Below are positions 1 to 64,000 of a stretch of 64,000 nucleotides of DNA, piece by piece; within the stretch, counting starts at the first letter, position 1; every line of letters starts with the position of its first letter. Below the pieces are notes generated by a model. That model was given only the letters and a program-made list of their open reading frames with translations. It was not told where the DNA came from and did not search any database. The stretch lies in NCBI GenBank assembly GCA_947259495.1, contig CAMYLV010000010.1, positions 159,513 through 223,512 of the forward strand, in the 5' to 3' direction. A program made the translations under genes and the position numbers. The DNA comes from an uncultured Desulfobacterales bacterium. GTDB lineage: Bacteria > Desulfobacterota > Desulfobacteria > Desulfobacterales > JAHEIW01.

Positions 1-469
1 CGGTGCGCGAATTTAAGTCCCACTCCCGCCAGGGAGCAATTACCTTGATGCCGGGATCAAGTGAAAGATAACCCAGTTCAAAACGAACCTGATCATTGCC
101 TTTACCGGTGGCACCGTGACTGACGGCATCGGCTTTTTCATGGTGAGCAATTTCGATCTGGCGCTTTGCAATCAGCGGTCTGGCCAGAGAAGTTCCCAGT
201 AAATACTGGCCCTCGTAAATGGCATTGGCACGAAAGGCCGGAAATACATAAGCGCTGACAAATTCCTCCGTCAGATCCTCAATATAAGCCTTGGCCGCTC
301 CGGTTTTATAAGCATTATTCTTGATCTGTTCCAGATCGTCTGCCTGGCCGATAGCAGCCGAAAAGGTGACCACCTCACATTGATAGGTTTCAATAAGCCA
401 CTTTAAAATAACCGATGTATCCAGCCCACCGGAATACGCCAGCACCACTTTGTTGATTTTAGCAGTCAA
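1..469 (-). CDS. argG: Argininosuccinate synthase, N-terminal part (runs off window)
   Basis: This gene is absent from the ORF track because it has a TTG start and no stop inside the window. Reading the minus strand from TTG at 469 gives [19 protein letters not shown], the ATP-pyrophosphatase P-loop (SGGLDTS) of ArgG, and continues to the family signatures [13 protein letters not shown] and WREWDLNSR at the window edge, with about 156 residues visible. ArgG joins citrulline and aspartate, using ATP, to make argininosuccinate in arginine synthesis. A GGAGG about 7 nt upstream of the TTG supports this start. It lies downstream of argB-argD-argF on the same strand, separated from argF by a structured spacer. 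Identity is very secure; only the C-terminal two thirds is missing because of the window boundary. Confidence 0.95.
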
Positions 470-506
470 AATATATACCTCCGGTTAAGCGTTCTATCTT
501 CTTCCT

Positions 507-636
507 AAATTGAGCATTAGAATTCCATTTCAATAATAAGTGGTCGCTTTTTTAAATTTGAAACGCTCAATTTTGTACCTAAGTTGAGCCTTTGTCGAAG
601 TTGCCGTTTTTTTAATTTGAAACGCTCAACTTAGGT
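507..636. repeat. Two tandem hairpin units between argF and argG
   Basis: Two related stem-loops lie head to tail. Unit 1 pairs AAATTGAGC (507-515) with GCTCAATTT (565-573). Unit 2 pairs ACCTAAGTTGAGC (577-589) perfectly with GCTCAACTTAGGT (624-636), and its right arm overlaps the argF stop codon. The 3' halves also form a direct repeat, roughly TTTTTTAATTTGAAACGCTCAA. The stems differ between units, but by changes on both arms (AATT versus AACTT) that keep pairing. This suggests a structured repeat element or RNA-level element rather than chance. Its function is unknown; transcript stabilisation or attenuation between argF and argG is possible. Confidence 0.7.
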
Positions 637-1545
637 GCTTATAAGGATATCCAGTATGGCCTTGTGCATATGAAGCTTGTTCTCGGATTGATCCCAAACA
701 ACGGAATGAGGTCCTTCCAGAACCGCTTCGGTAATTTCTTCTTCTCGATGGGCCGGCAAGCAATGCAGCACAATCGCATCTTTGGCAGCTTTGTCCAGAA
801 GCGCTGTGTTCACCTGAAAAGGTGCAAAGATTTTCTGGCGGGCCTCCTGCTCGGCCTCCTGTCCCATACTGGCCCAGACATCCGTATTGACCACATCCGC
901 ATCTTTAACTGCTGCGATGGGATCCGAATTAAGGGTAATCCTGGCAGCCGGTTTTTTTGTGGCGTTGGCCACAATTTGCGCGTCCGGGAAATAATCCTCG
1001 GGACATGCCAGATGAAGTTCGAAACCCAAAGCGGCGGCGGCATTGATCCAGGATTGCGCCATATTGTTACCATCCCCGATCCAGGCGATTTTTATATTCT
1101 CAACAGACCCTTTGTATTCGATAACCGTCAGCAAATCGCTCAAAACCTGGCAGGGATGATGGGCATCTGTTAGGGCATTGATCACCGGAATGGTGGAAAA
1201 TTCCGCAAATTCTTCAATCGTTTCTTGAGAAAACGTACGAATCGCTAATGCATCCAGATAACGCGAAAGGACCCTGGCGGTATCTTTTATGGGTTCATCC
1301 CTCGACATTTGCGTATCTTTGGAGCTGATAAAAAGCGGCGAGCCGCCCAACTGCACCATGGCGGTCTCGAACGAGACCCGGGTGCGGGTCGACGGTTTAT
1401 CAAATAGAAGCCCGAGGCTTTTGCCGGTCTGCGATGGTTCGGCAATGCCTTTCTGCTTTTTTTCTTTAAGCTCAACTGCCCGCTTAAAAAACGCCTCAAA
1501 TTCTTCTTTGGTCAGATCGGCCAGACTCAGCAGATGTTTGCTCAT
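631..1545 (-). CDS. argF: Ornithine carbamoyltransferase
   Basis: At 304 residues it has normal anabolic OTCase length. It catalyses carbamoyl phosphate plus ornithine to citrulline in the cytoplasm. Visible signatures are the carbamoyl-phosphate loop KPSTRTRVSFE (about residue 50), the HPCQ motif (about residue 131) and the ornithine-binding HCLPAHREEE near residue 265. It follows argD on the minus strand with a 24-nt gap and precedes argG, so argB-argD-argF-argG is probably one operon. The stop codon lies inside an inverted repeat. Nothing is missing relative to the family and the assignment is firm. Confidence 0.96.
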   Translation of the reverse strand: MSKHLLSLADLTKEEFEAFFKRAVELKEKKQKGIAEPSQTGKSLGLLFDKPSTRTRVSFETAMVQLGGSPLFISSKDTQMSRDEPIKDTARVLSRYLDALAIRTFSQETIEEFAEFSTIPVINALTDAHHPCQVLSDLLTVIEYKGSVENIKIAWIGDGNNMAQSWINAAAALGFELHLACPEDYFPDAQIVANATKKPAARITLNSDPIAAVKDADVVNTDVWASMGQEAEQEARQKIFAPFQVNTALLDKAAKDAIVLHCLPAHREEEITEAVLEGPHSVVWDQSENKLHMHKAILDILIST

Positions 1546-1569
1546 AAATATACCCTTTGGATTTAAATT

Positions 1570-2766
1570 TTAGGAAGATACAGTCTCAGCCAATATTTTG
1601 TCGAGGCACGCTATCAGTTGATCAATTTCTGCTTTAGAAATGATCAGGGGCGGAATAAATCTTAAAATACGATCCTGAATACAATTGATTAAAAAGCCGT
1701 TTTGCATACATTGCTTCACGACCGGCGCACCGTCGATTTCAAGCTTCATGCCCAGCAACAGACCCCGCCCGCGCACATCTTCAATAATGGTATGCCGGTC
1801 TTTTAACGCGAGCAATTTTTCTTTGAAATACGCTCCGGTGGTTTTACTCTTTTCGATAACCCTGTCGTCCACCAGAATTTTACAAACCTCCAGGGCCGCT
1901 GACGTAACAATGGGGGTTCCGCCAAAAGTAGAAGCATGGGCGCCGGGTCCGAAAGCGGTGGCAATCGTTTCTCGGGCCAACATCGCCCCGATGGGCAATC
2001 CGTTGGCCAGCGCTTTGGCCAGGGTCATGATATCCGGTTCAATTCCAAAATGTTGATAGGCGAAAAGCTGCCCGGTGCGTCCCATGCCGGTCTGAATTTC
2101 ATCAAAAATTAACAGCGTCCCGGTTTCATCACAGATTTGTCTGACCGTTTGCAAATAATTCTCATCCGCTGAGCGAACACCGCCTTCACCCTGAATGGGT
2201 TCTAGCATAACGGCACAGGTAGAGGGCCCGATGCGGGCATTCAGCGCCGGGGTGTCATTGAAGGGCACAAAATCAAAACCTGCCAGGACCGGATCAAAAC
2301 CTTTTCTGATTTTTTCCTGACCCGTGGCCGAAAGGGTCGCCAGAGTGCGTCCATGAAACGAGCGCTCCATGGTGATGATTCGAAAGCGGTCTGCTTCTCC
2401 GCGGTCTTTGAAGTATTTGCGCGCCAGTTTAATGGCCGCCTCATTAGCTTCGGCTCCGCTGTTGCCAAAAAAAACACGGTCAGCAAAACTGTTTTCCACC
2501 AACCAGGCAGCCAGATCCACCTGGGGCAATGTATAATACAGATTCGATACATGCAGCAGCGTTTCGATCTGTCGGGAAACAGCTTTGCTGATGCGTGGGT
2601 GGGCATGGCCCAGATTGCACACCGCGATTCCGGCTACAAAGTCCGTGTAAGATCGGCCGGCCGTGTCCCAGAGCTGACAGCCACGTCCCTTCTCAAAAGC
2701 AACCGGAAACCGTTGATAGGTGGCCGCCATAACTTTATCGGCGAGTTGCATGAGCGCTGCAGTCAT
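1570..2766 (-). CDS. argD: Acetylornithine aminotransferase
   Basis: This is a 398-residue class-III PLP-dependent aminotransferase. It transfers an amino group from glutamate to N-acetylglutamate semialdehyde in arginine synthesis, and the same enzyme often serves lysine synthesis through succinyl-DAP. Visible features are [17 protein letters not shown], the [13 protein letters not shown] block, and the PLP-lysine segment [14 protein letters not shown]. The start overlaps the argB stop by 4 nt, which indicates translational coupling. The operon context (argB upstream, argF downstream) favours ArgD over other ornithine or GABA aminotransferases. Confidence 0.95.
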
Positions 2767-3659
2767 GCTGTCACCTCCGTTCCGATGCCACTGTCGGTAA
2801 ACAATTCCAACAGAATGGAATGCCGCTGGGTGCCATTGATGATCTGAACTTTTTCAACGCCATTTTCGATCGCTTTAAGACCGTATTCAATCTTGGGGAT
2901 CATACCGCCTGAAATACCCTGCGCGTCAATCATCTTTTTAATCTGCCGCGCGTTAATTGAACTGATCAATTGACCGTCGGCGTCCAAAACGCCATCCACA
3001 TCCGTGAGCAATACAAGGCGGCCAGCTTTAAGCGCCATCGCGATACGACTGGCCACCAGATCTGCATTGATATTGAAAGTTTCTCCGGCCTTGCCGGCAC
3101 CCACCGGTGCAATAATAGGGATAAAGCCCCGCTGAGTGAGCGTATCGATAATTTCGGAATTGATGCAGGTGACCTCCCCGACCAGACCCGGATCAATAAT
3201 TTCCGGTGGCTTATTGTTGTCTGGCTGTTGCACGATCTGGAGCTTCTGGGCTTGAATCAGTCCTCCGTCTTTGCCGCTCAGACCGACAGCCTTACCTCCC
3301 TGCTGATTGATCTGGTGAACGATTGCTTTGTTGACCTTGCCGCCCAAAACCATTTCAACCACATCCATGGTGCGTTCATCGGTCAGGCGCATACCGCGCA
3401 CAAATTGGGGTCGAATACCCATCTGGTCCAGCACCGAATTGATCTGAGGTCCCCCGCCGTGCACCACAACCGGATTGAGACCGATAAATTTTAGCAGGGT
3501 AATATCGCGGGCGAAATCTTGCTTGAGCTGTTCATCGACCATGGCGTGTCCGCCGTATTTGATCACGATCGTCATTCCATAAAAGCGCCGAATATAGGGC
3601 AGCGCCTCTATGAGAATGTCGGCGACACTGGGGGTCGAGGCATTTTTGTTTTGGGTCAT
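2763..3659 (-). CDS. argB: Acetylglutamate kinase
   Basis: This 298-residue amino-acid kinase phosphorylates N-acetylglutamate, the second step of arginine synthesis. It carries the family elements [10 protein letters not shown] at the N-terminus, VVHGGGPQI, and the LLTDVDGV and GGMIPKIE segments in the C-terminal ATP-binding half. The N-terminal helix [20 protein letters not shown] resembles arginine-inhibitable hexameric enzymes, so feedback inhibition is plausible but is an inference. It is the first arg gene in this run, and a 107-nt gap separates it from hslU upstream. The start at 3659 matches the normal family N-terminus. Confidence 0.95.
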
Positions 3660-3766
3660 TTTAGCTTAATTAAAATTGGCTCGGTTATGTTTTCCCGTTC
3701 GGCAGTGAAGCATACTCAGATAAGGACAAAGTGCATAGCGCATGCGTTGAAAATAGGAATTAAAAA

Positions 3767-5140
3767 CTAAAGGATGTAGCGACTCAGATCCTCATCGTCC
3801 TTTATTTCTTGCAACTTGGATTCCACATCATTTTTGCCGATTACTATTCGCTTTTTTGTTACGTCCGGTGCTTCGAAAAGAATGTCTTCCAGCAGACGTT
3901 CCATAACGGTCTGCAGCCTGCGGGCGCCGATATTCTCGGTACGATTGTTGACCTCTTCGGCAATCCTGGCGATGGCTTCAACCGCATCTTCTTCAAAGGC
4001 AACGTCAACGCCTTCAGTCTTTAATAGGGCCACATACTGCAACAACAGGGCATTTTTGGGTTCCGTTAAAATCCTGATAAACTCATTTTTGCCCAGAGCA
4101 TCCAGCTCAACGCGAATAGGAAAACGGCCCTGCAGTTCTGGGATTAAATCAGAGGGTTTGACTGTATGGAATGCGCCGGAAGCCACAAACAAAATATGAT
4201 CGGTTTTTACAGGCCCATATTTGGTCGTCACGGTGGATCCTTCAACAATAGGCAACAAATCTCTCTGAACCCCTTCCCGGGACACATCCGGACCCTGACC
4301 GCTGTTACGCCCAGCAATTTTGTCGATCTCATCAAGAAAAATAATTCCCGATTGTTCGACCTTTTTAATGGCCTTTTTGACGACTTTATCCATATCCACT
4401 AGCCCCTGCACCTCTTCTTGAGCCATGATTTCCATCGCCTCGGGCACCTTTACCTTTCGCCGTTTGGTGGATTTGGGGAATGCACCGCCCAGCATATCTT
4501 TAAAGTTAATGCCCATCTCTTCCATACCGATATTTGAAAAAATTTCAACCATCGGCATGCTGCGATCAGTCACATCCAAATCGACAAATCGATTATTCAG
4601 TTTGCCGCGGCGCAGCATATTTCGCAGTTTTTCCCGGGTTGACGATGACTCTTCATTTGCGGAAGTGACCAGTTCAAATTGAACTTCTTTTGGTTCTTCG
4701 GTCCGCGGTGTCGCCGGCTCACCTGATTTCGGCAGTAATAAATCCAGCATTCGTTCTTCAGCAACCTGCCAGGCTTTATCTTTTACCGCCTCCCTTTCCC
4801 GTGATTTAAGGGCATTAATCGTCAATTCGAGTAGATCTCTGACCATAGACTCAACATCGCGACCGACATAGCCCACTTCGGTAAATTTGGAGGCTTCCAC
4901 TTTTGAAAAGGGGGAATCCGTCAGCCGGGATAAGCGTCTGGCAATTTCGGTCTTACCGACGCCCGTAGGGCCGATTAAAATAATGTTTTTAGGTGCAATC
5001 TCATCCCGCAAATCTTCAGGAACCTGCTGGCGGCGCCAACGGTTGCGCAATGCAATGGCAACCGAGCGTTTGGCTTTGTCCTGGCCGATAATGTATTTAT
5101 CCAGTTCTTCGACAACCTCTGAGGGCTTTAATGGGTTCAT
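3767..5140 (-). CDS. hslU: ATP-dependent protease ATPase subunit HslU (ClpY)
   Basis: This 457-residue AAA+ unfoldase feeds substrates to the HslV peptidase in the cytoplasm. The N-terminus ([20 protein letters not shown]) is typical, followed by Walker [15 protein letters not shown] near residue 57 and Walker [11 protein letters not shown] near residue 267. The intervening I-domain is of variable sequence (about 110-245), and the C-terminus ends in YIL, which family members insert into HslV pockets. It starts one nucleotide after the hslV stop, so the two are transcribed together. All key motifs are intact. Confidence 0.97.
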
Positions 5141-5671
5141 TTAGAGTTCCTCTACCAAGATATGCGCATTGGTAAACACACATATTGATGCCGCAATCTT
5201 CATGGCTTCTTCGACAATTTTACGGGCACTGATTTCCGCATGCTCGGTAAGGGCCAATGCCGCTGCTTGTGCAGCAACCCCCCCGGATCCAATTCCGATG
5301 ATCGCTTGATCCGGTTCAATCACATCACCGTTGCCGGAAATCAGATACATATGTTTGGCATCCACGGCAATCATGAGCGCTTCCAGACGTCTTAAATATT
5401 TGTCGGTTCGCCAGTCCCGGGCCAGTTCAACAGCCGCGCGAGTCAGATTTCCGTTGTACTGTTCGAGTTTGTGTTCCAGACGTTCAGAAAGATTCAAAGC
5501 ATCAGCTGTGGCGCCGGCAAATCCGACAATAATTTTATGCTGATAAATTTTTCTGACTTTTTTGGCCTGATGTTTGATGATGGTGTTGTTCAGCGTAATC
5601 TGACCATCACCGGCAACCGCCGCTTTGCCTTTGTGTCTGACGGCTAAAATAGTGGTTCCATGCATGTTCAT
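5141..5671 (-). CDS. hslV: ATP-dependent protease peptidase subunit HslV (ClpQ)
   Basis: This is the N-terminal-threonine peptidase of the HslVU proteasome-like complex. The ORF track opens at a GTG at 5719, but the ATG at 5671 is preferred: it gives MNMHGTTILAVRHKG, in which the TTI threonine becomes the nucleophile after propeptide removal, and AGAGGG lies about 6 nt upstream. The extra 16 codons of the track ORF overlap an intergenic repeat (see 5682-5708), which further argues against them. AGDGQ and the VGFAGATADA glycine-rich motif are present. It is coupled with hslU downstream and xerC upstream, as in the Bacillus codVWX arrangement. Confidence 0.95.
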   Translation of the reverse strand: MNMHGTTILAVRHKGKAAVAGDGQITLNNTIIKHQAKKVRKIYQHKIIVGFAGATADALNLSERLEHKLEQYNGNLTRAAVELARDWRTDKYLRRLEALMIAVDAKHMYLISGNGDVIEPDQAIIGIGSGGVAAQAAALALTEHAEISARKIVEEAMKIAASICVFTNAHILVEEL

Positions 5672-5681
5672 CGGATCCCTC

Positions 5682-5708
5682 TTATAGTGGTTGTAAAAAA
5701 CGTTCCGA
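5682..5708 (+). repeat. Partial copy of a dispersed hairpin repeat (copy E)
   Basis: The segment TTATAGTGGTTGTAAAAAAC followed by GTTCCG matches the middle of the longer repeat at 20857-20955 (GTTGTAGCAAAAAAACGTCCCG). Only the left half is retained here, just upstream of the hslV start. It is one of five recognisable copies or fragments in the window. Its function is unknown. Confidence 0.45.
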
Positions 5709-5893
5709 TTAGATAACACCAGAATTTAGTACGATTCGAAGGCTTTCATAGGCAAAGATCCTCATCCATTTTCAGACAAAATTCAGGTTACATGCTGCGG
5801 CAATATGGATAGCCAGCCTTTGAGCAAGGCAGCACCCGCAGCCCATTATGATCCACTTATCTGAATATTTCCATATTTATTTACCTAACCGGA

Positions 5894-6829
5894 TTACTTC
5901 CGGGGGTGCGCCTTGTCGTAAGTTTCCATTAAATGATCAATACTGACATGCGTATATTTCTGAGTCGTCGAAAGACTTTTGTGTCCTAAAAGCTCTTGCA
6001 CCGCACGTAAATCTGCTCCCGCATCCAGCATGTGGGTGGCAAAGGTATGCCGCAGAGCATGGGGCGACACCGGTGTCAAAAGGCCCACGGCGGCGACCAG
6101 TTTTTTTAAAATTCTGGCAACCGAGCGTGACGTCAACCGTTTGTTGAACCGGTTTAAGAATAAAGGACCATTGGTTGCGGCTTCCAGACCGATTTGCTTT
6201 TGCAGCCGGCTGCGATAGACCTTTATGGCGGTTAACGCCTTCTGACCAACGGGTACCATTCGCTGTTGATTGCCCTTGCCGAGCACCCGTATCACGGCTG
6301 CTTCAAAATCCACATCCGCCAAATTCATCTGGGTAAGCTCGGAAACGCGAATGCCGCTGGTGTAAAGGGTTTCAAAAATGGCACGGTTTCTTAAATCCAG
6401 CAGGGTATCGGTCTGGATTGAATCCAGCAGCCGAAACATTTCATCAACCGAGAGATAAACCGGTATTGTTTTATCCTGTTTGGGCGTCATAACGTGCTCG
6501 GCCGGATTCTCGGATAGAAACCCTCTTTTTTCTAAAAACTTGAAAAAAGATCGAATTGCTGAAAGCTTGCGGGCAACTGTCGTTTTTTTGTTCTTGCGGT
6601 GCAAAAAACCCAGATAACCCCTGATCATTATCCCGTCAATCTGTTTTAAATCCACTACATGTGGGCGTTTCTGAGGAGCTTTCATAGACCGATGGAAACC
6701 GGTCGCAAAAGAAAAAAAATCTTTGAGATCCTTCCGGTACGCGCGGCAGGTATGATCTGAATACCCTTTTTCCGTGACAAGGGATTCTATAAACGAACCG
6801 ATCAACGGATTTTCCGGATGGGATTCCAT
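5894..6829 (-). CDS. xerC: Tyrosine recombinase XerC-type
   Basis: At 311 residues it has typical Xer length. It has an N-terminal SAM-like core-binding domain (about 10-105) and a C-terminal catalytic domain with the expected residues: Arg in TSGIRVSEL, Lys in VLGKGNQQR, HALRHTFATHML (HxxR), His in LLGHKSL, and the nucleophile Tyr in TQKYTHV. Xer proteins resolve chromosome dimers at dif near the terminus. Its place directly upstream of hslVU is shared with Bacillus codV and argues for a housekeeping XerC rather than a phage integrase, although XerD cannot be excluded from sequence alone. No dif-like site was identified in the window. Confidence 0.88.
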   Translation of the reverse strand: MESHPENPLIGSFIESLVTEKGYSDHTCRAYRKDLKDFFSFATGFHRSMKAPQKRPHVVDLKQIDGIMIRGYLGFLHRKNKKTTVARKLSAIRSFFKFLEKRGFLSENPAEHVMTPKQDKTIPVYLSVDEMFRLLDSIQTDTLLDLRNRAIFETLYTSGIRVSELTQMNLADVDFEAAVIRVLGKGNQQRMVPVGQKALTAIKVYRSRLQKQIGLEAATNGPLFLNRFNKRLTSRSVARILKKLVAAVGLLTPVSPHALRHTFATHMLDAGADLRAVQELLGHKSLSTTQKYTHVSIDHLMETYDKAHPRK

Positions 6830-6843
6830 ACGAAGTTTCTCTT

Positions 6844-7416
6844 TTAGAACACAAGCAGTTTTTGCAATTCATGCCAAGAGCCCACCTCAACAAACGGGTG
6901 TTGCTCGCGATTCCAGGGCTGCCGGAATAGAACCGGTTGTATGCCGGCAGCCTGAAGCAAAAAACAGGTTTCGAGTCGATCATCGACAAAATATTCAATT
7001 TGGCGTTGCTGAAGAATGCCGACTTTGGCCGCATGTGAGCCCGTGGCGATGATTTCAATCGAGGCCGGATTCAGGTGCAGCCTTTCGTTGACCCAACCAT
7101 CCAACGGACCCGCATAGGGGCGTGCGGTTACAAACATCAAAGGCCCGTATTGTCTTCCCAGATGAGACAACACGTCCGACGCCCCTGCAATCGGATTCAA
7201 GGGCATTTTGTAGTTTCCATCCAGGATACGGGATACGACGGCATCGATGGTCTTGGGTTCGATATCGAGACAGTCCGCCAGATTATAACAGGTAATATCT
7301 TCATATGTGATGCTGTTGAGGTTAAACTCCTGTCGGGCGATTTCAAGAAACAGGGTCATCGTATCAGCAACCACACCGTCGATATCAAAGGCAACTGAAG
7401 CTGGATCAATCATCAT
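6844..7416 (-). CDS. HAD-superfamily hydrolase (5'-nucleotidase-like)
   Basis: This 190-residue protein begins with the HAD motif I FDIDGVVADT, in which the first Asp is the nucleophile and the second the acid/base. Motif II is probably MFVTARP (about residue 98), and EYFVDDRLET (about residue 145) supplies the acidic motif IV. The small size and helical cap resemble the 5'(3')-deoxyribonucleotidase/NT5C branch and uncharacterised HAD proteins of anaerobes. The substrate cannot be deduced. It ends 14 nt before the xerC start, so co-transcription with xerC-hslVU is likely. Confidence 0.7.
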   Translation of the reverse strand: MMIDPASVAFDIDGVVADTMTLFLEIARQEFNLNSITYEDITCYNLADCLDIEPKTIDAVVSRILDGNYKMPLNPIAGASDVLSHLGRQYGPLMFVTARPYAGPLDGWVNERLHLNPASIEIIATGSHAAKVGILQQRQIEYFVDDRLETCFLLQAAGIQPVLFRQPWNREQHPFVEVGSWHELQKLLVF

Positions 7417-7422
7417 CGGTAT

Positions 7423-7584
7423 CCGTTATGGGTTATGGGTTATTTGTTATGCATTCAATGATCAGTGGGTTTGATTGTATAACCCCGGCTGTTCGAAAAT
7501 TCTGCGCTGGGTGTTTACCAACACTAATTTGTCCCCAAAGGGCGGTCGAATCCTGTTAACGAATAACCCGTAACGAATAACCCG
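7423..7584. repeat. Inverted pair of GTTATnnGTTAT-type repeats in a gene-free spacer
   Basis: The 172-nt spacer has GTTATGGGTTATGGGTTATTT near its left end (7423-7450) and the complementary-type GTTAACGAATAACCCGTAACG run near its right end (7555-7584). Together they form a loose inverted repeat about 130 nt across. A third, single copy (GTTATTCGTTATTGGTTATT) occurs at 20568-20593 after rfbD. These are probably dispersed intergenic repeats. No gene is seen in the spacer. Confidence 0.45.
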
Positions 7585-7588
7585 CTCT

Positions 7589-8167
7589 TTAAGCCGCAGC
7601 TCGCCGGGTTTTCTTTTTTAACCTGGAAATACGACGTCTGAAAATGGTGGCCTTTTTCTTATCTTTGGCCTCCAGCGCCGCCTGACGTTCCGCTTTCAAG
7701 GTCTTGATCTTTAGCTTCAAGTCCCGCGTGCTGGCAGCTGCTTTTTTTGCCGGTTCGTCTTTGATGCCCTTTGCTTCTTTGATTTCGCTGATTAATTCAG
7801 CTTTTTTCATAGCGTGCACACCGGCAATTCCCGGTATGTCTTTGGCCATCTCCCGGAGTTCTTTGACCGTCATCTTATCCAGGGGTTTTTCCTGGGCTAT
7901 CACTGGCTTTTTCGTATCCTCGGCTGGCTTTTCCGCTGTTGCTTCCGGCTTCTCCTCGGCTTGCGCAGAAGTCTCCCGGGTTTCGGCCGGCTTCTCCTCG
8001 GCTTTTGCTGCTGCCTCCTGGGTTTCAGCCGGCTTCTTCTCGGCTTTTGCTGCTGCCTCCTGGGTTTCAGCCGGCTTCTCGTCGGCTTTTGCTGCCGCGT
8101 GGGTTTCCTCCCCTGTATCCGCGGTTTTCTCTGATTTCTCCTTGGCTTTCTCGGGCTGCTCACTCAT
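7589..8167 (-). CDS. Rho-N/SAP-like domain protein with 14-residue Ala-Lys-Pro-Glu repeats
   Basis: The track ORF begins at 8218, but an ATG at 8167 (MSEQPEKAKEK) with AAAGGAG upstream is a better start, giving 192 residues. The N-terminal half is low-complexity, with about four 14-residue units of the type AEKKPAETQEAAAK, the last two degraded. A compact domain follows: KMTVKELREMAKDIPGIAG then MKKAELISEIKEAKGI, resembling the Rho N-terminal/SAP helix-extension-helix that binds nucleic acids. The C-terminus is a strongly basic coiled coil ending KKKTRRAAA. Such architecture suggests a nucleoid- or RNA-associated protein, but the role is unknown. The repeat tract is prone to length variation. 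Confidence 0.65.
   Translation of the reverse strand: MSEQPEKAKEKSEKTADTGEETHAAAKADEKPAETQEAAAKAEKKPAETQEAAAKAEEKPAETRETSAQAEEKPEATAEKPAEDTKKPVIAQEKPLDKMTVKELREMAKDIPGIAGVHAMKKAELISEIKEAKGIKDEPAKKAAASTRDLKLKIKTLKAERQAALEAKDKKKATIFRRRISRLKKKTRRAAA
7945..8112. repeat. 42-bp in-frame tandem repeat in the Rho-N-like gene
   Basis: On the plus strand the phrase GCTGCTGCCTCCTGGGTTTC recurs with a 42-bp period, with further degenerate units to the left. It encodes the 14-residue repeats of the overlapping protein. At least two units are nearly identical, which indicates recent duplication. The boundaries given are approximate. Confidence 0.75.
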
Positions 8168-8316
8168 TTGTCTCGATCTCCTTTTTGCGTTTATTGAAAG
8201 CACAAGCGGAGGCTGCAAAGCCTCCGCCTATGGATGATGCAGGACCTATCGATTTTTCAATTTATGACAAAAATTAAAATTGCCAGATATCAAAATAAAC
8301 CGATACGTTCAATCAT

Positions 8317-9081
8317 TTATTCTTTATCGCCCCTGTCTAGAAGGCGTGCAAAGGGCTTGAATAGGTCCATCGGAAGCGGAAAGATCACTGTCGAATTGCT
8401 TTCGGTGGACATTTCATTCATGGTTTGCAGATACCTGAGCTGCAGGGCTGTGGGGTGTTGCTCGATGATCGCGGACGCCTCGGCCAATTTGGCGGCCGCC
8501 TGAAATTCACCCTCGGCATTGATGACTTTGGCGCGCCGTTCCCGTTCGGCCTCAGCCTGGCGTGCAATCGCGCGCTGCATCTCTGAAGGCAAGTCAATAT
8601 GTTTGAGCTCCACTGTGGCGACTTTGATGCCCCACGGATCCGTATGCGTATCCAGTATCTCCTGCAGTTCCGTGTTGATTTTTTCCCTTTCGGACAGCAG
8701 ATCATCCAGTTCTGACTGTCCGCATACACTTCGCAAGGTGGTCTGGGCCAGCTGAGACATGGCGTAACTGTAATTTTCAACTTCAATGATCGCTTTGATG
8801 GGATCGATCACTCTAAAATAGATAACGGCATTGACCTTGACTGAGACGTTGTCTCTTGTAATCACGTCTTGCGGATCCACATCCATGGCAACCAGACGCA
8901 AGCTCACCTTTATCATTTTATCAATCAGCGGAATTAGAATGATCAGCCCCGGCCCTTTGGCAGCGAGGACACGACCCAGCCTGAATATCACGCCGCGCTC
9001 ATATTCGTTAAGTATTCGCAAAGCCGCCGACAGGAAAAAGATAACCAGCACAAGAATGACAATAGGCGTGAAAATGCTCAT
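8317..9081 (-). CDS. Slipin (stomatin/SPFH family membrane protein)
   Basis: This 254-residue protein has a single N-terminal membrane segment (about residues 6-24), followed by an SPFH/band-7 domain. [13 protein letters not shown] is the classical stomatin opening, and [24 protein letters not shown] and a coiled-coil region rich in [13 protein letters not shown] follow. Slipins form ring-like oligomers in membranes and partner with NfeD proteins. The nfeD-like gene lies directly upstream on the same strand, matching the widespread NfeD-slipin pair. The start ATG has GAGGATAGC upstream. The cellular role is not established; membrane-domain or protease scaffolding is inferred. Confidence 0.9.
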
Positions 9082-9257
9082 GCTATCCTCCTTATATCGC
9101 GTAATGGGTGAATGGGACGAGTTGGTTATGGCTTAGCACTAACGGACGCAATACTCAAGTCAAACATCCGCCGGTTGCCAGCCAGCCCACTGGAAATTCG
9201 ATTCCGGATATTTTTTGCGGCCCCCCGGCTAAAACCGCCGCTTTGCGCCCCTGGAAG

Positions 9258-10553
9258 CTAAGCCCCGGAAGGTTCATCCAAGCGTTCAACCTCCAGCATC
9301 AAATTAACGACGCTGACAACCCGCACTTTGGTGTTTTCATCCACTTCTTCCTGCGCTTTGGCATTCCACAGCTCCCCATGGATAAACACCTTGCCCTCAG
9401 GCGTCAGGGCTTTTTTAACAATTCCAATTTCACCGACCAGCCCCTTTGTGCCGGTCCGGGGTTTGGACATCTGGGCCCGAAATACCAGCCCGGCCACGAA
9501 CACAAAAAATGCGGATATCAAAATCAGGGTGGGCAGTAAAACCGTCCAAGACAATTCCATGTCCGGGCCGGTGCCTTTAAACATCATCAATGAGCCTAAC
9601 AACAGCGCAAGAATACCGGCCACACTTAACAGCCCGTAGCTGGGAATTTTCATCTCCATAATGAAAAAAATAATGGCCAGAACAATGAGCAGGATCCCGG
9701 CGTAGTTGACCGGCAGGGTCTGCAGCGCGAAAAAGGCCAATACCAGGGATATGCCGCCGATCACCCCCGGAAAAATAGCGCCGGGATGGGACAGCTCGAA
9801 ATAAAGTCCGGCCAGGCCGAGCATAAGCAAAATATAGGCAATATTGGGGTTGCTAATGGTCTTTAAAATATTGGTCCGCAAAGAGGGTTCGACGATCACT
9901 TTCTGGGCCTTGTCCAGCTTCAGTTGGCCTTTGTCCCCAATTTTACGGCCATTCAGCTGTCGGATGAGATCATCGGTGTCTTCGGCAATAAGGTCGATGA
10001 TATTCTCTTTGAGGGCCTCGGTTTCCGTAACCGAGACACTCTCCCGAATGGCCTGCTCAACCCATTTTTGATTGCGTCCGCGTTTTTCAGCAACACTCTT
10101 GGCATGAGCAACCATATCATTGATCACCTTTTCCGACATTTTGCCGCTGATATCTTTGCCTCCCGCGCCGACCGGATGGGCCGCCCCGATATTGGTCCCG
10201 GGCGCCATCGCAGCGACATCAGCGGCCATTGTAATCATTACGCCGGCCGAAGCGGCCCGGGCACCGCGCGGCGCGACAAAAACCACAATCGGCACATTGC
10301 TTCCCAGAATGTCTTTGATGATCAGCCGCATCGATTCTGCCAGCCCACCGGGGGTGTCCAGCTCAATAATAAGGCAGGCCGCTTCTTCATTTTCAGCTTT
10401 TTCAATGCTGTCTTTTATATATTCCGCAATACCCGGGCTGATGGCATCGTTAATGTTAACGATATATATATCGCCCTTTGCCGCCCAGGTGCCGCTGACA
10501 AACAACAGCGCAAAAAAGCATATCAATAGAACAATCGCCGCTTTAGCTTTCAT
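9258..10553 (-). CDS. NfeD family membrane serine protease-like protein (long form)
   Basis: This 431-residue protein has a signal peptide (residues 1-24, ending GTWAA), then a ClpP-like serine protease domain. LDTPGGLAESM and RAASAGVMI supply the oxyanion region and the serine, and a Lys in SVAEKRGRNQKWVEQ is the expected general base. Five or so hydrophobic segments follow (about 230-365), and an OB-fold NfeD C-domain is at about 370-431. This is the long NfeD type paired with slipins, and in related systems the protease cleaves the slipin C-terminal hydrophobic segment. It overlaps the end of the DNA glycosylase gene by 11 nt. The assignment is secure; the substrate is inferred. Confidence 0.9.
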   Translation of the reverse strand: MKAKAAIVLLICFFALLFVSGTWAAKGDIYIVNINDAISPGIAEYIKDSIEKAENEEAACLIIELDTPGGLAESMRLIIKDILGSNVPIVVFVAPRGARAASAGVMITMAADVAAMAPGTNIGAAHPVGAGGKDISGKMSEKVINDMVAHAKSVAEKRGRNQKWVEQAIRESVSVTETEALKENIIDLIAEDTDDLIRQLNGRKIGDKGQLKLDKAQKVIVEPSLRTNILKTISNPNIAYILLMLGLAGLYFELSHPGAIFPGVIGGISLVLAFFALQTLPVNYAGILLIVLAIIFFIMEMKIPSYGLLSVAGILALLLGSLMMFKGTGPDMELSWTVLLPTLILISAFFVFVAGLVFRAQMSKPRTGTKGLVGEIGIVKKALTPEGKVFIHGELWNAKAQEEVDENTKVRVVSVVNLMLEVERLDEPSGA

Positions 10554-11244
10554 ATGGATATTCCTTCATGAGCATTTTCATATCTTTCCAAACCTCCCTT
10601 TTTTTTTCAAAATTGCGAAGAAGATAAGCCGGATGGTAGGTTGGAAGCAGTTTTATGCCCCGATAGTCGTAGAAACGTCCCCTCAGTTTAGATATCGGTT
10701 CGGGTGAACTTAGGAGTGTCTGGGCTGCAACTGATCCCAGCGCACAGATAAACATCGGCTGGATGGCGTCAATCTGTCGTTCCAAGAAGGGAAAGCAGGT
10801 CTGAATTTCATCGGGTCGCGGGTTGCGATTTTTCGGCGGGCGACATTTGACGATGTTGCTGATGTAGACTTGTTTGCGCGTCAGATTTATGGCGCCGATG
10901 ATTTTGGTCAGCAATTGTCCCGCCGGACCGACAAACGGCTCAGCCTGTTGATCTTCTTCAAAGCCCGGTCCTTCCCCCACAAATATCAGTTTCGCGGTGG
11001 GGCTGCCGGAGCCGAAAACAATGTTCTGGCGACGCTGCGCAAGCCGGCACCTCTGACAGTCGCCTAACGCCGATCGTATATCCGTCAGGGTTTCAAATTT
11101 CTTTTGCTGCGCGACACCCCACTCGGCTAGTTTTGCAAGACTGCCGGGTTTGCAATCAAATCCGCGAAGTCCGCTCCTGGAAATACGCTGAAGGGTAAGG
11201 TTAAGTGCATCGATCGATTCAATTATTTTAGATCTTGAGGCCAC
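10543..11244 (-). CDS. Family-4 uracil-DNA glycosylase (Fe-S)
   Basis: This 233-residue protein removes uracil from DNA at the start of base-excision repair. The four cluster cysteines of the family are visible: C and C in LGDCQRCRL, one in NIVKCRPPKN and one in EIQTCFPFL. Motif A reads GEGPGFEEDQQ, and the C-terminal active-site motif is LLPTYHPAYLLR. About 60 residues precede the domain without recognisable features. The gene follows coaBC by about 12 nt and overlaps the NfeD gene, so the three look co-transcribed. The motifs fit family 4 better than UdgX, which carries an extra insert. Confidence 0.9.
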   Translation of the reverse strand: MASRSKIIESIDALNLTLQRISRSGLRGFDCKPGSLAKLAEWGVAQQKKFETLTDIRSALGDCQRCRLAQRRQNIVFGSGSPTAKLIFVGEGPGFEEDQQAEPFVGPAGQLLTKIIGAINLTRKQVYISNIVKCRPPKNRNPRPDEIQTCFPFLERQIDAIQPMFICALGSVAAQTLLSSPEPISKLRGRFYDYRGIKLLPTYHPAYLLRNFEKKREVWKDMKMLMKEYPYES

Positions 11245-11256
11245 GACAACCCAGTG

Positions 11257-12495
11257 CTATTCTTTTTCAGGTCCTTTATGACCGGTTGCTGAACGCAACA
11301 TTTTTTCTATAATCCGATCCAGCAGTATATGCGCAACCATCTCCTTTTCCATTGTTGGCAATGATTCCTTGCTACCGTCGCTGAAGAAGAATGTCACCGC
11401 GTTGGTATCGGTTTTAAAACCGGACTCGGCAGACCCCACCAGATTACCGACAATGATGTCCAGGTTTTTTTCAGTCAGTTTCTGGGTGGCGTTTTGTTCC
11501 AGGTCCCTGGTTTCGGCCGCAAATCCCACCAGAACCTGGTGTGTCTTTTGGCGGCCCAGGGCCTTGAGAATATCTTCAGTCTGCTTTAGCCGTAAAACAA
11601 TTTCGCGCTTACCTTTTTTGATTTTGTGGTCGGCACTTTCTTGCGGTCCGTAATCGGAAACCGCGGCGGCTTTGACGATCACATCCGCCTTTTCAAATTG
11701 TTGAAACACCACATCTGCCATCTCATCCGCTGTACGAACGCTGATGGTGGTCACATTTGCCGGATCTGGTAGATGTGTCGGTCCGGTAATCAGGGTAACG
11801 TCGGCACCCCGGTGCGCTGCAGCCCTGGCAACGGCGAAGCCCATCTTTCCCGATGAAGGGTTGCTGATAAATCTGACCGGATCGATGGGTTCGATGGTGG
11901 GACCGGCGGTTACAACAAACTTTTTTCCGGCAAGATCATTGGGTACAAAGCAACTGAGAAATCGATCAACAATGGCTTCCGGATCGGGGAGTCTTCCAGG
12001 GCCGGTAGTGCCGCAAGCAAGATCGCCGGATACGGGTTCCATAACAAAATATCCATCGGACCTGAGTGTGTCAAGATTTCGTTGAACCGCTTTGCTCGCG
12101 TACATATGGCTATTCATGGATGGGCAAATAAGAACGGGCGCCGTGACGGCCAGCATAAAAGTGCTCAGCGGATCATCGGCTATCGCGTGCGCCAGTTTTC
12201 CAATCATATTTGCAGTGGCCGGGGCGATAATGACGCCATCGGCCGCCTGAGCCCAATCAATGTGCCGAATCGAGGCATCGCGGCCTTCTTGAAACATTTC
12301 TTTGAAAACCGGTTGACCGGATAGGGCTTCAAACGTAAGTGCTCCCACAAACCACTGGGCACTTTGGGTCATAATCACCCGCACGCTGGCACCCGCCTGC
12401 GTTAAAAGCCTGAGGATCTCCACGCTTTTGTAAGCCGCAATGCCCCCGCTGACGCCCAGAATAACGTTTTTACTTTTAATTGCGTTTTTCATCAT
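11257..12495 (-). CDS. coaBC: Bifunctional phosphopantothenoylcysteine decarboxylase / phosphopantothenate-cysteine ligase
   Basis: CoaBC carries out two steps of coenzyme A synthesis. The N-terminal flavoprotein half has VILGVSGGIAAYKSVE, the decarboxylase His region RHIDWAQAADG, the substrate motif PSMNSHMY (usually PAMN) and the catalytic Cys in GDLACGTTGPGRL. The C-terminal ligase half starts at KKFVVTAGPTIEPIDPVR, with FISNPSSGKMG and a Lys-rich KKGKREIVLRLKQTEDIL. The track ORF starts at 12555, but ATG 12495 or 12492 matches family N-termini better; neither has a clear ribosome site. It lies between a lipoprotein gene and the uracil glycosylase gene. Confidence 0.93.
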   Translation of the reverse strand: MMKNAIKSKNVILGVSGGIAAYKSVEILRLLTQAGASVRVIMTQSAQWFVGALTFEALSGQPVFKEMFQEGRDASIRHIDWAQAADGVIIAPATANMIGKLAHAIADDPLSTFMLAVTAPVLICPSMNSHMYASKAVQRNLDTLRSDGYFVMEPVSGDLACGTTGPGRLPDPEAIVDRFLSCFVPNDLAGKKFVVTAGPTIEPIDPVRFISNPSSGKMGFAVARAAAHRGADVTLITGPTHLPDPANVTTISVRTADEMADVVFQQFEKADVIVKAAAVSDYGPQESADHKIKKGKREIVLRLKQTEDILKALGRQKTHQVLVGFAAETRDLEQNATQKLTEKNLDIIVGNLVGSAESGFKTDTNAVTFFFSDGSKESLPTMEKEMVAHILLDRIIEKMLRSATGHKGPEKE

Positions 12496-12567
12496 GGTTG
12501 TATTTTTGCCAGAAAGCACCCAGCGCGCGAAGGCGGGCCTGGCGACTTGAAACATAATAAATGTTGA

Positions 12568-13053
12568 TTATTTCAGTAAACCGGTTTGGCTGCCTTTGAT
12601 CGTCGGGGCAACCCAGATCTCGACGAAGGTATTAAAGGTCTCGTCGTTGATATTCATCACACACCAGCGATGGGCTTTTTGAAACAGCAGCATGGTTCGA
12701 TCGGACTTAAATGCGCTGATCATCTGCCAATTATCCTTGGCCATGTTTCTTTCAAAAAAAGATATCAGAGAGCGGGTGTCAATCCGGCCTTTTAATACCA
12801 GAACGCCGGCCGAAAAACCCTCGGTTTGGTAAATAAAAGAGGATTTCTTGTCGACCTTGAGCTCCTTTGGAACCAGAACATCGCCAAAATCATAGTAAAG
12901 CGCCGGCACCCCGGAGCTGCTTTGGGCTACGGGCGCTGTGGCGGTCTTATCCTTTTTACCAAATGACGAACAGCCACCAACTGAAATCACCAATACAACG
13001 ATGAGTCCTAAAACGACCAGATGCATCCTGTTGTGAGTGTCAATGATTTGCAT
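12568..13053 (-). CDS. Lipoprotein of unknown function
   Basis: This 161-residue protein has a hydrophobic N-terminus (about 11-26) and the lipobox SVGGC, predicting lipid attachment at Cys28. The mature part contains YDFGDVLVPKELKVDKKSSF and a roughly 90-residue alpha/beta segment ending WVAPTIKGSQ. It begins with a strong ribosome site (AAAGGAGGATAA before the ATG). I do not recognise a named family, although similar short lipoproteins seem familiar from sulfate reducers. It is upstream of coaBC with a 12-70 nt gap, depending on the coaBC start. Confidence 0.65.
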   Translation of the reverse strand: MQIIDTHNRMHLVVLGLIVVLVISVGGCSSFGKKDKTATAPVAQSSSGVPALYYDFGDVLVPKELKVDKKSSFIYQTEGFSAGVLVLKGRIDTRSLISFFERNMAKDNWQMISAFKSDRTMLLFQKAHRWCVMNINDETFNTFVEIWVAPTIKGSQTGLLK

Positions 13054-13276
13054 TTATCCTCCTTTTTTGTTGTTGCCGCAACGCAACCGTTAGCATGAAG
13101 ATCGGTTAATATTAAGGCAACCGCGTGCTAAGATGTAAAAATTTTTAGACGTCAGTGCAAAACCGCCTGCTCAGCTGTTGCTGGGTACTTTGATCGCGCC
13201 TGAAGAGGCAAAAGTCCCAAAGAGCGGCAGACGGGTTTTGAAACGGCTTTTTTCGAATAGGGTTTCCGCCTGAAAC
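13054..13276. other. Spacer with imperfect hairpins, possible intergenic repeat
   Basis: No gene is supported in this 223-nt gap between GDP-fucose synthase and the lipoprotein gene. It holds a stem in which ACTTTgatcgcGCCT pairs loosely with AGGCaAAAGT (about 13178-13212), and several GCGG/CCGC short complementary blocks. The minus-strand translation here looks like a commonly seen repeat-derived peptide, so a dispersed element is possible, but only one copy is visible in this window. Confidence 0.25.
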
Positions 13277-14494
13277 TTAATCTAATTCCGATAGCGCCAG
13301 ATACCACCCATAGGTGCTTGCAATGCCTTCGCGCAAACCAATGCGGGGCGTCCATCCCAGCTGTGTTAAGCGGGAAACATCCAACAACTTGCGTGGGGTT
13401 CCATCCGGCATCGCTGTGTTCCAGCTGACAGCGCCTTCATAGCCGACAACTTCCTGTATGGTCTGCGCCAGTTCTGCGATACGAATATCTTTGCCGCTGC
13501 CCACATTAATATGATACACCCGGTCTCGTATGTTGAGATCGAAATTCGACGAAGCCGGCTGCACCTGGTGCGATGGGCGAATCGGATGTTCAAACGGTAC
13601 GGCACAGGCAGCCGCATAAGCATCATCGGCCAGATCACTCACAAACAGGCAGGCTGCGGCCAAATCATCGACATGTAAAAATTCCCGTTTGGGCTGCCCG
13701 CTGCCCCAGAGCTCAACGGCAGGCAGCAACCGTGAGTCGCCAGGCTCTTTGTGTGCAATCGCCTTTAATCCTTTTTGAAAATCAGCCGAAATGGGCCCAA
13801 ATATTGTTTCATCTATTTTGATTTTTTCCCAATCTCTTTGAAATGCAAGTTTGGCCAGATGAAACTTGCGGATCATGGCCGGCAAAACATGCGAATTTTC
13901 CAGGTCAAAATTATCATGGGGTCCGTATAAATTAGTGGGCATGAGCGAACGATAATGGGTGCCATACTGCCGATTGTAGGATTCACAAAGCTTAATGCCG
14001 GCAATTTTGGCAACGGCGTAGGGCTCGTTGGTGGGCTCCAAAACGCCGGTTAAAAGCTGTTCTTCGCGCATCGGCTGTTCGGCATATTTCGGGTAAATAC
14101 AAGAACTGCCCAGAAACAGCAAGCGCTCCACTCCGGACCGATAGGCTTCGTGAATCACATTGGCCTGGATCATGATGTTTTCAAAAATAAACTCGGCCCG
14201 ATAGGTGCTATTGGCTTGAATACCGCCAACCTTGGCAGCGGCTAGAATAACCGCATCGATCTTTTCATTTTCAAAAAAATGGCGCACCGCTGCTTGATTG
14301 ACCAGGTCCAGTTCGTCATGGGACCGGGTGATGACGTTATGATAATTTTCAGCCCGCAAGCGACGACAGATCGCAGAGCCAACCATCCCCAGATGCCCGG
14401 CCAAAAAAATGCAAGCATCCTGCGGCAAATTACCTGAATGTTCCTGAGCACCGGCAATTGTGGATTTGGCTTTACTCATCTCGCCTGATAGCAT
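13277..14494 (-). CDS. fcl: GDP-L-fucose synthase
   Basis: This short-chain dehydrogenase epimerises and reduces GDP-4-keto-6-deoxymannose to GDP-L-fucose. The Rossmann motif is [10 protein letters not shown]. The catalytic Ser and YxxxK are in [15 protein letters not shown] and [13 protein letters not shown], and the [14 protein letters not shown] element is typical. At 405 residues it is roughly 80 longer than usual. The extra sequence lies at about 205-240 ([14 protein letters not shown] onward) and about 290-315 ([15 protein letters not shown]). An internal ATG at 14479 may be the true start. It sits 18 nt after gmd, which supplies its substrate. Confidence 0.92.
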
Positions 14495-14511
14495 TTAGGT
14501 GCGGCCTGGCA

Positions 14512-15597
14512 TTATTCGGCCTGATTATAAGTTTGAAAGCCTTCTTGCAAGCACAGTTCATCTTTCTCCGCCTCTAACAGGTCCATGGCCACCATTTCTT
14601 TTACCAAATCCGTGAAGCTGGTATTGGGCTGCCATCCCAGCTGCTGACGGGCTTTGGAGCTGTCGCCCAGCAGGGTCTCGACTTCAGTCGGACGAAAGTA
14701 ACGGGGGTCGATGCTGACCAGCTCGCTGCCGCTTTTGACATCAATCCCTTTTTCGTTAAGCCCCTGTCCTTGCCAGCGAATGGAAATACCCGCTGCTTTA
14801 GCTGCCAGCTCGATAAATTCTCGCACTGAATGCTGCTCGCCGGTTGAAATCACGTAATCATCGGGCCGATCCTGCTGGAGCATCAGCCACTGCATTTCGA
14901 CATAATCTCTGGCATGGCCCCAGTCCCGGCGCGCATCGAGATTACCGATATAAAGCTTTTTCTGCAAGCCCCTGCTAATGCGTGCCATGGCACGGGTGAT
15001 TTTGCGGGAAACAAAGGTTTCGCCCCGAATGGGGGATTCATGATTAAATAAAATACCGTTGCAGGCATACATTCCATATGCTTCGCGGTAATTAACCGTT
15101 ATCCAATAGGCATAAAGTTTGGCCACGCCATATGGTGAGCGCGGATAAAACGGTGTGGCTTCAGTTTGCGGTGTCTCTTTGACCTGCCCGTAGAGTTCGG
15201 ATGTCGAGGCCTGATAGAAACGGGTCTTATCGATCAGATCCAGTATGCGAATGGCCTCCAGCAACCGCAGCGTACCAAGAGCATCTGAATTGGCAGTATA
15301 TTCAGGGGTTTCAAAGGAAACCATCACGTGGCTTTGAGCCGCCAGGTTATAGATCTCATCGGGCTGAACTTCCTGGATGACGCGGATCAGGTTGGTGGCA
15401 TCGGTAAGATCACCATAATGCATAAAAAAGCGCACGTCTTTCTCGTGCGGATCTTGGTAGAGATGATCCACCCGGGCCGTGTTAAACGAAGATGCCCGGC
15501 GTTTGATACCATGGACCTCATATTTTTTGTTCAGTAAAAACTCGGCCAGGTAAGCACCGTCCTGGCCGGTAATTCCGGTTATAAGCGCACGTTTCAT
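14512..15597 (-). CDS. gmd: GDP-mannose 4,6-dehydratase
   Basis: This roughly 361-residue SDR enzyme converts GDP-mannose to GDP-4-keto-6-deoxymannose. The NAD-binding [45 protein letters not shown] and [17 protein letters not shown] blocks are all characteristic. The track begins at a TTG (15600); the adjacent ATG at 15597 with AGGAG upstream is preferred. It is followed by GDP-fucose synthase, forming the two-step GDP-fucose pathway, and preceded by a UDP-sugar decarboxylase. Together they suggest cell-surface polysaccharide synthesis. Confidence 0.96.
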
Positions 15598-15634
15598 CAA
15601 CTTCTCCTAACATTTGTTTACAGGCTTTCAATAT

Positions 15635-16576
15635 TCATTGCAGGGTTCTAAAATAGTCGATCGCCTGCGTCAGCCCCTCATTTAATTGCGTTTGCGGTTT
15701 CCATTTCAATTTAGTTGTTGCCAGTTCGATGTTGGGTTTGCGCTGCAGCGGATCGTCTTCTGGAAGCGGTTTAAAAATAATTTTCGAATTGGATCGCGTC
15801 AGCGCAATAATCTTTTCCGCCAACTCAAGGATCGTAAACTCTTGCGGATTTCCCAGATTCACAGGCCCGGTGAAATCATCGGGGGCATTCATCATCCGAA
15901 TCACGCCCTCGATCATATCATCGACGTAGCAGAAGGAACGTGTTTGCTTGCCGTCACCGTATACAGTGATATCTTCATTTTTTAAGGCCTGAAGGATAAA
16001 ATTGCTCACCACCCGACCGTCGTTGGGGTGCATGCGCGGCCCGTAGGTGTTGAAAATCCGGACAACCCGAATATTGAGGCTGTGCTGCCGATAATAATCA
16101 AAAAAAAGCGTCTCGGCACACCGTTTGCCTTCATCGTAGCAAGACCGTATACCCACGCAGTTAACGTTGCCCCAGTAATCTTCTGTTTGTGGATGTACGC
16201 TGGGATCGCCATAAACCTCGGAGGTGGAGGCCTGCAAAATCTTCGCTTGCGTGCGCTTGGCCAGGCCGAGCATATTTATAGAGCCATGCACATTGACCTT
16301 GGTGGTTTGCACAGGATCGTTTTGATAGTGTACGGGTGATGCCGGACAGGCAAAATTATAAATTTCATCGACTTCCAGATAGAGCGGAAACGTGATGTCA
16401 TGCCGGACCAGCTCAAAGTAGGGATTTTCCAGAAGATGAACAATATTGCGTTTGGTGCCGGTATAAAAATTGTCTACACAGACCACGTCGCAATTTTCGC
16501 TCAAAAGGCGTTCGCACAGAAATGAGCCCAGAAACCCAGCTCCGCCAGTCACCAGAACGCGTTTTCGAAAGTGCAT
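15635..16576 (-). CDS. UDP-glucuronate decarboxylase (UDP-xylose synthase)-like SDR
   Basis: This 313-residue SDR has the Rossmann motif [16 protein letters not shown], the catalytic STSEVYGDP and [10 protein letters not shown] (YxxxK), and the very characteristic [12 protein letters not shown] and [10 protein letters not shown] segments of UDP-glucuronic acid decarboxylases. The enzyme would make UDP-xylose from UDP-glucuronate using tightly bound NAD. A GAGGGTATTTC precedes the ATG. It is the first gene of the nucleotide-sugar run with gmd and fcl. Confidence 0.92.
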
Positions 16577-16895
16577 GAAATACCCTCTAGTTTATGAGTT
16601 GAAATTATGATCGCCTTGGCAACCTGCATCCGTTTTGTAAGCAGTTAAAATGATTAAGGCTTATATCATAGAGACCCTGTAATTAGCAACAAACTTTGGA
16701 TATAAACAATGGATCGGTTGGTGCACAACAGCCACAGTGCCCGCCGCGCTATTTTCGGATATCGCAGGATTCCGAATCGGCAGCATACGCATTTGCAATT
16801 CAACCGGTTGGAAGTTTAGCGCACATAAGGTTCTTGTAATCTTGATGTTGATTTGCTATGCGAATATCATATTTTAATATTTCGGACATTCAGCA
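16577..16895. other. Gene-free spacer between divergent units
   Basis: About 320 nt separate the nucleotide-sugar operon (minus) from the tRNA gene (plus). I see no supported gene or strong hairpin here. Both flanking units must have their promoters in it, but no convincing -35/-10 or sigma-54 match was found. Confidence 0.4.
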
Positions 16896-16971
16896 GCCCC
16901 CGTAGCTCAGTGGATAGAGCGATGGATTCCTAATCCATGTGCCGCAGGTTCGATCCCTGCCGGGGGCACCA
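16896..16971 (+). tRNA. tRNA-Arg (anticodon CCT)
   Basis: A full cloverleaf is visible. The acceptor stem pairs GCCCCCG with CGGGGGC. A D-arm GTAGCTCAGTGGATAGAGC follows, then the anticodon stem ATGGA/TCCAT around loop TTCCTAA with anticodon CCT at 16929-16931. The T-arm is GCAGGTTCGATCCCTGC, and CCA is encoded at 16969-16971. It decodes AGG arginine codons. No integrase or duplicated 3' end is nearby, so there is no sign that it is used as an attachment site. Confidence 0.97.
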
Positions 16972-17017
16972 GCTGTCTTGGAAAGATTTTTATAAACACA
17001 AAAGGGTTGAATTCAAA

Positions 17018-17914
17018 ATGGACAAAGCCATCAAAGTGGGACTCATTGTTGCCATTGTCGGTATCGCCGCTTATTTCGGTTATATTCTGTTCAGCAGCTG
17101 GCACAAGGAAAGCCTTGAAACCGCCAAACGGCAGGAACGGGTGACATGGGAAAAAAGAACCAAAGAGCTGATGGAAAAAGTCACAGGCCTTGAAGAAGAA
17201 ATGGCCTCCATAAAGGGGGAAACCATTACGGAGGGAAAGCTCAAAGAAGTTTTTGGGTCTGAGTCAGCGGTTGTCAAAGAAGAAGAACCTCTTGACTTCG
17301 AAGACATCGAACAGCAGATTAAAGCCTTTTTCGCCTACCTCGACCAACAAGACTATGTTCAGGCATATGCGTTAAAAGGCGGAACCTATGAGCAGTTCCA
17401 GCTGATTCCGAAAAAAATGTCCGCAAATCTTCCCAACATCACCGATGAGACCGCCTCGCTCTACAACCTGTATCGCAATATGGCCCATTTTTTTCGCATT
17501 CTGGGCAAAAAACGGGTGAATCTCGTCAGGGATGTATTACAGAATGAAGGCGAAATTCTCGAATCGGCCATGCAGACATTTTACCGCTGGGCCACATTTG
17601 AAACCGGAGACAGAGTCATAACCGGCCAGCCGACGCTGAAAACACTGTATGCATATTCCGGATTTTTTCTGAATACCCTGGCAGGCAAGAGCTATCTATT
17701 GCGAAGAGATTCAAAAATCAGAATATTAACAACATACTATTCAATCCTTATACTCGATAAGGTAAATGACGAGAAATTCAATTCAGCCGGCATAGATATC
17801 CGGCCCCACATTGAATTTTTACTGAATGATTTGCAGACCCAAATCGGTCTGACTTACCAGAAGCAATATTTGGCTGAATTGCAGAAACTCGCCGATAAAT
17901 ACAAATTGCCTTAA
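17018..17914 (+). CDS. Membrane-anchored protein of unknown function
   Basis: The track ORF opens inside the tRNA at 16937. The internal ATG at 17018 (MDKAIKVGLIV) is the sensible start and gives 298 residues. Residues 4-27 form one transmembrane segment, followed by a charged coiled coil (about 30-75) and then a soluble, mostly helical region (about 90-298) starting FEDIEQQIKAFFAYLDQQDY. The pattern suggests a bitopic inner-membrane protein with a periplasmic helical domain. I do not recognise the family. It stands alone between tRNA-Arg and the ADP-ribosylglycohydrolase gene. Confidence 0.65.
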   Translation: MDKAIKVGLIVAIVGIAAYFGYILFSSWHKESLETAKRQERVTWEKRTKELMEKVTGLEEEMASIKGETITEGKLKEVFGSESAVVKEEEPLDFEDIEQQIKAFFAYLDQQDYVQAYALKGGTYEQFQLIPKKMSANLPNITDETASLYNLYRNMAHFFRILGKKRVNLVRDVLQNEGEILESAMQTFYRWATFETGDRVITGQPTLKTLYAYSGFFLNTLAGKSYLLRRDSKIRILTTYYSILILDKVNDEKFNSAGIDIRPHIEFLLNDLQTQIGLTYQKQYLAELQKLADKYKLP

Positions 17915-18013
17915 CACCGCCGCCATTCTCGAATGTCACGGTCACCGCTCGCAGCCTGACGGCCGTGTTCAACCCCAAATTTAAAGATCTGTCCGGATTG
18001 GAGGATGATACCC

Positions 18014-18934
18014 ATGCATAAAAATGCAAGCGCAATGGTTCTGGCATCTTTGGCAGCCGATTCTTTAGCCCTGGGCGTTCATTGGATTTACAACACCCGG
18101 GTGATTGATAAAAAGTTTGGCCGGGTTGAGCGTTTCTTAAAACCGGAGCGTCCAACTTATCATCCCACCAAGGACAGCGGAGAATTTACCCACTACGGCG
18201 ACCAAACCCTGGTTTTACTGGAATCCGTCACTGGATGCGAAGGGTTTAATTTATCCGATTTTTCAGAACGCTGGCAGGAATTGTTTAACACCTATGATGG
18301 ATACGTTGACGGTGCAACCCAAAAAACCCTTGAAAACCTGGCGGCCGGAAAATCGCCCGCGGAATCGGGATCCGCTTCCGACGATCTCGCCGGAGCATCC
18401 CGGATTGCGCCGCTGGTTTATATTTATCGAAATGACCCACAGGTCCTGATCGCCGGCGCCAGAGCCCAAACTGCTTTTACCCACCTTAATTCACATGTTA
18501 TTGATAGCGCGGCGTTTTTTGCAACCATCACGCATCAGATTTTAGCGGGTGCCGCCCCGGTAGCGGCCATTGAGCAGACCAGAAAAGATGCATTTCATTC
18601 GGATCCCTTTAAAGAGTGGATCCAAATGGGGCTGGCAAGCACCGGTCAGAACAGCCGCCAGGCCATTTTGGATTTTGGCCAGATGTGTGAGATCCCGGCC
18701 GCTTTTCCCGGCGTCGTCCATCTGATCGCTAAATATGAAAATGATCTAAAGACCGCATTGGTCGAAAATGTTATGGCAGGCGGTGATTCTGCCGGTCGAG
18801 GCTTGCTGGTGGGACTGGTTCTGGGCGCCCATTTAGGCATGCAAGCCATACCCCCGGAATGGCTTAACGATATGAAAGCCTTTCGGCAAATTCTTGATAT
18901 GCTGTCAAAAATTGATAAAAGCCATGGTTTCTAA
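18014..18934 (+). CDS. ADP-ribosylglycohydrolase (DraG) family protein
   Basis: The ATG at 18014 is chosen because GGAGG lies 9 nt upstream; the track ATG at 18005 abuts it. The roughly 306-residue protein has the family opening AADSLALGVHWIYNT and a metal-site equivalent THYGDQTLVLLE near residue 60. The C-terminal GGDSAGRGLLVGLVLGAHLG corresponds to the GGDxDT metal loop, but the second acidic/Thr pair is not obvious. The fold is clear. Whether it removes ADP-ribose, and from what, cannot be told. The altered metal loop suggests a divergent subfamily. Confidence 0.8.
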   Translation: MHKNASAMVLASLAADSLALGVHWIYNTRVIDKKFGRVERFLKPERPTYHPTKDSGEFTHYGDQTLVLLESVTGCEGFNLSDFSERWQELFNTYDGYVDGATQKTLENLAAGKSPAESGSASDDLAGASRIAPLVYIYRNDPQVLIAGARAQTAFTHLNSHVIDSAAFFATITHQILAGAAPVAAIEQTRKDAFHSDPFKEWIQMGLASTGQNSRQAILDFGQMCEIPAAFPGVVHLIAKYENDLKTALVENVMAGGDSAGRGLLVGLVLGAHLGMQAIPPEWLNDMKAFRQILDMLSKIDKSHGF

Positions 18935-18962
18935 AACAGGTAGCGCCCCTATATATGCATAA

Positions 18963-18979
18963 CGGGCGTTGCACGCCCG
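18963..18979 (+). terminator. Short GC-rich hairpin after the DraG-like gene
   Basis: CGGGCGT pairs perfectly with ACGCCCG around a 3-nt loop 29 nt after the stop codon. There is no T-run, so it is a weak intrinsic terminator at best. Confidence 0.35.
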
Positions 18980-19015
18980 CCAAAAATGGCGTAGAATAAA
19001 ACGATAACTCTCTTG

Positions 19016-19066
19016 AAGCCATTTCAAAACCCCGTTTCAGCCGATTTGCGGCTTTTGAAATGGCTT
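19016..19066. repeat. 14-bp perfect inverted repeat upstream of rfbC
   Basis: AAGCCATTTCAAAA (19016-19029) pairs perfectly with TTTTGAAATGGCTT (19053-19066). The 23-nt loop contains a smaller hairpin GCCG/CGGC. It lies 46 nt before the rfbC start, so it may act in the 5' leader or be an intergenic repeat copy. Confidence 0.5.
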
Positions 19067-19111
19067 ATAAACATATTTTAGCGAACCGGTTTTGAGGCCA
19101 GCGGAGTTAGC

Positions 19112-19675
19112 ATGCAAGTGATTGCAACGGGTATTGAAGATGTGCAAATTATTGAACCTCAGGTTTTTCAGGATAACCGCGGATTTTTTCTGGAAATCTA
19201 CCACGTCGGTCGCTTCAGCTCAGCGGGGCTGCCCGATGTCTTTGTGCAGGATAATCTATCCTACTCGGTTAAAAACACCCTCAGAGGACTGCATTTTCAG
19301 GTGACCCATCCGCAAGCGAAACTGATCCAGGTCATTTCCGGAGAAATTTTTGATGTGGCGGTAGACATTCGTCGCGCATCTCCCACCTTCGGCCGCTGGG
19401 TGAGTGTCCATCTCTCGGAATACAATAAACGGCAGGTGTTCATCCCTGAAGGATTCGCTCACGGATTCTGCGTGCTGAGTGATAGCGCCCGTGTTTTTTA
19501 TAAGTGTTCCGATTTTTATGACCCGGATGATGAAGGCGGCCTCTTGTGGTCTGATCCAGCCATTGCAATTGATTGGCCAATCGCCCATCCCATTGTTTCT
19601 GAAAAGGATGCCGGTTTACCGGTGATCAGCGACATCCCTCCTGAAAAACTCCACCCTCCGCTAAAGGCACCATGA
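19112..19675 (+). CDS. rfbC: dTDP-4-dehydrorhamnose 3,5-epimerase
   Basis: This 187-residue cupin-type epimerase belongs to the dTDP-L-rhamnose pathway. The signatures DNRGFFLEIYH, the catalytic His in LRGLHFQVTHPQAKL, DVAVDIRRASPTFGRW and FIPEGFAHGFCVLSD are all present. GGAGTTAGC precedes the ATG. Its stop overlaps the rfbD start by 4 nt. rfbA and rfbB, needed for the earlier steps, are not in this window. Confidence 0.95.
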   Translation: MQVIATGIEDVQIIEPQVFQDNRGFFLEIYHVGRFSSAGLPDVFVQDNLSYSVKNTLRGLHFQVTHPQAKLIQVISGEIFDVAVDIRRASPTFGRWVSVHLSEYNKRQVFIPEGFAHGFCVLSDSARVFYKCSDFYDPDDEGGLLWSDPAIAIDWPIAHPIVSEKDAGLPVISDIPPEKLHPPLKAP

Positions 19676-20556
19676 AAGTATTGATCACCGGCGCAAATGG
19701 ACAGCTCGGCCGCGAATTGGTTCGTCTGAGTCGGACCGTCGATTTTGAAGTTCACCATCTTAACCGTCAACAACTCGATATTACAGATGAAAATGACATA
19801 CAGCAGGTTTTTGCACGCATTTCACCATCTCTGGTGATCAATGCCGCCGCTTATACCCATGTCGACCGGGCAGAAGATGAACCTGATCTGGCATATGCGG
19901 TTAACACAGACGGGCCGACCTATCTGGCCCGTTATTGCGCCGCTAACCGCCTGGCGCTTATTCACATTTCCACCGATTATGTATTTGATGGCGCCAAAGG
20001 CCGACCCTATCAAGAAAGCGATCCGATCGCTCCGCTGGGGGTATACGGTCAAAGCAAAGCACAAGGTGAAGCAGCCGTTCGATCCGTATTGCCAAATCAT
20101 ATAATTGTGCGCACATCCTGGCTCTATGGTGTTTACCGCCAAAATTTCGTTAAGACCATTCTCAAGCTGGCGGCCGAGAAAACAGCCCTGAGGGTTGTGG
20201 CCGATCAATTGGGTTCGCCGACCAGCGCTGCAAGCCTTGCAAAAACGGTCCTGATCATCGCCCAGGAAATCGGGGCTCATGAAAAATTTGAGTGGGGAAC
20301 CTATCATTATTGTGGCGCAGGAATCACGTCCTGGCACGGTTTGGCAGAAAAGATTATCGAGCTGGCAGCGCCGTATACCGCCCTCAAGACCCGGCAAGTG
20401 GAAGCCATTACAACTGCTGAATGGCAAACTCCGGCGCAACGGCCGCCCTATTCTGTTCTGGATTGCACCCGTTTAAAGAACGAATTTGGAATCCATCCTG
20501 AACAGTGGCAGCACAGCCTCAAAAATACCATTGACCGCATCTTCGCCGCAAGCTAA
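19672..20556 (+). CDS. rfbD: dTDP-4-dehydrorhamnose reductase
   Basis: This 294-residue SDR makes the final reduction to dTDP-L-rhamnose. It begins VLITGANGQLGRELVRL and contains INAAAYTHVDRAEDE, the STDYVFDG block, YGQSKAQGE (YxxxK) and the VRTSWLYG segment. It is translationally coupled to rfbC. The end of the gene is followed by a 457-nt region with repeats and a strong hairpin. Confidence 0.95.
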   Translation: MKVLITGANGQLGRELVRLSRTVDFEVHHLNRQQLDITDENDIQQVFARISPSLVINAAAYTHVDRAEDEPDLAYAVNTDGPTYLARYCAANRLALIHISTDYVFDGAKGRPYQESDPIAPLGVYGQSKAQGEAAVRSVLPNHIIVRTSWLYGVYRQNFVKTILKLAAEKTALRVVADQLGSPTSAASLAKTVLIIAQEIGAHEKFEWGTYHYCGAGITSWHGLAEKIIELAAPYTALKTRQVEAITTAEWQTPAQRPPYSVLDCTRLKNEFGIHPEQWQHSLKNTIDRIFAAS

Positions 20557-20856
20557 GCGCCGCTAATAGTTATTCGTTATTGGTTATTTGGTAACTTAGC
20601 CAATGCCTGGGTGAATTCGATCTTATTAAAAAGGAAATGATGCACATTGAAAGATCGATTCGTCGCAACCGATAACTGCTAACAGATACCCTCCCGGTGT
20701 TTGACGCATTTTGCAAATAATCAAAAAATAATGTAATATTAATTATTTACACTTCTCTTAAAGAGAAAAACATTGACTGTTTTTGCATTTCAATCTAACA
20801 TAAATGTTATCGGAAGTGCCTAGTTTTGTTTTCATTTCTCCGATGCGTGCATTTCA
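20557..20856. other. AT-rich spacer with one GTTAT-type repeat
   Basis: The stretch contains GTTATTCGTTATTGGTTATT at 20568-20593, a copy of the motif also seen at 7423-7584. AT-rich DNA that could carry a promoter for the regulator gene follows; TTGACG at 20701 is a -35-like hexamer but lacks a good -10. No gene is supported. Confidence 0.35.
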
Positions 20857-20955
20857 GTTATACCGCTTGTCATAATAATGTTCCGAAAAAAGGATGGCGG
20901 CATAAGTGTTGTAGCAAAAAAACGTCCCGCAATCGGAACGTTTTTTTGACAACCA
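20857..20955 (+). repeat. Dispersed hairpin repeat, full copy A
   Basis: The element opens GTTATACCGCTTGTCATAATAATGTTCCG, then GTTGTAG, and ends in GACAACC. Its right half is a strong stem-loop: AAAAAAACGTCCCG (20916-20929) pairs at 13 of 14 positions with CGGAACGTTTTTTT (20934-20947) around CAAT. The stem could terminate transcription in either direction. Copy B is at 32254-32356, with fragments at 5682, 30779 and 41600. The outer GTTGT/ACAAC also pair, so the whole could fold as one long hairpin. Confidence 0.65.
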
Positions 20956-21013
20956 CCTCGCATGCCCGCGCTAGCACGCGAGCAGCTAAAGACACTAATG
21001 TTTTAAGCAATTG

Positions 21014-22414
21014 ATGGAATCAATACCGCATAAACACAGTCCGGTCCTGGTCGTAGATGATGATGAGGGTCTGTTGTTAAGCATTAAAGCGACCCTGGTT
21101 AGCTCGGGTTTGCCGGAGCCCGCTTTGGTTTCCGACAGCCAGCGGGTGATGGATCTGGTTCGCGAATATGACTTTCAATTGATTTTATTGGATCTGATGA
21201 TGCCCCAATTGACCGGAATGGAGGTCCTTCAAACGATTAAAGCAGAATCTCCTGAAGTCGCCTGTGTGATTGTTAGTGCCATAGATGATGTTGCATCCGC
21301 CGTGCAGGCCATGAGTTTAGGCGCTTCGGACTATCTGGTCAAACCGCTTAACAGTGATAAGCTGGTTGCGTTGGTCAACCGTACACTTGAAAAGGTTAGC
21401 GTGCAGCATGAGTTGGCGCAGTTTGGCAGCAAGAAAGTATTTTCCAATCTGAAAAAGCCGTCAGCATTTACAGGTATGGTGGCCGAAGATGAAGCCATGG
21501 CGTTAGTATTTCATCAGGTGGAAGCAGTTGCCGGCACGGATTATAGCGTTGTGATCAACGGCGAATCCGGCACCGGCAAAGAAATGCTGGCCCGTGTCAT
21601 TCATAAATTGAGCAATCGCTCGGATGCGCCGTTTTATGCTGTTAACATGGCTTCTTTTAGCAAAACGATTTTTGAAGATGAATTTTTTGGGCATGCCAAG
21701 GGAGCTTACACTGACGCCGGTAATGACAAAATGGGATTTTTCGAGGCGGCCAACGGCGGGACCCTATTTTTAGACGAAATCACCGAATTGGATCCATCGC
21801 TACAGGGCAAACTGCTGCGGGTCATCGAGGAACATGAGCTTTATCGTCTGGGCAGCACCGAAATCCGCAATGTAGATGTTCGCATCATCGCTGCAACCAA
21901 CAAAGATATAAACGAAGAAATCCTTAAGGGGGTGTTTCGGGCCGACCTTTATTACCGTATCAACATGTACAATATAAAGGTGCCACCGCTCAGGGAACGA
22001 AAACAAGATATTCTGCCCATCGCCTTGCATTTCCTCAAAACCCATGCCCGCGCAAACAGTAAAAATATCAGTTCACTGTCACCGGATCTGGAACAGCGCT
22101 TGATGCAGTATTCTTATCCGGGAAACGTGCGCGAACTGGAAAATATCATTGCAGCGGCCGTATTGCTGGAAAAATCAAATACCCTAACCCTGTCAGCGAC
22201 AATAAATTTGCTGCCCTATGAAGGTCCTGAGCGTCGTAAAAATGTGGAATTGCTAACGCTTGAGGAGCTTGAAAAGCGTCACATTGAAAAAGTTTTGAGA
22301 ATTACGGCTGGCAACCGCCCCAAAGCAGCCAAAATACTGGGTGTAAACGTCTCAACTGTATATCGAAAAATTGAAAAATACAATCTGGAACGGCGGGGTG
22401 ATGGTGAATTTTAG
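21014..22414 (+). CDS. Sigma-54-dependent response regulator (NtrC family)
   Basis: This roughly 466-residue activator has three domains. An N-terminal receiver has acidic VDDDEG and the phospho-Asp in LILLDLMMPQLTG. The AAA+ domain has Walker A GESGTGKE, Walker B GGTLFLDEI and arginine-finger region RADLYYRINMYNI. The C-terminus is a Fis-type helix-turn-helix (NRPKAAKILGVNVSTVYRKIEKY). The sigma-54-contact loop reads GAYTDA instead of GAFTGA. It is followed by a receiver protein and a PilZ protein, and may control the sigma-54 promoters seen in this window, although the cognate kinase is not visible. The start is the ATG after the TTG reported in the track. Confidence 0.9.
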   Translation: MESIPHKHSPVLVVDDDEGLLLSIKATLVSSGLPEPALVSDSQRVMDLVREYDFQLILLDLMMPQLTGMEVLQTIKAESPEVACVIVSAIDDVASAVQAMSLGASDYLVKPLNSDKLVALVNRTLEKVSVQHELAQFGSKKVFSNLKKPSAFTGMVAEDEAMALVFHQVEAVAGTDYSVVINGESGTGKEMLARVIHKLSNRSDAPFYAVNMASFSKTIFEDEFFGHAKGAYTDAGNDKMGFFEAANGGTLFLDEITELDPSLQGKLLRVIEEHELYRLGSTEIRNVDVRIIAATNKDINEEILKGVFRADLYYRINMYNIKVPPLRERKQDILPIALHFLKTHARANSKNISSLSPDLEQRLMQYSYPGNVRELENIIAAAVLLEKSNTLTLSATINLLPYEGPERRKNVELLTLEELEKRHIEKVLRITAGNRPKAAKILGVNVSTVYRKIEKYNLERRGDGEF

Positions 22415-22501
22415 TGCCCTACAAGGGCAAGGCATTCATCGCATACCGGTGTCGCCAGGGTGAAGCTTTGTGAAATTTAGGGATCTATGGGAGGAAAAAA
22501 C

Positions 22502-22951
22502 ATGTCGGATGGTTTAGACGTCATTATCATCGATGATGACAAAGGCATTTGCGATGTCATCAGCGAGCTGGTCGAAAGCTTCTACAGCTGGGGTAACGTA
22601 ATCGCATTTACAAATGCCGATGAAGCAATCGATTATTGTCTGCAGCGCGAGGTCGGTGTCGCTATTTTTATCATCGATGTATTTCTTGGCGGTTTGAGTG
22701 GATTCTATTTTTTGGATGCCATCGAAGAAAAGTATCCAACAGCCCATCAGGATGCGATTATCATCAGCGGAAATGCAAGCGACGATGTTGTTAATATGTG
22801 TTTGGCTTCAAGAGTAAATTATCTGCTGGAAAAACCGATTAAACCCTATGCGTTGCAGCTGGCGGTGAGAGCCATTACCGGAAAATACCTGGACTTTGCC
22901 AAAAAATTGTTACAGGATTCATCCTATGCGGACAGTGTCGCAAGATTATAA
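22502..22951 (+). CDS. Single-domain response regulator receiver protein
   Basis: The start is ATG 22502, which has GGAGG just upstream; the track start at 22487 lies inside that ribosome site. At about 149 residues it is a stand-alone CheY-like receiver, with acidic IIDDDKG, phospho-acceptor Asp in FIIDVFLGGLSG, the Ser switch in IIISGNAS and Lys in LLEKPIKP. No output domain is present, so it must act by protein contact. It sits between an NtrC-type regulator and a c-di-GMP-binding PilZ protein, suggesting one signalling unit. Confidence 0.88.
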   Translation: MSDGLDVIIIDDDKGICDVISELVESFYSWGNVIAFTNADEAIDYCLQREVGVAIFIIDVFLGGLSGFYFLDAIEEKYPTAHQDAIIISGNASDDVVNMCLASRVNYLLEKPIKPYALQLAVRAITGKYLDFAKKLLQDSSYADSVARL

Positions 22952-22971
22952 CTTCAAATGCGACAAAAGCC

Positions 22972-23700
22972 ATGGCCACATTTGAAAAAATTACAGGCAT
23001 TGCCATCACCAAACTATTTGACGATTTAATCCAGCACAAAACCCTCCTCAAACTGACCCTCTTTGATACCGATTATGAAAATCTGACCCGGATTACCGGC
23101 CTGGCCAACCGTAAAAAAACACCCCACTTTGTTATGGATATTCCCGAGGGATTTGAAGAAGCCGCTGCCGATATGGTCGCCTGGCAAATTGATTTTGAAT
23201 TTAGCGGAACAGATCACATCAAATATGCGTTTGCAACCTTTGGCGGACAAATCGCCGGCAACCGGATCTATCTAAAATTGCCGGAGGTAATAGAGCGCAA
23301 ACAGCGCAGAGAACTTTTTAGGCTCGATGCACCGGCGGGCACGCGGCTTTGTTTTTCAAAGGATGCGAATCGACTTGAACTGGAAGTGATGAATATCAGT
23401 ATCGGCGGCTCTCTGGCCGCTTTGGTCCAAACCAACGCCGACATTCCTGAAAGTTCGCCTTTTGCAATTACCCAGATGCTGATGGATGTCGCATTGGTTT
23501 TTCCAGCGGAAATCATGCAACGGCCTATCCAAATTGAGGCCGTACAGGTAAAGCGCATCGAGCAGAATTCGAAAACAAGGCGCTATGAGGTGGGCCTTGA
23601 GTTCTTTACGATCAGCACCAGTGAACAACAGCGGCTGAAAGACCTGATTTATGAATTGCAAAGACAGTATTTACGCCATCGATTACCGTTAGACCGCTGA
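22972..23700 (+). CDS. YcgR-type PilZ domain protein, c-di-GMP receptor
   Basis: The 242-residue protein has an N-terminal YcgR-like beta domain (about 15-105) and a C-terminal PilZ domain. The c-di-GMP-binding motifs are intact: RKQRRELFRL (RxxxR) and NISIGG (N/DxSxxG). Proteins of this design slow or bias flagellar rotation or control surface processes when c-di-GMP rises. It begins about 20 nt after the receiver gene, so they are probably co-transcribed. A motility role is inferred from the flagellar locus further along. Confidence 0.85.
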   Translation: MATFEKITGIAITKLFDDLIQHKTLLKLTLFDTDYENLTRITGLANRKKTPHFVMDIPEGFEEAAADMVAWQIDFEFSGTDHIKYAFATFGGQIAGNRIYLKLPEVIERKQRRELFRLDAPAGTRLCFSKDANRLELEVMNISIGGSLAALVQTNADIPESSPFAITQMLMDVALVFPAEIMQRPIQIEAVQVKRIEQNSKTRRYEVGLEFFTISTSEQQRLKDLIYELQRQYLRHRLPLDR

Positions 23701-23761
23701 AAAGTGCCTCAAACCCGCCCCGGCGCTTAAGGTAAAAATTTAAAAACTCCTAAAAGTTATC

Positions 23762-24679
23762 CTATATCTCCACCTGCATTCCCTCTCGGGCAAAGAAGAC
23801 TGCGGTGTCCCCCATATGTCTGCCATCACACAACATTTTTGTCAGTTCATCCAATTGTGCATCGGTACGCATCGGGTCATGGTGAAACAGGGCCAAACGC
23901 TTAACGTCGGATTGCATGGCCGCTTTAATTGCATACTCCATCGGTGAATGCCCCCACCCCTTTCTGGAAGCGTCATATTCGTGCTGGGTATACTGGGCAT
24001 CATGAATGAGCAGGTCCGCATCTGCAAAAAAATCTGCCACGCGGCGATTTTCTTCTCTGGCAGCCGCCTCTCCTTGATGGGCCATTATGGCGTCAAAGGC
24101 AGGATCGCGAGAATCGGTAACAAAAAGGTTCTGAAACGGTTCGGTGTCATAGGCGGTGCAGCACACTTTGCCGTTATATTCAAACCGCAGCCCCAAACAT
24201 AAAAGCGGATGGTTGAGATATTTGGTCGTCAAGCGAATATTATTTCCCAGATCAAAACAGCCTTCCGCCAAATTGATATAATCGATGTGAGCAGCCAGCT
24301 CTTGCTGGCGAACAGGGAAATAACGGTAGGACAACTGCCCACCAATAACCGTTTCCAGAGATTCGTCTTCACAGGTGACCGGGCCGTAAATTTTTAGACG
24401 GGTTTCAGGTTGAAATATGGGCGCGAAGAAAGGTAATCCGATAATATGATCCAGGTGGGTGTGGGTTAAAAAAACGTCGGCTTCGAGCGACCCACAGGCG
24501 GTTTTTTCGACCAGTAGATCATTGCCCAGCAAGCGCAGACCGGAGCCGGCATCAATGACGATCCGCCTTTGAATATCCGTAAAGTTTAACTCCACGCATA
24601 CAGTGTTGCCGCCATATCTTGCAGTGTCGGATCCCGGGGTTGGAATCGACCCTCGCACGCCCCAAAATTTTACGATCAT
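23762..24679 (-). CDS. Metallo-beta-lactamase-fold hydrolase
   Basis: This 305-residue protein starts MIVKFWGVRGSIPTPG, typical of a branch of MBL-fold proteins. The metal site HTHLDH is near residue 92, with later His and Asp ligands in HDAQYTQ and LFHHDP. It resembles phosphodiesterase/RNase Z-like MBL proteins; the substrate is unknown. Its start overlaps the stop of the upstream HDOD gene by 4 nt, so the pair is likely functionally linked in signalling. Confidence 0.85.
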   Translation of the reverse strand: MIVKFWGVRGSIPTPGSDTARYGGNTVCVELNFTDIQRRIVIDAGSGLRLLGNDLLVEKTACGSLEADVFLTHTHLDHIIGLPFFAPIFQPETRLKIYGPVTCEDESLETVIGGQLSYRYFPVRQQELAAHIDYINLAEGCFDLGNNIRLTTKYLNHPLLCLGLRFEYNGKVCCTAYDTEPFQNLFVTDSRDPAFDAIMAHQGEAAAREENRRVADFFADADLLIHDAQYTQHEYDASRKGWGHSPMEYAIKAAMQSDVKRLALFHHDPMRTDAQLDELTKMLCDGRHMGDTAVFFAREGMQVEI

Positions 24680-25578
24680 GATCGGCTTCCTCTTTGAGAA
24701 ATTTCCAAAAATATTTTTGCCTTGTCGATTTCAGCAAAAACGGTATCACGCATTTGATCCAGCGCAGACCAATCCATACCGACCCGCGCCAACACAGCCG
24801 CCCCAAATTCGTTATCGGTCAGGGTGTCTTCGTGGGTACCGCTGTCCAGCAGCTGGGCGTATAGGTCTGCCAATGCCACAATAAACACCAGTTGTTGGCT
24901 GGCGGCCCGGGATTCATCCGGTCGATGGTGATTGGCGAGAACATCAACGAATGCCGGGCTCAATCGCCATTTTTGGGCAACCAGACCACCGACCGTGCAA
25001 TGATCGATCCCAAAGATGGCCCTTTCAGCGTGGACCGGTGACCATCGGCGTTGGCTGGCTAGCGCCAGAGCCTGGTCGTATTCATCGGCAAACCGGTGGT
25101 TGAGTGGAATTTTGCCCAGATCGTGCATCAACCCGCCGACAAAATAGTCTTCCTGATCGGCAAGGGGCGCACCCTTGACCTCGGCAATACATTTGGCGAT
25201 CACGCCGACACAGACGGAATGCGCCCAAAATGCTGTGCTGGAAAAGGTCTGAAAGGTATTCAGGGTGCGCAACTGTTCCAGGATGGCAAAACTCAGTACC
25301 AGATTCTTAACCGTGTTTACCCCCAACATTATAATGGCACGGGTTAGCGAAGAAACCGGATGGTTAAGGGAATAATAAGCGGAATTGATCAAACGCAGAA
25401 CCTGACCGGCAAGCACCGGATCCAGGGCGATCAACCGGTTGAGATCATTGGGCGAAGATTTTGGGTTGTTGCAGGTTTGCAGGACCTTTGTTGCTGTTGT
25501 CGAGAGACTCGGCAAACGGGCAACATAGGCCTCGATTTGATTTAGATAGGACGTTTGATCGCTGGCAAATTCACGCAT
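24676..25578 (-). CDS. HDOD domain signalling protein
   Basis: This roughly 300-residue protein consists almost entirely of an HDOD domain (about 20-220), a relative of HD phosphohydrolases. The diagnostic segment LDPVLAGQVLRLINSAYYS is present, followed by GLMHDLGKIPLNHRF, which retains an HD pair, and IDHCTVGGLVAQKW. ATG at 25578 is taken over the TTG at 25584. It is one of four HDOD proteins in the window. The output is unknown; such proteins occur in motility and c-di-GMP circuits. Confidence 0.85.
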   Translation of the reverse strand: MREFASDQTSYLNQIEAYVARLPSLSTTATKVLQTCNNPKSSPNDLNRLIALDPVLAGQVLRLINSAYYSLNHPVSSLTRAIIMLGVNTVKNLVLSFAILEQLRTLNTFQTFSSTAFWAHSVCVGVIAKCIAEVKGAPLADQEDYFVGGLMHDLGKIPLNHRFADEYDQALALASQRRWSPVHAERAIFGIDHCTVGGLVAQKWRLSPAFVDVLANHHRPDESRAASQQLVFIVALADLYAQLLDSGTHEDTLTDNEFGAAVLARVGMDWSALDQMRDTVFAEIDKAKIFLEISQRGSRS

Positions 25579-25594
25579 CTTCAAGGGCGCGCTT

Positions 25595-26056
25595 TTAGGC
25601 GGGGATGTAATCGCCCCTGTTATATTTCATGACCTCCAGGGATGCCGTAATGAGGGTGCGATGGACAATATCTTTGAGACCGTCATCGTTGGGCAGGGTA
25701 TCCAGCACCGCTGACAGCTGCTCTTTTTCTTTTGCGATTGTGCTCACAATCGGTTCAATGCTTCTTAATGTAACCCTTGGGTCTGCAAGCTGATTTCGAT
25801 AATGATCCAGTAAATTTAACAGATTATCGACACGTTCGATTGTGGTATCTCTCGTTGCAGGCGACAGCGGCGTAAAGCGAATCGCCGCAACCGGATTCGG
25901 CTGGGGCGGGCTTTGAATTTTTAGCGGATGCTGCATTGAGCGTTCAACAGAAGCTTTGAGGATATTTTTAAATTCGGCATCCGAGGTCGCTTCTTTTGGG
26001 GTCGTTTTATCTGTGGCTGCGCTGTGCGCGATTTCGTTGTTGCCGTCAATTTTCAT
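25595..26056 (-). CDS. Protein of unknown function near flagellar regulators
   Basis: This 153-residue protein begins MKIDGNNEIAHSAATDKTTP, has a disordered, Pro-rich first half, and a helical second half (about 75-150) ending VHRTLITASLEVMKYNRGDYI. I do not recognise a named family. The first six residues faintly recall FlgM N-termini, but the C-terminal half is not FlgM-like. It is 17 nt upstream of an HDOD gene on the same strand and probably belongs to that unit. Confidence 0.5.
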   Translation of the reverse strand: MKIDGNNEIAHSAATDKTTPKEATSDAEFKNILKASVERSMQHPLKIQSPPQPNPVAAIRFTPLSPATRDTTIERVDNLLNLLDHYRNQLADPRVTLRSIEPIVSTIAKEKEQLSAVLDTLPNDDGLKDIVHRTLITASLEVMKYNRGDYIPA

Positions 26057-26104
26057 GGTTTAGATCCTTGTTTCCGGGTGTTTGTATGGTTTCCAATCGA
26101 CCCG

Positions 26105-26116
26105 CGCCCATGGGCG
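26105..26116. promoter_or_regulatory. 12-bp GC palindrome CGCCCATGGGCG
   Basis: This perfect palindrome lies about 50 nt upstream of the unknown gene starting at 26056. It could be an operator, but only one copy is seen. Confidence 0.3.
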
Positions 26117-26217
26117 AAACGGTCGCATGATTCGGATTCGAATAATTTTAATGCAAAAATCATGCAAGGTGGTATTTCAGCTCTATTTTTCTGTACCGTT
26201 ATGTAATTATTATATAT

Positions 26218-26235
26218 ATTGCAAAATATGTTGCC
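26218..26235. promoter_or_regulatory. Operator-like site GCAAAATATGTTGCC
   Basis: This imperfect palindrome resembles the sites at 27211-27224 and 27372-27388. Together they bracket the HTH regulator gene, suggesting a shared binding protein. The site also resembles a sigma-54 promoter, but the GG-GC spacing is 11 rather than 10. Confidence 0.35.
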
Positions 26236-26290
26236 ATTCGTTTTGCAGATCAGCCCTTATATGCGGTATAATTTGCCCTCAGGCACATTG

Positions 26291-27094
26291 CTAAATCCGG
26301 ACCAACTCGGCGCAATGCCTGTTGAAAGAATTTGTCCAGGTGACAGGGCGTTCATTCAGTTCACGTGCGGCCATTATCAGAAAGGCACCCTGTGGTTCAT
26401 TCAACAAAAAAACAGAACATCTTATTTTCAACCCGCCCGCCTGATGGTTTTTAATATAGATTCGACACTCGGATTGGATCTCCTGATCTCCGAGCGCATT
26501 ACGCTTAACACACGAAATGACCTGCTCCAGGGATCGGGGATGGATAATTTTTTCAATGCCCATCCCCACCAGATTTTTTGCATGAACTTCACAAAGATTT
26601 GCCATAGCCGGGTTTCCCGCCCAAAAATAAAGATCTTTGACGATCGCCGCCGGTATGTTAAATTGATGAATAAACTGCAGCCGCGGATAAAAGGCCTCTA
26701 GATAATAGCTGCAGCTTTCGCAATCCACCAAACAATTGAGCTTGCCATCGTTGCGAGCGCTGAAGCACACCTGTAGTTTATTCTTAAAGACGATACATTG
26801 CTGACACTTTAAACCGTGAGAATGGTCTTGATAGTAGCACCAACAATTCTGATAAGTTCGAAAAACCGGCGCGTTTAATACCTCTTTCTCAAGCTGCGCG
26901 GGTATTTTTTGGCCGTTGGCTTTTAAAAAATAGAGCAAATTCTGAATCGGTATTTCATATATTTTCCCGCGGCGCCTGGCCGCGAGCTTTTTGGAGCGAA
27001 TCCAGTACCCAACAGTAGTGCGTCCGACCGCGCAAAGGGCAGCCGCCTGGGTGACCGATATAGTTTTGTGGAATTCTTCCATTCCGCCATCCAA
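26291..27094 (-). CDS. HTH regulator with Cys-rich and PAS-like regions
   Basis: The 267-residue protein starts with an excisionase/MerR-like helix-turn-helix (ISVTQAAALCAVGRTTVGYW then LAARRRGKIYEIPI), residues about 8-60. A cysteine-rich middle has CWCYYQ, CQQC, CF, C and CESC (about 85-145), which could bind zinc or an Fe-S cluster. The last third (about 150-260) looks like a PAS-type sensor fold (MANLCEVHAKNLVGMG). AAGGAG precedes the ATG. It faces away from the sRNA candidate and is flanked by repeated palindromes that may be its own operators. The signal sensed is unknown; redox or metal is plausible. Confidence 0.65.
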   Translation of the reverse strand: MDGGMEEFHKTISVTQAAALCAVGRTTVGYWIRSKKLAARRRGKIYEIPIQNLLYFLKANGQKIPAQLEKEVLNAPVFRTYQNCWCYYQDHSHGLKCQQCIVFKNKLQVCFSARNDGKLNCLVDCESCSYYLEAFYPRLQFIHQFNIPAAIVKDLYFWAGNPAMANLCEVHAKNLVGMGIEKIIHPRSLEQVISCVKRNALGDQEIQSECRIYIKNHQAGGLKIRCSVFLLNEPQGAFLIMAARELNERPVTWTNSFNRHCAELVRI

Positions 27095-27171
27095 CTCCTT
27101 GAATATAAGAATCTATAATGGTATCGACATATTGGCCAAAAACTTGATCCCTAAAAAGAGTGATCGTTTTA

Positions 27172-27224
27172 TTCGCAAAATGCAAAATTTTTGTTCGCAT
27201 TTTGCAAATGGGCAATATATTGCC
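27172..27224. promoter_or_regulatory. Cluster of repeated and palindromic operator-like sites
   Basis: Two direct copies of TTCGCAnnnTGCAAA-type sequence start at 27172 (TTCGCAAAATGCAAAA) and 27194 (TTCGCATTTTGCAAAT), 22 bp apart. Their cores GCAAAATGC/GCATTTTGC are exact inverted complements. They are followed by the perfect 14-bp palindrome GGCAATATATTGCC at 27211-27224. The cluster is about 80-130 nt upstream of the HTH regulator and about 350 nt upstream of the sigma-54 promoter. It could be an autoregulatory operator or an activator site. Confidence 0.5.
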
Positions 27225-27371
27225 GATTATGATGAAATTGACAAAAATTTGGACGCTTATTCAGCAGGTCCGAGAAATTGAACTTCACCCCATTTTTGTG
27301 ATAACTATAAATATTTCAGATATATATCGTTAAATAACCCTATGACCACGATCTGGTGAAAAAATTCTACG

Positions 27372-27388
27372 GGTGCAAATATTTTGCC
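27372..27388. promoter_or_regulatory. Operator-like site GGTGCAAATATTTTGCC
   Basis: This imperfect palindrome is related to those at 26218 and 27211, about 185 bp upstream of the sigma-54 -24 element. That distance suits an enhancer-binding site, but the assignment is only by similarity. Confidence 0.35.
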
Positions 27389-27571
27389 TAGTTGCCAGAT
27401 AATTGACCCCAAATTGTGCAGTTTGCCAAAACAGATCAAAAATATGAAAATCGAGATAAAGCGCGTGACTATACCGTATTTTTGATTAAATATCTGAAAA
27501 TATTTAATAATAGTATTTAGATCGGCCCCGTTAAAATTTGGCCCAAAAACCGATCTTTACTTATATTCAAA

Positions 27572-27587
27572 TGGCACAGTAGTTGCA
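27572..27587 (+). promoter_or_regulatory. Sigma-54 promoter for a small RNA
   Basis: TGGCAC-AGTAG-TTGCA matches the -24/-12 consensus with the invariant GG (27573-27574) and GC (27585-27586) at the required 10-bp interval. The predicted start is near 27598. No ORF with a ribosome site follows before the terminator, so it should drive a short non-coding transcript. Confidence 0.75.
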
Positions 27588-27597
27588 TAGATATATG

Positions 27598-27682
27598 GCA
27601 AATTGGAATGAAGTTTCCTCCTTTCCTTCATTCCCACCTCCGACGAACCCTGTTAGGCACCCCCCCCTAACAGGGTTTTTTC
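27598..27682 (+). ncRNA. Candidate sigma-54-dependent sRNA with C-rich anti-SD loops
   Basis: The predicted transcript is about 85 nt. Stem 1 is GGAATGAAG (27605-27613) paired perfectly with CTTCATTCC (27626-27634), with a 12-nt loop TTTCCTCCTTTC. A single-stranded linker holds another CACCTCCG. Stem 2 is an 11-bp intrinsic terminator, AACCCTGTTAG/CTAACAGGGTT, with loop GCACCCCCCC and a six-T tail. Three unpaired pyrimidine-rich segments complementary to Shine-Dalgarno GGAGG are a known design of trans-acting sRNAs (for example C-rich-loop sRNAs in Staphylococcus and CCUCCUCCC-motif RNAs in Rhodobacter). Expression and targets are inferred, not shown. Confidence 0.7.
27646..27681 (+). terminator. 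Strong intrinsic terminator of the sRNA candidate
   Basis: An 11-bp perfect stem (AACCCTGTTAG with CTAACAGGGTT) around GCACCCCCCC is followed directly by TTTTTT. It lies about 50-80 nt after the predicted start site, so the transcript would end here. Confidence 0.85.
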
Positions 27683-28011
27683 TTGGGTCGACAAGATTTT
27701 GGCAAGATATGTCAAGGCGTTGTCAGGAATTATAAGCGTATCAAGAGGTTTCGCATATGTCGGGCTAAATATAACACGTTAAACAGTGACCTAGACCGGT
27801 TTTACGGATTTTCACGGACGCAGCAGTCAACAGCTGCCATAATCAAAGTATTTGGCATGCCTATTGCTGTTGTGTTTAGTGATATTGAACAGATCTTTAG
27901 CGGTTATGAAGCGTTGTGGGTTGTATCACGGCTTCTGACGGTGGTGCGCAAATAATTTGTTGCCCCGTCAACACTGCCGCCCCAGGTAACCTTGCGAGGA
28001 GTAGATATTGA
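27683..28011. other. Gene-free spacer between the sRNA candidate and the HDOD gene
   Basis: About 330 nt with no supported gene; the track ORF at 27683-27955 has no ribosome site and no recognisable content. GAGGAG just before 28012 is the ribosome site of the HDOD gene. Confidence 0.4.
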
Positions 28012-28944
28012 ATGACAACTGAGGAAATAATCGAAAGAATCGAAAACAAAATCAAAAAACTACCGCTGGTCAATACGGAGGTGGTCCACATAATCACCCT
28101 GCTCAACAATCCGGCCAGCAATTTTGATCAGATCGTTGAAAAGTTATCGCCGAGCCTGGCGGCCCGATTTTTAAACATAGCGAACTCAGCCTATTACGGC
28201 GGTCGGGAGGTCCGATCGATCAACTATGCAGTCCAGTTGCTCGGTTACGGTAAAATGAAAGATATTTTGGTCACGTCCATATTAATGGATCATTTTACCC
28301 GGTGCCTCAAACAATTTAATTTTGATAAATTCCTCAAACAGGCCCAGGTCTGTGCAGCGGTTGCCAAAGTGCTGGGTGAAATTCTGAATTTCAACCAATT
28401 AGATGATCTCTTCACAGTGGCAACGCTTCAAAATATCGGTAAACTCGTCATTGCAGTCTATTTTAAAGCCGAACATGAGCAAATTGTAGCCTTAAAAAAA
28501 TCACAGGACCTACCGTCCTGTGAAGCTGAGAAAATGATTCTGGGGATGAGCCACGCCGAAATCGGCGCCGTTGTGTTACAACGTTTTAATGTGCCGCAGG
28601 AAATTTGCGACGCCGTACGATTTCATGACTGCCGCGATACCGTTGTGCCCTTAATTAACGATAATTATTTGCAACATATCGCCCGCCAGGCCACCACCAT
28701 TGTCGGCCAGTTTTCCCTGCCCAAAGATATCGCACCGATGGACCTCTACCATATGCTGCGGGCCACTGTTGAAGAGGGCAAAAGACATTACCGCGAACAA
28801 ATACAAACCCAATTACGATCGAGCGGGTATCCGCAAATTTTCCCATCTTTGCTGACACAGGCAGCCGATCTGGTCACCAATGACTTGCGGGCCCATTTGC
28901 GCGCACGCGCTACTACCATAGAAAAGGTTGGCCAAGAATCCTGA
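28012..28944 (+). CDS. HDOD domain signalling protein
   Basis: This 310-residue HDOD protein on the plus strand has the diagnostic LSPSLAARFLNIANSAYYGG near residue 45, then LQNIGKLVIAVYF in place of the usual HDxGK and MSHAEIGAVVLQRFNVP. It differs clearly from the two tandem HDOD proteins in the flagellar operon. GAGGAG precedes the ATG. It lies downstream of the sigma-54 sRNA but beyond its terminator, so its promoter is probably separate. The function is unknown beyond the signalling-adaptor inference. Confidence 0.85.
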   Translation: MTTEEIIERIENKIKKLPLVNTEVVHIITLLNNPASNFDQIVEKLSPSLAARFLNIANSAYYGGREVRSINYAVQLLGYGKMKDILVTSILMDHFTRCLKQFNFDKFLKQAQVCAAVAKVLGEILNFNQLDDLFTVATLQNIGKLVIAVYFKAEHEQIVALKKSQDLPSCEAEKMILGMSHAEIGAVVLQRFNVPQEICDAVRFHDCRDTVVPLINDNYLQHIARQATTIVGQFSLPKDIAPMDLYHMLRATVEEGKRHYREQIQTQLRSSGYPQIFPSLLTQAADLVTNDLRAHLRARATTIEKVGQES

Positions 28945-28992
28945 TTGGGTTGATTTGGGAATACGGCCGGAAGGAGCGGCCAGGAATAAAAA

Positions 28993-29199
28993 CTAATGTC
29001 GGATTTTCTTTGTCGATCGATCCTTCTTTTTTTTCTTAGCGCTAAATAGCAGACAATCTTTACCGTTCATAACCTGGCGGACTTCATTGATCGGATAGTG
29101 CCGGCTTTTAAACCCCATCCCGCGGCAGCCGTGTGGAAAACTCGGAATCCAGGTGACGTAATAGAAAAGGCATTTGTGACAAGCAACAGGCACCCTCAA
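28993..29199 (-). CDS. Small four-cysteine protein, probably zinc-binding
   Basis: This 68-residue protein begins RVPVACHKCLFYYVTW and has four cysteines (CHKC near 8-11, then HGCRG and GKDCLLF), followed by a Lys-rich tail. The pattern suits a small zinc-binding protein, and similar tiny proteins seem familiar from deltaproteobacteria. Its TTG start overlaps the stop of the upstream gene by 4 nt (a GTG at 29193 is an alternative), which supports translation. It ends the flg run. The function is unknown. Confidence 0.65.
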   Translation of the reverse strand: MRVPVACHKCLFYYVTWIPSFPHGCRGMGFKSRHYPINEVRQVMNGKDCLLFSAKKKKKDRSTKKIRH

Positions 29200-29666
29200 T
29201 CCCCGTCCCGCAAATCGACTCGAATTTCCATATCTTCTAGCAGTCTGTAAGCGTCCCGTCGCTCGGTATCCGAGCTTTCACCAACAACGGTGATGATTGC
29301 TTGAAGGACCTCATTGCTGACGCCGGCATTTTTGAGTGCGATGATGTCATCAGCAGTGGTAAACTCAATCGACCGGACATCTTTTCCGTAAATAATAGGG
29401 GCCGTGTCTTTGAGAAAAGAACCTTCCTGAATGACCATCCGGATGGTTTTTTCGCTGAGCCCCGCCTTTTTCATGTCAATAATTTCCTGAACACTAAAAG
29501 CTGCGGTTTCAACGACTTTTTCCCTGACCATCAGTTGAATGGTGGGATCACTGACACCGGCTTTTTTTAAGCGCACGATACTATCGCTATTCAGACCGCT
29601 GATCGACTGGGTGTAAATAAAAAAGAGTAAGACGAAACAACTAAATGTGATGAATGCTTTTTTCAT
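29196..29666 (-). CDS. Exported protein with three SHOCT-like helical repeats
   Basis: This 156-residue protein starts with a signal peptide (hydrophobic about 5-20). Three repeats of the form IVxLKKAGVSDxTIQxMV follow: IVRLKKAGVSDPTIQLMV near 31, IIDMKKAGLSEKTIRMVI near 62, and IIALKNAGVSNEVLQAII near 108. The repeats look like short helix-turn-helix oligomerisation units. It starts 3 nt after the flgL stop codon, so it is probably co-expressed with the filament-junction genes. The role is unknown; a periplasmic motility accessory is a guess from context. Confidence 0.65.
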   Translation of the reverse strand: MKKAFITFSCFVLLFFIYTQSISGLNSDSIVRLKKAGVSDPTIQLMVREKVVETAAFSVQEIIDMKKAGLSEKTIRMVIQEGSFLKDTAPIIYGKDVRSIEFTTADDIIALKNAGVSNEVLQAIITVVGESSDTERRDAYRLLEDMEIRVDLRDGD

Positions 29667-29669
29667 AGT

Positions 29670-30584
29670 TTATTTGAGAAATTGAATAAGTCCCGGTTGA
29701 ATGATTCGGGCTGCGGTGGCCAGTGTGGTTTGATAGGCCAGCTCTATGCTTTGGAGCTCCACAACTGCCTTGGTGATATCGGCATCTTCTTCCTGGGCCA
29801 ACAAATCCTGTATTTTGGGCGTGTAATTCTGCCAATGTTTATCGGTAACCTCTAACTGATAATAAATCGTCGGATTGGCCGCTCGAATATTGTTAATCTG
29901 GGTTCGGGCTTGACCAATCAAATTGCTCTGAGCGGAAATTGCGTCCGTATCATCATTTTCCAGCCCCACGATTAAATCTCTGATGGTATCGAAAATGTTA
30001 ACACCGCCGGCGGCGGCATTGTGAAACAGAGGTCTACCGTCGGCATCGATCGTGACCTCGGTGTTATTCGCAACGATAAATTGCACATCTCCGGCATCGC
30101 CGTTATAAGATACCGTGTACTGGTCAAATGTTGTTGCAAGTGTGTCATCACGGGAAAAAGGTGCCGTTTTGGTCTGATATCCGGAAAAAATATAATTGTT
30201 ATTTAATTTTGAATTAGCCAATTCTAAAATTTGATCATAAAGCATTTTGACTTCTTCAGCCGCCCATTGACGGCTCTCGCTTGTCGAATCAGCCGCCGTT
30301 TGACCAATTGATCGCATAACCTGCAATAAATCATCAACCAGTGCTAAATGGGTTTCGGTAACATCCAGTCGTGTCATTCCGCTCTGGATATTGGTTTGGT
30401 ACTGATCAATCGAGGCCAGGGTTTGCCGATAATCCAGCACCTTACCCATGCCAATGGGATCATCAGATGCTTTATTGATTCGCTTTTGAGATGCGATGAT
30501 GGTTTGCCGATCGTAGAGTGCTTCATTCTGCGCAGTCAGATAGCGCACCAGCGACTCGGTCATGGCATTATGGGTTACTCGCAT
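29670..30584 (-). CDS. flgL: Flagellar hook-filament junction protein FlgL (HAP3)
   Basis: This roughly 304-residue protein has flagellin-like terminal helices. The N-terminus is MRVTHNAMTESLVRYLTAQN with KASDDPIGMGKVLDYR, and the C-terminus has LQSIELAYQTTLATAARI. FlgL connects the hook (through FlgK) to the filament outside the cell. ATG 30584 is chosen because GGAGGGG is about 8 nt upstream; the track ATG at 30590 is too close. It follows flgK after a 228-nt structured spacer. Confidence 0.93.
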   Translation of the reverse strand: MRVTHNAMTESLVRYLTAQNEALYDRQTIIASQKRINKASDDPIGMGKVLDYRQTLASIDQYQTNIQSGMTRLDVTETHLALVDDLLQVMRSIGQTAADSTSESRQWAAEEVKMLYDQILELANSKLNNNYIFSGYQTKTAPFSRDDTLATTFDQYTVSYNGDAGDVQFIVANNTEVTIDADGRPLFHNAAAGGVNIFDTIRDLIVGLENDDTDAISAQSNLIGQARTQINNIRAANPTIYYQLEVTDKHWQNYTPKIQDLLAQEEDADITKAVVELQSIELAYQTTLATAARIIQPGLIQFLK

Positions 30585-30624
30585 GATCATCCCCTCCTTG
30601 TGGGATTAAGCTCGTCTGCCGCAG

Positions 30625-30818
30625 CCGGATGCCCTGACGGGTATCCGGACCGGGGGTGTTTTCAAACCGGGTGTTTTACACACGCTTACACCCGCACCGA
30701 TTAAGGCACTACCGTGCCTTTGGTTTTTCGCTGATGGCGGAAAAATCCGAGCCACCCGCTCTGCGGGTGGTCGGTGACGCGGAACATTATTATGAAAAGC
30801 GGTATAAGCCGGCGCTGC
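30625..30818. repeat. Series of hairpins between flgK and flgL
   Basis: Three hairpins lie in the 228-nt gap, and a fourth overlaps the flgK stop. CCGGATGCCC pairs with GGGTATCCGG (30625-30648, one G-T). AAGGCAC pairs with GTGCCTT (30703-30720). CCACCCGC pairs with GCGGGTGG (30752-30770). GGTATAAGC pairs with GCTTATACC at 30800-30825 and contains the flgK TAA. Such a structured gap inside an operon may reduce flgL transcription or protect the mRNA. Confidence 0.55.
30779..30808 (-). repeat. Partial copy of the dispersed repeat (copy C)
   Basis: On the minus strand this reads TTATACCGCTTTTCATAATAATG followed by TTCCG, the opening block of the repeats at 20857 and 32254. It is just downstream of the flgK stop. 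The GTTGTAG/hairpin half is missing. Confidence 0.55.
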
Positions 30819-32207
30819 TTATACCATCTGTAATATTGTTTGCATCATTTCATCGGCCGCACTGATCATTTTGGCAGCGGCCGTATAGGCATTTTGAAAT
30901 TTGATTAAGTTGATCATTTCCTCATCCAGTGAAACCCCGGAAATTGATTCCCGACGATTTTCCAGCTGCACCATCATATTTGCTTGGTGGTGATAATAGG
31001 CGTCGCATTTTAGGACCTCATTGCCGGTGTCTCTAATCAGTGCGCTGTAATAATCATTGTAGGTCGATGTATTGCCGCTCATGCTCAGCTGGTATTGTAA
31101 ATTGGCAATTTCAATTGCTTGGCGATTGTCACCGGGAACCGTCAGTGCCTCGGCTGCCGCAGCAATCAGATCCGGGTTGCCGGCAATATTGGTGTTTAAT
31201 TCCATATTGCCCGCGCCGCTGCCATTAAAAAATACTTCACCGGCTGATCCGTCCAGGGCAAAACCGCTTTGATGCAGCGTATTGATATCTGTGATCAAAG
31301 CCTGGGCCAGGGCATCCAGACGATTCATGTCATCTCTGATAATCACATCGCGGACCTCTAAATAGCCTTTGAGCTTACCACCGCTAATATCGCCGCTAAT
31401 AACGGTTGCGGCGCCGCTTCCATCGACCCAGACAACATCTTGCCGTCCAGATGGATTGATCTGGGTGGACAGTTGCCAGGACTGACCAGCACCCACCAGC
31501 GGCCGTCCATTGGCCAGCAGCACATGCGTTGCACCGTTTGCGTCTTCAAAGGTATTGACATCAATCAATTCTGAAAGCTTTTTGAGCACCTGCTCGCGTT
31601 GATCGTTATAGTCATTAGCGGTTGAGGCGCCGGATTCAGCAGAAATGATTTTCTGGTTCAGATCAACCAGCTGATCAGCTAAGCGGTTGATCTCTGCCAC
31701 CGTTCCCTGGACGGCAATGTCCAAATCTTGCCGGGATTGCGTTAGATCCGAGTCCAGTTGGTAAAAGCTGTTTGCTAAAGCCTGACTGGCCGTGACCAGA
31801 AGTTGTCGTTCAGTTGGACCTGAGGGATTGTTCGTCAGCGACTGCCAGGCATCCCAGAAATTGCTCATTGCCTGACTCAGCCCGTACCCGTCGCCTTCGT
31901 TGAAAATCGTCTCGACCATTTCAACCGCACCTCTCTGCGCATCCCAGCGGCCCAGGCTCTGATTTTCATTGTTAATCTGAGCACCTAAAAACCGATCGTA
32001 TAATCGTTCGATGCTGTCGGCGCTGACCCCATTGCCCATCAGACCAAAGGATGTATTCAACGGTGTATTGGTCGACATCTGCAAGCGCTGGCGGGAATAT
32101 CCGGGGGTATTGACATTGGCGATATTGTGACTGGTGACATTAATGGCCTTCTGCTGGGTCATGAGAGCCTGACCTGCAAGACTCAAAATCCCATTAATAT
32201 CTGACAT
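30819..32207 (-). CDS. flgK: Flagellar hook-associated protein FlgK (HAP1)
   Basis: This 462-residue secreted junction protein caps the hook before filament assembly. The N-terminus (GILSLAGQALMTQQKAINVTSHNIANVNTPGYSRQ) carries the flagellar rod/hook signature, and the C-terminus has SGVSLDEEMINLIKFQNAYTAAAKMISAADEM. It is shorter than enterobacterial FlgK (about 547), mainly in the variable central region, which is common. It is separated from the HDOD gene by a spacer holding repeat copy B. Confidence 0.94.
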   Translation of the reverse strand: MSDINGILSLAGQALMTQQKAINVTSHNIANVNTPGYSRQRLQMSTNTPLNTSFGLMGNGVSADSIERLYDRFLGAQINNENQSLGRWDAQRGAVEMVETIFNEGDGYGLSQAMSNFWDAWQSLTNNPSGPTERQLLVTASQALANSFYQLDSDLTQSRQDLDIAVQGTVAEINRLADQLVDLNQKIISAESGASTANDYNDQREQVLKKLSELIDVNTFEDANGATHVLLANGRPLVGAGQSWQLSTQINPSGRQDVVWVDGSGAATVISGDISGGKLKGYLEVRDVIIRDDMNRLDALAQALITDINTLHQSGFALDGSAGEVFFNGSGAGNMELNTNIAGNPDLIAAAAEALTVPGDNRQAIEIANLQYQLSMSGNTSTYNDYYSALIRDTGNEVLKCDAYYHHQANMMVQLENRRESISGVSLDEEMINLIKFQNAYTAAAKMISAADEMMQTILQMV

Positions 32208-32253
32208 CGTGTTTTCCTTTTTTCCCTTTGTTTCTAGTTTCTAAATATCGGCT

Positions 32254-32356
32254 GTTATACCGTTTTCCATAATAATGTTTCGGAATACGGAAGTGTGGCA
32301 CAAGGGGTTGTAGAAAAAACCGTTTGAATACCGCAACGTTATTTTTGACAACCCCC
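32254..32356 (+). repeat. Dispersed hairpin repeat, full copy B
   Basis: The sequence opens GTTATACCGTTTTCCATAATAATGTTTCGG, then GGTTGTAGAAAAAACCG, and ends AACGTTATTTTTGACAACCCC. It follows the order of blocks in copy A. GGTTGT and ACAACC form the outer stem. It lies between the second HDOD gene and flgK, reading against the operon. Confidence 0.6.
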
Positions 32357-32368
32357 ATAAAATCGATT

Positions 32369-33211
32369 CTAATTGGGACCCAGAAGCTCGGGGAACTCTG
32401 CGACCCATTGCATGGTCTGGCTGGCCACCTTCTCCAAATGACAGGATTTGAGCTCGAGACGCTCGCTTACCTCAACACTCGGTTCGTGTTGCAGACCATC
32501 CCGGCCAAGACCGATGCCGATCATGATACTAATAAAATTGGCCACATGCACGATATCTAACATGGTGCTGGTTTGATCGGCCGCCTCGGGTTCATGGTGC
32601 CATTGGACTGCGCTGATGATTTCCGAGGGCAGTATCCACCGCGATAATATTTGGGCGCCGACATCGGCATGGTTGGTACCCAACGCCATTGTTTCCGCCA
32701 TCTCAAAGCTCATGCCTTCGGATACAGCGGTTTCAATTTGTTTATAGTCATCTTTGACAAACTCTCCCATGACCAGCTTACCGACATCGTGTAAAAGGGC
32801 TGCGGTAAATATTTCCTCGGCTGCTTGAACTTTTAACTCTTTAACCAGACCCTCCGCCGCGACCGAAACGGCAATCGAATGGCGCCACAGCTCACCCGGT
32901 GGCAGATCATAGCCCTGAACCGGTTTGTCCATGATGGCGCTGACGCAGGTGGCGATGACCATTTGAATCAAGCGTTTAAGCCCCAGCAATATCACGGCCT
33001 GTCTGATCGAACCGATTTTAGACGGAATTCCAAAGTAAGCCGAATTGGCGAGCCGGAGTAAGTTGGCGGTCAGACCGGGGTCATGGTGTAAAATTTCTTC
33101 TATCTGAGATACGCGCATGGCAGGATTATCCAGCAACCCCAACAAGTTGACGGCTGTACCGGGCATGCCAGGAAACGACTGAACGGCCGCTGCGATTTTT
33201 TGGGCCTCCAT
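32369..33211 (-). CDS. HDOD domain protein, tandem copy 2
   Basis: At 280 residues it is close to the protein encoded just upstream: LANSAYFGIPSKIGS, QAVILLGLK, CVSAIMDK and LWRHS are shared almost exactly. It retains LLHDVGKLVMGEF and TNHADVGAQIL, the HD-like positions. The pair looks like a tandem duplication inside the flagellar operon, between cheD and flgK. A role in motility control is inferred from location only. Confidence 0.88.
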   Translation of the reverse strand: MEAQKIAAAVQSFPGMPGTAVNLLGLLDNPAMRVSQIEEILHHDPGLTANLLRLANSAYFGIPSKIGSIRQAVILLGLKRLIQMVIATCVSAIMDKPVQGYDLPPGELWRHSIAVSVAAEGLVKELKVQAAEEIFTAALLHDVGKLVMGEFVKDDYKQIETAVSEGMSFEMAETMALGTNHADVGAQILSRWILPSEIISAVQWHHEPEAADQTSTMLDIVHVANFISIMIGIGLGRDGLQHEPSVEVSERLELKSCHLEKVASQTMQWVAEFPELLGPN

Positions 33212-33324
33212 TGATTACATCCTTAATAATGTCTATTCAGTATTGACGCGTCCATCTATTCCATAGTCTTGTTTGAAAATGTATTTGCGATAGTGAACGA
33301 TTTGGATCTCAACCGAATAGTTGT

Positions 33325-34176
33325 TCAATTAAAAGCCAGGACATTCGATAGTTCATCCACCCAGTAAGCAACTTTTTCTGAAATATTCTCAAATTGATCG
33401 AGTCGAATTCTCAGACGATCAATAACGGTCGGCGATAATTCAACTGCATGTCCTGCAGCTTGACCGCTAGTATCTGATGCCTGGCATAACACATTGGCCA
33501 GATAGACCACATCCATCTGAGTGGTGCAGGCATCTGGAGAATCGGGATCATGGTGCCACCGCACAGCATTGATGATGTCAGCGGGCAAATTCCAGTGCGC
33601 CAGTATGTGTGCCCCGATTTCAGCATGATCGGTACCCAGTATCATATTTTCAGCCACCACAAAAGGAACGCCCTTTGCAGCAATACTCTGTATGGCCTCA
33701 AGTTCTTCATTTACAAAATACCCTAAAACCAGCTTGCCGACATCGTGCAGCAGGCCAGCGGTAAACACATCTTCGACGTCGACCCTTTTATGATCTTTTA
33801 CCAGCGCCTCAGCGGCAATAGATACGGCAACCGAATGCCGCCATAAATCTCCCGGTGATAGGTTGTAGCCGGGGACCGATTTGTCCATGATGGCACTCAC
33901 ACAGGATGCGACCACAAGCTGGGTGAGGTTCTTTAGACCCAGCAGAATGACCGCCTGTTTCAGAGAGCCGATTTTCGACGGAATGCCGAAATAAGCTGAA
34001 TTTGCCAATTTAAGAACATTGGCAGTCAGCCCCGGGTCGTAGCGCAAAATTTCCTCAATTTCAGCAACAGCTGTGTCGGGCTCTTTGAGCAGTAAAAGCA
34101 TTTTGGCGCCCGCTCCAGGCATAGTTGGAAATGATTGTACCCTGGCCAAAATATTGTTTATTTTTTCTTCACTCAT
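33325..34176 (-). CDS. HDOD domain protein, tandem copy 1
   Basis: The start is ATG 34176 (MSEEKINNILARVQ), which has GAGAGGG upstream and overlaps the cheD stop as ATGA; the track ORF adds 20 residues in cheD. The roughly 283-residue protein has the HDOD core LRYDPGLTANVLKLANSAYF and LLHDVGKLVLGYF, then GTDHAEIGAHILAHW. It is strikingly similar to the next gene. Translational coupling with cheD suggests a shared chemotaxis or motility function, which is not known for this arrangement. Confidence 0.88.
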   Translation of the reverse strand: MSEEKINNILARVQSFPTMPGAGAKMLLLLKEPDTAVAEIEEILRYDPGLTANVLKLANSAYFGIPSKIGSLKQAVILLGLKNLTQLVVASCVSAIMDKSVPGYNLSPGDLWRHSVAVSIAAEALVKDHKRVDVEDVFTAGLLHDVGKLVLGYFVNEELEAIQSIAAKGVPFVVAENMILGTDHAEIGAHILAHWNLPADIINAVRWHHDPDSPDACTTQMDVVYLANVLCQASDTSGQAAGHAVELSPTVIDRLRIRLDQFENISEKVAYWVDELSNVLAFN

Positions 34177-34652
34177 AAGACCCTCTCTGCACCGCTGCTG
34201 CGAACGATGGTCTGCCCGCTGGCAAGATCTAAGCAAACCGTGCGACTGGCCGTGCCGCCGATATCTTCGGCCGCCAAACGAATCCTTTCACTTGCAAGTC
34301 TTTCACGGAGTATCCGGTAATTTCGATTACCAATTTTAAATACCTCTCTGGGGCCCATGGGATTGCCGCACCCGGCCACTTTAACCACCCAATTGTCTTT
34401 GAGCGTCACAGTTTCTTGTGCAACCAGCTGCTCAAACAGGGCTGGAATCCCGGTATCGACAAATATAAACGGATTCATGTCGGCCTTTTTTAAATTTATT
34501 TGGGATAAAGGCAACATGGCACGCAGTAGACCGCCGACGCCGGAAACCGGATCATATACCGTCAGACACAGGCAACTACCCAAGGCATCTGTAACCAGCA
34601 GGTCCGGATTTTGTGCGATTTTCATGTCGCCTATGGGTACGACCCATTTCAT
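34173..34652 (-). CDS. cheD: CheD-like chemoreceptor glutamine deamidase, catalytic His replaced
   Basis: The 159-residue protein has the CheD fold signature. The nucleophile Cys is in TDALGSCLCLTVYDP, with the expected Thr six residues before it. At the position of the catalytic His (17 residues after the Cys; usually GGLxHxMLP) the sequence is GGLLRAMLP, so Arg replaces His. CheD deamidates chemoreceptors and binds CheC in many bacteria. Loss of the His suggests a non-catalytic binding role or altered chemistry. It lies between flgN and an HDOD gene, coupled to the latter by ATGA. Family membership is secure; activity is doubtful. Confidence 0.88.
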   Translation of the reverse strand: MKWVVPIGDMKIAQNPDLLVTDALGSCLCLTVYDPVSGVGGLLRAMLPLSQINLKKADMNPFIFVDTGIPALFEQLVAQETVTLKDNWVVKVAGCGNPMGPREVFKIGNRNYRILRERLASERIRLAAEDIGGTASRTVCLDLASGQTIVRSSGAERVL

Positions 34653-34655
34653 TGC

Positions 34656-35156
34656 CTAGATGTCACCGCTCAATAGTCTGCCGGTTTGATCGCCGTTGTC
34701 CACATTGCCGCTGCGGTAATATACCGGATTCGCCGCCATTAGGTTATTGAGTAAATTACACGAGCCCTGGATCAGCTGCATCGAATGCGACATCAGGGAT
34801 TTATTTTGTTGCGTGACGTCCTGCAGGGTTTGAATCAGCGCTAGCAAATCGGTACAGCGATCCAGCAGCCGCCGGGCATAGGATTCATCAACCTGCTGTG
34901 ACAGTTGAGTTAAGGTCAGCCCCCGGGATGAGCATCCCAGTTCGTCTGCCACCCGATCCATCACTTGCTGACGCTGTTCTTCCAGAATGCGCAGCTTTAA
35001 CAGCAGATTATCTTTGGTTTTACAGGCCATGTTCAGCTGCTTTAAATTCAAACCCACAACCGCATCCTTTTCATTTTGCACTACTCGCAAGAGCGATTGA
35101 TAGATTTCCGTCGCATGCGCCAATAATCCAATAAGTTTATTCAACAGGTGTTCCAT
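34656..35156 (-). CDS. flgN: FlgN-family flagellar export chaperone
   Basis: The 166-residue all-helical protein has the FlgN-like opening LLNKLIGLLAHATEIYQSLLRVVQNEKDAVV and a Gln-rich C-terminal helix, fitting the export chaperone for FlgK and FlgL. It stands upstream of cheD, the HDOD pair and flgK. FlgM, often adjacent, is not found on either side. The identification rests on weak sequence features plus strong context. Confidence 0.75.
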   Translation of the reverse strand: MEHLLNKLIGLLAHATEIYQSLLRVVQNEKDAVVGLNLKQLNMACKTKDNLLLKLRILEEQRQQVMDRVADELGCSSRGLTLTQLSQQVDESYARRLLDRCTDLLALIQTLQDVTQQNKSLMSHSMQLIQGSCNLLNNLMAANPVYYRSGNVDNGDQTGRLLSGDI

Positions 35157-35272
35157 TTGACAATTTTTCCTACCGCTTACGCTGTTGCGATCAATCGTTT
35201 TGATTGGGCGCCAAACAGATTGTTCTATAGTTCGATTTATCGACTAAATTACCAATAACTTTAGAAATAATT

Positions 35273-35656
35273 TTATTCGGGTTCACCGGATGCTTTGGCC
35301 GTAGCGTCCAACGCCGGCTTGTCCAGCTGGTGCAGGAGCATTTTCGCCAATCCGATCCCACCTCTGTTGGATAGCTTGGCGGCCAATTCCGCATCCATCA
35401 TCGATGTATAAATTTCTTCAGCCCTTCCACCACTGATAAACCCCGCCTGGTGAATAGTGGCACGCATTTCTTTGAACAAATGGTAGACGAACAGCGATTC
35501 CATTTGGCGGCAGGCAGCAACCAGCTCCGGATCGTTTGCGGAACCGTTAGATGTGCCTTTTCTGGCATTCAGCGTACGCTGCAGCCGTGCCGGGGCATCG
35601 ACAACGGTGTCCGACAGGTTAACAGGCAGTTTCGGTATAGATATGGGATCGGTCAT
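35273..35656 (-). CDS. flgJ: Rod-binding protein (FlgJ N-terminal type)
   Basis: The 127-residue protein corresponds only to the rod-binding half of FlgJ: CRQMESLFVYHLFKEMRATIH then AEEIYTSMMDAELAAKLSNRGGIGLAKMLL. The muramidase half of enterobacterial FlgJ is absent, as is usual in this lineage, so a separate peptidoglycan hydrolase must open the wall. The gene abuts flgI upstream. The 116 nt after it before flgN contain no gene. Confidence 0.9.
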   Translation of the reverse strand: MTDPISIPKLPVNLSDTVVDAPARLQRTLNARKGTSNGSANDPELVAACRQMESLFVYHLFKEMRATIHQAGFISGGRAEEIYTSMMDAELAAKLSNRGGIGLAKMLLHQLDKPALDATAKASGEPE

Positions 35657-36795
35657 TATATAATCTCCAATTCAGCCTGCAGTGCGCCTGCGGCTCGAAG
35701 CGCCTGAAAGATCGCAATCAGGTCCCTGGGAGAAACGCCGAGCGCATTCAGTGCCTTGACAACCTCTCCGATACTGACACCTGATTCCACCAGGAAGATG
35801 GGGTTTTTGCCTTCTTGAACCACGATCTCCGATTCCGGCGTGACGACGGTCTGCCCGCCAGGTGAAAACGGCAGCGGTTGCGAGACATCCTGGGATTCAT
35901 TTATCTGGATGCTCAAATTGCCATGGGCAATGGCGATGGTTGCAATGCGTACATTTTCTCCCATGATGACCGTGCCGGTACGCTCGTTGACGACCACCTT
36001 GGATACCATATCCGGTGTGACGCCCAGACTCTCAATCATGGTCACAAATTGGACCGCGTTGCCCCGGTAGTTTTCCGGCACTGTTACCCGAATCGAGCCG
36101 GCATTCTCAGTTCGTGCCAGCTGATTGTAGAAGGCGCGATTGATGGCCTGAGCAACCCGGCTGGCAGTGGTAAAATCCGGCGTTTTCAACGCCAGGGTTA
36201 GCACGTTTTTTTCATTAAAATCGGAATGCAGTTCTTTTTCCACCAGGGCGCCACCGACAACACGCCCCACAGTGGGAAAATTCTTTTGGACCTGATCACC
36301 GGAGTTTCCGCTGACCGCAAACCCGCCCGTGCTGACCGGTCCCTGGGCAACCGCATATACGTTGCCATCGGCAGCTCGCAACGGCGTAAACAGCAGCGTA
36401 CCGCCCTGTAGGTTTTCCGCATCGCCGATGGAACTTACCAGCACATCAAGGCGGCTGCCCAGACTGGCAAAGGGCGGCAAATCCGCTGTGACCATAACCG
36501 CCGCCACATTTTCGACATCATCAATGTCGCTCGGCTGAACGGTCACGCCCATTTTCTCCAGCAGGCTGGACAATGATTGGGTCGTAAACAGGGCGTCATC
36601 GCTGTCACCGGTGCCTTCCAATCCAACCACCAGGCCATAGCCCACCATCTGATTTTGGCGCACGCCTTTAATATCCGCAATATCCTTGATGCGAACCGCC
36701 GAGGCATCCGGAATCAAAGCAATAACGGTTATCAGCACCCAGAAAACAATTCCGATTAATTTAGAGGCTGATAGTGCTTGAGAACGTTTCTTCAT
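35656..36795 (-). CDS. flgI: Flagellar P-ring protein FlgI
   Basis: At 379 residues it has standard length. After a Sec signal peptide (cleavage near DASA) comes VRIKDIADIKGVRQNQMVGYGLVVGL, the family hallmark, then TLLFTPLRAADGNVYAVAQGP and a C-terminal LRAAGALQAELEII. It forms the P-ring around the rod in the periplasm, confirming a Gram-negative cell envelope. It is between flgH and flgJ. Confidence 0.96.
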   Translation of the reverse strand: MKKRSQALSASKLIGIVFWVLITVIALIPDASAVRIKDIADIKGVRQNQMVGYGLVVGLEGTGDSDDALFTTQSLSSLLEKMGVTVQPSDIDDVENVAAVMVTADLPPFASLGSRLDVLVSSIGDAENLQGGTLLFTPLRAADGNVYAVAQGPVSTGGFAVSGNSGDQVQKNFPTVGRVVGGALVEKELHSDFNEKNVLTLALKTPDFTTASRVAQAINRAFYNQLARTENAGSIRVTVPENYRGNAVQFVTMIESLGVTPDMVSKVVVNERTGTVIMGENVRIATIAIAHGNLSIQINESQDVSQPLPFSPGGQTVVTPESEIVVQEGKNPIFLVESGVSIGEVVKALNALGVSPRDLIAIFQALRAAGALQAELEII

Positions 36796-36821
36796 GGTTT
36801 ATTTTTCCTTGCCGCATACAT

Positions 36822-37583
36822 TTAAAAAGGCCAGACAGAATTCAGCAGGTTGGCCAGCCAGCCGGGCCGCTGCCGGTCATTGACGATTCCGCTTCCGCTA
36901 TAAGCAATCTTGGCATTGGAAACGAAGGTGGACAAAATGACATTGTCATCGTTGATGTCACGCGGCCGAATGATCCCGGATAAGATAATCATCTGGGTTT
37001 CATGATTGACCAGGATCTCACGCGATCCGACAATTTTCAGGTTACCGTTTGGCAACAACTCGGTCACCCGGCAGGTGATAAATGCGTTGAGATCCCCGCT
37101 GCGCGATGTGCTTCCAGAACCGTCGAAATCACTGGACATATTGCCTTGGACCGATGGGTTTCCAAATGGATTGGGCCTGGGCAGGCTGCTGGGAATTTCT
37201 TTCAAAACCTTATTTTCATACCAGTCTTCCGTACCAAAAAGCGTATCGATGCCGGCTGTCAGGTTTGACGCCCGACCGGTTTGGGTATCAGCCGAGTTGG
37301 TGGCCTGCGAAGACTCTGAGATATTAACCGTGACAATATCGCCGACTTTGCGGGCTTTGGTATCGATAAAAAAATCATTGAACATGCTGCGCGCTGCATA
37401 AAGTGAGCCGTTGAATTCCGGTTTAGGTAAAGGCTGCGCTTCAATCTGCATTTTTTGTTTTAATGGCATGGTTTCCGCCACCGGCGGTAAGGTCTGTCGA
37501 GTAGCGGCACAACCCGCCAGACCGGCAAGCAAAAGGCTAAAAACCGTGAATCCGATTAAATATTGGGTTGGTTTTGACATCAT
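36822..37583 (-). CDS. flgH: Flagellar L-ring lipoprotein FlgH
   Basis: The 253-residue protein has a lipoprotein signal with lipobox LAGLAGC (Cys25). The FlgH core follows: LYAARSMFNDFFIDTKARKVGDIVTVNI, then ITCRVTELLPNGNLKIVGSREI and ILSGIIRPRDINDDN. It makes the outer-membrane L-ring. The start is preceded by AAAATAA; the neighbours flgA and flgI are as expected. Confidence 0.96.
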   Translation of the reverse strand: MMSKPTQYLIGFTVFSLLLAGLAGCAATRQTLPPVAETMPLKQKMQIEAQPLPKPEFNGSLYAARSMFNDFFIDTKARKVGDIVTVNISESSQATNSADTQTGRASNLTAGIDTLFGTEDWYENKVLKEIPSSLPRPNPFGNPSVQGNMSSDFDGSGSTSRSGDLNAFITCRVTELLPNGNLKIVGSREILVNHETQMIILSGIIRPRDINDDNVILSTFVSNAKIAYSGSGIVNDRQRPGWLANLLNSVWPF

Positions 37584-37614
37584 TTATTTTCCTTCGCTTA
37601 TGCAATACAGCATT

Positions 37615-38625
37615 TTAATAATCGATCTTAACCGTGTTTGCGTCAACCACACGAGCATGCAGTACCTTTTTTGAATCCAAATTGACCACCGGGATTCGCT
37701 CGCCCAGGCACCCTTTTTTCTTTACCTGGCCGAGGGTTGTAATCTTCAGACTTTCTGACTCCGCGATAATCACCACCAGATCCCCCCGCTTGACCAACGG
37801 TGGCAGCTCGATGCTATCGGCCCTTAAAGGGGCTTGCGCGCCGATGGCTCTTTTGGTCCGTTTGCCGATCACCGCATCAGGATCGTTGAGCACATTTGCC
37901 GGCAGATTGGCCAGATCCAGGGTTTGTACCTCTATATCGTCTTCTGTAATGGGTTTGTGCCTGCCAAGGGGTTTGCGCGTCACCACCACCGGTCCCAGAA
38001 TCTCTATAACGGCGGTGGCCCACACCTTTTTTTGAGTGTGTCCGTTAACACTGAAATGGACAGCAATCGGACACCTGCCCATCAGCTGCCGACTGCGCGG
38101 CGCGGTCACTTTATAGGTAATGCGCCCTTTGGATAGGATCACGCTATCCGGGACCCGGATCTCTTTGATGCGCACCGTCCTGTTTTTACGGGGTGTCTGT
38201 TGAACGATAAATTCAGAGACAATTTTTTCGATTTCCGATTTCTTAATTTCAACGTGACTGCGGATAATTTCAACATGTGGCGGCGCTTCGACAACAACCC
38301 TCGCCAAATCGATCTGATGTTGTTTCAGGCGCATTTGCATGTGCTGTCGGTCAAACTGGCGCGAATCTCCCGGCAAAGGCGCTTTGCCAATAACAATGTC
38401 TTTGAGGTGCTGAATATACCGGACATCGCCCCCTTCGATGGTGGCAATCTGACCCAATAAAACGTCGGCCCCGTCGATTTCAACCCGGTCTCTAATACGG
38501 ATGGTCGTCGTTGGGTCGGCCCATAGGTCGGCCGCCAGCGTACAGATGGACGCCAGCGTCAAAATAAAAAGCAACCTGCTGCAGAGCAGCTTTGATAATT
38601 TTGTTTTTACGTTTGGCATGTTCAT
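37615..38625 (-). CDS. flgA: Flagellar P-ring assembly chaperone FlgA
   Basis: The 336-residue exported protein has a signal peptide (about 10-35), a variable N-terminal region, and a C-terminal SAF domain: VTRKPLGRHKPITEDDIEVQTL and KRAIGAQAPLRADSIELPPLVKRGDLVVIIAE. FlgA helps FlgI assemble in the periplasm. It is longer than the roughly 220-residue E. coli form, owing to the N-terminal region (IRIRDRVEIDGADVLLGQIA). It lies between flgG and flgH. Confidence 0.9.
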   Translation of the reverse strand: MNMPNVKTKLSKLLCSRLLFILTLASICTLAADLWADPTTTIRIRDRVEIDGADVLLGQIATIEGGDVRYIQHLKDIVIGKAPLPGDSRQFDRQHMQMRLKQHQIDLARVVVEAPPHVEIIRSHVEIKKSEIEKIVSEFIVQQTPRKNRTVRIKEIRVPDSVILSKGRITYKVTAPRSRQLMGRCPIAVHFSVNGHTQKKVWATAVIEILGPVVVTRKPLGRHKPITEDDIEVQTLDLANLPANVLNDPDAVIGKRTKRAIGAQAPLRADSIELPPLVKRGDLVVIIAESESLKITTLGQVKKKGCLGERIPVVNLDSKKVLHARVVDANTVKIDY

Positions 38626-38634
38626 TTTTTCCCG

Positions 38635-39423
38635 TTAACGTTTCAGATTATTGGCCAGCTGCAGCATGTCATCGGCTGTGGTAATGACCTTGCTGTTGGT
38701 TTCATAAGCCCTCTGGGCGGTAATCATATTGACCATCTCATCCACGACACTGACATTGGACATTTCTAAAAAACCCTGGGCAAGAGTACCGAAGCCGTTC
38801 TCGCCGGGTGTGCCGGTAATTTCATCCCCGGAAGCATTGGTCGAAGAATGCAGGTTTTTCCCCAGACTTCTCAAGCCGGCAGGATTAACGAAGCGTGCCA
38901 GCTGAACGGTACCAATCTCGATCGGGGTAGCGTCTCCCGCCTGGATGACGGAAACGGTTCCATCCAGGCCCACCGAAATCGAAATGGTGTCGGTGGGAAC
39001 CGTCATTTCCGGAATCAACAGAAATCCATCCGGATTGACGATCCGACCATCAGCATCCAGCTTGAACTCCCCCGAGCGACTATAACCGGTGTCACCGTTG
39101 GGCAATTCGATTTGAAAAAACCCATCCCCTTCAATGGCCCAGTCGAGTTCGTTTTGGGTATTCTGAAAATCACCCTGACCAAACATTTTTTGCACAGCTG
39201 AAGGGCGGGTACCATGTCCCAGTTGAATTCCGGTCGGAACCGTCGTATCCGCCGAAGAGGCCGCTCCTGCCGGGCGCATGTTCTCGTACAATAAATCCTG
39301 AAACTCAGCCCGGCTTTTTTTGAAGCCAGAGGTATTGACGTTTGCCAGATTATTTGAAATGACATCAATATTCAGCTCTTGCGCTTGCATGCCGGTTGCT
39401 GCAGTCCATAAACTGCGTATCAT
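38635..39423 (-). CDS. flgG: Flagellar distal rod protein FlgG
   Basis: This 262-residue rod protein has the N-terminus [20 protein letters not shown] and [19 protein letters not shown], and the C-terminal coil [30 protein letters not shown]. These match FlgG throughout. Its spacing from flgF is 123 nt. Length and motifs are fully normal. Confidence 0.96.
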
Positions 39424-39546
39424 TTTGCCTCCTACAATTGAATGGTTATTTGTTGAGCGTTAATTGTTGTTCGATGTATTGCCTCACCCTCAAATGCAAT
39501 ATTTTTCTGACCGGATAAAAAATAGTAACTAACCCATAACATGGCC

Positions 39547-40320
39547 CTAAGCTGCCCTACCAACATCATTGATCAGCCTGGCGTTCATGTCATCGATGGA
39601 CCGCATCATTTTCTGATACGACTCATAGCCCCGCAGAACCTCGATCATCTCGGTCATCATTCGGACCGTATCGACATTCGAAAGCTCGAGAAACCCCTGA
39701 CTGACCTTGAGATCTTCATCGAGATCCCGTAACGCATACGGCTTCAACGCGCGATAATAATTATGTCCGGCTTTTTCAAGCGCATGGGACTGGTCAGAAT
39801 CAATAATGCGCAGGCGATCAACCTGTGATCCAGCAACGGTTATATAGCCATCCTCGGACACTGAAAATTCGCGCTTATCATCGTCGGGTTTCGCGACTTT
39901 TATCTGAATTTCTCCACTTTGCCCTAAAACCGGAAACCCTTCCTGGGTAACCAGCATCTCGTCTGCATCAACCGTAAAATCCCCTCTGCGTGTATACAGT
40001 ATGCCTTCGGGCGTCTGGATACAAAAAAAACCCGTACCCGATATTGCCAGATCAAATGGACTATCCGTTTTTTTGATTTCACCCGCGGAAAAGTCTGTAT
40101 AGGTGCTATATTCCATCCAGTACTCCGGAGCCTGTGATCGGTCCCAGTTAACGGGTCGTTTATTGCCGGTAGTCAATGCGGCGAGATCAAATGCCAGGAA
40201 ACGACTCCCGTCTTTTTTAAAGCCAACGGAGTTAACATTGGCCAGATTGTTGGAAAGCAGCTGCAAACGCTTCTCGTATGCCAGGGCACCGTTAGCAGAC
40301 ATGTAAATCGATCCACTCAT
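39547..40320 (-). CDS. flgF: Flagellar proximal rod protein FlgF
   Basis: The start at ATG 40320 (MSGSIYMSANGALAYEKRLQ) has AAGGAG 7 nt upstream; the track ORF begins 16 codons earlier without support. The roughly 257-residue protein shares the rod signature [18 protein letters not shown] and the coil FLELSNVDTVRMMTEMIEVLRGYESYQKM. Paired with flgG, it is best read as FlgF rather than a second FlgG. A sigma-54-like promoter lies upstream. Confidence 0.9.
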   Translation of the reverse strand: MSGSIYMSANGALAYEKRLQLLSNNLANVNSVGFKKDGSRFLAFDLAALTTGNKRPVNWDRSQAPEYWMEYSTYTDFSAGEIKKTDSPFDLAISGTGFFCIQTPEGILYTRRGDFTVDADEMLVTQEGFPVLGQSGEIQIKVAKPDDDKREFSVSEDGYITVAGSQVDRLRIIDSDQSHALEKAGHNYYRALKPYALRDLDEDLKVSQGFLELSNVDTVRMMTEMIEVLRGYESYQKMMRSIDDMNARLINDVGRAA

Positions 40321-40729
40321 TGATAAACTCCTTATCCGAATGACCCCCATTAAAATATGCAGGGTCATTATACTTAAAGATTCAGCCAGCGGTATTCACG
40401 AACGGCTCGCCGGTCGCTGGAATCAAATGCAAGACACATACCAACCGGATCTTTTACAGACACCGGGAATGAAAACCCGGAAATGAATTTACAACCCGGT
40501 CAGCATGTTTATAATAAAAACAATATCAATGCCTTATAAGTTTTAAGGACATCCGTCCGAATCCTCCTGAAATTGGGGATGTGACGGAAATCGAGAACGC
40601 TAATGCGAACCGGGCTCAATGTGCCGAATGCGGTATTTTTTGCCGCTGTGGCTTTATTCGTCCGAATGACATCAAAGGCAGCAGGAGCAGTTGAATGGCC
40701 CCGAAAAATAAAGGTCACGCGAGGCGGGT
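40321..40729. other. Gene-free spacer upstream of flgF
   Basis: About 400 nt without a supported gene. The track ORF 40509-40718 has no recognisable content. It holds the sigma-54-like promoter listed below and separates the flgF unit from the fliA unit. Confidence 0.4.
40428..40444 (-). promoter_or_regulatory. Possible sigma-54 promoter for flgF operon
   Basis: On the minus strand TTGGTATGTGTCTTGCA has GG and GC at the correct 10-bp interval and a perfect TTGCA -12, but the -24 reads TTGGTA rather than TTGGCA. The predicted start is near 40417, about 97 nt before flgF. Confidence 0.45.
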
Positions 40730-41251
40730 TTAGACGGGAGAATGGCTTTTCTTTTTAGCGGACCCACCGCTCAGATGCTTGAGCTTTAAAACCAGATCGA
40801 CTTCACCCTGAGGAACGTTCAACCGCTCTGAAATGTCTGCCAGGGTCAGCCCCTGGTCAGCCAGACTTTCAATTTCACTGTAAATAATGTCGGCAGCGTC
40901 CTGCTCGGCTGCTTCGGCGCTTGAAATCTGGTCACGCGGAATCGCCGGTAGCGACGTTAGCAGACTTGGTGCAATCTGCTTTTCGCGCAGATTAAAATAA
41001 GCATCCAGGGTTTGCCGTTCCTTATCGATGGTCTCCACAATATGATTAAAGGCCAGCTCGGTTTGCTGCCGAACAGCCTCAACGACAAATTCAGTATTAT
41101 AATTTTGCGATCGCTCTCCAGGCGGCGCTTTTAAAATAAGCTGCTTGAATTTAATCCGGTTCAGAATCAAAAACAGGATAATCAATCCACACAAAAAGAT
41201 TTGCGTCGCATCAAGGACGATTTCCCAGAAGTTAAGTATGTGTGGTGCCAT
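40730..41251 (-). CDS. DUF2802-like membrane protein of the flagellar locus
   Basis: ATG 41251 (MAPHILNFWEIVLD) is preferred, with GGGGAG just upstream. The 173-residue protein has one N-terminal membrane segment (about residues 14-30), a helical middle (about 45-110) and a C-terminal motif LADQGLTLADISERLNVPQGEVDLVLKL. That motif resembles the HTH-like end of DUF2802 proteins in flagellar operons. It follows a Lys-rich small gene and fliA. The function is unknown. Confidence 0.65.
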   Translation of the reverse strand: MAPHILNFWEIVLDATQIFLCGLIILFLILNRIKFKQLILKAPPGERSQNYNTEFVVEAVRQQTELAFNHIVETIDKERQTLDAYFNLREKQIAPSLLTSLPAIPRDQISSAEAAEQDAADIIYSEIESLADQGLTLADISERLNVPQGEVDLVLKLKHLSGGSAKKKSHSPV

Positions 41252-41289
41252 TTCCACTCCCCATGTCGTGTCAACTTGACTGACAGTCA

Positions 41290-41586
41290 TCAGACGTGCA
41301 CATCAATAATTTTCTGGTCCAAATCGTCTGCTGCTTCAGCGGTATCGTTTGAATTTGAGGACTCGGTGGAGCCTGGGGCTTGACCCTTTTCGGCCTTACC
41401 CGCAACATCTACGGTGTCGGACTTTTTTTTCTTGCGGCGTTTCTTTTTATCTTTTTTATCATCTGCATTTAAATACTTTTCAAAAGGTGGTTTCTCATCA
41501 TCGCGCTTTTTGCGATTCACGCGCTGGATTTGCCCTGAAGCAGACACCGGTGGCAGCCCTTTCGGGAAATGAATGTCGTCAACCAT
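41290..41586 (-). CDS. Small Lys-rich protein of unknown function
   Basis: This 98-residue, highly charged and probably disordered protein contains a KKDKKKRRKKKKSD tract and an acidic, Ser-rich end (TESSNSNDTAEAADDLD). It lies between fliA and the DUF2802-like gene on the same strand, with short spacing to the latter, and so is probably translated. I recognise no family. Confidence 0.5.
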   Translation of the reverse strand: MVDDIHFPKGLPPVSASGQIQRVNRKKRDDEKPPFEKYLNADDKKDKKKRRKKKKSDTVDVAGKAEKGQAPGSTESSNSNDTAEAADDLDQKIIDVHV

Positions 41587-41599
41587 AAGTCTATCCTCT

Positions 41600-41642
41600 G
41601 TGTTGCATATTTAATTCCACCAGAACATTTTTTTGACAACCC
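41600..41642 (+). repeat. Degenerate copy of the dispersed repeat (copy D)
   Basis: GTGTTGCATA followed by GAACATTTTTTTGACAACC matches the 3' half of copy A (GTGTTGTAG ... GAACGTTTTTTTGACAACC) with one mismatch in the last 19 bases. It lies between fliA and the Lys-rich gene. Confidence 0.45.
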
Positions 41643-41657
41643 TTATATAACTGGCGA

Positions 41658-42413
41658 TCACTCATCCAATAAATTTTGTTTCCGCAATTTGGCCCGTAAA
41701 TGCAAAATGGCCTGGGAATGTATTTGCGACACCCGTGATTCGGTGATCCCGAGGACTTGCCCGGTTTCTTTCATTGTCAATTCGTCCAGGTAATACAGTG
41801 AGATTACCAGGCGTTCCTTCTCGGGCAGTTGCTTAATCGCCTGAGCCATAGCTTCTCTTAATTCTTTTAGCTTGGTTATGGTCAGGGCATCATCTTCGTT
41901 GTTGATCAGGTAATTTAACAACTTTTCTTTTTCGTCTCTGGAAGACACCCCCAATTCTTCAAGGCTGATAAAAGAGATGCTCGACATTTGTTTCGTGCGG
42001 TACACCTGTTCCAGATCAACGCCGAGTTCCTGGGCAACTTCTGTATCTTCAGCTTCGCGGCCGAATTTTTGTTCCAGACGCGCATAGACGGATTCAAGTT
42101 CCCGTATTTTGCGTCGATTTGATCTGGAAAGAAAATCCCGCGCCCGCAGTTCGCTGAGCACCGCCCCCTTGATGCGAAAGATCGCATAGGTCATAAACTT
42201 GTTATCTCGCCGGGGGTCATAACGATCCACCGCCTGGATCAAACCGATAACGCCGACATTCATCAGGTCATCGACATCGACAGTTGAAGGAAGATGAACG
42301 GCCAACCGTTGAACGATGCGCTTCACATAAGGCAGATATTCGGTAATCAACTGGTCGCGATAAGCTGGGTCTTTGGGAACGACTTTTTGGGTTCGTCTCT
42401 GTGCCAGGGCCAT
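41658..42413 (-). CDS. fliA: Flagellar sigma factor FliA (sigma-28)
   Basis: The 251-residue sigma factor has region 2 (YLPYVKRIVQRLAVHLPSTVDVDDLMNVGVIGLIQA with DKFMTYAIFRIKGAVLSELRARDF), region 3 and region 4 (LVISLYYLDELTMKETGQVLGITESRVSQIHSQA). This is the FliA/WhiG type. It directs late flagellar genes such as flagellin, which are outside this window. It is downstream of flhF and flhG. No FlgM anti-sigma gene was recognised nearby. Confidence 0.96.
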   Translation of the reverse strand: MALAQRRTQKVVPKDPAYRDQLITEYLPYVKRIVQRLAVHLPSTVDVDDLMNVGVIGLIQAVDRYDPRRDNKFMTYAIFRIKGAVLSELRARDFLSRSNRRKIRELESVYARLEQKFGREAEDTEVAQELGVDLEQVYRTKQMSSISFISLEELGVSSRDEKEKLLNYLINNEDDALTITKLKELREAMAQAIKQLPEKERLVISLYYLDELTMKETGQVLGITESRVSQIHSQAILHLRAKLRKQNLLDE

Positions 42414-42431
42414 AGAATTTAATTTCTCCGG

Positions 42432-43340
42432 TTATGAAAGATTATTTTCAATCAAATGGTGCCAGAAAAAATTGGAATCGCCGTTGGGCATTTGGGTCGG
42501 TAGCTGGGCGATTACTTTCCGGGCCAGTTCCTGAAAACATTTGCTGGCGCGCGCATCCGGAAAAAGATCACTGACAAGCTTTTGCTGTTTGATGCCCTGG
42601 GTGACGTTGGCATCAAAAAGCACGCTTCCGACATAATCAAGAGTCATATCTAAAAATCTTTTTGTCACCAGATTTAGTTGCCGGAACACCTCATTTCCCT
42701 GTTGTGTTGTGCCAGCCAGGTTCACGATGACCTTGCAGCTTTTCTCAGCATACTTCAGCGCAAGCACTTTCATTAATGCATAGGCATCGGTTATGGCGGT
42801 CGGCTCGGGAGAGACCACCACGACTATTTCCTGAGCGATCACGTTAAAGTCCATTACATTTGAAGATATTCCAGCAGCGGTGTCGATCAGTAATAGGTCC
42901 ACTCGGTCAATCACCTGATCCAGCTCGCTCAAAATTTGAACTTTCTGTTGTTTGGTCAGCTGGGTCAATTCTTGAATTCCTGAAGCGGCCGGTAAAATAA
43001 GCAGATTACCAGGGCCTTCGACGATAATCTCTCTGATTGATTTTTCACCCATGAGGACATGCGACAGATTGTATTTCGGTGCCAGTCCCAGCAGTACATC
43101 AAGATTGCCCAATCCCAGGTCTGCATCTAAAATCAGCACTTTTTTACCCAGCCGGCATAAAGCGTAGCCGAGATTGGCCACAATATTGGTCTTTCCCACA
43201 CCGCCCTTGCCGCTGGTAACGGCAATCACCCGCGGGACCGTCGTACGGCCGGTTCGGGGTGCGTCCGCCCGCTTCATATCATAGCGCTTCATGCGATCCG
43301 ACAGGCGGATGACATTATCTGAGGGATTTTTCGAATTCAT
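42432..43340 (-). CDS. flhG: Flagellar number regulator FlhG (MinD/ParA-like ATPase)
   Basis: The 302-residue P-loop ATPase has the deviant Walker motif SGKGGVGKTNIVANLGYAL, LDADLGLGNLDVLLG and the switch segment LIDTAAGISSNV. FlhG limits flagellar number and placement together with FlhF, whose gene is directly upstream. The N-terminal activation helix (NVIRLSDRMKRYDM) is shorter than the DQAxxLR helix seen in other bacteria. Confidence 0.95.
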   Translation of the reverse strand: MNSKNPSDNVIRLSDRMKRYDMKRADAPRTGRTTVPRVIAVTSGKGGVGKTNIVANLGYALCRLGKKVLILDADLGLGNLDVLLGLAPKYNLSHVLMGEKSIREIIVEGPGNLLILPAASGIQELTQLTKQQKVQILSELDQVIDRVDLLLIDTAAGISSNVMDFNVIAQEIVVVVSPEPTAITDAYALMKVLALKYAEKSCKVIVNLAGTTQQGNEVFRQLNLVTKRFLDMTLDYVGSVLFDANVTQGIKQQKLVSDLFPDARASKCFQELARKVIAQLPTQMPNGDSNFFWHHLIENNLS

Positions 43341-43370
43341 TGGGATAGCCGTTCCTTTCGCATCTATTCC

Positions 43371-44804
43371 TTAAGAGTAGTTTGAGATTCGCACCGAATC
43401 CCTCGTCGTCGACAAGTCATTTTGAAACGCTTCGCTTTTGTCCGGCTGACAATCTCTGCAGGGCATAAATTGTTGTATCTTAGCAACCTCTGCACTTGAA
43501 AAAGTGATCAGATTTTTTGATTTTATCTTCCGGGTCCACTTACAATCCGAACAGTGGAACACGTCTGAATTTTTGTTGGCAACAAATTGGTGCTCACTTA
43601 AATGCGCACTAGTAACCGCAACGGTTGGGTCCTTTGTCCGGGTGTTGGTAAGGGCTGTTGGAAATTTAAAATCGCCTAATAGCAGTTCTACAATTTTTTC
43701 CAAAGATCCGATTTCGATGGCATTCGGCACCTGGCGGCCGCTGGTTAAATAGGACAGGGGCAACGGATGATCACTCAGTAAATTGATTAAATTACCATAG
43801 GTGCAGCTTTCATCCAGCTTGGTGAAAATTAAGCTCGCAACAGTCAGCGCGTCTATGCGTTTAAGGGTGTTGCCTAAATCGCTATCTTTGGCCATCGCGC
43901 TTAACGCCAAATGGACCTCAAGGCGTTCAATGCAATCCAAACAGCCCTTGAGAGCATCGATTTCATCCGGGTTTGCGGGGTTGAATCCCGGCGTATCAAC
44001 AAGGATAAGCTCAAATTCGCCGAATTCGTCAACAGCCGACTTAAATGTAGCGGGCGTGGCAGCAGTTTTAAGGGGGATTCCGATTGCCTGGGCATAAGTC
44101 TTTAGCTCGGCCGCGGCCCCGATGCGATAGGAATCAAGTGAAATCAGCGCAACCGTTTGATGGTGTTCAAGCGCATGCCGGGCAGCCAGTTTGGCGATGG
44201 TGGTTGTTTTCCCGACACCGGTAGACCCCACAACGGCCAGCACCCGGCAGCCGGATCGGGTTGGAACCAGCACCTTGGTCGGCTGGTTTTTGTCGCGTAA
44301 TATGTCTGCTATTTCAAAAATAATTGGGCCGGTTGTCTTTAATCGATCATTCGCATATCGCCGCTTTAAGCGAGTGACGATGTCAGCGGCCAGATCACGT
44401 TTAACTTCCTGGGACAGCAAATGCTCAAAGAAACTGCTCAGCACACCGTCTGATGCGATGCGGTTGCCGTTTTCGAGCTGGTGCGACGACTTGCGATCGT
44501 TTCGTGATTTAATGCGGCTGCCGATCGCCCGGTGGAAATTTCGTGACCTGGGTCTGCCGTTTGGTTCGTATCGTCGGTAAGCCCTCAAGGCCCCGGCAAA
44601 AGCGGCTCCATTTGATTCAGCCGGAAGATGATAGGCGTCGACTGCGGCGGTAACCTCCACGCCCACCGATTTTACCAGACCTAACAGTTTATTCTCTTTT
44701 TTCAAACTGCGGGCCGATAAAATCACCGCATCAGGACCCAGTTCATTTTTAATCAACCGCAGGGCGGATGTCATATCCCCGGCTTCAAAGCGTTTAATCT
44801 GCAT
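43371..44804 (-). CDS. flhF: Flagellar GTPase FlhF with C-terminal Cys-pair extension
   Basis: The 477-residue SRP-like GTPase has an N-terminal B domain (MQIKRFEAGDMTSALRLIKNELGPDAVIL), a linker, then NG domains with the P-loop VVGSTGVGKTTTIAKLAA, LISLDSYRIGAAAELKTYAQ and VDTPGFNPANPDE. FlhF recruits flagellar components to the pole. After the usual end of the G domain (GRQVPNAIE) there are about 95 further residues with HCSDCKW and MPCRDCQ, a likely zinc ribbon not usual for FlhF. It overlaps the end of flhA by 11 nt. Confidence 0.94.
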   Translation of the reverse strand: MQIKRFEAGDMTSALRLIKNELGPDAVILSARSLKKENKLLGLVKSVGVEVTAAVDAYHLPAESNGAAFAGALRAYRRYEPNGRPRSRNFHRAIGSRIKSRNDRKSSHQLENGNRIASDGVLSSFFEHLLSQEVKRDLAADIVTRLKRRYANDRLKTTGPIIFEIADILRDKNQPTKVLVPTRSGCRVLAVVGSTGVGKTTTIAKLAARHALEHHQTVALISLDSYRIGAAAELKTYAQAIGIPLKTAATPATFKSAVDEFGEFELILVDTPGFNPANPDEIDALKGCLDCIERLEVHLALSAMAKDSDLGNTLKRIDALTVASLIFTKLDESCTYGNLINLLSDHPLPLSYLTSGRQVPNAIEIGSLEKIVELLLGDFKFPTALTNTRTKDPTVAVTSAHLSEHQFVANKNSDVFHCSDCKWTRKIKSKNLITFSSAEVAKIQQFMPCRDCQPDKSEAFQNDLSTTRDSVRISNYS

Positions 44805-46890
44805 CGTTTAACTCCAGTACATCTAAGGATTGTATTTCAATGTTACTGAGAATTTCATCATAGGACAGCACGGTAACCCGGGGCATAAACCGATCCACGA
44901 GCTGTTTGACATGGTACCGGATCTGGGCCGAACACAGCACCACCGGCTGATAGCGTAAAGAAGAAAACTTTTCTAGACGTTCCACCAGGTTGTTCATCAT
45001 CTGCTGAGCAATATTGGGATCCAGTGCTAAAAAGGTTCCATGATCGGTTTGCTGCAATGCACCTGAAATGGCAGATTCTAGACTGTGACCGAGGGTAATG
45101 GCAGCAATGTTGCCTTCCGGTGTCAGGTGCATTTTGGTTGTCGTTCGCGCCAATGCGTGGCGCACATGTTCGGTTAAGATGACCAGATCCTTTGTGGCTG
45201 GGGCCCAGTCTGCAATGGTTTCACATATGGCCAGTAAATCGCGAATAGGAACCTGTTCGCGAAGAAGATTACGCAATACCCGGACGAGTCCCCCCAACGG
45301 TAATAAATTGGGAACCAGTTCTTCGACAACCTTGGGATGGGTTTCCTTTAGCGTATCCAATAGTTGCTGGACATCCTGTCTGCCAAGCATTTCGTGGCAG
45401 TGCTGCTTGACGATTTCAGACAGATGGGTCGTCAGCACGGTTGCCAGATCCACGACCGTAAACCCTTTGGCCAGCGCCTGCTCTTTGACATCTTCTTTTA
45501 TCCACAGGGCCGGCAAACCGTATGTGGGCTCATAGGTTGGGATGCCGTCAATTTTTTCTTCGATGGCATTCGGATTCATCGCCAGAAAATAGTTGGACAT
45601 TAATTCCCCTCTGGCGACTTCATTACCTTTGAGCAAAATGGCATATTCACCGGATTTTAACTGCATGTTATCCTGGATGTGCACCGGCGCGACAATGATC
45701 CCAAGCTCGCGTGCGATCTGGCGACGTAACGATTTAATGCGTTCCAATAGCTGACCATCCTGCTCGATATCCACCAGTGGAATAAGCCCGTATCCGACTT
45801 CGATCGCCAATGTATCCAGCGGAGGCAGTGCATCGAACTGATCCGTCGGTAATGCTTTTTCTTCACTTATTTTCTTTACCTCCTCAGCCCGGGCACGTTC
45901 TTTGATAGACTGGAATATGGTATATGCCAGCCCGCCAGACAAAACCGCTAAAACCAGAAACGGCACGGTGGGCAAACCGGGCACCAGACCAAAGCCAAAA
46001 AGAACCCCTGCGGCCACGGCGATCGCTTTCGGCTGTATGAGTACCTGCGATGCAATTTCTTTTCCCAAACTCGAATCCGCCCCGGCACGGGTAACAATAA
46101 CCCCGGCGGCGGTGGAGACGATGAGGGCCGGCACCTGGCTGACCAGACCATCACCAATTGTCAGCAAGGTATAATTTTGGGCGGCATCGACAAAGGTCAT
46201 GGAGTTTTGAAAAATACCGATGGACAGCCCGCCGATAATATTGATCAGGGTAATGACGATTCCGGCTATCGCATCACCGCGCACGAATTTATTGGCGCCA
46301 TCCATCGCCCCATAGTACTCGGCTTCCCGGGCGATGATGCTACGCCGTTCACGGGCTTCCAGCTCGGTGATTAAACCAGCATTCAGATCGGCATCGATGC
46401 TCATCTGTTTGCCGGGCATGGCATCCAGCGTAAATCGTGCCGCCACTTCGGCAATTCGACCAGCCCCTTTGGTAATCACCATGAAGTTAATGGCCACCAG
46501 TATTAGAAAAACAATAATGCCCACCAGATAGTTACCGCCGACTACAAACCCGCCGAATGACTGGATGACCCTGCCGGCGGCCAGGGTGCCTTCATTGCCG
46601 TGCAGCAAAATGATACGGGTCGAGGCAACGTTAAGCGACAAGCGGAATAAGGTTACCAGAAGCAGAATCGACGGAAATGAGGATAAATCAAGCGGCCGCG
46701 AAACATACATGCTGGCCAGAAGAATGATCAGCGAAAAGGTAATACTGAAAGACAACAGCAGATCCAGCAGAAAGGTCGGCAAAGGCATGACCATAAAAAT
46801 CAGGATGCCGACCACGGCTACGGCCATCAAAAGGTCGCTGTTTTTAGCAACCAATGGAATTTGGCCTGTCATTTGAGTCTGATCTGCCAA
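44794..46890 (-). CDS. flhA: Flagellar export protein FlhA
   Basis: The 698-residue export-gate protein has eight transmembrane segments in the first half (about 15-330), the FHIPEP-like loop with ITKGAGRIAEVAARFTLDAMPGKQMSIDADL, and a large cytoplasmic C-domain (about 345-698) that binds chaperones. Length and motifs are normal. It forms the nonameric ring of the flagellar type III export gate and couples proton flow to export. Confidence 0.97.
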   Translation of the reverse strand: MADQTQMTGQIPLVAKNSDLLMAVAVVGILIFMVMPLPTFLLDLLLSFSITFSLIILLASMYVSRPLDLSSFPSILLLVTLFRLSLNVASTRIILLHGNEGTLAAGRVIQSFGGFVVGGNYLVGIIVFLILVAINFMVITKGAGRIAEVAARFTLDAMPGKQMSIDADLNAGLITELEARERRSIIAREAEYYGAMDGANKFVRGDAIAGIVITLINIIGGLSIGIFQNSMTFVDAAQNYTLLTIGDGLVSQVPALIVSTAAGVIVTRAGADSSLGKEIASQVLIQPKAIAVAAGVLFGFGLVPGLPTVPFLVLAVLSGGLAYTIFQSIKERARAEEVKKISEEKALPTDQFDALPPLDTLAIEVGYGLIPLVDIEQDGQLLERIKSLRRQIARELGIIVAPVHIQDNMQLKSGEYAILLKGNEVARGELMSNYFLAMNPNAIEEKIDGIPTYEPTYGLPALWIKEDVKEQALAKGFTVVDLATVLTTHLSEIVKQHCHEMLGRQDVQQLLDTLKETHPKVVEELVPNLLPLGGLVRVLRNLLREQVPIRDLLAICETIADWAPATKDLVILTEHVRHALARTTTKMHLTPEGNIAAITLGHSLESAISGALQQTDHGTFLALDPNIAQQMMNNLVERLEKFSSLRYQPVVLCSAQIRYHVKQLVDRFMPRVTVLSYDEILSNIEIQSLDVLELNDAD

Positions 46891-46901
46891 AGAAATTTCC
46901 T

Positions 46902-47981
46902 TTAAAATGCCGTTTGGTAAATACCCTTGAGGCGGTAGACATATGCCAATACTTCGGCCACAGCCCGGTAAAGCTCCGCCGGAATAAATTCACCGATCTC
47001 AACCATTTTATGCAAGGCCTGGGCCAACGGTTTATCTTCAACAAGCGGCACCCGGTTTTCGCGGGCAATCTCTTTTATTTTTTCTGCAATGTTGCCAGCG
47101 CCTTTGGCAACCACCTTCGGAGCCATCATCTGTACCGCATCAAACTTTAGCGCCACGGCCAGATGAACGGGGTTGGTAATGACGACATCCGCCTCGGGCA
47201 CAGCTTCCATCATCCGGCGACTGGCCATCTCCAGCTGCATCTTTCGAATCCGCCCCTTAACCTTGGGATCCCCTTCACTTTGCCTGCGTTCATCTTTGAC
47301 TTCCTGCTTGGTCATCTTCAGGTTTTCCTCGTACTGCCAGCGCTGGTAAATATAATCGAGGACCGCCAAAATAATGAGCGCCAGGCACACGAAGAAAAAT
47401 ATTTTAAGGGCCACTGCGCCGATAAAAAGTAAGATCTCGCCGACTTCCTGTTGTATTAAAGCAGGAAACTTGGTTATTTCCTTTTTGACGACCCCGTAAG
47501 CGATCAGGCCGACTAAAAGGATTTTAAATAGGGATTTCACCAGCTCCACCAGCGATTTCAAGGAAACCAGCTTTTTTAAGCCCGAAATCGGGTTGAATTT
47601 GGATAGTTTGGGCCGCATGGGTTCGCTGTGCATTTCAAATCCAATCTGACCAATGTTGCCCGCCAACCCGGCAATCAGAACCGGCACAAAAAACGGAATT
47701 AAAATAAAAAATACTTTCCCGAAAATAGCCGCAGCAAAGACACTGAGATCTGAAACCACATCGATCCGCAGAGTGTCTAGCTGCTGATAGATGCCACCGA
47801 TCACCTCCGAGATGCTCCAGAACATCCATGAACCGGCAAAATAGAAAAAACCCATGGCGGTCATTAAAATCAGAACCGACGGAATCTCTCGGCTTTGGGC
47901 AACCTGTCCTTTGCGCCTGGCTCGCTCCCGGCGTTTCGGGGTTGCTTTTTCGGTACGTTCCTGACCAGCGCTTTCTGGCAT
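46902..47981 (-). CDS. flhB: Flagellar export switch protein FlhB (NPVH variant)
   Basis: The 359-residue protein begins with the typical QERTEKATPKRRERARRKGQVAQS, has four transmembrane segments, and a cytoplasmic C-domain. The autocleavage site usually NPTH reads ITNPVHLAVALKF, so Asn-Pro is kept but Thr is Val. The C-domain continues VAKGAGNIAEKIKEIARENRVPLVEDKPLAQAL. FlhB switches export from hook to filament substrates after cleavage. The change may slow or alter cleavage (inference). Confidence 0.95.
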   Translation of the reverse strand: MPESAGQERTEKATPKRRERARRKGQVAQSREIPSVLILMTAMGFFYFAGSWMFWSISEVIGGIYQQLDTLRIDVVSDLSVFAAAIFGKVFFILIPFFVPVLIAGLAGNIGQIGFEMHSEPMRPKLSKFNPISGLKKLVSLKSLVELVKSLFKILLVGLIAYGVVKKEITKFPALIQQEVGEILLFIGAVALKIFFFVCLALIILAVLDYIYQRWQYEENLKMTKQEVKDERRQSEGDPKVKGRIRKMQLEMASRRMMEAVPEADVVITNPVHLAVALKFDAVQMMAPKVVAKGAGNIAEKIKEIARENRVPLVEDKPLAQALHKMVEIGEFIPAELYRAVAEVLAYVYRLKGIYQTAF

Positions 47982-48001
47982 CGTTGACCTCGGTTAGATT
48001 T

Positions 48002-48811
48002 TTAAGATGCGGCTCCCATCAGTAAAAAAATCGTCTTTCCCAGATTGTTGAACACCGTTTTTAGAAATGATGACAGATACGGCAGACTGAAGCCGATAAA
48101 CAGCAGCCCGATCATTATTTTTAACGGCATGGCCACAAATAAGACGTTCATCTGGGGCACCGTGCGGGCAATCAGACCAAACGCAATGCTGGTAAGCAAT
48201 AAGGCAGCGATGACCGGAGCCCCCACTTTGATAGCAATCACGAACATATTGCCGGCTAGACCCATCAGCTGTTCAATCAGTGAACCGCTGAATCTGAACC
48301 CGAAGAGGGGCACCAGCCGAAAGCTATCCGCCAGTGCCTTTAAAAACCAATGATGCGCATTCAGTGTTAAAAAAATTAAAAAAGCAAATAGTTGAAAAAA
48401 TTGTGACAGCAACGGCACCTGCTGACCGGCCGAGGGATCCATGACCCGGGCAATCGCCAGGCCCATTTGATACCCCGCCATCTGCCCGGCCAATTGCAGA
48501 CCGACAAAAATCAAATTAACCGCCATACCGATGCTGATTCCCAGCAGAATTTCACCGACGGCACCAATGGCAAAGCTGCCCAGGTGCTCTGGTACCGCAA
48601 AAGCCGTTCGGTCCAACAGAGGGTACAGAACGATACTGGCAGCCAGCGCCAGACCGAATTTAAATAAAACCGGTATGCTCTTGCTTTTAAATATCGGCAT
48701 GCTCATCAAAATGGCACCGATCCGCAAAAAGATCAGAAAAAATACCTGCAACGCGACTATGGGGATCGAAAACGATATCATATGGTACCATCGCCCACTG
48801 CAATTGGACAT
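48002..48811 (-). CDS. fliR: Flagellar export protein FliR
   Basis: The 269-residue polytopic membrane protein has the family segments FFLIFLRIGAILMSMPIFKSKSIPVLFKFGLALAASI and GEILLGISIGMAVNLIFVGLQLAGQMAGYQMGLAI. It is part of the FliPQR export gate. An internal ATG at 48781 aligns better with family N-termini; neither start has a strong ribosome site. It follows fliQ and precedes flhB. Confidence 0.95.
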   Translation of the reverse strand: MSNCSGRWYHMISFSIPIVALQVFFLIFLRIGAILMSMPIFKSKSIPVLFKFGLALAASIVLYPLLDRTAFAVPEHLGSFAIGAVGEILLGISIGMAVNLIFVGLQLAGQMAGYQMGLAIARVMDPSAGQQVPLLSQFFQLFAFLIFLTLNAHHWFLKALADSFRLVPLFGFRFSGSLIEQLMGLAGNMFVIAIKVGAPVIAALLLTSIAFGLIARTVPQMNVLFVAMPLKIMIGLLFIGFSLPYLSSFLKTVFNNLGKTIFLLMGAAS

Positions 48812-48821
48812 TCAGCCGGCA

Positions 48822-49091
48822 TCAGCGAATGTACGTCACAATGTTGCTGAACAAATCGGTCGTGAAAGTCAGCATGGTTTGCATCATCCAGGGTAAAAAG
48901 AATAACAGTGCGCACGCCACCGCCAACATTTTGGGAATAAAAGTCAGTGTCATTTCGTTGATGGAGGTGGCGGACTGAAATATGCTGACCAACAGCCCTA
49001 CCAGCAAACCGGCCAACAGCATAGGGGCTGCCAGTAGGATAGTGGTTTTAATGGCTTCGAAAAAAAATCCGGTTAAAAATTCAGGTGTCAT
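48822..49091 (-). CDS. fliQ: Flagellar export protein FliQ
   Basis: The 89-residue protein has two transmembrane hairpin helices (about 15-40 and 52-75), with LLAAPMLLAGLLVGLLVSIFQSATSINEMTLTFIPK, the FliQ hallmark. It overlaps the fliP stop by one nucleotide. Confidence 0.95.
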   Translation of the reverse strand: MTPEFLTGFFFEAIKTTILLAAPMLLAGLLVGLLVSIFQSATSINEMTLTFIPKMLAVACALLFFLPWMMQTMLTFTTDLFSNIVTYIR

Positions 49092-49960
49092 TACACAAAA
49101 CTCCTGACCAAAGATCCGATCAGCAGATTCCAGCCATCGGCCAATACAAATAACATTAATTTAAATGGCAGTGATATCATGATCGGCGGCAACATCATCA
49201 TTCCCATGGACAGCAAAACACTGGCTACTACCATGTCGATGATCAAAAATGGTACATAAAGCAACAGCCCGATTTGAAATGCCGTTTTCACTTCACTGAT
49301 AATAAAAGAGGGAATCAGAACAGAAGTGGGAATATCGCCAGCATCCTTAGGCCGCTCCACTTTCGCAATTTCAACGAACAAAGCCAGATCCTTTTCCCGG
49401 GTCTGCTTGAACATAAATTTGCGCAACGGTACAGCAGCATTTTGCAGGGCCTGCTGCTGATCAATTTTATCATCTAAATACGGTTGCAGGGCATCCTGAT
49501 TGACCTCTTGCCAGACCGGCGTCATGATGAAAAAGGTTAAAAACAGCGCCAGACCGATAATGACCTGATTGGGCGGCATTTGCATGGTACCCAGTGCCCG
49601 GCGCAATAGCGACAGCACAATCACACAGCGGGTAAAGGAGGTCAGCATTATTAAAATGGCCGGTGCCAGGGACAGAATCGTCATCAACAGAAAAATCTGC
49701 AACACAACGGCCATTTTCCCGGGTTCCTGGGTTTGGTCCATGTCGATGCGAATAAACGCCGGGGTATCATTCGGCTCGGCAGCCGCACCGTCAGGTACAG
49801 CTCCAAAAATCGCGCCGATACCCACTGCGATAGCCGCCACAACAACCAGCAACTGCTGTAAGCGATGCTGCGATTGGCCATCACCGCAAACGGTTCTTTT
49901 TGGGCGCAGCGCAAAAAAACAAGCCCCGATCGGGCGATTTAAGGAATGCTGTCTGACCAT
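49091..49960 (-). CDS. fliP: Flagellar export protein FliP
   Basis: The 289-residue protein has an N-terminal signal-type hydrophobic stretch (about 36-53), a short periplasmic region, then the FliP core [46 protein letters not shown] and [37 protein letters not shown]. It nucleates the export gate. The N-terminus is longer than usual, so a later start is possible. Confidence 0.95.
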
Positions 49961-50340
49961 TATTGATCGTTTTTTGACACCGTAAAACGGCGGGTTATTT
50001 TATTCAAATGATCGGAAAAAGACGGCGTAATGCGCCCGGTTCCTGGATCATGAATTTGATCCAAAATCGTTTTGTCATCTATTTTGGTCAACAGGCGAAT
50101 GGTGTCGCCGGCGATACCCACCACCAGTATCGCACCGGGGATTTCAACCAGAGAGATATTTTTTTTCAAGCCGATATACTGACTGGCCAATACCCGGATC
50201 ATTTTTCCCCCGGGAGCGGCGATGTCTTTTCGCATCACCCGCTTGCTGAAATAAAAAAAGAGCCCGAGACCCGCAAGCACCAGTGCCAGAGCGGCTACCA
50301 TTTTTAAGGTCGTGGCCAACATGTCCGGTGTGGCATTCAT
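49960..50340 (-). CDS. fliO: Flagellar biosynthesis protein FliO
   Basis: The 126-residue protein has one transmembrane segment (about 9-28) and a small cytoplasmic domain with [36 protein letters not shown], typical of FliO/FliZ-type assembly factors for FliP. It sits between fliN and fliP, overlapping each slightly. Confidence 0.9.
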
Positions 50341-50738
50341 TTTAACCTCTTAATACGTTCGCTGGGACTGATAATTTCGCTCAAACGGATACCATATTTT
50401 TCATTTACCACCACGACCTCACCCCGGGCGACGAGCTTTTGATTGGCAAAAATTTCCAGGGTTTCTCCAGCCAATTTGGAGAGTTCGATCACCGACCCCT
50501 GGCCCAGATGAAGCAGCTCGTTGATCAACATTTTGGTCCGTCCCAGCTCAACCGAAATTTCCAGCGGAATATCCAGCAAAAAATCCATGTCACCCGATAA
50601 CGAGCGATTTTTGGCACCAGCCGGTGTTGCTTTTTTCGGTGACGCCGGTTTCGGCTGCGCCTCCGCTTGATCGCCATCGGCCTGAATTCCATCCGGCGAC
50701 ACGTTCTGTTTTTTTTCTTCTTTGTCAGAATCTTGCAT
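50337..50738 (-). CDS. fliN: Flagellar switch protein FliN
   Basis: The 133-residue protein has a disordered, charged N-terminus (about 1-50) and a SpoA domain: MDFLLDIPLEISVELGRTKMLINELLHLGQGSVIELSKLAGETLEIFANQKLVARGEVVVVNEKYGIRL in the family pattern. It forms the lower C-ring. It is adjacent to fliM. Confidence 0.95.
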   Translation of the reverse strand: MQDSDKEEKKQNVSPDGIQADGDQAEAQPKPASPKKATPAGAKNRSLSGDMDFLLDIPLEISVELGRTKMLINELLHLGQGSVIELSKLAGETLEIFANQKLVARGEVVVVNEKYGIRLSEIISPSERIKRLK

Positions 50739-50740
50739 TA

Positions 50741-51721
50741 TTAGCTGTTGCCTCCATTTGAATTTATCAATTTTGCAATCTCCACTGCACGATTCCCTTT
50801 GATAATCCCCGGATAGCCAAGATATTTGGGAACCTGATCAACACTGATGGAGATGAGATCCTCCGGGCCGGCTTTTAGTTTAATCACGTCTTCGACTTGC
50901 AAGTTGATCAGTTCCCGCAGGGTCTGTTTGGTTCGACCTAGTTCTGCAATGATGGTCACATACGTGTCTTTCAGTAATTCTTTTAACTGGGGGCTCCAGG
51001 TATATTTCAGATCTTTGTCTCGCAGGTACATGGGAGAAAGTTTCTCCTTAATCGGTTCCAGCATCAGGTATGGAATCGCCAGGTGAAAGTTTCCGGAGAA
51101 CGCTTCGCCTTTGAGGGCAAAGACAATGATCAGCATAATATCGCTGGGGGGAACCAGCTGGACAAATTCCGGCTTGGTCTCGATTTTTTTCAGGCCAATC
51201 TCGATGGGATAAACCGTCGCCCAGGATTCTTCAAAGCGTACTAAAAGATCGAGGGCAAATTTTTTGATCATGCGCTGTTCAATCTGGGTAAAATCACGCA
51301 CCTGAGTTGAGGCCTTGCCGTCGCCGCCGAACATGCAATCGATCAGGGAAAAGACAAGATTGGACTCGATGCCCAGCAGTGCATTGCCGATCAACGGCTT
51401 CATAGTGAACAGGTTGAAGCTGGTCGGTCTTGGAAATGCGCTGATGAATTCCTGGTATTTTACCATTTCGGTCGAAACAAATTCAATGCAGATGCTTCTT
51501 TGCATTGAAGACAGCAGAGTGTTCTGCACGATGCGTATGAATTTATCATACACTTCCTCCAGAGCCGAAAATTGGTCCCGCAGTATAATATCTTGGGATG
51601 TCAGATTATAAGGGGCGGCCTCGACATTCTTTGCCGGTCTCTGCGCGAGGTCAACATCACCTCTTTCCATGGCAGAAAGCAGCGCATCAATTTCTTCTTT
51701 TGTGAGTATTTGGTTAGACAT
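50741..51721 (-). CDS. fliM: Flagellar switch protein FliM
   Basis: The 326-residue protein starts with the CheY-P-binding motif LTKEEIDALLSAM, followed by the CheC-like middle domain (about 45-230; ALLGIESNLVFSLIDCMFGG) and a C-terminal SpoA domain. It links FliG to FliN in the C-ring and receives the chemotaxis signal. All parts are present. Confidence 0.95.
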   Translation of the reverse strand: MSNQILTKEEIDALLSAMERGDVDLAQRPAKNVEAAPYNLTSQDIILRDQFSALEEVYDKFIRIVQNTLLSSMQRSICIEFVSTEMVKYQEFISAFPRPTSFNLFTMKPLIGNALLGIESNLVFSLIDCMFGGDGKASTQVRDFTQIEQRMIKKFALDLLVRFEESWATVYPIEIGLKKIETKPEFVQLVPPSDIMLIIVFALKGEAFSGNFHLAIPYLMLEPIKEKLSPMYLRDKDLKYTWSPQLKELLKDTYVTIIAELGRTKQTLRELINLQVEDVIKLKAGPEDLISISVDQVPKYLGYPGIIKGNRAVEIAKLINSNGGNS

Positions 51722-51732
51722 AGGGCAAGTGT

Positions 51733-52194
51733 TTATTGAATGACAAATTCGGTAAAAAAGATATTGCTAATCACCTCTGTCGGAAACAGGCCGTTGAGTT
51801 TACCGATAATTTCGTCCCGCAGAGCTGTCTTGCCTTCCATGCTGGCGATTTCCTCAAATCGCTTGGAAGGCAGTATCATCAAAATGCGATCTCTTATCTG
51901 GGGCAACCGCTCATTGAGTTTTTCAGCATCGCTTGACGCCGCGAGCTCGAGGTCCATCGTTATTCTTAAATACCGGTTGCGTTGCGGGTCAGCGAGATTG
52001 ACAATGAACGTATCCAGTGAAAAAAGCGGTCCCAACTGGGCCGTCTGGCCCTGGTCGGTTTCGGTGTTAACGACCCCGTTTGCCGGGGTACTCAGGTCGG
52101 AAAGCTTGCTCCACACCATGAAAAAGCCGGCGGCCAGGCCGATGGTCACTACCAGCATGACAGCAATAACTAAAGACATTATTTTATTTGACAT
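51733..52194 (-). CDS. fliL: Flagellar basal body-associated protein FliL
   Basis: The 153-residue protein has one N-terminal transmembrane segment (about 7-28) and a periplasmic domain with FSLDTFIVNLADPQRNRYLRITMDLELA and a C-terminus ending VISNIFFTEFVIQ. It forms rings around stators. It overlaps the motB stop by 11 nt. Confidence 0.93.
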   Translation of the reverse strand: MSNKIMSLVIAVMLVVTIGLAAGFFMVWSKLSDLSTPANGVVNTETDQGQTAQLGPLFSLDTFIVNLADPQRNRYLRITMDLELAASSDAEKLNERLPQIRDRILMILPSKRFEEIASMEGKTALRDEIIGKLNGLFPTEVISNIFFTEFVIQ

Positions 52195-52933
52195 TTTCCT
52201 GTTTGCCCTCCGTTAATAATAGGATTTCCACCCGTCTGTTTTTCATGCGATTGGCGGGCGAATCATTGGCGACAAGCGGTCGCGATTCGCCGTATCCCAC
52301 CGCTGAAAGCCTGTGGGGGTCGACCTTGCAGACCTCGGCAAAATATTTGACTACATTCACAGCCCGCGCCACCGACAGTTCCCAGTTTGAGGGGAATCGT
52401 GCGGTTTGGATAGGGATATTGTCGGTATGTCCTTCAACCCGCACCGCATCGGGCACCCGTTTGATGGCCTTGACGATCTGATCCAATAGTGCATAGCCTG
52501 CCGGGTTGATGCCCGCTTTGCCAAAATTAAAAAGAATCTGGTCTTCAAAAGAAAGCCGAATCCCCTGATGGGTGTGGGTGACCTGAATTCCAAAATCAGC
52601 CTCCAAAGATTTCATGAGTGCATCGCTTGAAAGCCCGGTTAGACGCTTTTGGGGAGATGTCTTAACGCCTTCGGGCTGGGTCCCAATGTGTGACATGTCC
52701 TCAACCGGCTGGGTCGTTTTGATACTGATATTGACCATCCGACCTTCTTTTAAAATTCCCAGACCGCTTTGCAGTGCATTTTGAAAATCCTGTATTTTTT
52801 TAGCATCGACGCTGCTCATCGCAAACAGCAACACAAAAAAAACCATCAGCAGGGTCACCAGGTCATTAAAAGTGGTCAACCAGCCGGCGCTATTGCCGCC
52901 CTCGACCCCGGAATTCTGTCGCTGTCTTCTCAC
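52184..52933 (-). CDS. motB: Flagellar motor stator protein MotB
   Basis: The 249-residue protein has the transmembrane helix WLTTFNDLVTLLMVFFVLLF with the ion-binding Asp in place, a plug region, and a C-terminal OmpA-like peptidoglycan-binding domain (VRVEGHTDNIPIQTARFPSNWELSVARAVNVV). It anchors the stator and carries the proton or sodium site. It is the second of two adjacent MotB-like genes and overlaps the first by 4 nt. Confidence 0.94.
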   Translation of the reverse strand: MRRQRQNSGVEGGNSAGWLTTFNDLVTLLMVFFVLLFAMSSVDAKKIQDFQNALQSGLGILKEGRMVNISIKTTQPVEDMSHIGTQPEGVKTSPQKRLTGLSSDALMKSLEADFGIQVTHTHQGIRLSFEDQILFNFGKAGINPAGYALLDQIVKAIKRVPDAVRVEGHTDNIPIQTARFPSNWELSVARAVNVVKYFAEVCKVDPHRLSAVGYGESRPLVANDSPANRMKNRRVEILLLTEGKQENVK

Positions 52934-53673
52934 GGGCTTTCCTCGTTGGCTGGATTCTGAAGGTCCGGTCGAATAAATATCACTTCAACTCTCCGATTGG
53001 TGGTCTGGTTTTCAACCGTATCATTGGCGACCAGGGGCCGAAATTCCCCAAATCCTTCAGCCGACAGTCGTTGCGCATCGATCCGGTGTTGTTCAATAAA
53101 ATACCGTAGAACATTGACCGCCCGGGCGGTGGATAATTCCCAGTTGGACGGGAATACGGCCGTGTGAATAGGAACATCGTCGGTGTGCCCCTCTATGCGG
53201 ATCAGATAGGTGGTTTGGGCAACAAGCGCCCCGATTTTTTCAAGCAGCGGAAGGGCCGGCGTTGAAATAGAGGCCACCCCTGATTCGAAAAGAGTCTGTT
53301 CGGACAGGCGCATCACCAGGCCTTCCCGGGAAAACAGCACTTCGATCTCATCTTTCAGATTGAATTTATCAGAGAGCAACTCCAGATGTTCAAAAAGTTT
53401 GGCCAGTTCAGATCGGCTTTTGACCATACCCGCGGATTCCGGCAGGACAACCGATCCGGATTCAAATTTGATTCCGCCGGAGAATAAACCGACAGCATGG
53501 CTAAAGGAGCGTACAAATCGCATGACCTTGGCCTCGTCCATGGTGGAAAACGAACACAGCATGATAAAAAAACACAATAAAATGAGAATAAATCCGGAGT
53601 AGACAATTTCCCGTCCGCCGCTGGAAGCGCTATGACCGTTTTTGGATCCAACTCTTTGATTTTTTCTTTTCAT
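52930..53673 (-). CDS. MotB paralogue lacking the ion-binding Asp
   Basis: The 247-residue protein has the same architecture as the next gene, including OmpA motif RIEGHTDDVPIHTAVFPSNWELS. Its transmembrane helix reads EIVYSGFILILLCFFIMLCS. Aligned without gaps to TTFNDLVTLLMVFFVLLFAM in MotB, the essential Asp is Gly here. It cannot carry ions by the known mechanism, so it may be a heterodimer partner or a structural stator component. It is coupled to motA upstream (4-nt gap) and motB downstream (4-nt overlap). There is only one MotA. Confidence 0.9.
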   Translation of the reverse strand: MKRKNQRVGSKNGHSASSGGREIVYSGFILILLCFFIMLCSFSTMDEAKVMRFVRSFSHAVGLFSGGIKFESGSVVLPESAGMVKSRSELAKLFEHLELLSDKFNLKDEIEVLFSREGLVMRLSEQTLFESGVASISTPALPLLEKIGALVAQTTYLIRIEGHTDDVPIHTAVFPSNWELSTARAVNVLRYFIEQHRIDAQRLSAEGFGEFRPLVANDTVENQTTNRRVEVIFIRPDLQNPANEESP

Positions 53674-53676
53674 CTT

Positions 53677-54456
53677 TTAGGCTTTGGCCGGTTCGGCGCT
53701 GGTGGTTAGGCGGGCTTTGGGCGCGATAAAAGCCTTTAATTTCTGTTCGACTACGCGATGGTTGTCGCCGGACTGAATCGAAATGACCCCTTCCAAAATC
53801 ATCTGTTTGACCAGAACTTCCTGCTTGCTGCGTGTTTTCAGTTTGCCGGCCACCGGCAGAAACAACAAATTGGCCAGCATGGTTCCGTAAAAAGTGGTCA
53901 GCAGGGCCACCGCCATGGGCGCGCCTATCTGGCTGGGGTCTTCCATCTGCATGAGCATCTGCACCAGCCCGATAATGGTGCCCAGCATCCCGACCGCCGG
54001 CGCAAAGCCTCCCATGGTGGAGAATATTTCGGAACCCAGCCGGTGTCGCTCTTCCAGGTACTGGATCTCAATGGACATCACTTCTTCAATGGATGAAGAC
54101 TCCATGCCGTCGATGGCCATCTGGATGCCGCGGGCCAGAAATGGGTCTTTGATATCCTTGAGCTGGGATTCAAATGACAGAATGCCCTCCTGACGGGCTT
54201 TTTTGGCAAAACCCGACATCAGCGGAATGAATTCGCTGGCCATCTGGGAACGGTGTGAAAACACATTTTTGACGACCTTAAATACACTCAACACCTCTGA
54301 GAGCGGATAAGCCAGCAGGGTGGCACCCATGGTTCCACCCAAAACGATCATAACCGAGGGATAGTTGACAAACCAGGTCCCATCACCACCCATCAGGATG
54401 GAAATGATGACCAGACCAAAAGCAACCACAATACCGATGAGAGTTGTGATATCCAC
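53677..54456 (-). CDS. motA: Flagellar motor stator protein MotA
   Basis: The 259-residue protein has four transmembrane helices, the first at about 5-22. The cytoplasmic loop carries QEGILSFESQLKDIKDPFLARGIQM, and the TM3-4 region GGFAPAVGMLGTIIGLVQML is diagnostic. It starts at GTG with GAGGAG upstream. It is followed directly by two MotB-like genes. A sigma-54 promoter match lies about 108 nt before the start. Confidence 0.95.
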   Translation of the reverse strand: MDITTLIGIVVAFGLVIISILMGGDGTWFVNYPSVMIVLGGTMGATLLAYPLSEVLSVFKVVKNVFSHRSQMASEFIPLMSGFAKKARQEGILSFESQLKDIKDPFLARGIQMAIDGMESSSIEEVMSIEIQYLEERHRLGSEIFSTMGGFAPAVGMLGTIIGLVQMLMQMEDPSQIGAPMAVALLTTFYGTMLANLLFLPVAGKLKTRSKQEVLVKQMILEGVISIQSGDNHRVVEQKLKAFIAPKARLTTSAEPAKA

Positions 54457-54948
54457 GGATTAGCTCCTCTGCCGCTTTGACATCTCAATTGAACTTTAGA
54501 TTCTGAAATTATCCGATTAACGTGTGCTGAGATTGCAGGAAAATTTCAGAATTATTATTATTTTCAATGATTTTAGCAAGTATTGTGCCATCAGTCGGAA
54601 TTGGGATGCTGAAATGCAAAAATGAGGGCGACGGCAGGTAATCATCTGAACTCAATAGAAAAAGCGTCGATCTCAAGCGCTTTGCTCGGGGGGCTAAACA
54701 GACAGCCGGCAGCAGCGGCATAAAACCAGACCCGATCCGCGGGAGAAATCCGGTTTTAAACGTCAATTTTCATTTATTTTTGTCAACAGTTTGACGATGG
54801 TAATCGGCAGATTGCGCTAATTGGGGGTCGGACGCATATATACGGGGGCGCGCTGCTCAACCCTCAAATTGCCGATCATTGGCAGGGTGGCGGCCCAACT
54901 GCTCAGATCGGGCCACACGCCACAGCAATCCCGCAGCCGCCGAATCGC
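54457..54948. other. Spacer upstream of motA
   Basis: A 492-nt region with no convincing gene; the track ORF 54509-54766 overlaps the promoter and has no family features. It contains the sigma-54 promoter for motA and AT-rich DNA. Confidence 0.4.
54575..54590 (-). promoter_or_regulatory. Sigma-54 promoter for motA operon
   Basis: On the minus strand TGGCAC-AATAC-TTGCT fits the -24/-12 consensus fully, with GG and GC 10 bp apart. The predicted start near 54564 would give a 5' leader of about 108 nt before motA. Confidence 0.7.
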
Positions 54949-55170
54949 TCAGGACAGATCCGGCGGCTGACCCGTACTGCTGTCCGGATTTGAATTAATG
55001 GTGCGCTGATATTCGACAATTCGCTGCGACACCTCCTCGAGCGGTTCTTTGACCATGATTTTATTGTTGTTGGTAAATGTGATCACCGTCTCGGGGATGG
55101 CTTGCAAAGACTGAATCCGATCCACGTTGACTATCAGCACTGAATCATTGAGTCGCGTTACTTTGATCAT
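54949..55170 (-). CDS. flbD: Flagellar protein FlbD
   Basis: Start ATG 55170 (MIKVTRLNDSVLIVN) matches the compact FlbD family; the track ORF adds 34 unsupported residues. The 73-residue protein has VITFTNNNKIMVKEPLEEVSQRIVEYQR. This small protein is found beside flgE and motA in many flagellar loci; its biochemical role is unclear. It follows flgE by about 110 nt. Confidence 0.88.
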   Translation of the reverse strand: MIKVTRLNDSVLIVNVDRIQSLQAIPETVITFTNNNKIMVKEPLEEVSQRIVEYQRTINSNPDSSTGQPPDLS

Positions 55171-55281
55171 CTTGACACCACTTTGGTTTGACGGCGGCAA
55201 AAGCTGGTAATGAGTTTCGGACGGACGATATATCAAGTGGATCCGCCCGAGACCGCCGCCAAGCCGCCGCACCGATTAGAA

Positions 55282-56529
55282 TTAACGTTTAATATTGATC
55301 AATTCGGCCAGGATTTCGTCACTGGTGGTAATGACCCGCGAGTTGGCCTGAAAGGCCCGTTGGGTGGTAATCATTTTGACAAATTCCTGGGCCAAGTCGA
55401 CATTGGACATCTCGATGGAGCTGGGGCTGATAGTGCCCCGCCGACCGCTCTGGGAAATTCCCATCATAGCCTGCCCGGAATCGCGCGACTCGGTATACAG
55501 GTTTTTGCCCATTTTGTTGAGGCCGTAGTAATTGGGAAAATCCGCCAACACCACCTGATACAGCGGCGCCAGTTGCCCATTGGAATAGCTACCGGTCACC
55601 ACTCCGGCTTCATCAACCGAAACCCCCCGCAGCACCCCTGCAGTATACCCGTCCTGGGTCTGGAAGGTGGTCATGGAAGGCGCGGCATACTGGGTCAGGT
55701 CCCCGTGCGTCGCACCGGCGCTGTCGACAAGATCCCAGAACAGGGTGAGATCGGAGGCTCCGCTGGTCAAACCGGTGAGGGAAATGACCGGATCAGTGTT
55801 GTTGGTCAGAGCGCCTGTGGCGCCGTCGAAGGTATAATTGGTGACATTAATGCTGACACCACCTCCAGCTCCGTAGGTTCCGGCCGGTACGGTGACACTG
55901 ACATCCCAGGTGTTGGCCGCCATCTGTTTTTCAAACGTCAGCGTCACCGGTATGCCATTGCCCAATGAATCATAAACGATGACCGTTGTGGCATAGGTAT
56001 CCAGGTTGGCTGCCCCGGCGTCCAGGTTTACATCCACCGTAAATTCGGTGCTGGCCTGCGGCGGGGTGGTGCTTTGCTCCGGCACATTGATGTCGACGAT
56101 ATTGCCCAGTGCCAGGGTGCCGTCCGGCTGAATAGCGGTGACTTCATAGCCTTGCACGAACAGGCCGTCCGGATTGATCAGATACCCGTCGCGATCAAAG
56201 GAAAAATCACCAGCCCGGGTATAAAAACTGGAATTGGCGTTATCGCGCAGAAGGAAAAACCCGGCTCCGTTTATGGCCATGTCGGTGGGGTTGGCGGTGT
56301 TCTCAATGGACCCCTGACTCCAGATAGGTGTTGTTCCCCAAAACTCCACTCCGCGGCCGATTTCATTGGAACCGCTGCCCTCCAACGATTGGCTTAAAAT
56401 GTTGGCAAAAGAGGAGCGGTTGGATTTAAAAGCCGTGGTGTTGATATTGGCAATGTTGTCGCCAATAACGGTTAAGGCTCTGGAATTCACATTGAGCCCG
56501 GATACTCCGGCAAACAATGAACCAATCAT
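55282..56529 (-). CDS. flgE: Flagellar hook protein FlgE
   Basis: The 415-residue protein starts MIGSLFAGVSGLNVNSRALTVIGDNIANINTTAFKSNRSSF with the rod/hook signature and ends with the coil IEMSNVDLAQEFVKMITTQRAFQANSRVITTSDEI. A beta-rich, Ala/Gly/Thr-rich central domain is typical of hooks. GGAGG precedes the ATG. It polymerises into the extracellular hook. Confidence 0.96.
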   Translation of the reverse strand: MIGSLFAGVSGLNVNSRALTVIGDNIANINTTAFKSNRSSFANILSQSLEGSGSNEIGRGVEFWGTTPIWSQGSIENTANPTDMAINGAGFFLLRDNANSSFYTRAGDFSFDRDGYLINPDGLFVQGYEVTAIQPDGTLALGNIVDINVPEQSTTPPQASTEFTVDVNLDAGAANLDTYATTVIVYDSLGNGIPVTLTFEKQMAANTWDVSVTVPAGTYGAGGGVSINVTNYTFDGATGALTNNTDPVISLTGLTSGASDLTLFWDLVDSAGATHGDLTQYAAPSMTTFQTQDGYTAGVLRGVSVDEAGVVTGSYSNGQLAPLYQVVLADFPNYYGLNKMGKNLYTESRDSGQAMMGISQSGRRGTISPSSIEMSNVDLAQEFVKMITTQRAFQANSRVITTSDEILAELINIKR

Positions 56530-56552
56530 TTTAAATGTCCTCCATTAGGATG

Positions 56553-57260
56553 TTAATTTGAATTTATTTCTGGTTGTGCCGCGACCGCGGTTGGTGGCGG
56601 CGGTGCTTCAGAAACGTCGATAACAGCGTCGATCGCCACAGTCTGAAGCTCGGTAATCAGGTACGCCGTGTTGTCTTTAAACGATACACCGGTCACGAGC
56701 GCACCCATCAGAGGTGTGACCGTCACATTCTGGTTGGCGGCGTCGACAGCCTGGATTTCAAAACGATAAACGCCCGGCGGCATCGGATTGCCGTCCAAAT
56801 CCATCCCGTTCCACACCGCGCTTTGCCTGCCCAGACCCAGAGCACCGGTCTCAAAAGAATTCACGAAGCCTCCGGTGGCATCATACACGCTGACGGCCGT
56901 CATGGCGGCATTGGCCTCCAATTCGAAATGGCAGGTCGCCGCCTGACCGTCTTCTAATAGCAGCCCGTTGCCCGAGGCGGTTATTTCCTTGCCGATGTAA
57001 GACACCGCCTGGGAATGGGTCAGCGATGCTTGAAACTGCTCCATGTTCTTAAGACTGTCATGGATATTGCTGAGCTGCTCCAGTGAACTAAACTGCGCCA
57101 ACTGGGCGGTAAATTCGGTGCTGTCAGCCGGGTTCAGCGGATCCTGATGCTGAAGCTGGGCAATCAACATGTTTAAAAAATCATCTTTGCCCAGAATCTT
57201 CGCCGGCGCGCTCGATTGCGCATCGCTTGTGGTTGTATCGATGGCGTTAATGGGTGTCAT
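56553..57260 (-). CDS. flgD: Flagellar hook-capping protein FlgD
   Basis: The 235-residue protein has the FlgD opening LGKDDFLNMLIAQLQHQDPLNPADSTEFTAQLAQFSSLEQL and a beta-sandwich C-terminal domain (WNGMDLDGNPMPPGVYRFEI). It caps the growing hook. It lies between fliK and flgE. Confidence 0.95.
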   Translation of the reverse strand: MTPINAIDTTTSDAQSSAPAKILGKDDFLNMLIAQLQHQDPLNPADSTEFTAQLAQFSSLEQLSNIHDSLKNMEQFQASLTHSQAVSYIGKEITASGNGLLLEDGQAATCHFELEANAAMTAVSVYDATGGFVNSFETGALGLGRQSAVWNGMDLDGNPMPPGVYRFEIQAVDAANQNVTVTPLMGALVTGVSFKDNTAYLITELQTVAIDAVIDVSEAPPPPTAVAAQPEINSN

Positions 57261-57325
57261 GTTAACCTCACAACATGTATTTGCAAGTTCATATATGTCG
57301 CTTGCATCGTCTTCATCGGTCAGGG

Positions 57326-58834
57326 TTATGCGAAATAGTCAATGGCGGTTTCCACCATTCCGAGGCCGCGACCCGTGTGCATGCCGGTCTGCGCTCCATC
57401 AGCCGCATCAGCGCTAAAACGGTTTTCTTTCAAAGCCCGCGCACGGCGCGCTTCAGCCGCTTTTTGGTAGAGATCATCATCTGCCCTGGAGTCATGTGCG
57501 ACCGAGACCTCCAGTTCATCGACTTCCAGACCCTGAGCCTGCAATTCCGCCTTTAATTGATTCAGGTTACTTTCAAGCATATCTTTGACGAACGGAAACT
57601 CAGCCACAATCCTGACAGCGACCTGTTGGCTCTCGGTAACGATGTGCATCCGAATATGGCCTAAAAAATCGGGTTTCAAATCGATTTGAACCGCATTTTG
57701 CCCACTGTTGTTCAAAAGGACCGCTTTTTGAACAATTTGATTCATCGTCTGAGAGGCCAGGCTGCGCTTGGCGCCTTCGGCTGAGCGACCGGCATGTTCA
57801 AGTTTTGCTGAATGCTCAAACAAGTTCTCCTGTGATGTTAGAAAACTGCTGTCCTTGGCCTCGCCATCAATCTGAACGACTTTGCTGCCCTTTTGATCGG
57901 CCGGCAGCATTTCATTCGGCAAACCGGAAGTTTTGAGGCTGACGGCATCTTCTGAGGGTTTGGCGGTGATGCCTTCGGAGGCTAAATTCGTATTAACCGC
58001 CGTCTCGGCTGCTTTGGGTGCGGGCTGCGGTTTGGCTGACTGTGAATTTTCACCGCTTTTATGGATTCCGGGTTCCAGCAGGGTTTCAACATTTAGATCT
58101 TTGGATGTCCCTGCAGACAGGCGGGCGTATTTTTCTGCGCTGGCTAACTGGGTCATCTCAGACGGTTGGGCTTCAACCAAAAGATTCACGGCCGTCTTTT
58201 GCCCGTTGGTCTCAACAGTGGTCGCATAAGCTGCTGCCCGGCCACCGAGGCTGACACCCTCGCCCGGTGTCGCCGTCAGGGAACGCCAAAATTCGAAAAA
58301 TGGGTTGTCGGCATGGGAGCCTGACGGGTCTGCGGCAAGCTGATGTACGATGGCCCGGTTTACCTGTTGTTTAAAGAAAGACAGATTGTTGGCTTCCGGT
58401 GAGATGTCAATTTGCAGCTGTTCAAAGGGTCCGATACCCACCAGTCCGGCGAGCAGCGGTTTTCCTTCTGACTGGAAATGACCCATCAGCTGAGGCAGAA
58501 CGGCATTTGTCGATTCGCTATTGGAGTCCGATTGGGCCTCTCGATCCTGAAAAGGATCTTGATCAACGATTTTGCGGTTGTTTGCAGGGTTGGCCGATTG
58601 GGTATTCGGCCTTGCGGGTTTGGCCGTTTGGGCCGCACCCGCACGCGCTTCGGGGTTGCTGCAGGATTTGCGCTCGGAAACACGGTTTAAGGTCGCCAGA
58701 AAACTCTTCTTTTGATCGGCTGATTGAACCGGTCGGTAGAGTTCAAATGATGCGGGTTCCGTGCCTGGCGAACTGCCGATAGTGCCGTTCCGTGGCTGGG
58801 GTGCAGCTGGCATTATGAAAGCATCAAACGACAT
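57326..58834 (-). CDS. fliK: Flagellar hook-length control protein FliK
   Basis: The 502-residue protein has a long, low-complexity Ala/Lys/Ser/Gln-rich N-terminal ruler region (about 1-370). The conserved C-terminal domain includes VQIDLKPDFLGHIRMHIVTESQQVAVRIVAEFPFVKDMLESNLNQLKAELQAQGLEVDELEV in family pattern, which acts on FlhB. AAGGAACCT precedes the ATG. It is first in a unit with flgD, flgE and flbD under a sigma-54 promoter. Confidence 0.92.
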   Translation of the reverse strand: MSFDAFIMPAAPQPRNGTIGSSPGTEPASFELYRPVQSADQKKSFLATLNRVSERKSCSNPEARAGAAQTAKPARPNTQSANPANNRKIVDQDPFQDREAQSDSNSESTNAVLPQLMGHFQSEGKPLLAGLVGIGPFEQLQIDISPEANNLSFFKQQVNRAIVHQLAADPSGSHADNPFFEFWRSLTATPGEGVSLGGRAAAYATTVETNGQKTAVNLLVEAQPSEMTQLASAEKYARLSAGTSKDLNVETLLEPGIHKSGENSQSAKPQPAPKAAETAVNTNLASEGITAKPSEDAVSLKTSGLPNEMLPADQKGSKVVQIDGEAKDSSFLTSQENLFEHSAKLEHAGRSAEGAKRSLASQTMNQIVQKAVLLNNSGQNAVQIDLKPDFLGHIRMHIVTESQQVAVRIVAEFPFVKDMLESNLNQLKAELQAQGLEVDELEVSVAHDSRADDDLYQKAAEARRARALKENRFSADAADGAQTGMHTGRGLGMVETAIDYFA

Positions 58835-59272
58835 AGGTTCCTTACTGGGTATGTATGGCCTGTAAAAGCGACGATAGACGTGTTAACGGCCAATGCTTTG
58901 TGCATCAAGCGTGCCAATCTTTTTAAAATGCGGCGGGTATTTCTGACAAGGGTTTCAGCGGGCATGGGGGTTATTATAACTAATTAAATTTTATAGAATT
59001 AGCGATGATTTTAATTTGATTTTAAATTTCTGCTTACATAAATATAGCCTGCGTTTCTGCTCAAATTCGTCGCAGCTCGAACGGCAATATTTTCCTGAAA
59101 TGGTAATCTTTACCCTTACAAAGGGCAGTCACCAGCAGCAGGATGCGAACTGGCTAGTATTGCAAAATAACATGCCCGTTTGGCGACTTTACAAAGCATT
59201 TTGGGCAGAAATATATGGGTGTTGATCGATAGGGCGGGAAAACACGTCGAATTCAGGACCACATATGAGCGT
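58835..59272. other. Spacer between fliJ and fliK with sigma-54 promoter
   Basis: About 440 nt, AT-rich around 58975-59040. Apart from the promoter at 58901-58917 no gene or strong hairpin is seen; the plus-strand track ORF 59016-59225 has no recognisable content. Confidence 0.4.
58901..58917 (-). promoter_or_regulatory. Sigma-54 promoter for fliK-flgD-flgE operon
   Basis: On the minus strand TTGGCACGCTTGATGCA has a perfect -24 (TTGGCACG) and GG-GC spacing of 10 bp; the -12 is ATGCA rather than TTGCA. The predicted start near 58890 is about 56 nt before fliK. Confidence 0.65.
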
Positions 59273-59710
59273 TCAGGATTTTAGAATGAATCGATGGCCT
59301 GCAATATCGTCTAATAAATCGCGTTCCTTTTTTAGCTGGGTCTGCCCATAGGCCCGGCGACCCTTTTCTTTGAGCTTTTCAAGCGCCTTGCGCTTTTTCA
59401 TGGCTGCAATTACGGCCTGGTGTGTTGAATCAAAGCGGCGCTGTGCTTCCATGACCTTCTGACGTTGCGCTTTCATTTCGGCTGTCAGGTGTTCGATAAA
59501 ATCAACATACAATTTCAGTTCCGATGCCGGGCGTCCCTTTTTTTGTCTGGTTTGCAACTGTTGCAGGTTCTGGCGCTTTCGATTTTTTAGATTTCGCAGT
59601 TGATCCAGCTCCGATTGGAGACGCCTTTTTAAATGGGCAAGCTCTTTTTGAAGTACCTCTTCCTGATAGCGGCGGTGATTTAATAGCGGTTCTAATTTGA
59701 ATTGATACAT
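59273..59710 (-). CDS. fliJ: Flagellar export chaperone FliJ
   Basis: The 145-residue protein is a single long coiled coil with many Gln, Lys and Arg, beginning YQFKLEPLLNHRRYQEEVLQKELA, typical of FliJ. FliJ sits in the FliI ATPase ring as a central stalk. It follows fliI by 46 nt. Confidence 0.85.
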   Translation of the reverse strand: MYQFKLEPLLNHRRYQEEVLQKELAHLKRRLQSELDQLRNLKNRKRQNLQQLQTRQKKGRPASELKLYVDFIEHLTAEMKAQRQKVMEAQRRFDSTHQAVIAAMKKRKALEKLKEKGRRAYGQTQLKKERDLLDDIAGHRFILKS

Positions 59711-59756
59711 GACGGTTTAGGAATATTTTGCAAGCGGTAAAAACACAGACGGGTAT

Positions 59757-60956
59757 TTAAGCTTCAAACAGCTTGGCCAGCTGAGAAATGCAGTCGTCAA
59801 AGGTGCTTGTTTCGTCGATGTCCTGCCTTAAATAGCGATTGATCTTTTCAATCATCGCAATGGCATAATCGATTTTAGCGTTGCTGCCGGCGACATAAGC
59901 GCCAATGTTAATCAAATCTTCGGCCTTGCGATAGGTGGCCAAAACTTCCTTTAATTTTCGGGCGTACTGTTTTTGGTCCGAATCAATGATATCTTCCATC
60001 ACCCGGCTGATGCTGCCGAGGACATCGATGGCCGGATAATGTGCCTGGTTGGCTAAATCCCGTGAGAGGTTGATATGACCATCGAGAATGGAACGCAGGG
60101 CATCGGCAATAGGTTCGTTGGTGTCATCACCTTCCACCAGGACGGTATACAGTCCGGTGATGGTGCCTCTGTTGGCGGAGGTTCCCGCCCGTTCACATAA
60201 TTTGGGCAAAAGCGTGAATACCGATGGTGTATACCCCTTGGTGGTCGGCGGCTCGCCCAATGCCAGCCCAATTTCACGCTGGGCCATGGCAAAGCGGGTG
60301 ACCGAATCCATCATTAAATTGACGTGGTGGCCCTGATCGCGAAAGAATTCAGCAATGGCGGTCGCAATAAATGCGCCTCGCATGCGGATCAGCGGCAGAT
60401 GGTCAGATGTCGCCACTACAATCACCGAACGCTTAAGGCCTTCCGGGCCGAGTTCTTTTTCGATAAATTCATTGACTTCACGACCGCGCTCGCCGATCAG
60501 GGCAATCACGTTTACATCGGCGGCCGTTTTACGGGCGATCATGCCCAACAACACGCTTTTGCCCACTCCAGAGCCGGCAAAAATACCGATTCGTTGGCCG
60601 CAGCCCAGGGTTAACAAACCATTAATGGCCCGGATACCTAAATCAAGCGGTTGGGTTATCCGTTGGCGGGACAGGGGGTTGACGGGCGTCCCGTAAATGG
60701 GATATTCGCATTCAACCGCAATCGGCCCTTTGTTATCGATGGGATTGCCGAGTCCATTGATAACCCGCCCCAAAAGCCCGGAACCGACCGGAATGAATGC
60801 TCGCTGCTGTCGGGCAACGATCGGGCACCCGGGACCGATGCCCCGCATTTCCTCCAGGGGCATCATCATGACCTTATTGTCCCGGAATCCCAAAACCTCT
60901 GCCGTTATCTTGCGCAGCGGACAGCGGACCTTGGGCTTCGATGACCAGACCCACAA
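59757..60956 (-). CDS. fliI: Flagellar export ATPase FliI, frame-disrupted at the N-terminus
   Basis: This 399-residue ORF covers the ATPase core and C-terminus of FliI: LRKITAEVLGFRDNKVMMMPLEEM, Walker A GIFAGSGVGKSVLLGM, and LMMDSVTRFAMAQREIGLALGEPP. Its first dozen codons (MWVWSSKPKVRCP) are out-of-frame reading of the true N-terminus, which is encoded upstream in another frame (see 60874-61041). So the gene is broken near 60911-60925. The ORF as annotated is probably not translated alone from its TTG. The core motifs are intact, so a sequencing or assembly error is possible. Confidence 0.92.
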   Translation of the reverse strand: MWVWSSKPKVRCPLRKITAEVLGFRDNKVMMMPLEEMRGIGPGCPIVARQQRAFIPVGSGLLGRVINGLGNPIDNKGPIAVECEYPIYGTPVNPLSRQRITQPLDLGIRAINGLLTLGCGQRIGIFAGSGVGKSVLLGMIARKTAADVNVIALIGERGREVNEFIEKELGPEGLKRSVIVVATSDHLPLIRMRGAFIATAIAEFFRDQGHHVNLMMDSVTRFAMAQREIGLALGEPPTTKGYTPSVFTLLPKLCERAGTSANRGTITGLYTVLVEGDDTNEPIADALRSILDGHINLSRDLANQAHYPAIDVLGSISRVMEDIIDSDQKQYARKLKEVLATYRKAEDLINIGAYVAGSNAKIDYAIAMIEKINRYLRQDIDETSTFDDCISQLAKLFEA

Positions 60957-61041
60957 TATTGGTCACTTGCCCACTGGCCTGAATGGTGCAGGTCGAATCC
61001 AGACATCGGCGATATTTATTCAGATGTAAGGTCGTTGCCAT
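60874..61041 (-). pseudogene. fliI: FliI N-terminal fragment in a different frame
   Basis: From ATG 61041, 6-7 nt after the fliH stop, the minus strand encodes MATTLHLNKYRRCLDSTCTI then GQVTNIVGLVIEAQGPLSA, a clear FliI N-terminal beta-barrel start. It then runs out of frame to a TAA. The homologous continuation (LRKITAEVLGF) is in the frame of the 399-residue ORF. Compared with other FliI proteins, roughly 15 residues between EAQG and AEVLGF also seem to be missing. The junction contains CCGCTGTCCGCTG, a direct repeat. Genuine deletion or assembly collapse are both possible. Confidence 0.8.
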
Positions 61042-61047
61042 CGTTGC

Positions 61048-61803
61048 TTATTCGAATTCCTGTTTCGGCTGTTCAAACTGGGCCTGGAATGCTTCTTCAA
61101 TCGCCTCAAATTGTTTTTCAATGCGCGCGTCGATGTCTCCCCTGTCGGTCTCAATTAAACAGCCCCCGCTTTGAATCGAATCTTCGGCCTCAAAGCGAAC
61201 ATGATCAAAATTTTGAAAAAAGTGGGTAAATTGAGATTGGGTGTCTTCAATAAATCGAAGATCGTGCGGGTTGAATTTGATCTTTATTTTCCCGGGATTG
61301 TCAATGCGACCCAAGGCCTCCCGCGCAACGCAGGCAACCGTTTCCTGGGTGGTTTTGATCTCGTGACAGACGATTTTTTTGGCAATCGACAAAGCCAGAT
61401 GCGTCACTTCTTTTTCAATTTCCTCATGAATTTCGGCGCGAATATTTTGCAATTGCTCAAGAGCGCGCTCTAGACTGCCAATAACCGCCTCCGCTTTTTT
61501 CGACCCGGACTCAAAACCAACTCTTTTACCTTCTAGAAAACCCTTTTGAAAGGCGCTTTCTTTAGTCTTATCCATCGCAGTTCCTTGATCTGTGACCGGC
61601 GTTTCTGCTATTTCTGAAACAGGCAGATCCGCTGCACAGGTCGCATCCGGATCGATATTTTTAAAATGCGAGCGTTTAAATTCACGGTTGTTTGCCCGGC
61701 GATCACTGTCATCGGGGGTTTCATCCACCGGGATATTGGGAAAATAATGCAGGCGAAAACCTTCCACCAGCGCTTGCGGTCCCTTTTTAATAGGGTCAGT
61801 CAA
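61048..61803 (-). CDS. fliH: Flagellar export ATPase regulator FliH
   Basis: The roughly 251-residue protein has a variable N-terminal half, a Gly-spaced helix region AFQKGFLEGKRVGFESGSKKAEAVIGSLERA, and a C-terminal domain with VTHLALSIAKKIVCHEI and DARIEKQFEAIEEAF. It controls FliI. TTG 61803 is the better start because GAGGAG is 9 nt upstream and it overlaps the fliG stop; the track start at 61830 lies inside the fliG end. Confidence 0.9.
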   Translation of the reverse strand: MTDPIKKGPQALVEGFRLHYFPNIPVDETPDDSDRRANNREFKRSHFKNIDPDATCAADLPVSEIAETPVTDQGTAMDKTKESAFQKGFLEGKRVGFESGSKKAEAVIGSLERALEQLQNIRAEIHEEIEKEVTHLALSIAKKIVCHEIKTTQETVACVAREALGRIDNPGKIKIKFNPHDLRFIEDTQSQFTHFFQNFDHVRFEAEDSIQSGGCLIETDRGDIDARIEKQFEAIEEAFQAQFEQPKQEFE

Positions 61804-61941
61804 TGATATCATCTCCTCGGCGACCGGCAATGATTAACTCTCCTTTGGTTTCCATCTCCTGAATGATATTGGTAATATTTTGCTGCGCATCGGTAACTTC
61901 TTTCATGCGCACCGGTCCCATATCTTCTATTTCTTCTTCAT
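61796..61941 (-). pseudogene. fliG: FliG C-terminal remnant in a different frame
   Basis: In the frame after the fliG ORF stop, the minus strand reads EEIEDMGPVRMKEVTDAQQN then ITNIIQEMETKGELIIAGRR to TGA at 61796. This is the true FliG C-terminus, including the GPVR motif. It is cut off from the main fliG ORF by a frame disruption at ATGAAGAAGAAATAG. Relative to E. coli FliG about 29 residues carrying most of the torque helix are missing at the same place, so one deletion of 3n+1 bases would explain everything. Confidence 0.85.
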
Positions 61942-62658
61942 GGTTTCGACCCTGCGAAACAGTTTCTGAACGCCGCGGTCATCAACCAACAGGATATCTT
62001 CAAACACAAACATGCGTCGTTTGACCTGTGCCGCTATTTCCATGTCAGCCTCTTCCAGCTCATTTAGGATCAATTCGCTGGATATCTCATCGGTCTGATT
62101 TAACATTTCAGCCAGACGATCAACGCCACCCGTGACATTCGAAATGGAATTTTGTTTGGTTTTTAAAATCTCTTTCAAAACCGCATTGACTTCATCGACG
62201 ATGGCGGCTGTCACCTTATCCAGATTCACGACCCGCATCGCCACCTCTGTTTTAATTTCATCCGGCAATTTGCCGATCACATCACTGGCCACACTGGTTT
62301 TAAGATGCACCAGAATAATGGCGATCGTCTGCGGTTGTTCATCTTTGATCAGGTTAAAAATTTGATCGGCGCCCAGCGAAGTGATGGCCTGAAGACCGCT
62401 GGTTTCAGCATCTGAATCGCCGGCAGCGACAGATGATGTCACCTGTTTTGGTTTATAGCGCTGGGCCACAGCGGCAAATTCTCTGGCGACCTGCTCGACA
62501 ACCTCGGGAGAAATGGTCCGGATTTGCGATAGATGATTACGAATGCGTTCTTTTTCCGATTGACTCAACCGCTGAAGCAGTCGATCGGCCAGTGGTTTAC
62601 CCAGCGCGTGAATCAGAATGGCCGCTTTTACCGGCCCCGTTATGCCTTTTGAATCCAT
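61927..62658 (-). CDS. fliG: Flagellar motor switch protein FliG, truncated by frame disruption
   Basis: The 243-residue ORF has the FliG N and middle domains: ITGPVKAAILIHALGKPLAD, DQIFNLIKDEQPQTIAIILVHL with DEIKTEVAMRVVNLDKV, and the start of the C-domain FVFEDILLVDDRGVQKLFRRVE. It then ends TMKKK, about 90 residues short of the normal length (about 330). The rest of the C-domain lies just downstream in another frame, minus the torque-generating helix. As written the protein could not drive rotation. It sits between fliF and fliH. Confidence 0.92.
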   Translation of the reverse strand: MDSKGITGPVKAAILIHALGKPLADRLLQRLSQSEKERIRNHLSQIRTISPEVVEQVAREFAAVAQRYKPKQVTSSVAAGDSDAETSGLQAITSLGADQIFNLIKDEQPQTIAIILVHLKTSVASDVIGKLPDEIKTEVAMRVVNLDKVTAAIVDEVNAVLKEILKTKQNSISNVTGGVDRLAEMLNQTDEISSELILNELEEADMEIAAQVKRRMFVFEDILLVDDRGVQKLFRRVETMKKK

Positions 62659-62706
62659 GCGTTTCGATACCTAAATATGAACATATAAATGTGCGCAATC
62701 AATGCC

Positions 62707-64000
62707 CTATTCTTCTTTCAACCAGTCTCGCATCACGCCCACTGATGCGTCGTTGTCCCGGGTTATCAATTGCGATATCTCATCTTTAAACGCTAGCTGT
62801 TTCGGATCAGCGCCGTATTCATTTTCCAGCTCTCCGACGGTTTTGGGAAGCTGCCGCAGAATCTCAGCGTCACCGGCCGGCTGTGCTGTCAGCCATTTGA
62901 TCAGAGGTTTAACCACGAACACAAAAGATAGAAGCAAAAACAAACTCAAAAACGTATATTTAAAATAAGGCCTATACTTCTTCAAATGCACCAGCCAGCG
63001 ATCCACTGTCGATTCGGCCTCTGATTGTGCGATTTGCGCCGTTTCAAAGGGGATGTTGACAACCTCTACTTGATCGCCGCGATCGGCATCAAAATTGACC
63101 GCCCGCTTGACAAGGTTTTCGATTTGGGTCAGTTCCTCGGACGAGCGGGGTACATAGGACAATTCATTTTTACCGGCTGCGGTCGCATTTGACTGATAGG
63201 TGCCATCGACCAGGACAGCCACCGAGATGCGTTCAATACCACCGACCGGCTCCAAGGTGCGACTGGTCAACTTGCCAATCTCATAATTTACGGTTCGATC
63301 CTGCTTCGCAAAAGTGGTATTTTCGTCATCCGTGCTTTGGTTGAGGGCTGCACTGGTTTCGGGCAGATTTGATTGAATTCCGGGTATGCCCTTGGGAATG
63401 GGATCGTTTTCTTTTGCCGTTTCATTGAAGGTTTGTTCGCTGCGTACAACTTGATTTTCCGGCAAAAACCGCTCCTCGGTCATTTCATGCTGCTTAAAAT
63501 TCAACGCGCAGGACACACGCACGATGGCCCGGTTGGCACCCAGGGCCTTTTCCAGCATCGACAGGACCCGATTCTCCAGCTTGCGTTCGACATTGACCTG
63601 ATGGTCGAGTTGATCCGTACTGAGCGTCGTCATGCCTGAAGGGTCGTTGTGGCCGGTTAACAATCTACCGTTGCTGTCGACCACGGTAACTTTTGCTGGG
63701 CTCAAGCGCGATACGCTCGAAGACACAAGGTGCACAATGCCTTGAACCTGCTGCGGCGAAAGCCATTTGCCGTGATTCAATTTTAAGACAACTGAGGCGG
63801 AAGCCGATTCTTCCGCTTCGATAAAAAGCGATTTTTCCGGCATCACGATATGCACGCGGCAGCTGTCCACCTCCTCAAAGCCGTTGATAGTTCGGACGAG
63901 CTCGCCCTGCAGCGCTCTTTGATAGTTAACATTTTGCGCAAATTCGGTCATACCGAGTTTGGTATTGTCAAAGAGCTCAAAACCCATGCTTCCGCCCAAG
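62707..64000 (-). CDS. fliF: Flagellar M-ring protein FliF (partial, C-terminal part)
   Basis: About 431 residues of FliF are visible; the N-terminus lies beyond the window. Signatures are FELFDNTKLGMTEFAQNVNYQRALQGELVRTI (ring-building motif), SCRVHIVMPEKSLF, the transmembrane helix YTFLSLFLLLSFVFVVKP and the FliG-binding tail ending RDNDASVGVMRDWLKEE. FliF makes the MS-ring base. The C-terminal FliG-binding motif is intact, in contrast to the damaged fliG that follows. Confidence 0.95.
   Translation of the reverse strand, partial: LGGSMGFELFDNTKLGMTEFAQNVNYQRALQGELVRTINGFEEVDSCRVHIVMPEKSLFIEAEESASASVVLKLNHGKWLSPQQVQGIVHLVSSSVSRLSPAKVTVVDSNGRLLTGHNDPSGMTTLSTDQLDHQVNVERKLENRVLSMLEKALGANRAIVRVSCALNFKQHEMTEERFLPENQVVRSEQTFNETAKENDPIPKGIPGIQSNLPETSAALNQSTDDENTTFAKQDRTVNYEIGKLTSRTLEPVGGIERISVAVLVDGTYQSNATAAGKNELSYVPRSSEELTQIENLVKRAVNFDADRGDQVEVVNIPFETAQIAQSEAESTVDRWLVHLKKYRPYFKYTFLSLFLLLSFVFVVKPLIKWLTAQPAGDAEILRQLPKTVGELENEYGADPKQLAFKDEISQLITRDNDASVGVMRDWLKEE

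Follow-up and report, generated by a model that had tools for sequence, protein, structure and literature searches.

The fliG gene in the DNA that we analyzed (the window, a 64,000-nucleotide stretch from an uncultured Desulfobacterales bacterium) lacks 88 bp that all the relatives compared retain, and its coding sequence is consequently split between two reading frames. We consider it likely that this break arose as a wrongly closed join during draft assembly, not by mutation in the cell, and we infer this from breaks of similar appearance that the draft also shows in unrelated genes.

The missing segment of fliG

The whole fliG region occupies positions 61796-62658 of the window on the minus strand and comprises the following parts.

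61927..62658, minus strand: main part of fliG, a 243-residue ORF that contains FliG_N, FliG_M and the first part of FliG_C
61796..61936, minus strand, -1 frame: the C-terminal 46 residues of fliG (Pfam FliG_C 73-108)
61936..61942, minus strand: the fliG junction, where the 88 bp are absent relative to all sister genomes; the ends of the gap carry no direct repeat

The first-pass annotation had described a main ORF that stops after FRRVETMKKK and a C terminus encoded directly downstream in another frame, and both observations hold. The final KKK before the stop already belongs to the shifted frame, and the 46-residue tail in the -1 frame reads from EEIEDMGPVR to AGRRGDDIID. FliG_N, FliG_M and part of FliG_C are found by Pfam in the main ORF, with the FliG_C match divided between profile positions 2-41 in this ORF and 73-108 in the frame-shifted downstream piece. 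Stop-to-stop fliG frames in the six intact relatives, three of them from the same genus and three more distant, are 325-331 codons long; a continuous frame of about 325-331 residues is not found in the window, where 243 and 46 residues stand in two frames. DNA alignment with the same genomes revealed a single gap in the window fliG and none in the others. Its length of exactly 88 bp (3 x 29 + 1) agrees with the single deletion of 3n+1 bases, about 29 codons or about 88 bases, that had been proposed from the sequence alone. A gap of this length breaks the frame inside FliG_C, so that the main ORF terminates after 243 residues, with the remaining 46 encoded in the -1 frame.

Comparison with sister genomes and a search for a second gene copy had both been put forward as checks. 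All three of the other genomes of the genus that we examined carry a whole fliG, as do more distant relatives, and a genus-wide variant of the gene was rejected on this basis. A search of the whole genome matched only the two pieces already described, with neither a second fliG nor a displaced copy of the missing piece being found. The intact same-genus proteins (PF14842, PF14841 and PF01706) are encoded in the locus order fliF-fliG-fliH-fliI, which is common to the window, and the orthologues in sister genomes G001 and G002 have ~82% protein identity to the window FliG. The tail is identical in protein sequence to that of G002. All three domains are thus at least partly there in the window gene, but it is 88 bp shorter than its same-genus counterparts, is frame-broken in FliG_C and has lost two charged residues.

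Using E. coli FliG from MG1655 as the reference for residue numbering, the deleted stretch corresponds to residues 258-287 and includes Lys-264 and Arg-281. The counterparts of Asp-288 and Asp-289 (both glutamate here) and of Arg-297 are still encoded, albeit in the wrong frame, and the full charged torque set (K264, R281, D288, D289 and R297) is not found in the window FliG. The earlier statement that the gene lacks the torque helix is therefore only partly correct: the first part of that region is gone, and the last part is still encoded out of frame.

The intact sequence of the tail, which contains an internal ATG, could be taken to mean that FliG still functions in a shortened form, or in a split form whose tail is produced on its own or through frameshifting, and that the rotor operates without its usual torque contacts. 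We regard such a working variant as highly improbable, because the break is common to no relative, because about 29 residues with the equivalents of K264 and R281 would still be missing, and because fliI is broken as well. Ribosomal -1 frameshifting was rejected, as the AAG AAG AAA TAG around the stop, read from the sequence, is not a usual slippery site.

A second break in the flagellar locus

Approximately 1 kb downstream of fliG there is a second break, absent from the first-pass annotation, in which fliI (59757-61041, minus strand) has lost 38 bp. The parts of this gene and its neighbors were assigned by comparison with the sister genomes and by Pfam.

60919..61041, minus strand: N-terminal piece of fliI, the first 41 codons of the sister frame (sister comparison)
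59757..60917, minus strand: remainder of fliI in a different frame, with 38 bp gone at the 60917/60919 junction relative to the sisters (sister comparison, Pfam)
61048..61830, minus strand: fliH, intact, between the broken fliG and fliI (sister comparison, Pfam)
62707..64000, minus strand: fliF, intact, upstream of fliG and running past the window edge (sister comparison, Pfam)

Single frames were observed for the other flagellar genes compared, among them fliF, fliH, fliJ, fliK, fliL, fliM, fliN, fliO, fliP and fliR, together with flhA, flhB, flhF, flhG, fliA, motA, two motB-like genes and the flg genes, the names being mostly from Pfam and, for flhF and flhG, partly from position. Two flagellin genes are also present. 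An apparent break in fliA arose only because the sister frame, taken from stop to stop, reaches upstream of the gene itself. The spacer between flhB and flhA (46890-46908) is ~100 bp shorter than in three sister genomes, with the flhB stop one codon later; it was not counted as a further break, as both genes are whole and the spacer is variable in length. The two motB-like genes lie in tandem after motA (52184-53673, minus strand), are ~35% alike in cross-hits and are found in the sisters too.

Breaks elsewhere in the draft genome

In our widest survey, in which 321 genes of the sister G001 were compared with stretches of the window's genome, clear breaks in the latter were seen in fliG (-88), fliI (-38), pgpA (-35) and a DsbA-like gene (+46). 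The pgpA gene, a housekeeping gene frame-broken by the absence of 35 bp (junction at about 105,355-105,360), lies outside the window (G000:C10, about 105,237-105,655), adjoins a signal-peptidase-like gene and is the sole PgpA match in the genome. The DsbA-like gene, also outside the window (G000:C9, stretch L136, about 352-850), is interrupted by an exact 46-bp tandem duplication. Upstream of this duplication, an in-frame TGA is present in FDDFQ*KYC in both the window's genome and G001, resembling a UxxC selenoprotein motif. Finally, the contig that carries fliG contains a run of 30 N (G000:C10:35483-35512) inside a small gene; the flanks of this run are practically continuous in G001, so an estimated join was placed where the sister DNA has no interruption. 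With fliI included, these cases show that breaks like that in fliG occur both in a neighboring gene and in unrelated genes of the draft.

The region of rpoB and the ribosomal proteins, about 50 genes, gave no clear break. Many of the in-frame stops and 1-7 bp shifts that the wide survey returned resemble shadow frames or upstream extensions, a judgment made on the set and not case by case. The same is true of the reverse comparison, where the cases flagged in G001 are mostly 1-7 bp shifts near gene starts or shadow frames; the excess of breaks in the window's genome over G001 is suggestive and does not amount to a measured rate.

When sister DNA was substituted for the missing sequence, neither the fliG gap nor the fliI gap was flanked by direct repeats. 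Repeat-mediated slippage was rejected on this basis for these two genes, the ends of the pgpA gap being judged by eye only.

Origin of the breaks and its consequences

The retained parts of both flagellar genes show normal constraint. The main part of fliG gave a dN/dS of 0.10 and the rest of fliI a value of 0.05, whereas the out-of-frame fliG tail gave 0.00-0.02 (dN ~0, dS ~0.5), indicating selection on the tail that either continues or ended only very recently. These values are like or below those of neighboring flagellar genes, with no sign of decay and none of the relaxed constraint expected of an established pseudogene. The break is therefore either very recent or absent from the cell. 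The variant entertained by the first-pass annotation is not supported, since it is found in no relative and constraint on the retained parts matches that on their neighbors; of its two other options, a dead motor and a wrong assembly, the second is the best fit and a real, very recent pseudogene is less probable.

Wrong assembly is favored on account of the clean losses in fliI and pgpA, the exact 46-bp duplication and the N-filled join, spread over unrelated genes. The whole fliG of every relative, the lack of direct repeats flanking the fliG and fliI gaps and the near-zero dN of the out-of-frame tail also speak for it. On this explanation, the cell would carry an ordinary fliG of full length, as its sisters do, from which 88 bases would have been lost when two pieces were joined, and the same joining process would also have produced the 38-bp loss in fliI, the 35-bp loss in pgpA, the duplication in the DsbA-like gene and the 30 N run. 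Cooley and Wright (2024, PMC11017572) show that a technical origin accounts for many of the apparent pseudogenes in bacterial assemblies. The present case resembles the assembly-made spurious pseudogenes described there in that conserved genes which close relatives have whole are disrupted in one assembly, and in that several breaks fall within a single draft. It differs in that the gaps comprise tens of bases, not single-base errors, and in that we infer the assembly cause.

Several observations count against an assembly error. The run of 30 N is the only one in the approximately 1.13 Mb of the genome examined, which leaves little visible trace of widespread scaffolding. Clean deletions without repeats are an unusual product of de Bruijn assembly, and four breaks among 321 genes do not greatly exceed a natural rate of pseudogenes. 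Two of the breaks, moreover, fall within one flagellar operon, an outcome that real loss of motility would share. The deletions may accordingly be real and very recent, in a strain that has just lost motility, with FliI broken near its N terminus and FliG ending before most of its C-terminal domain, such that the stator could not turn the rotor; the other flagellar genes would be intact through too little time for decay. The survey's break rate is compatible with such ordinary pseudogenes, and the remains, being normally constrained, are as consistent with a very recent event as with an artefact. We nevertheless judge a recent loss to be the less probable explanation, perhaps one chance among several. 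A break of the same kind affects pgpA, a gene unrelated to motility for which the genome holds no other copy, and this counts against a motility-specific cause; from the exact duplication and the N-filled join it is evident that the joins of this draft cannot be relied on; and the rest of the locus is whole, including motA, the motB-like genes and both flagellins. That a real deletion left a FliG rotor without its torque region, in a non-rotating flagellum or an export apparatus kept for another use, seems to us exceedingly doubtful.

The similar clean cuts in a neighboring gene and elsewhere in the draft point to wrongly joined sequence, or at most to a very recent gene loss, and not to a new kind of motor. 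If the break is real, it would be a loss of motility caught very early. The main value of the finding lies in the caution that it gives: two probable join errors could lead a reader to take a complete flagellar locus for that of a non-motile organism, and the pseudogenes of this draft should be interpreted only after the assembly has been checked.
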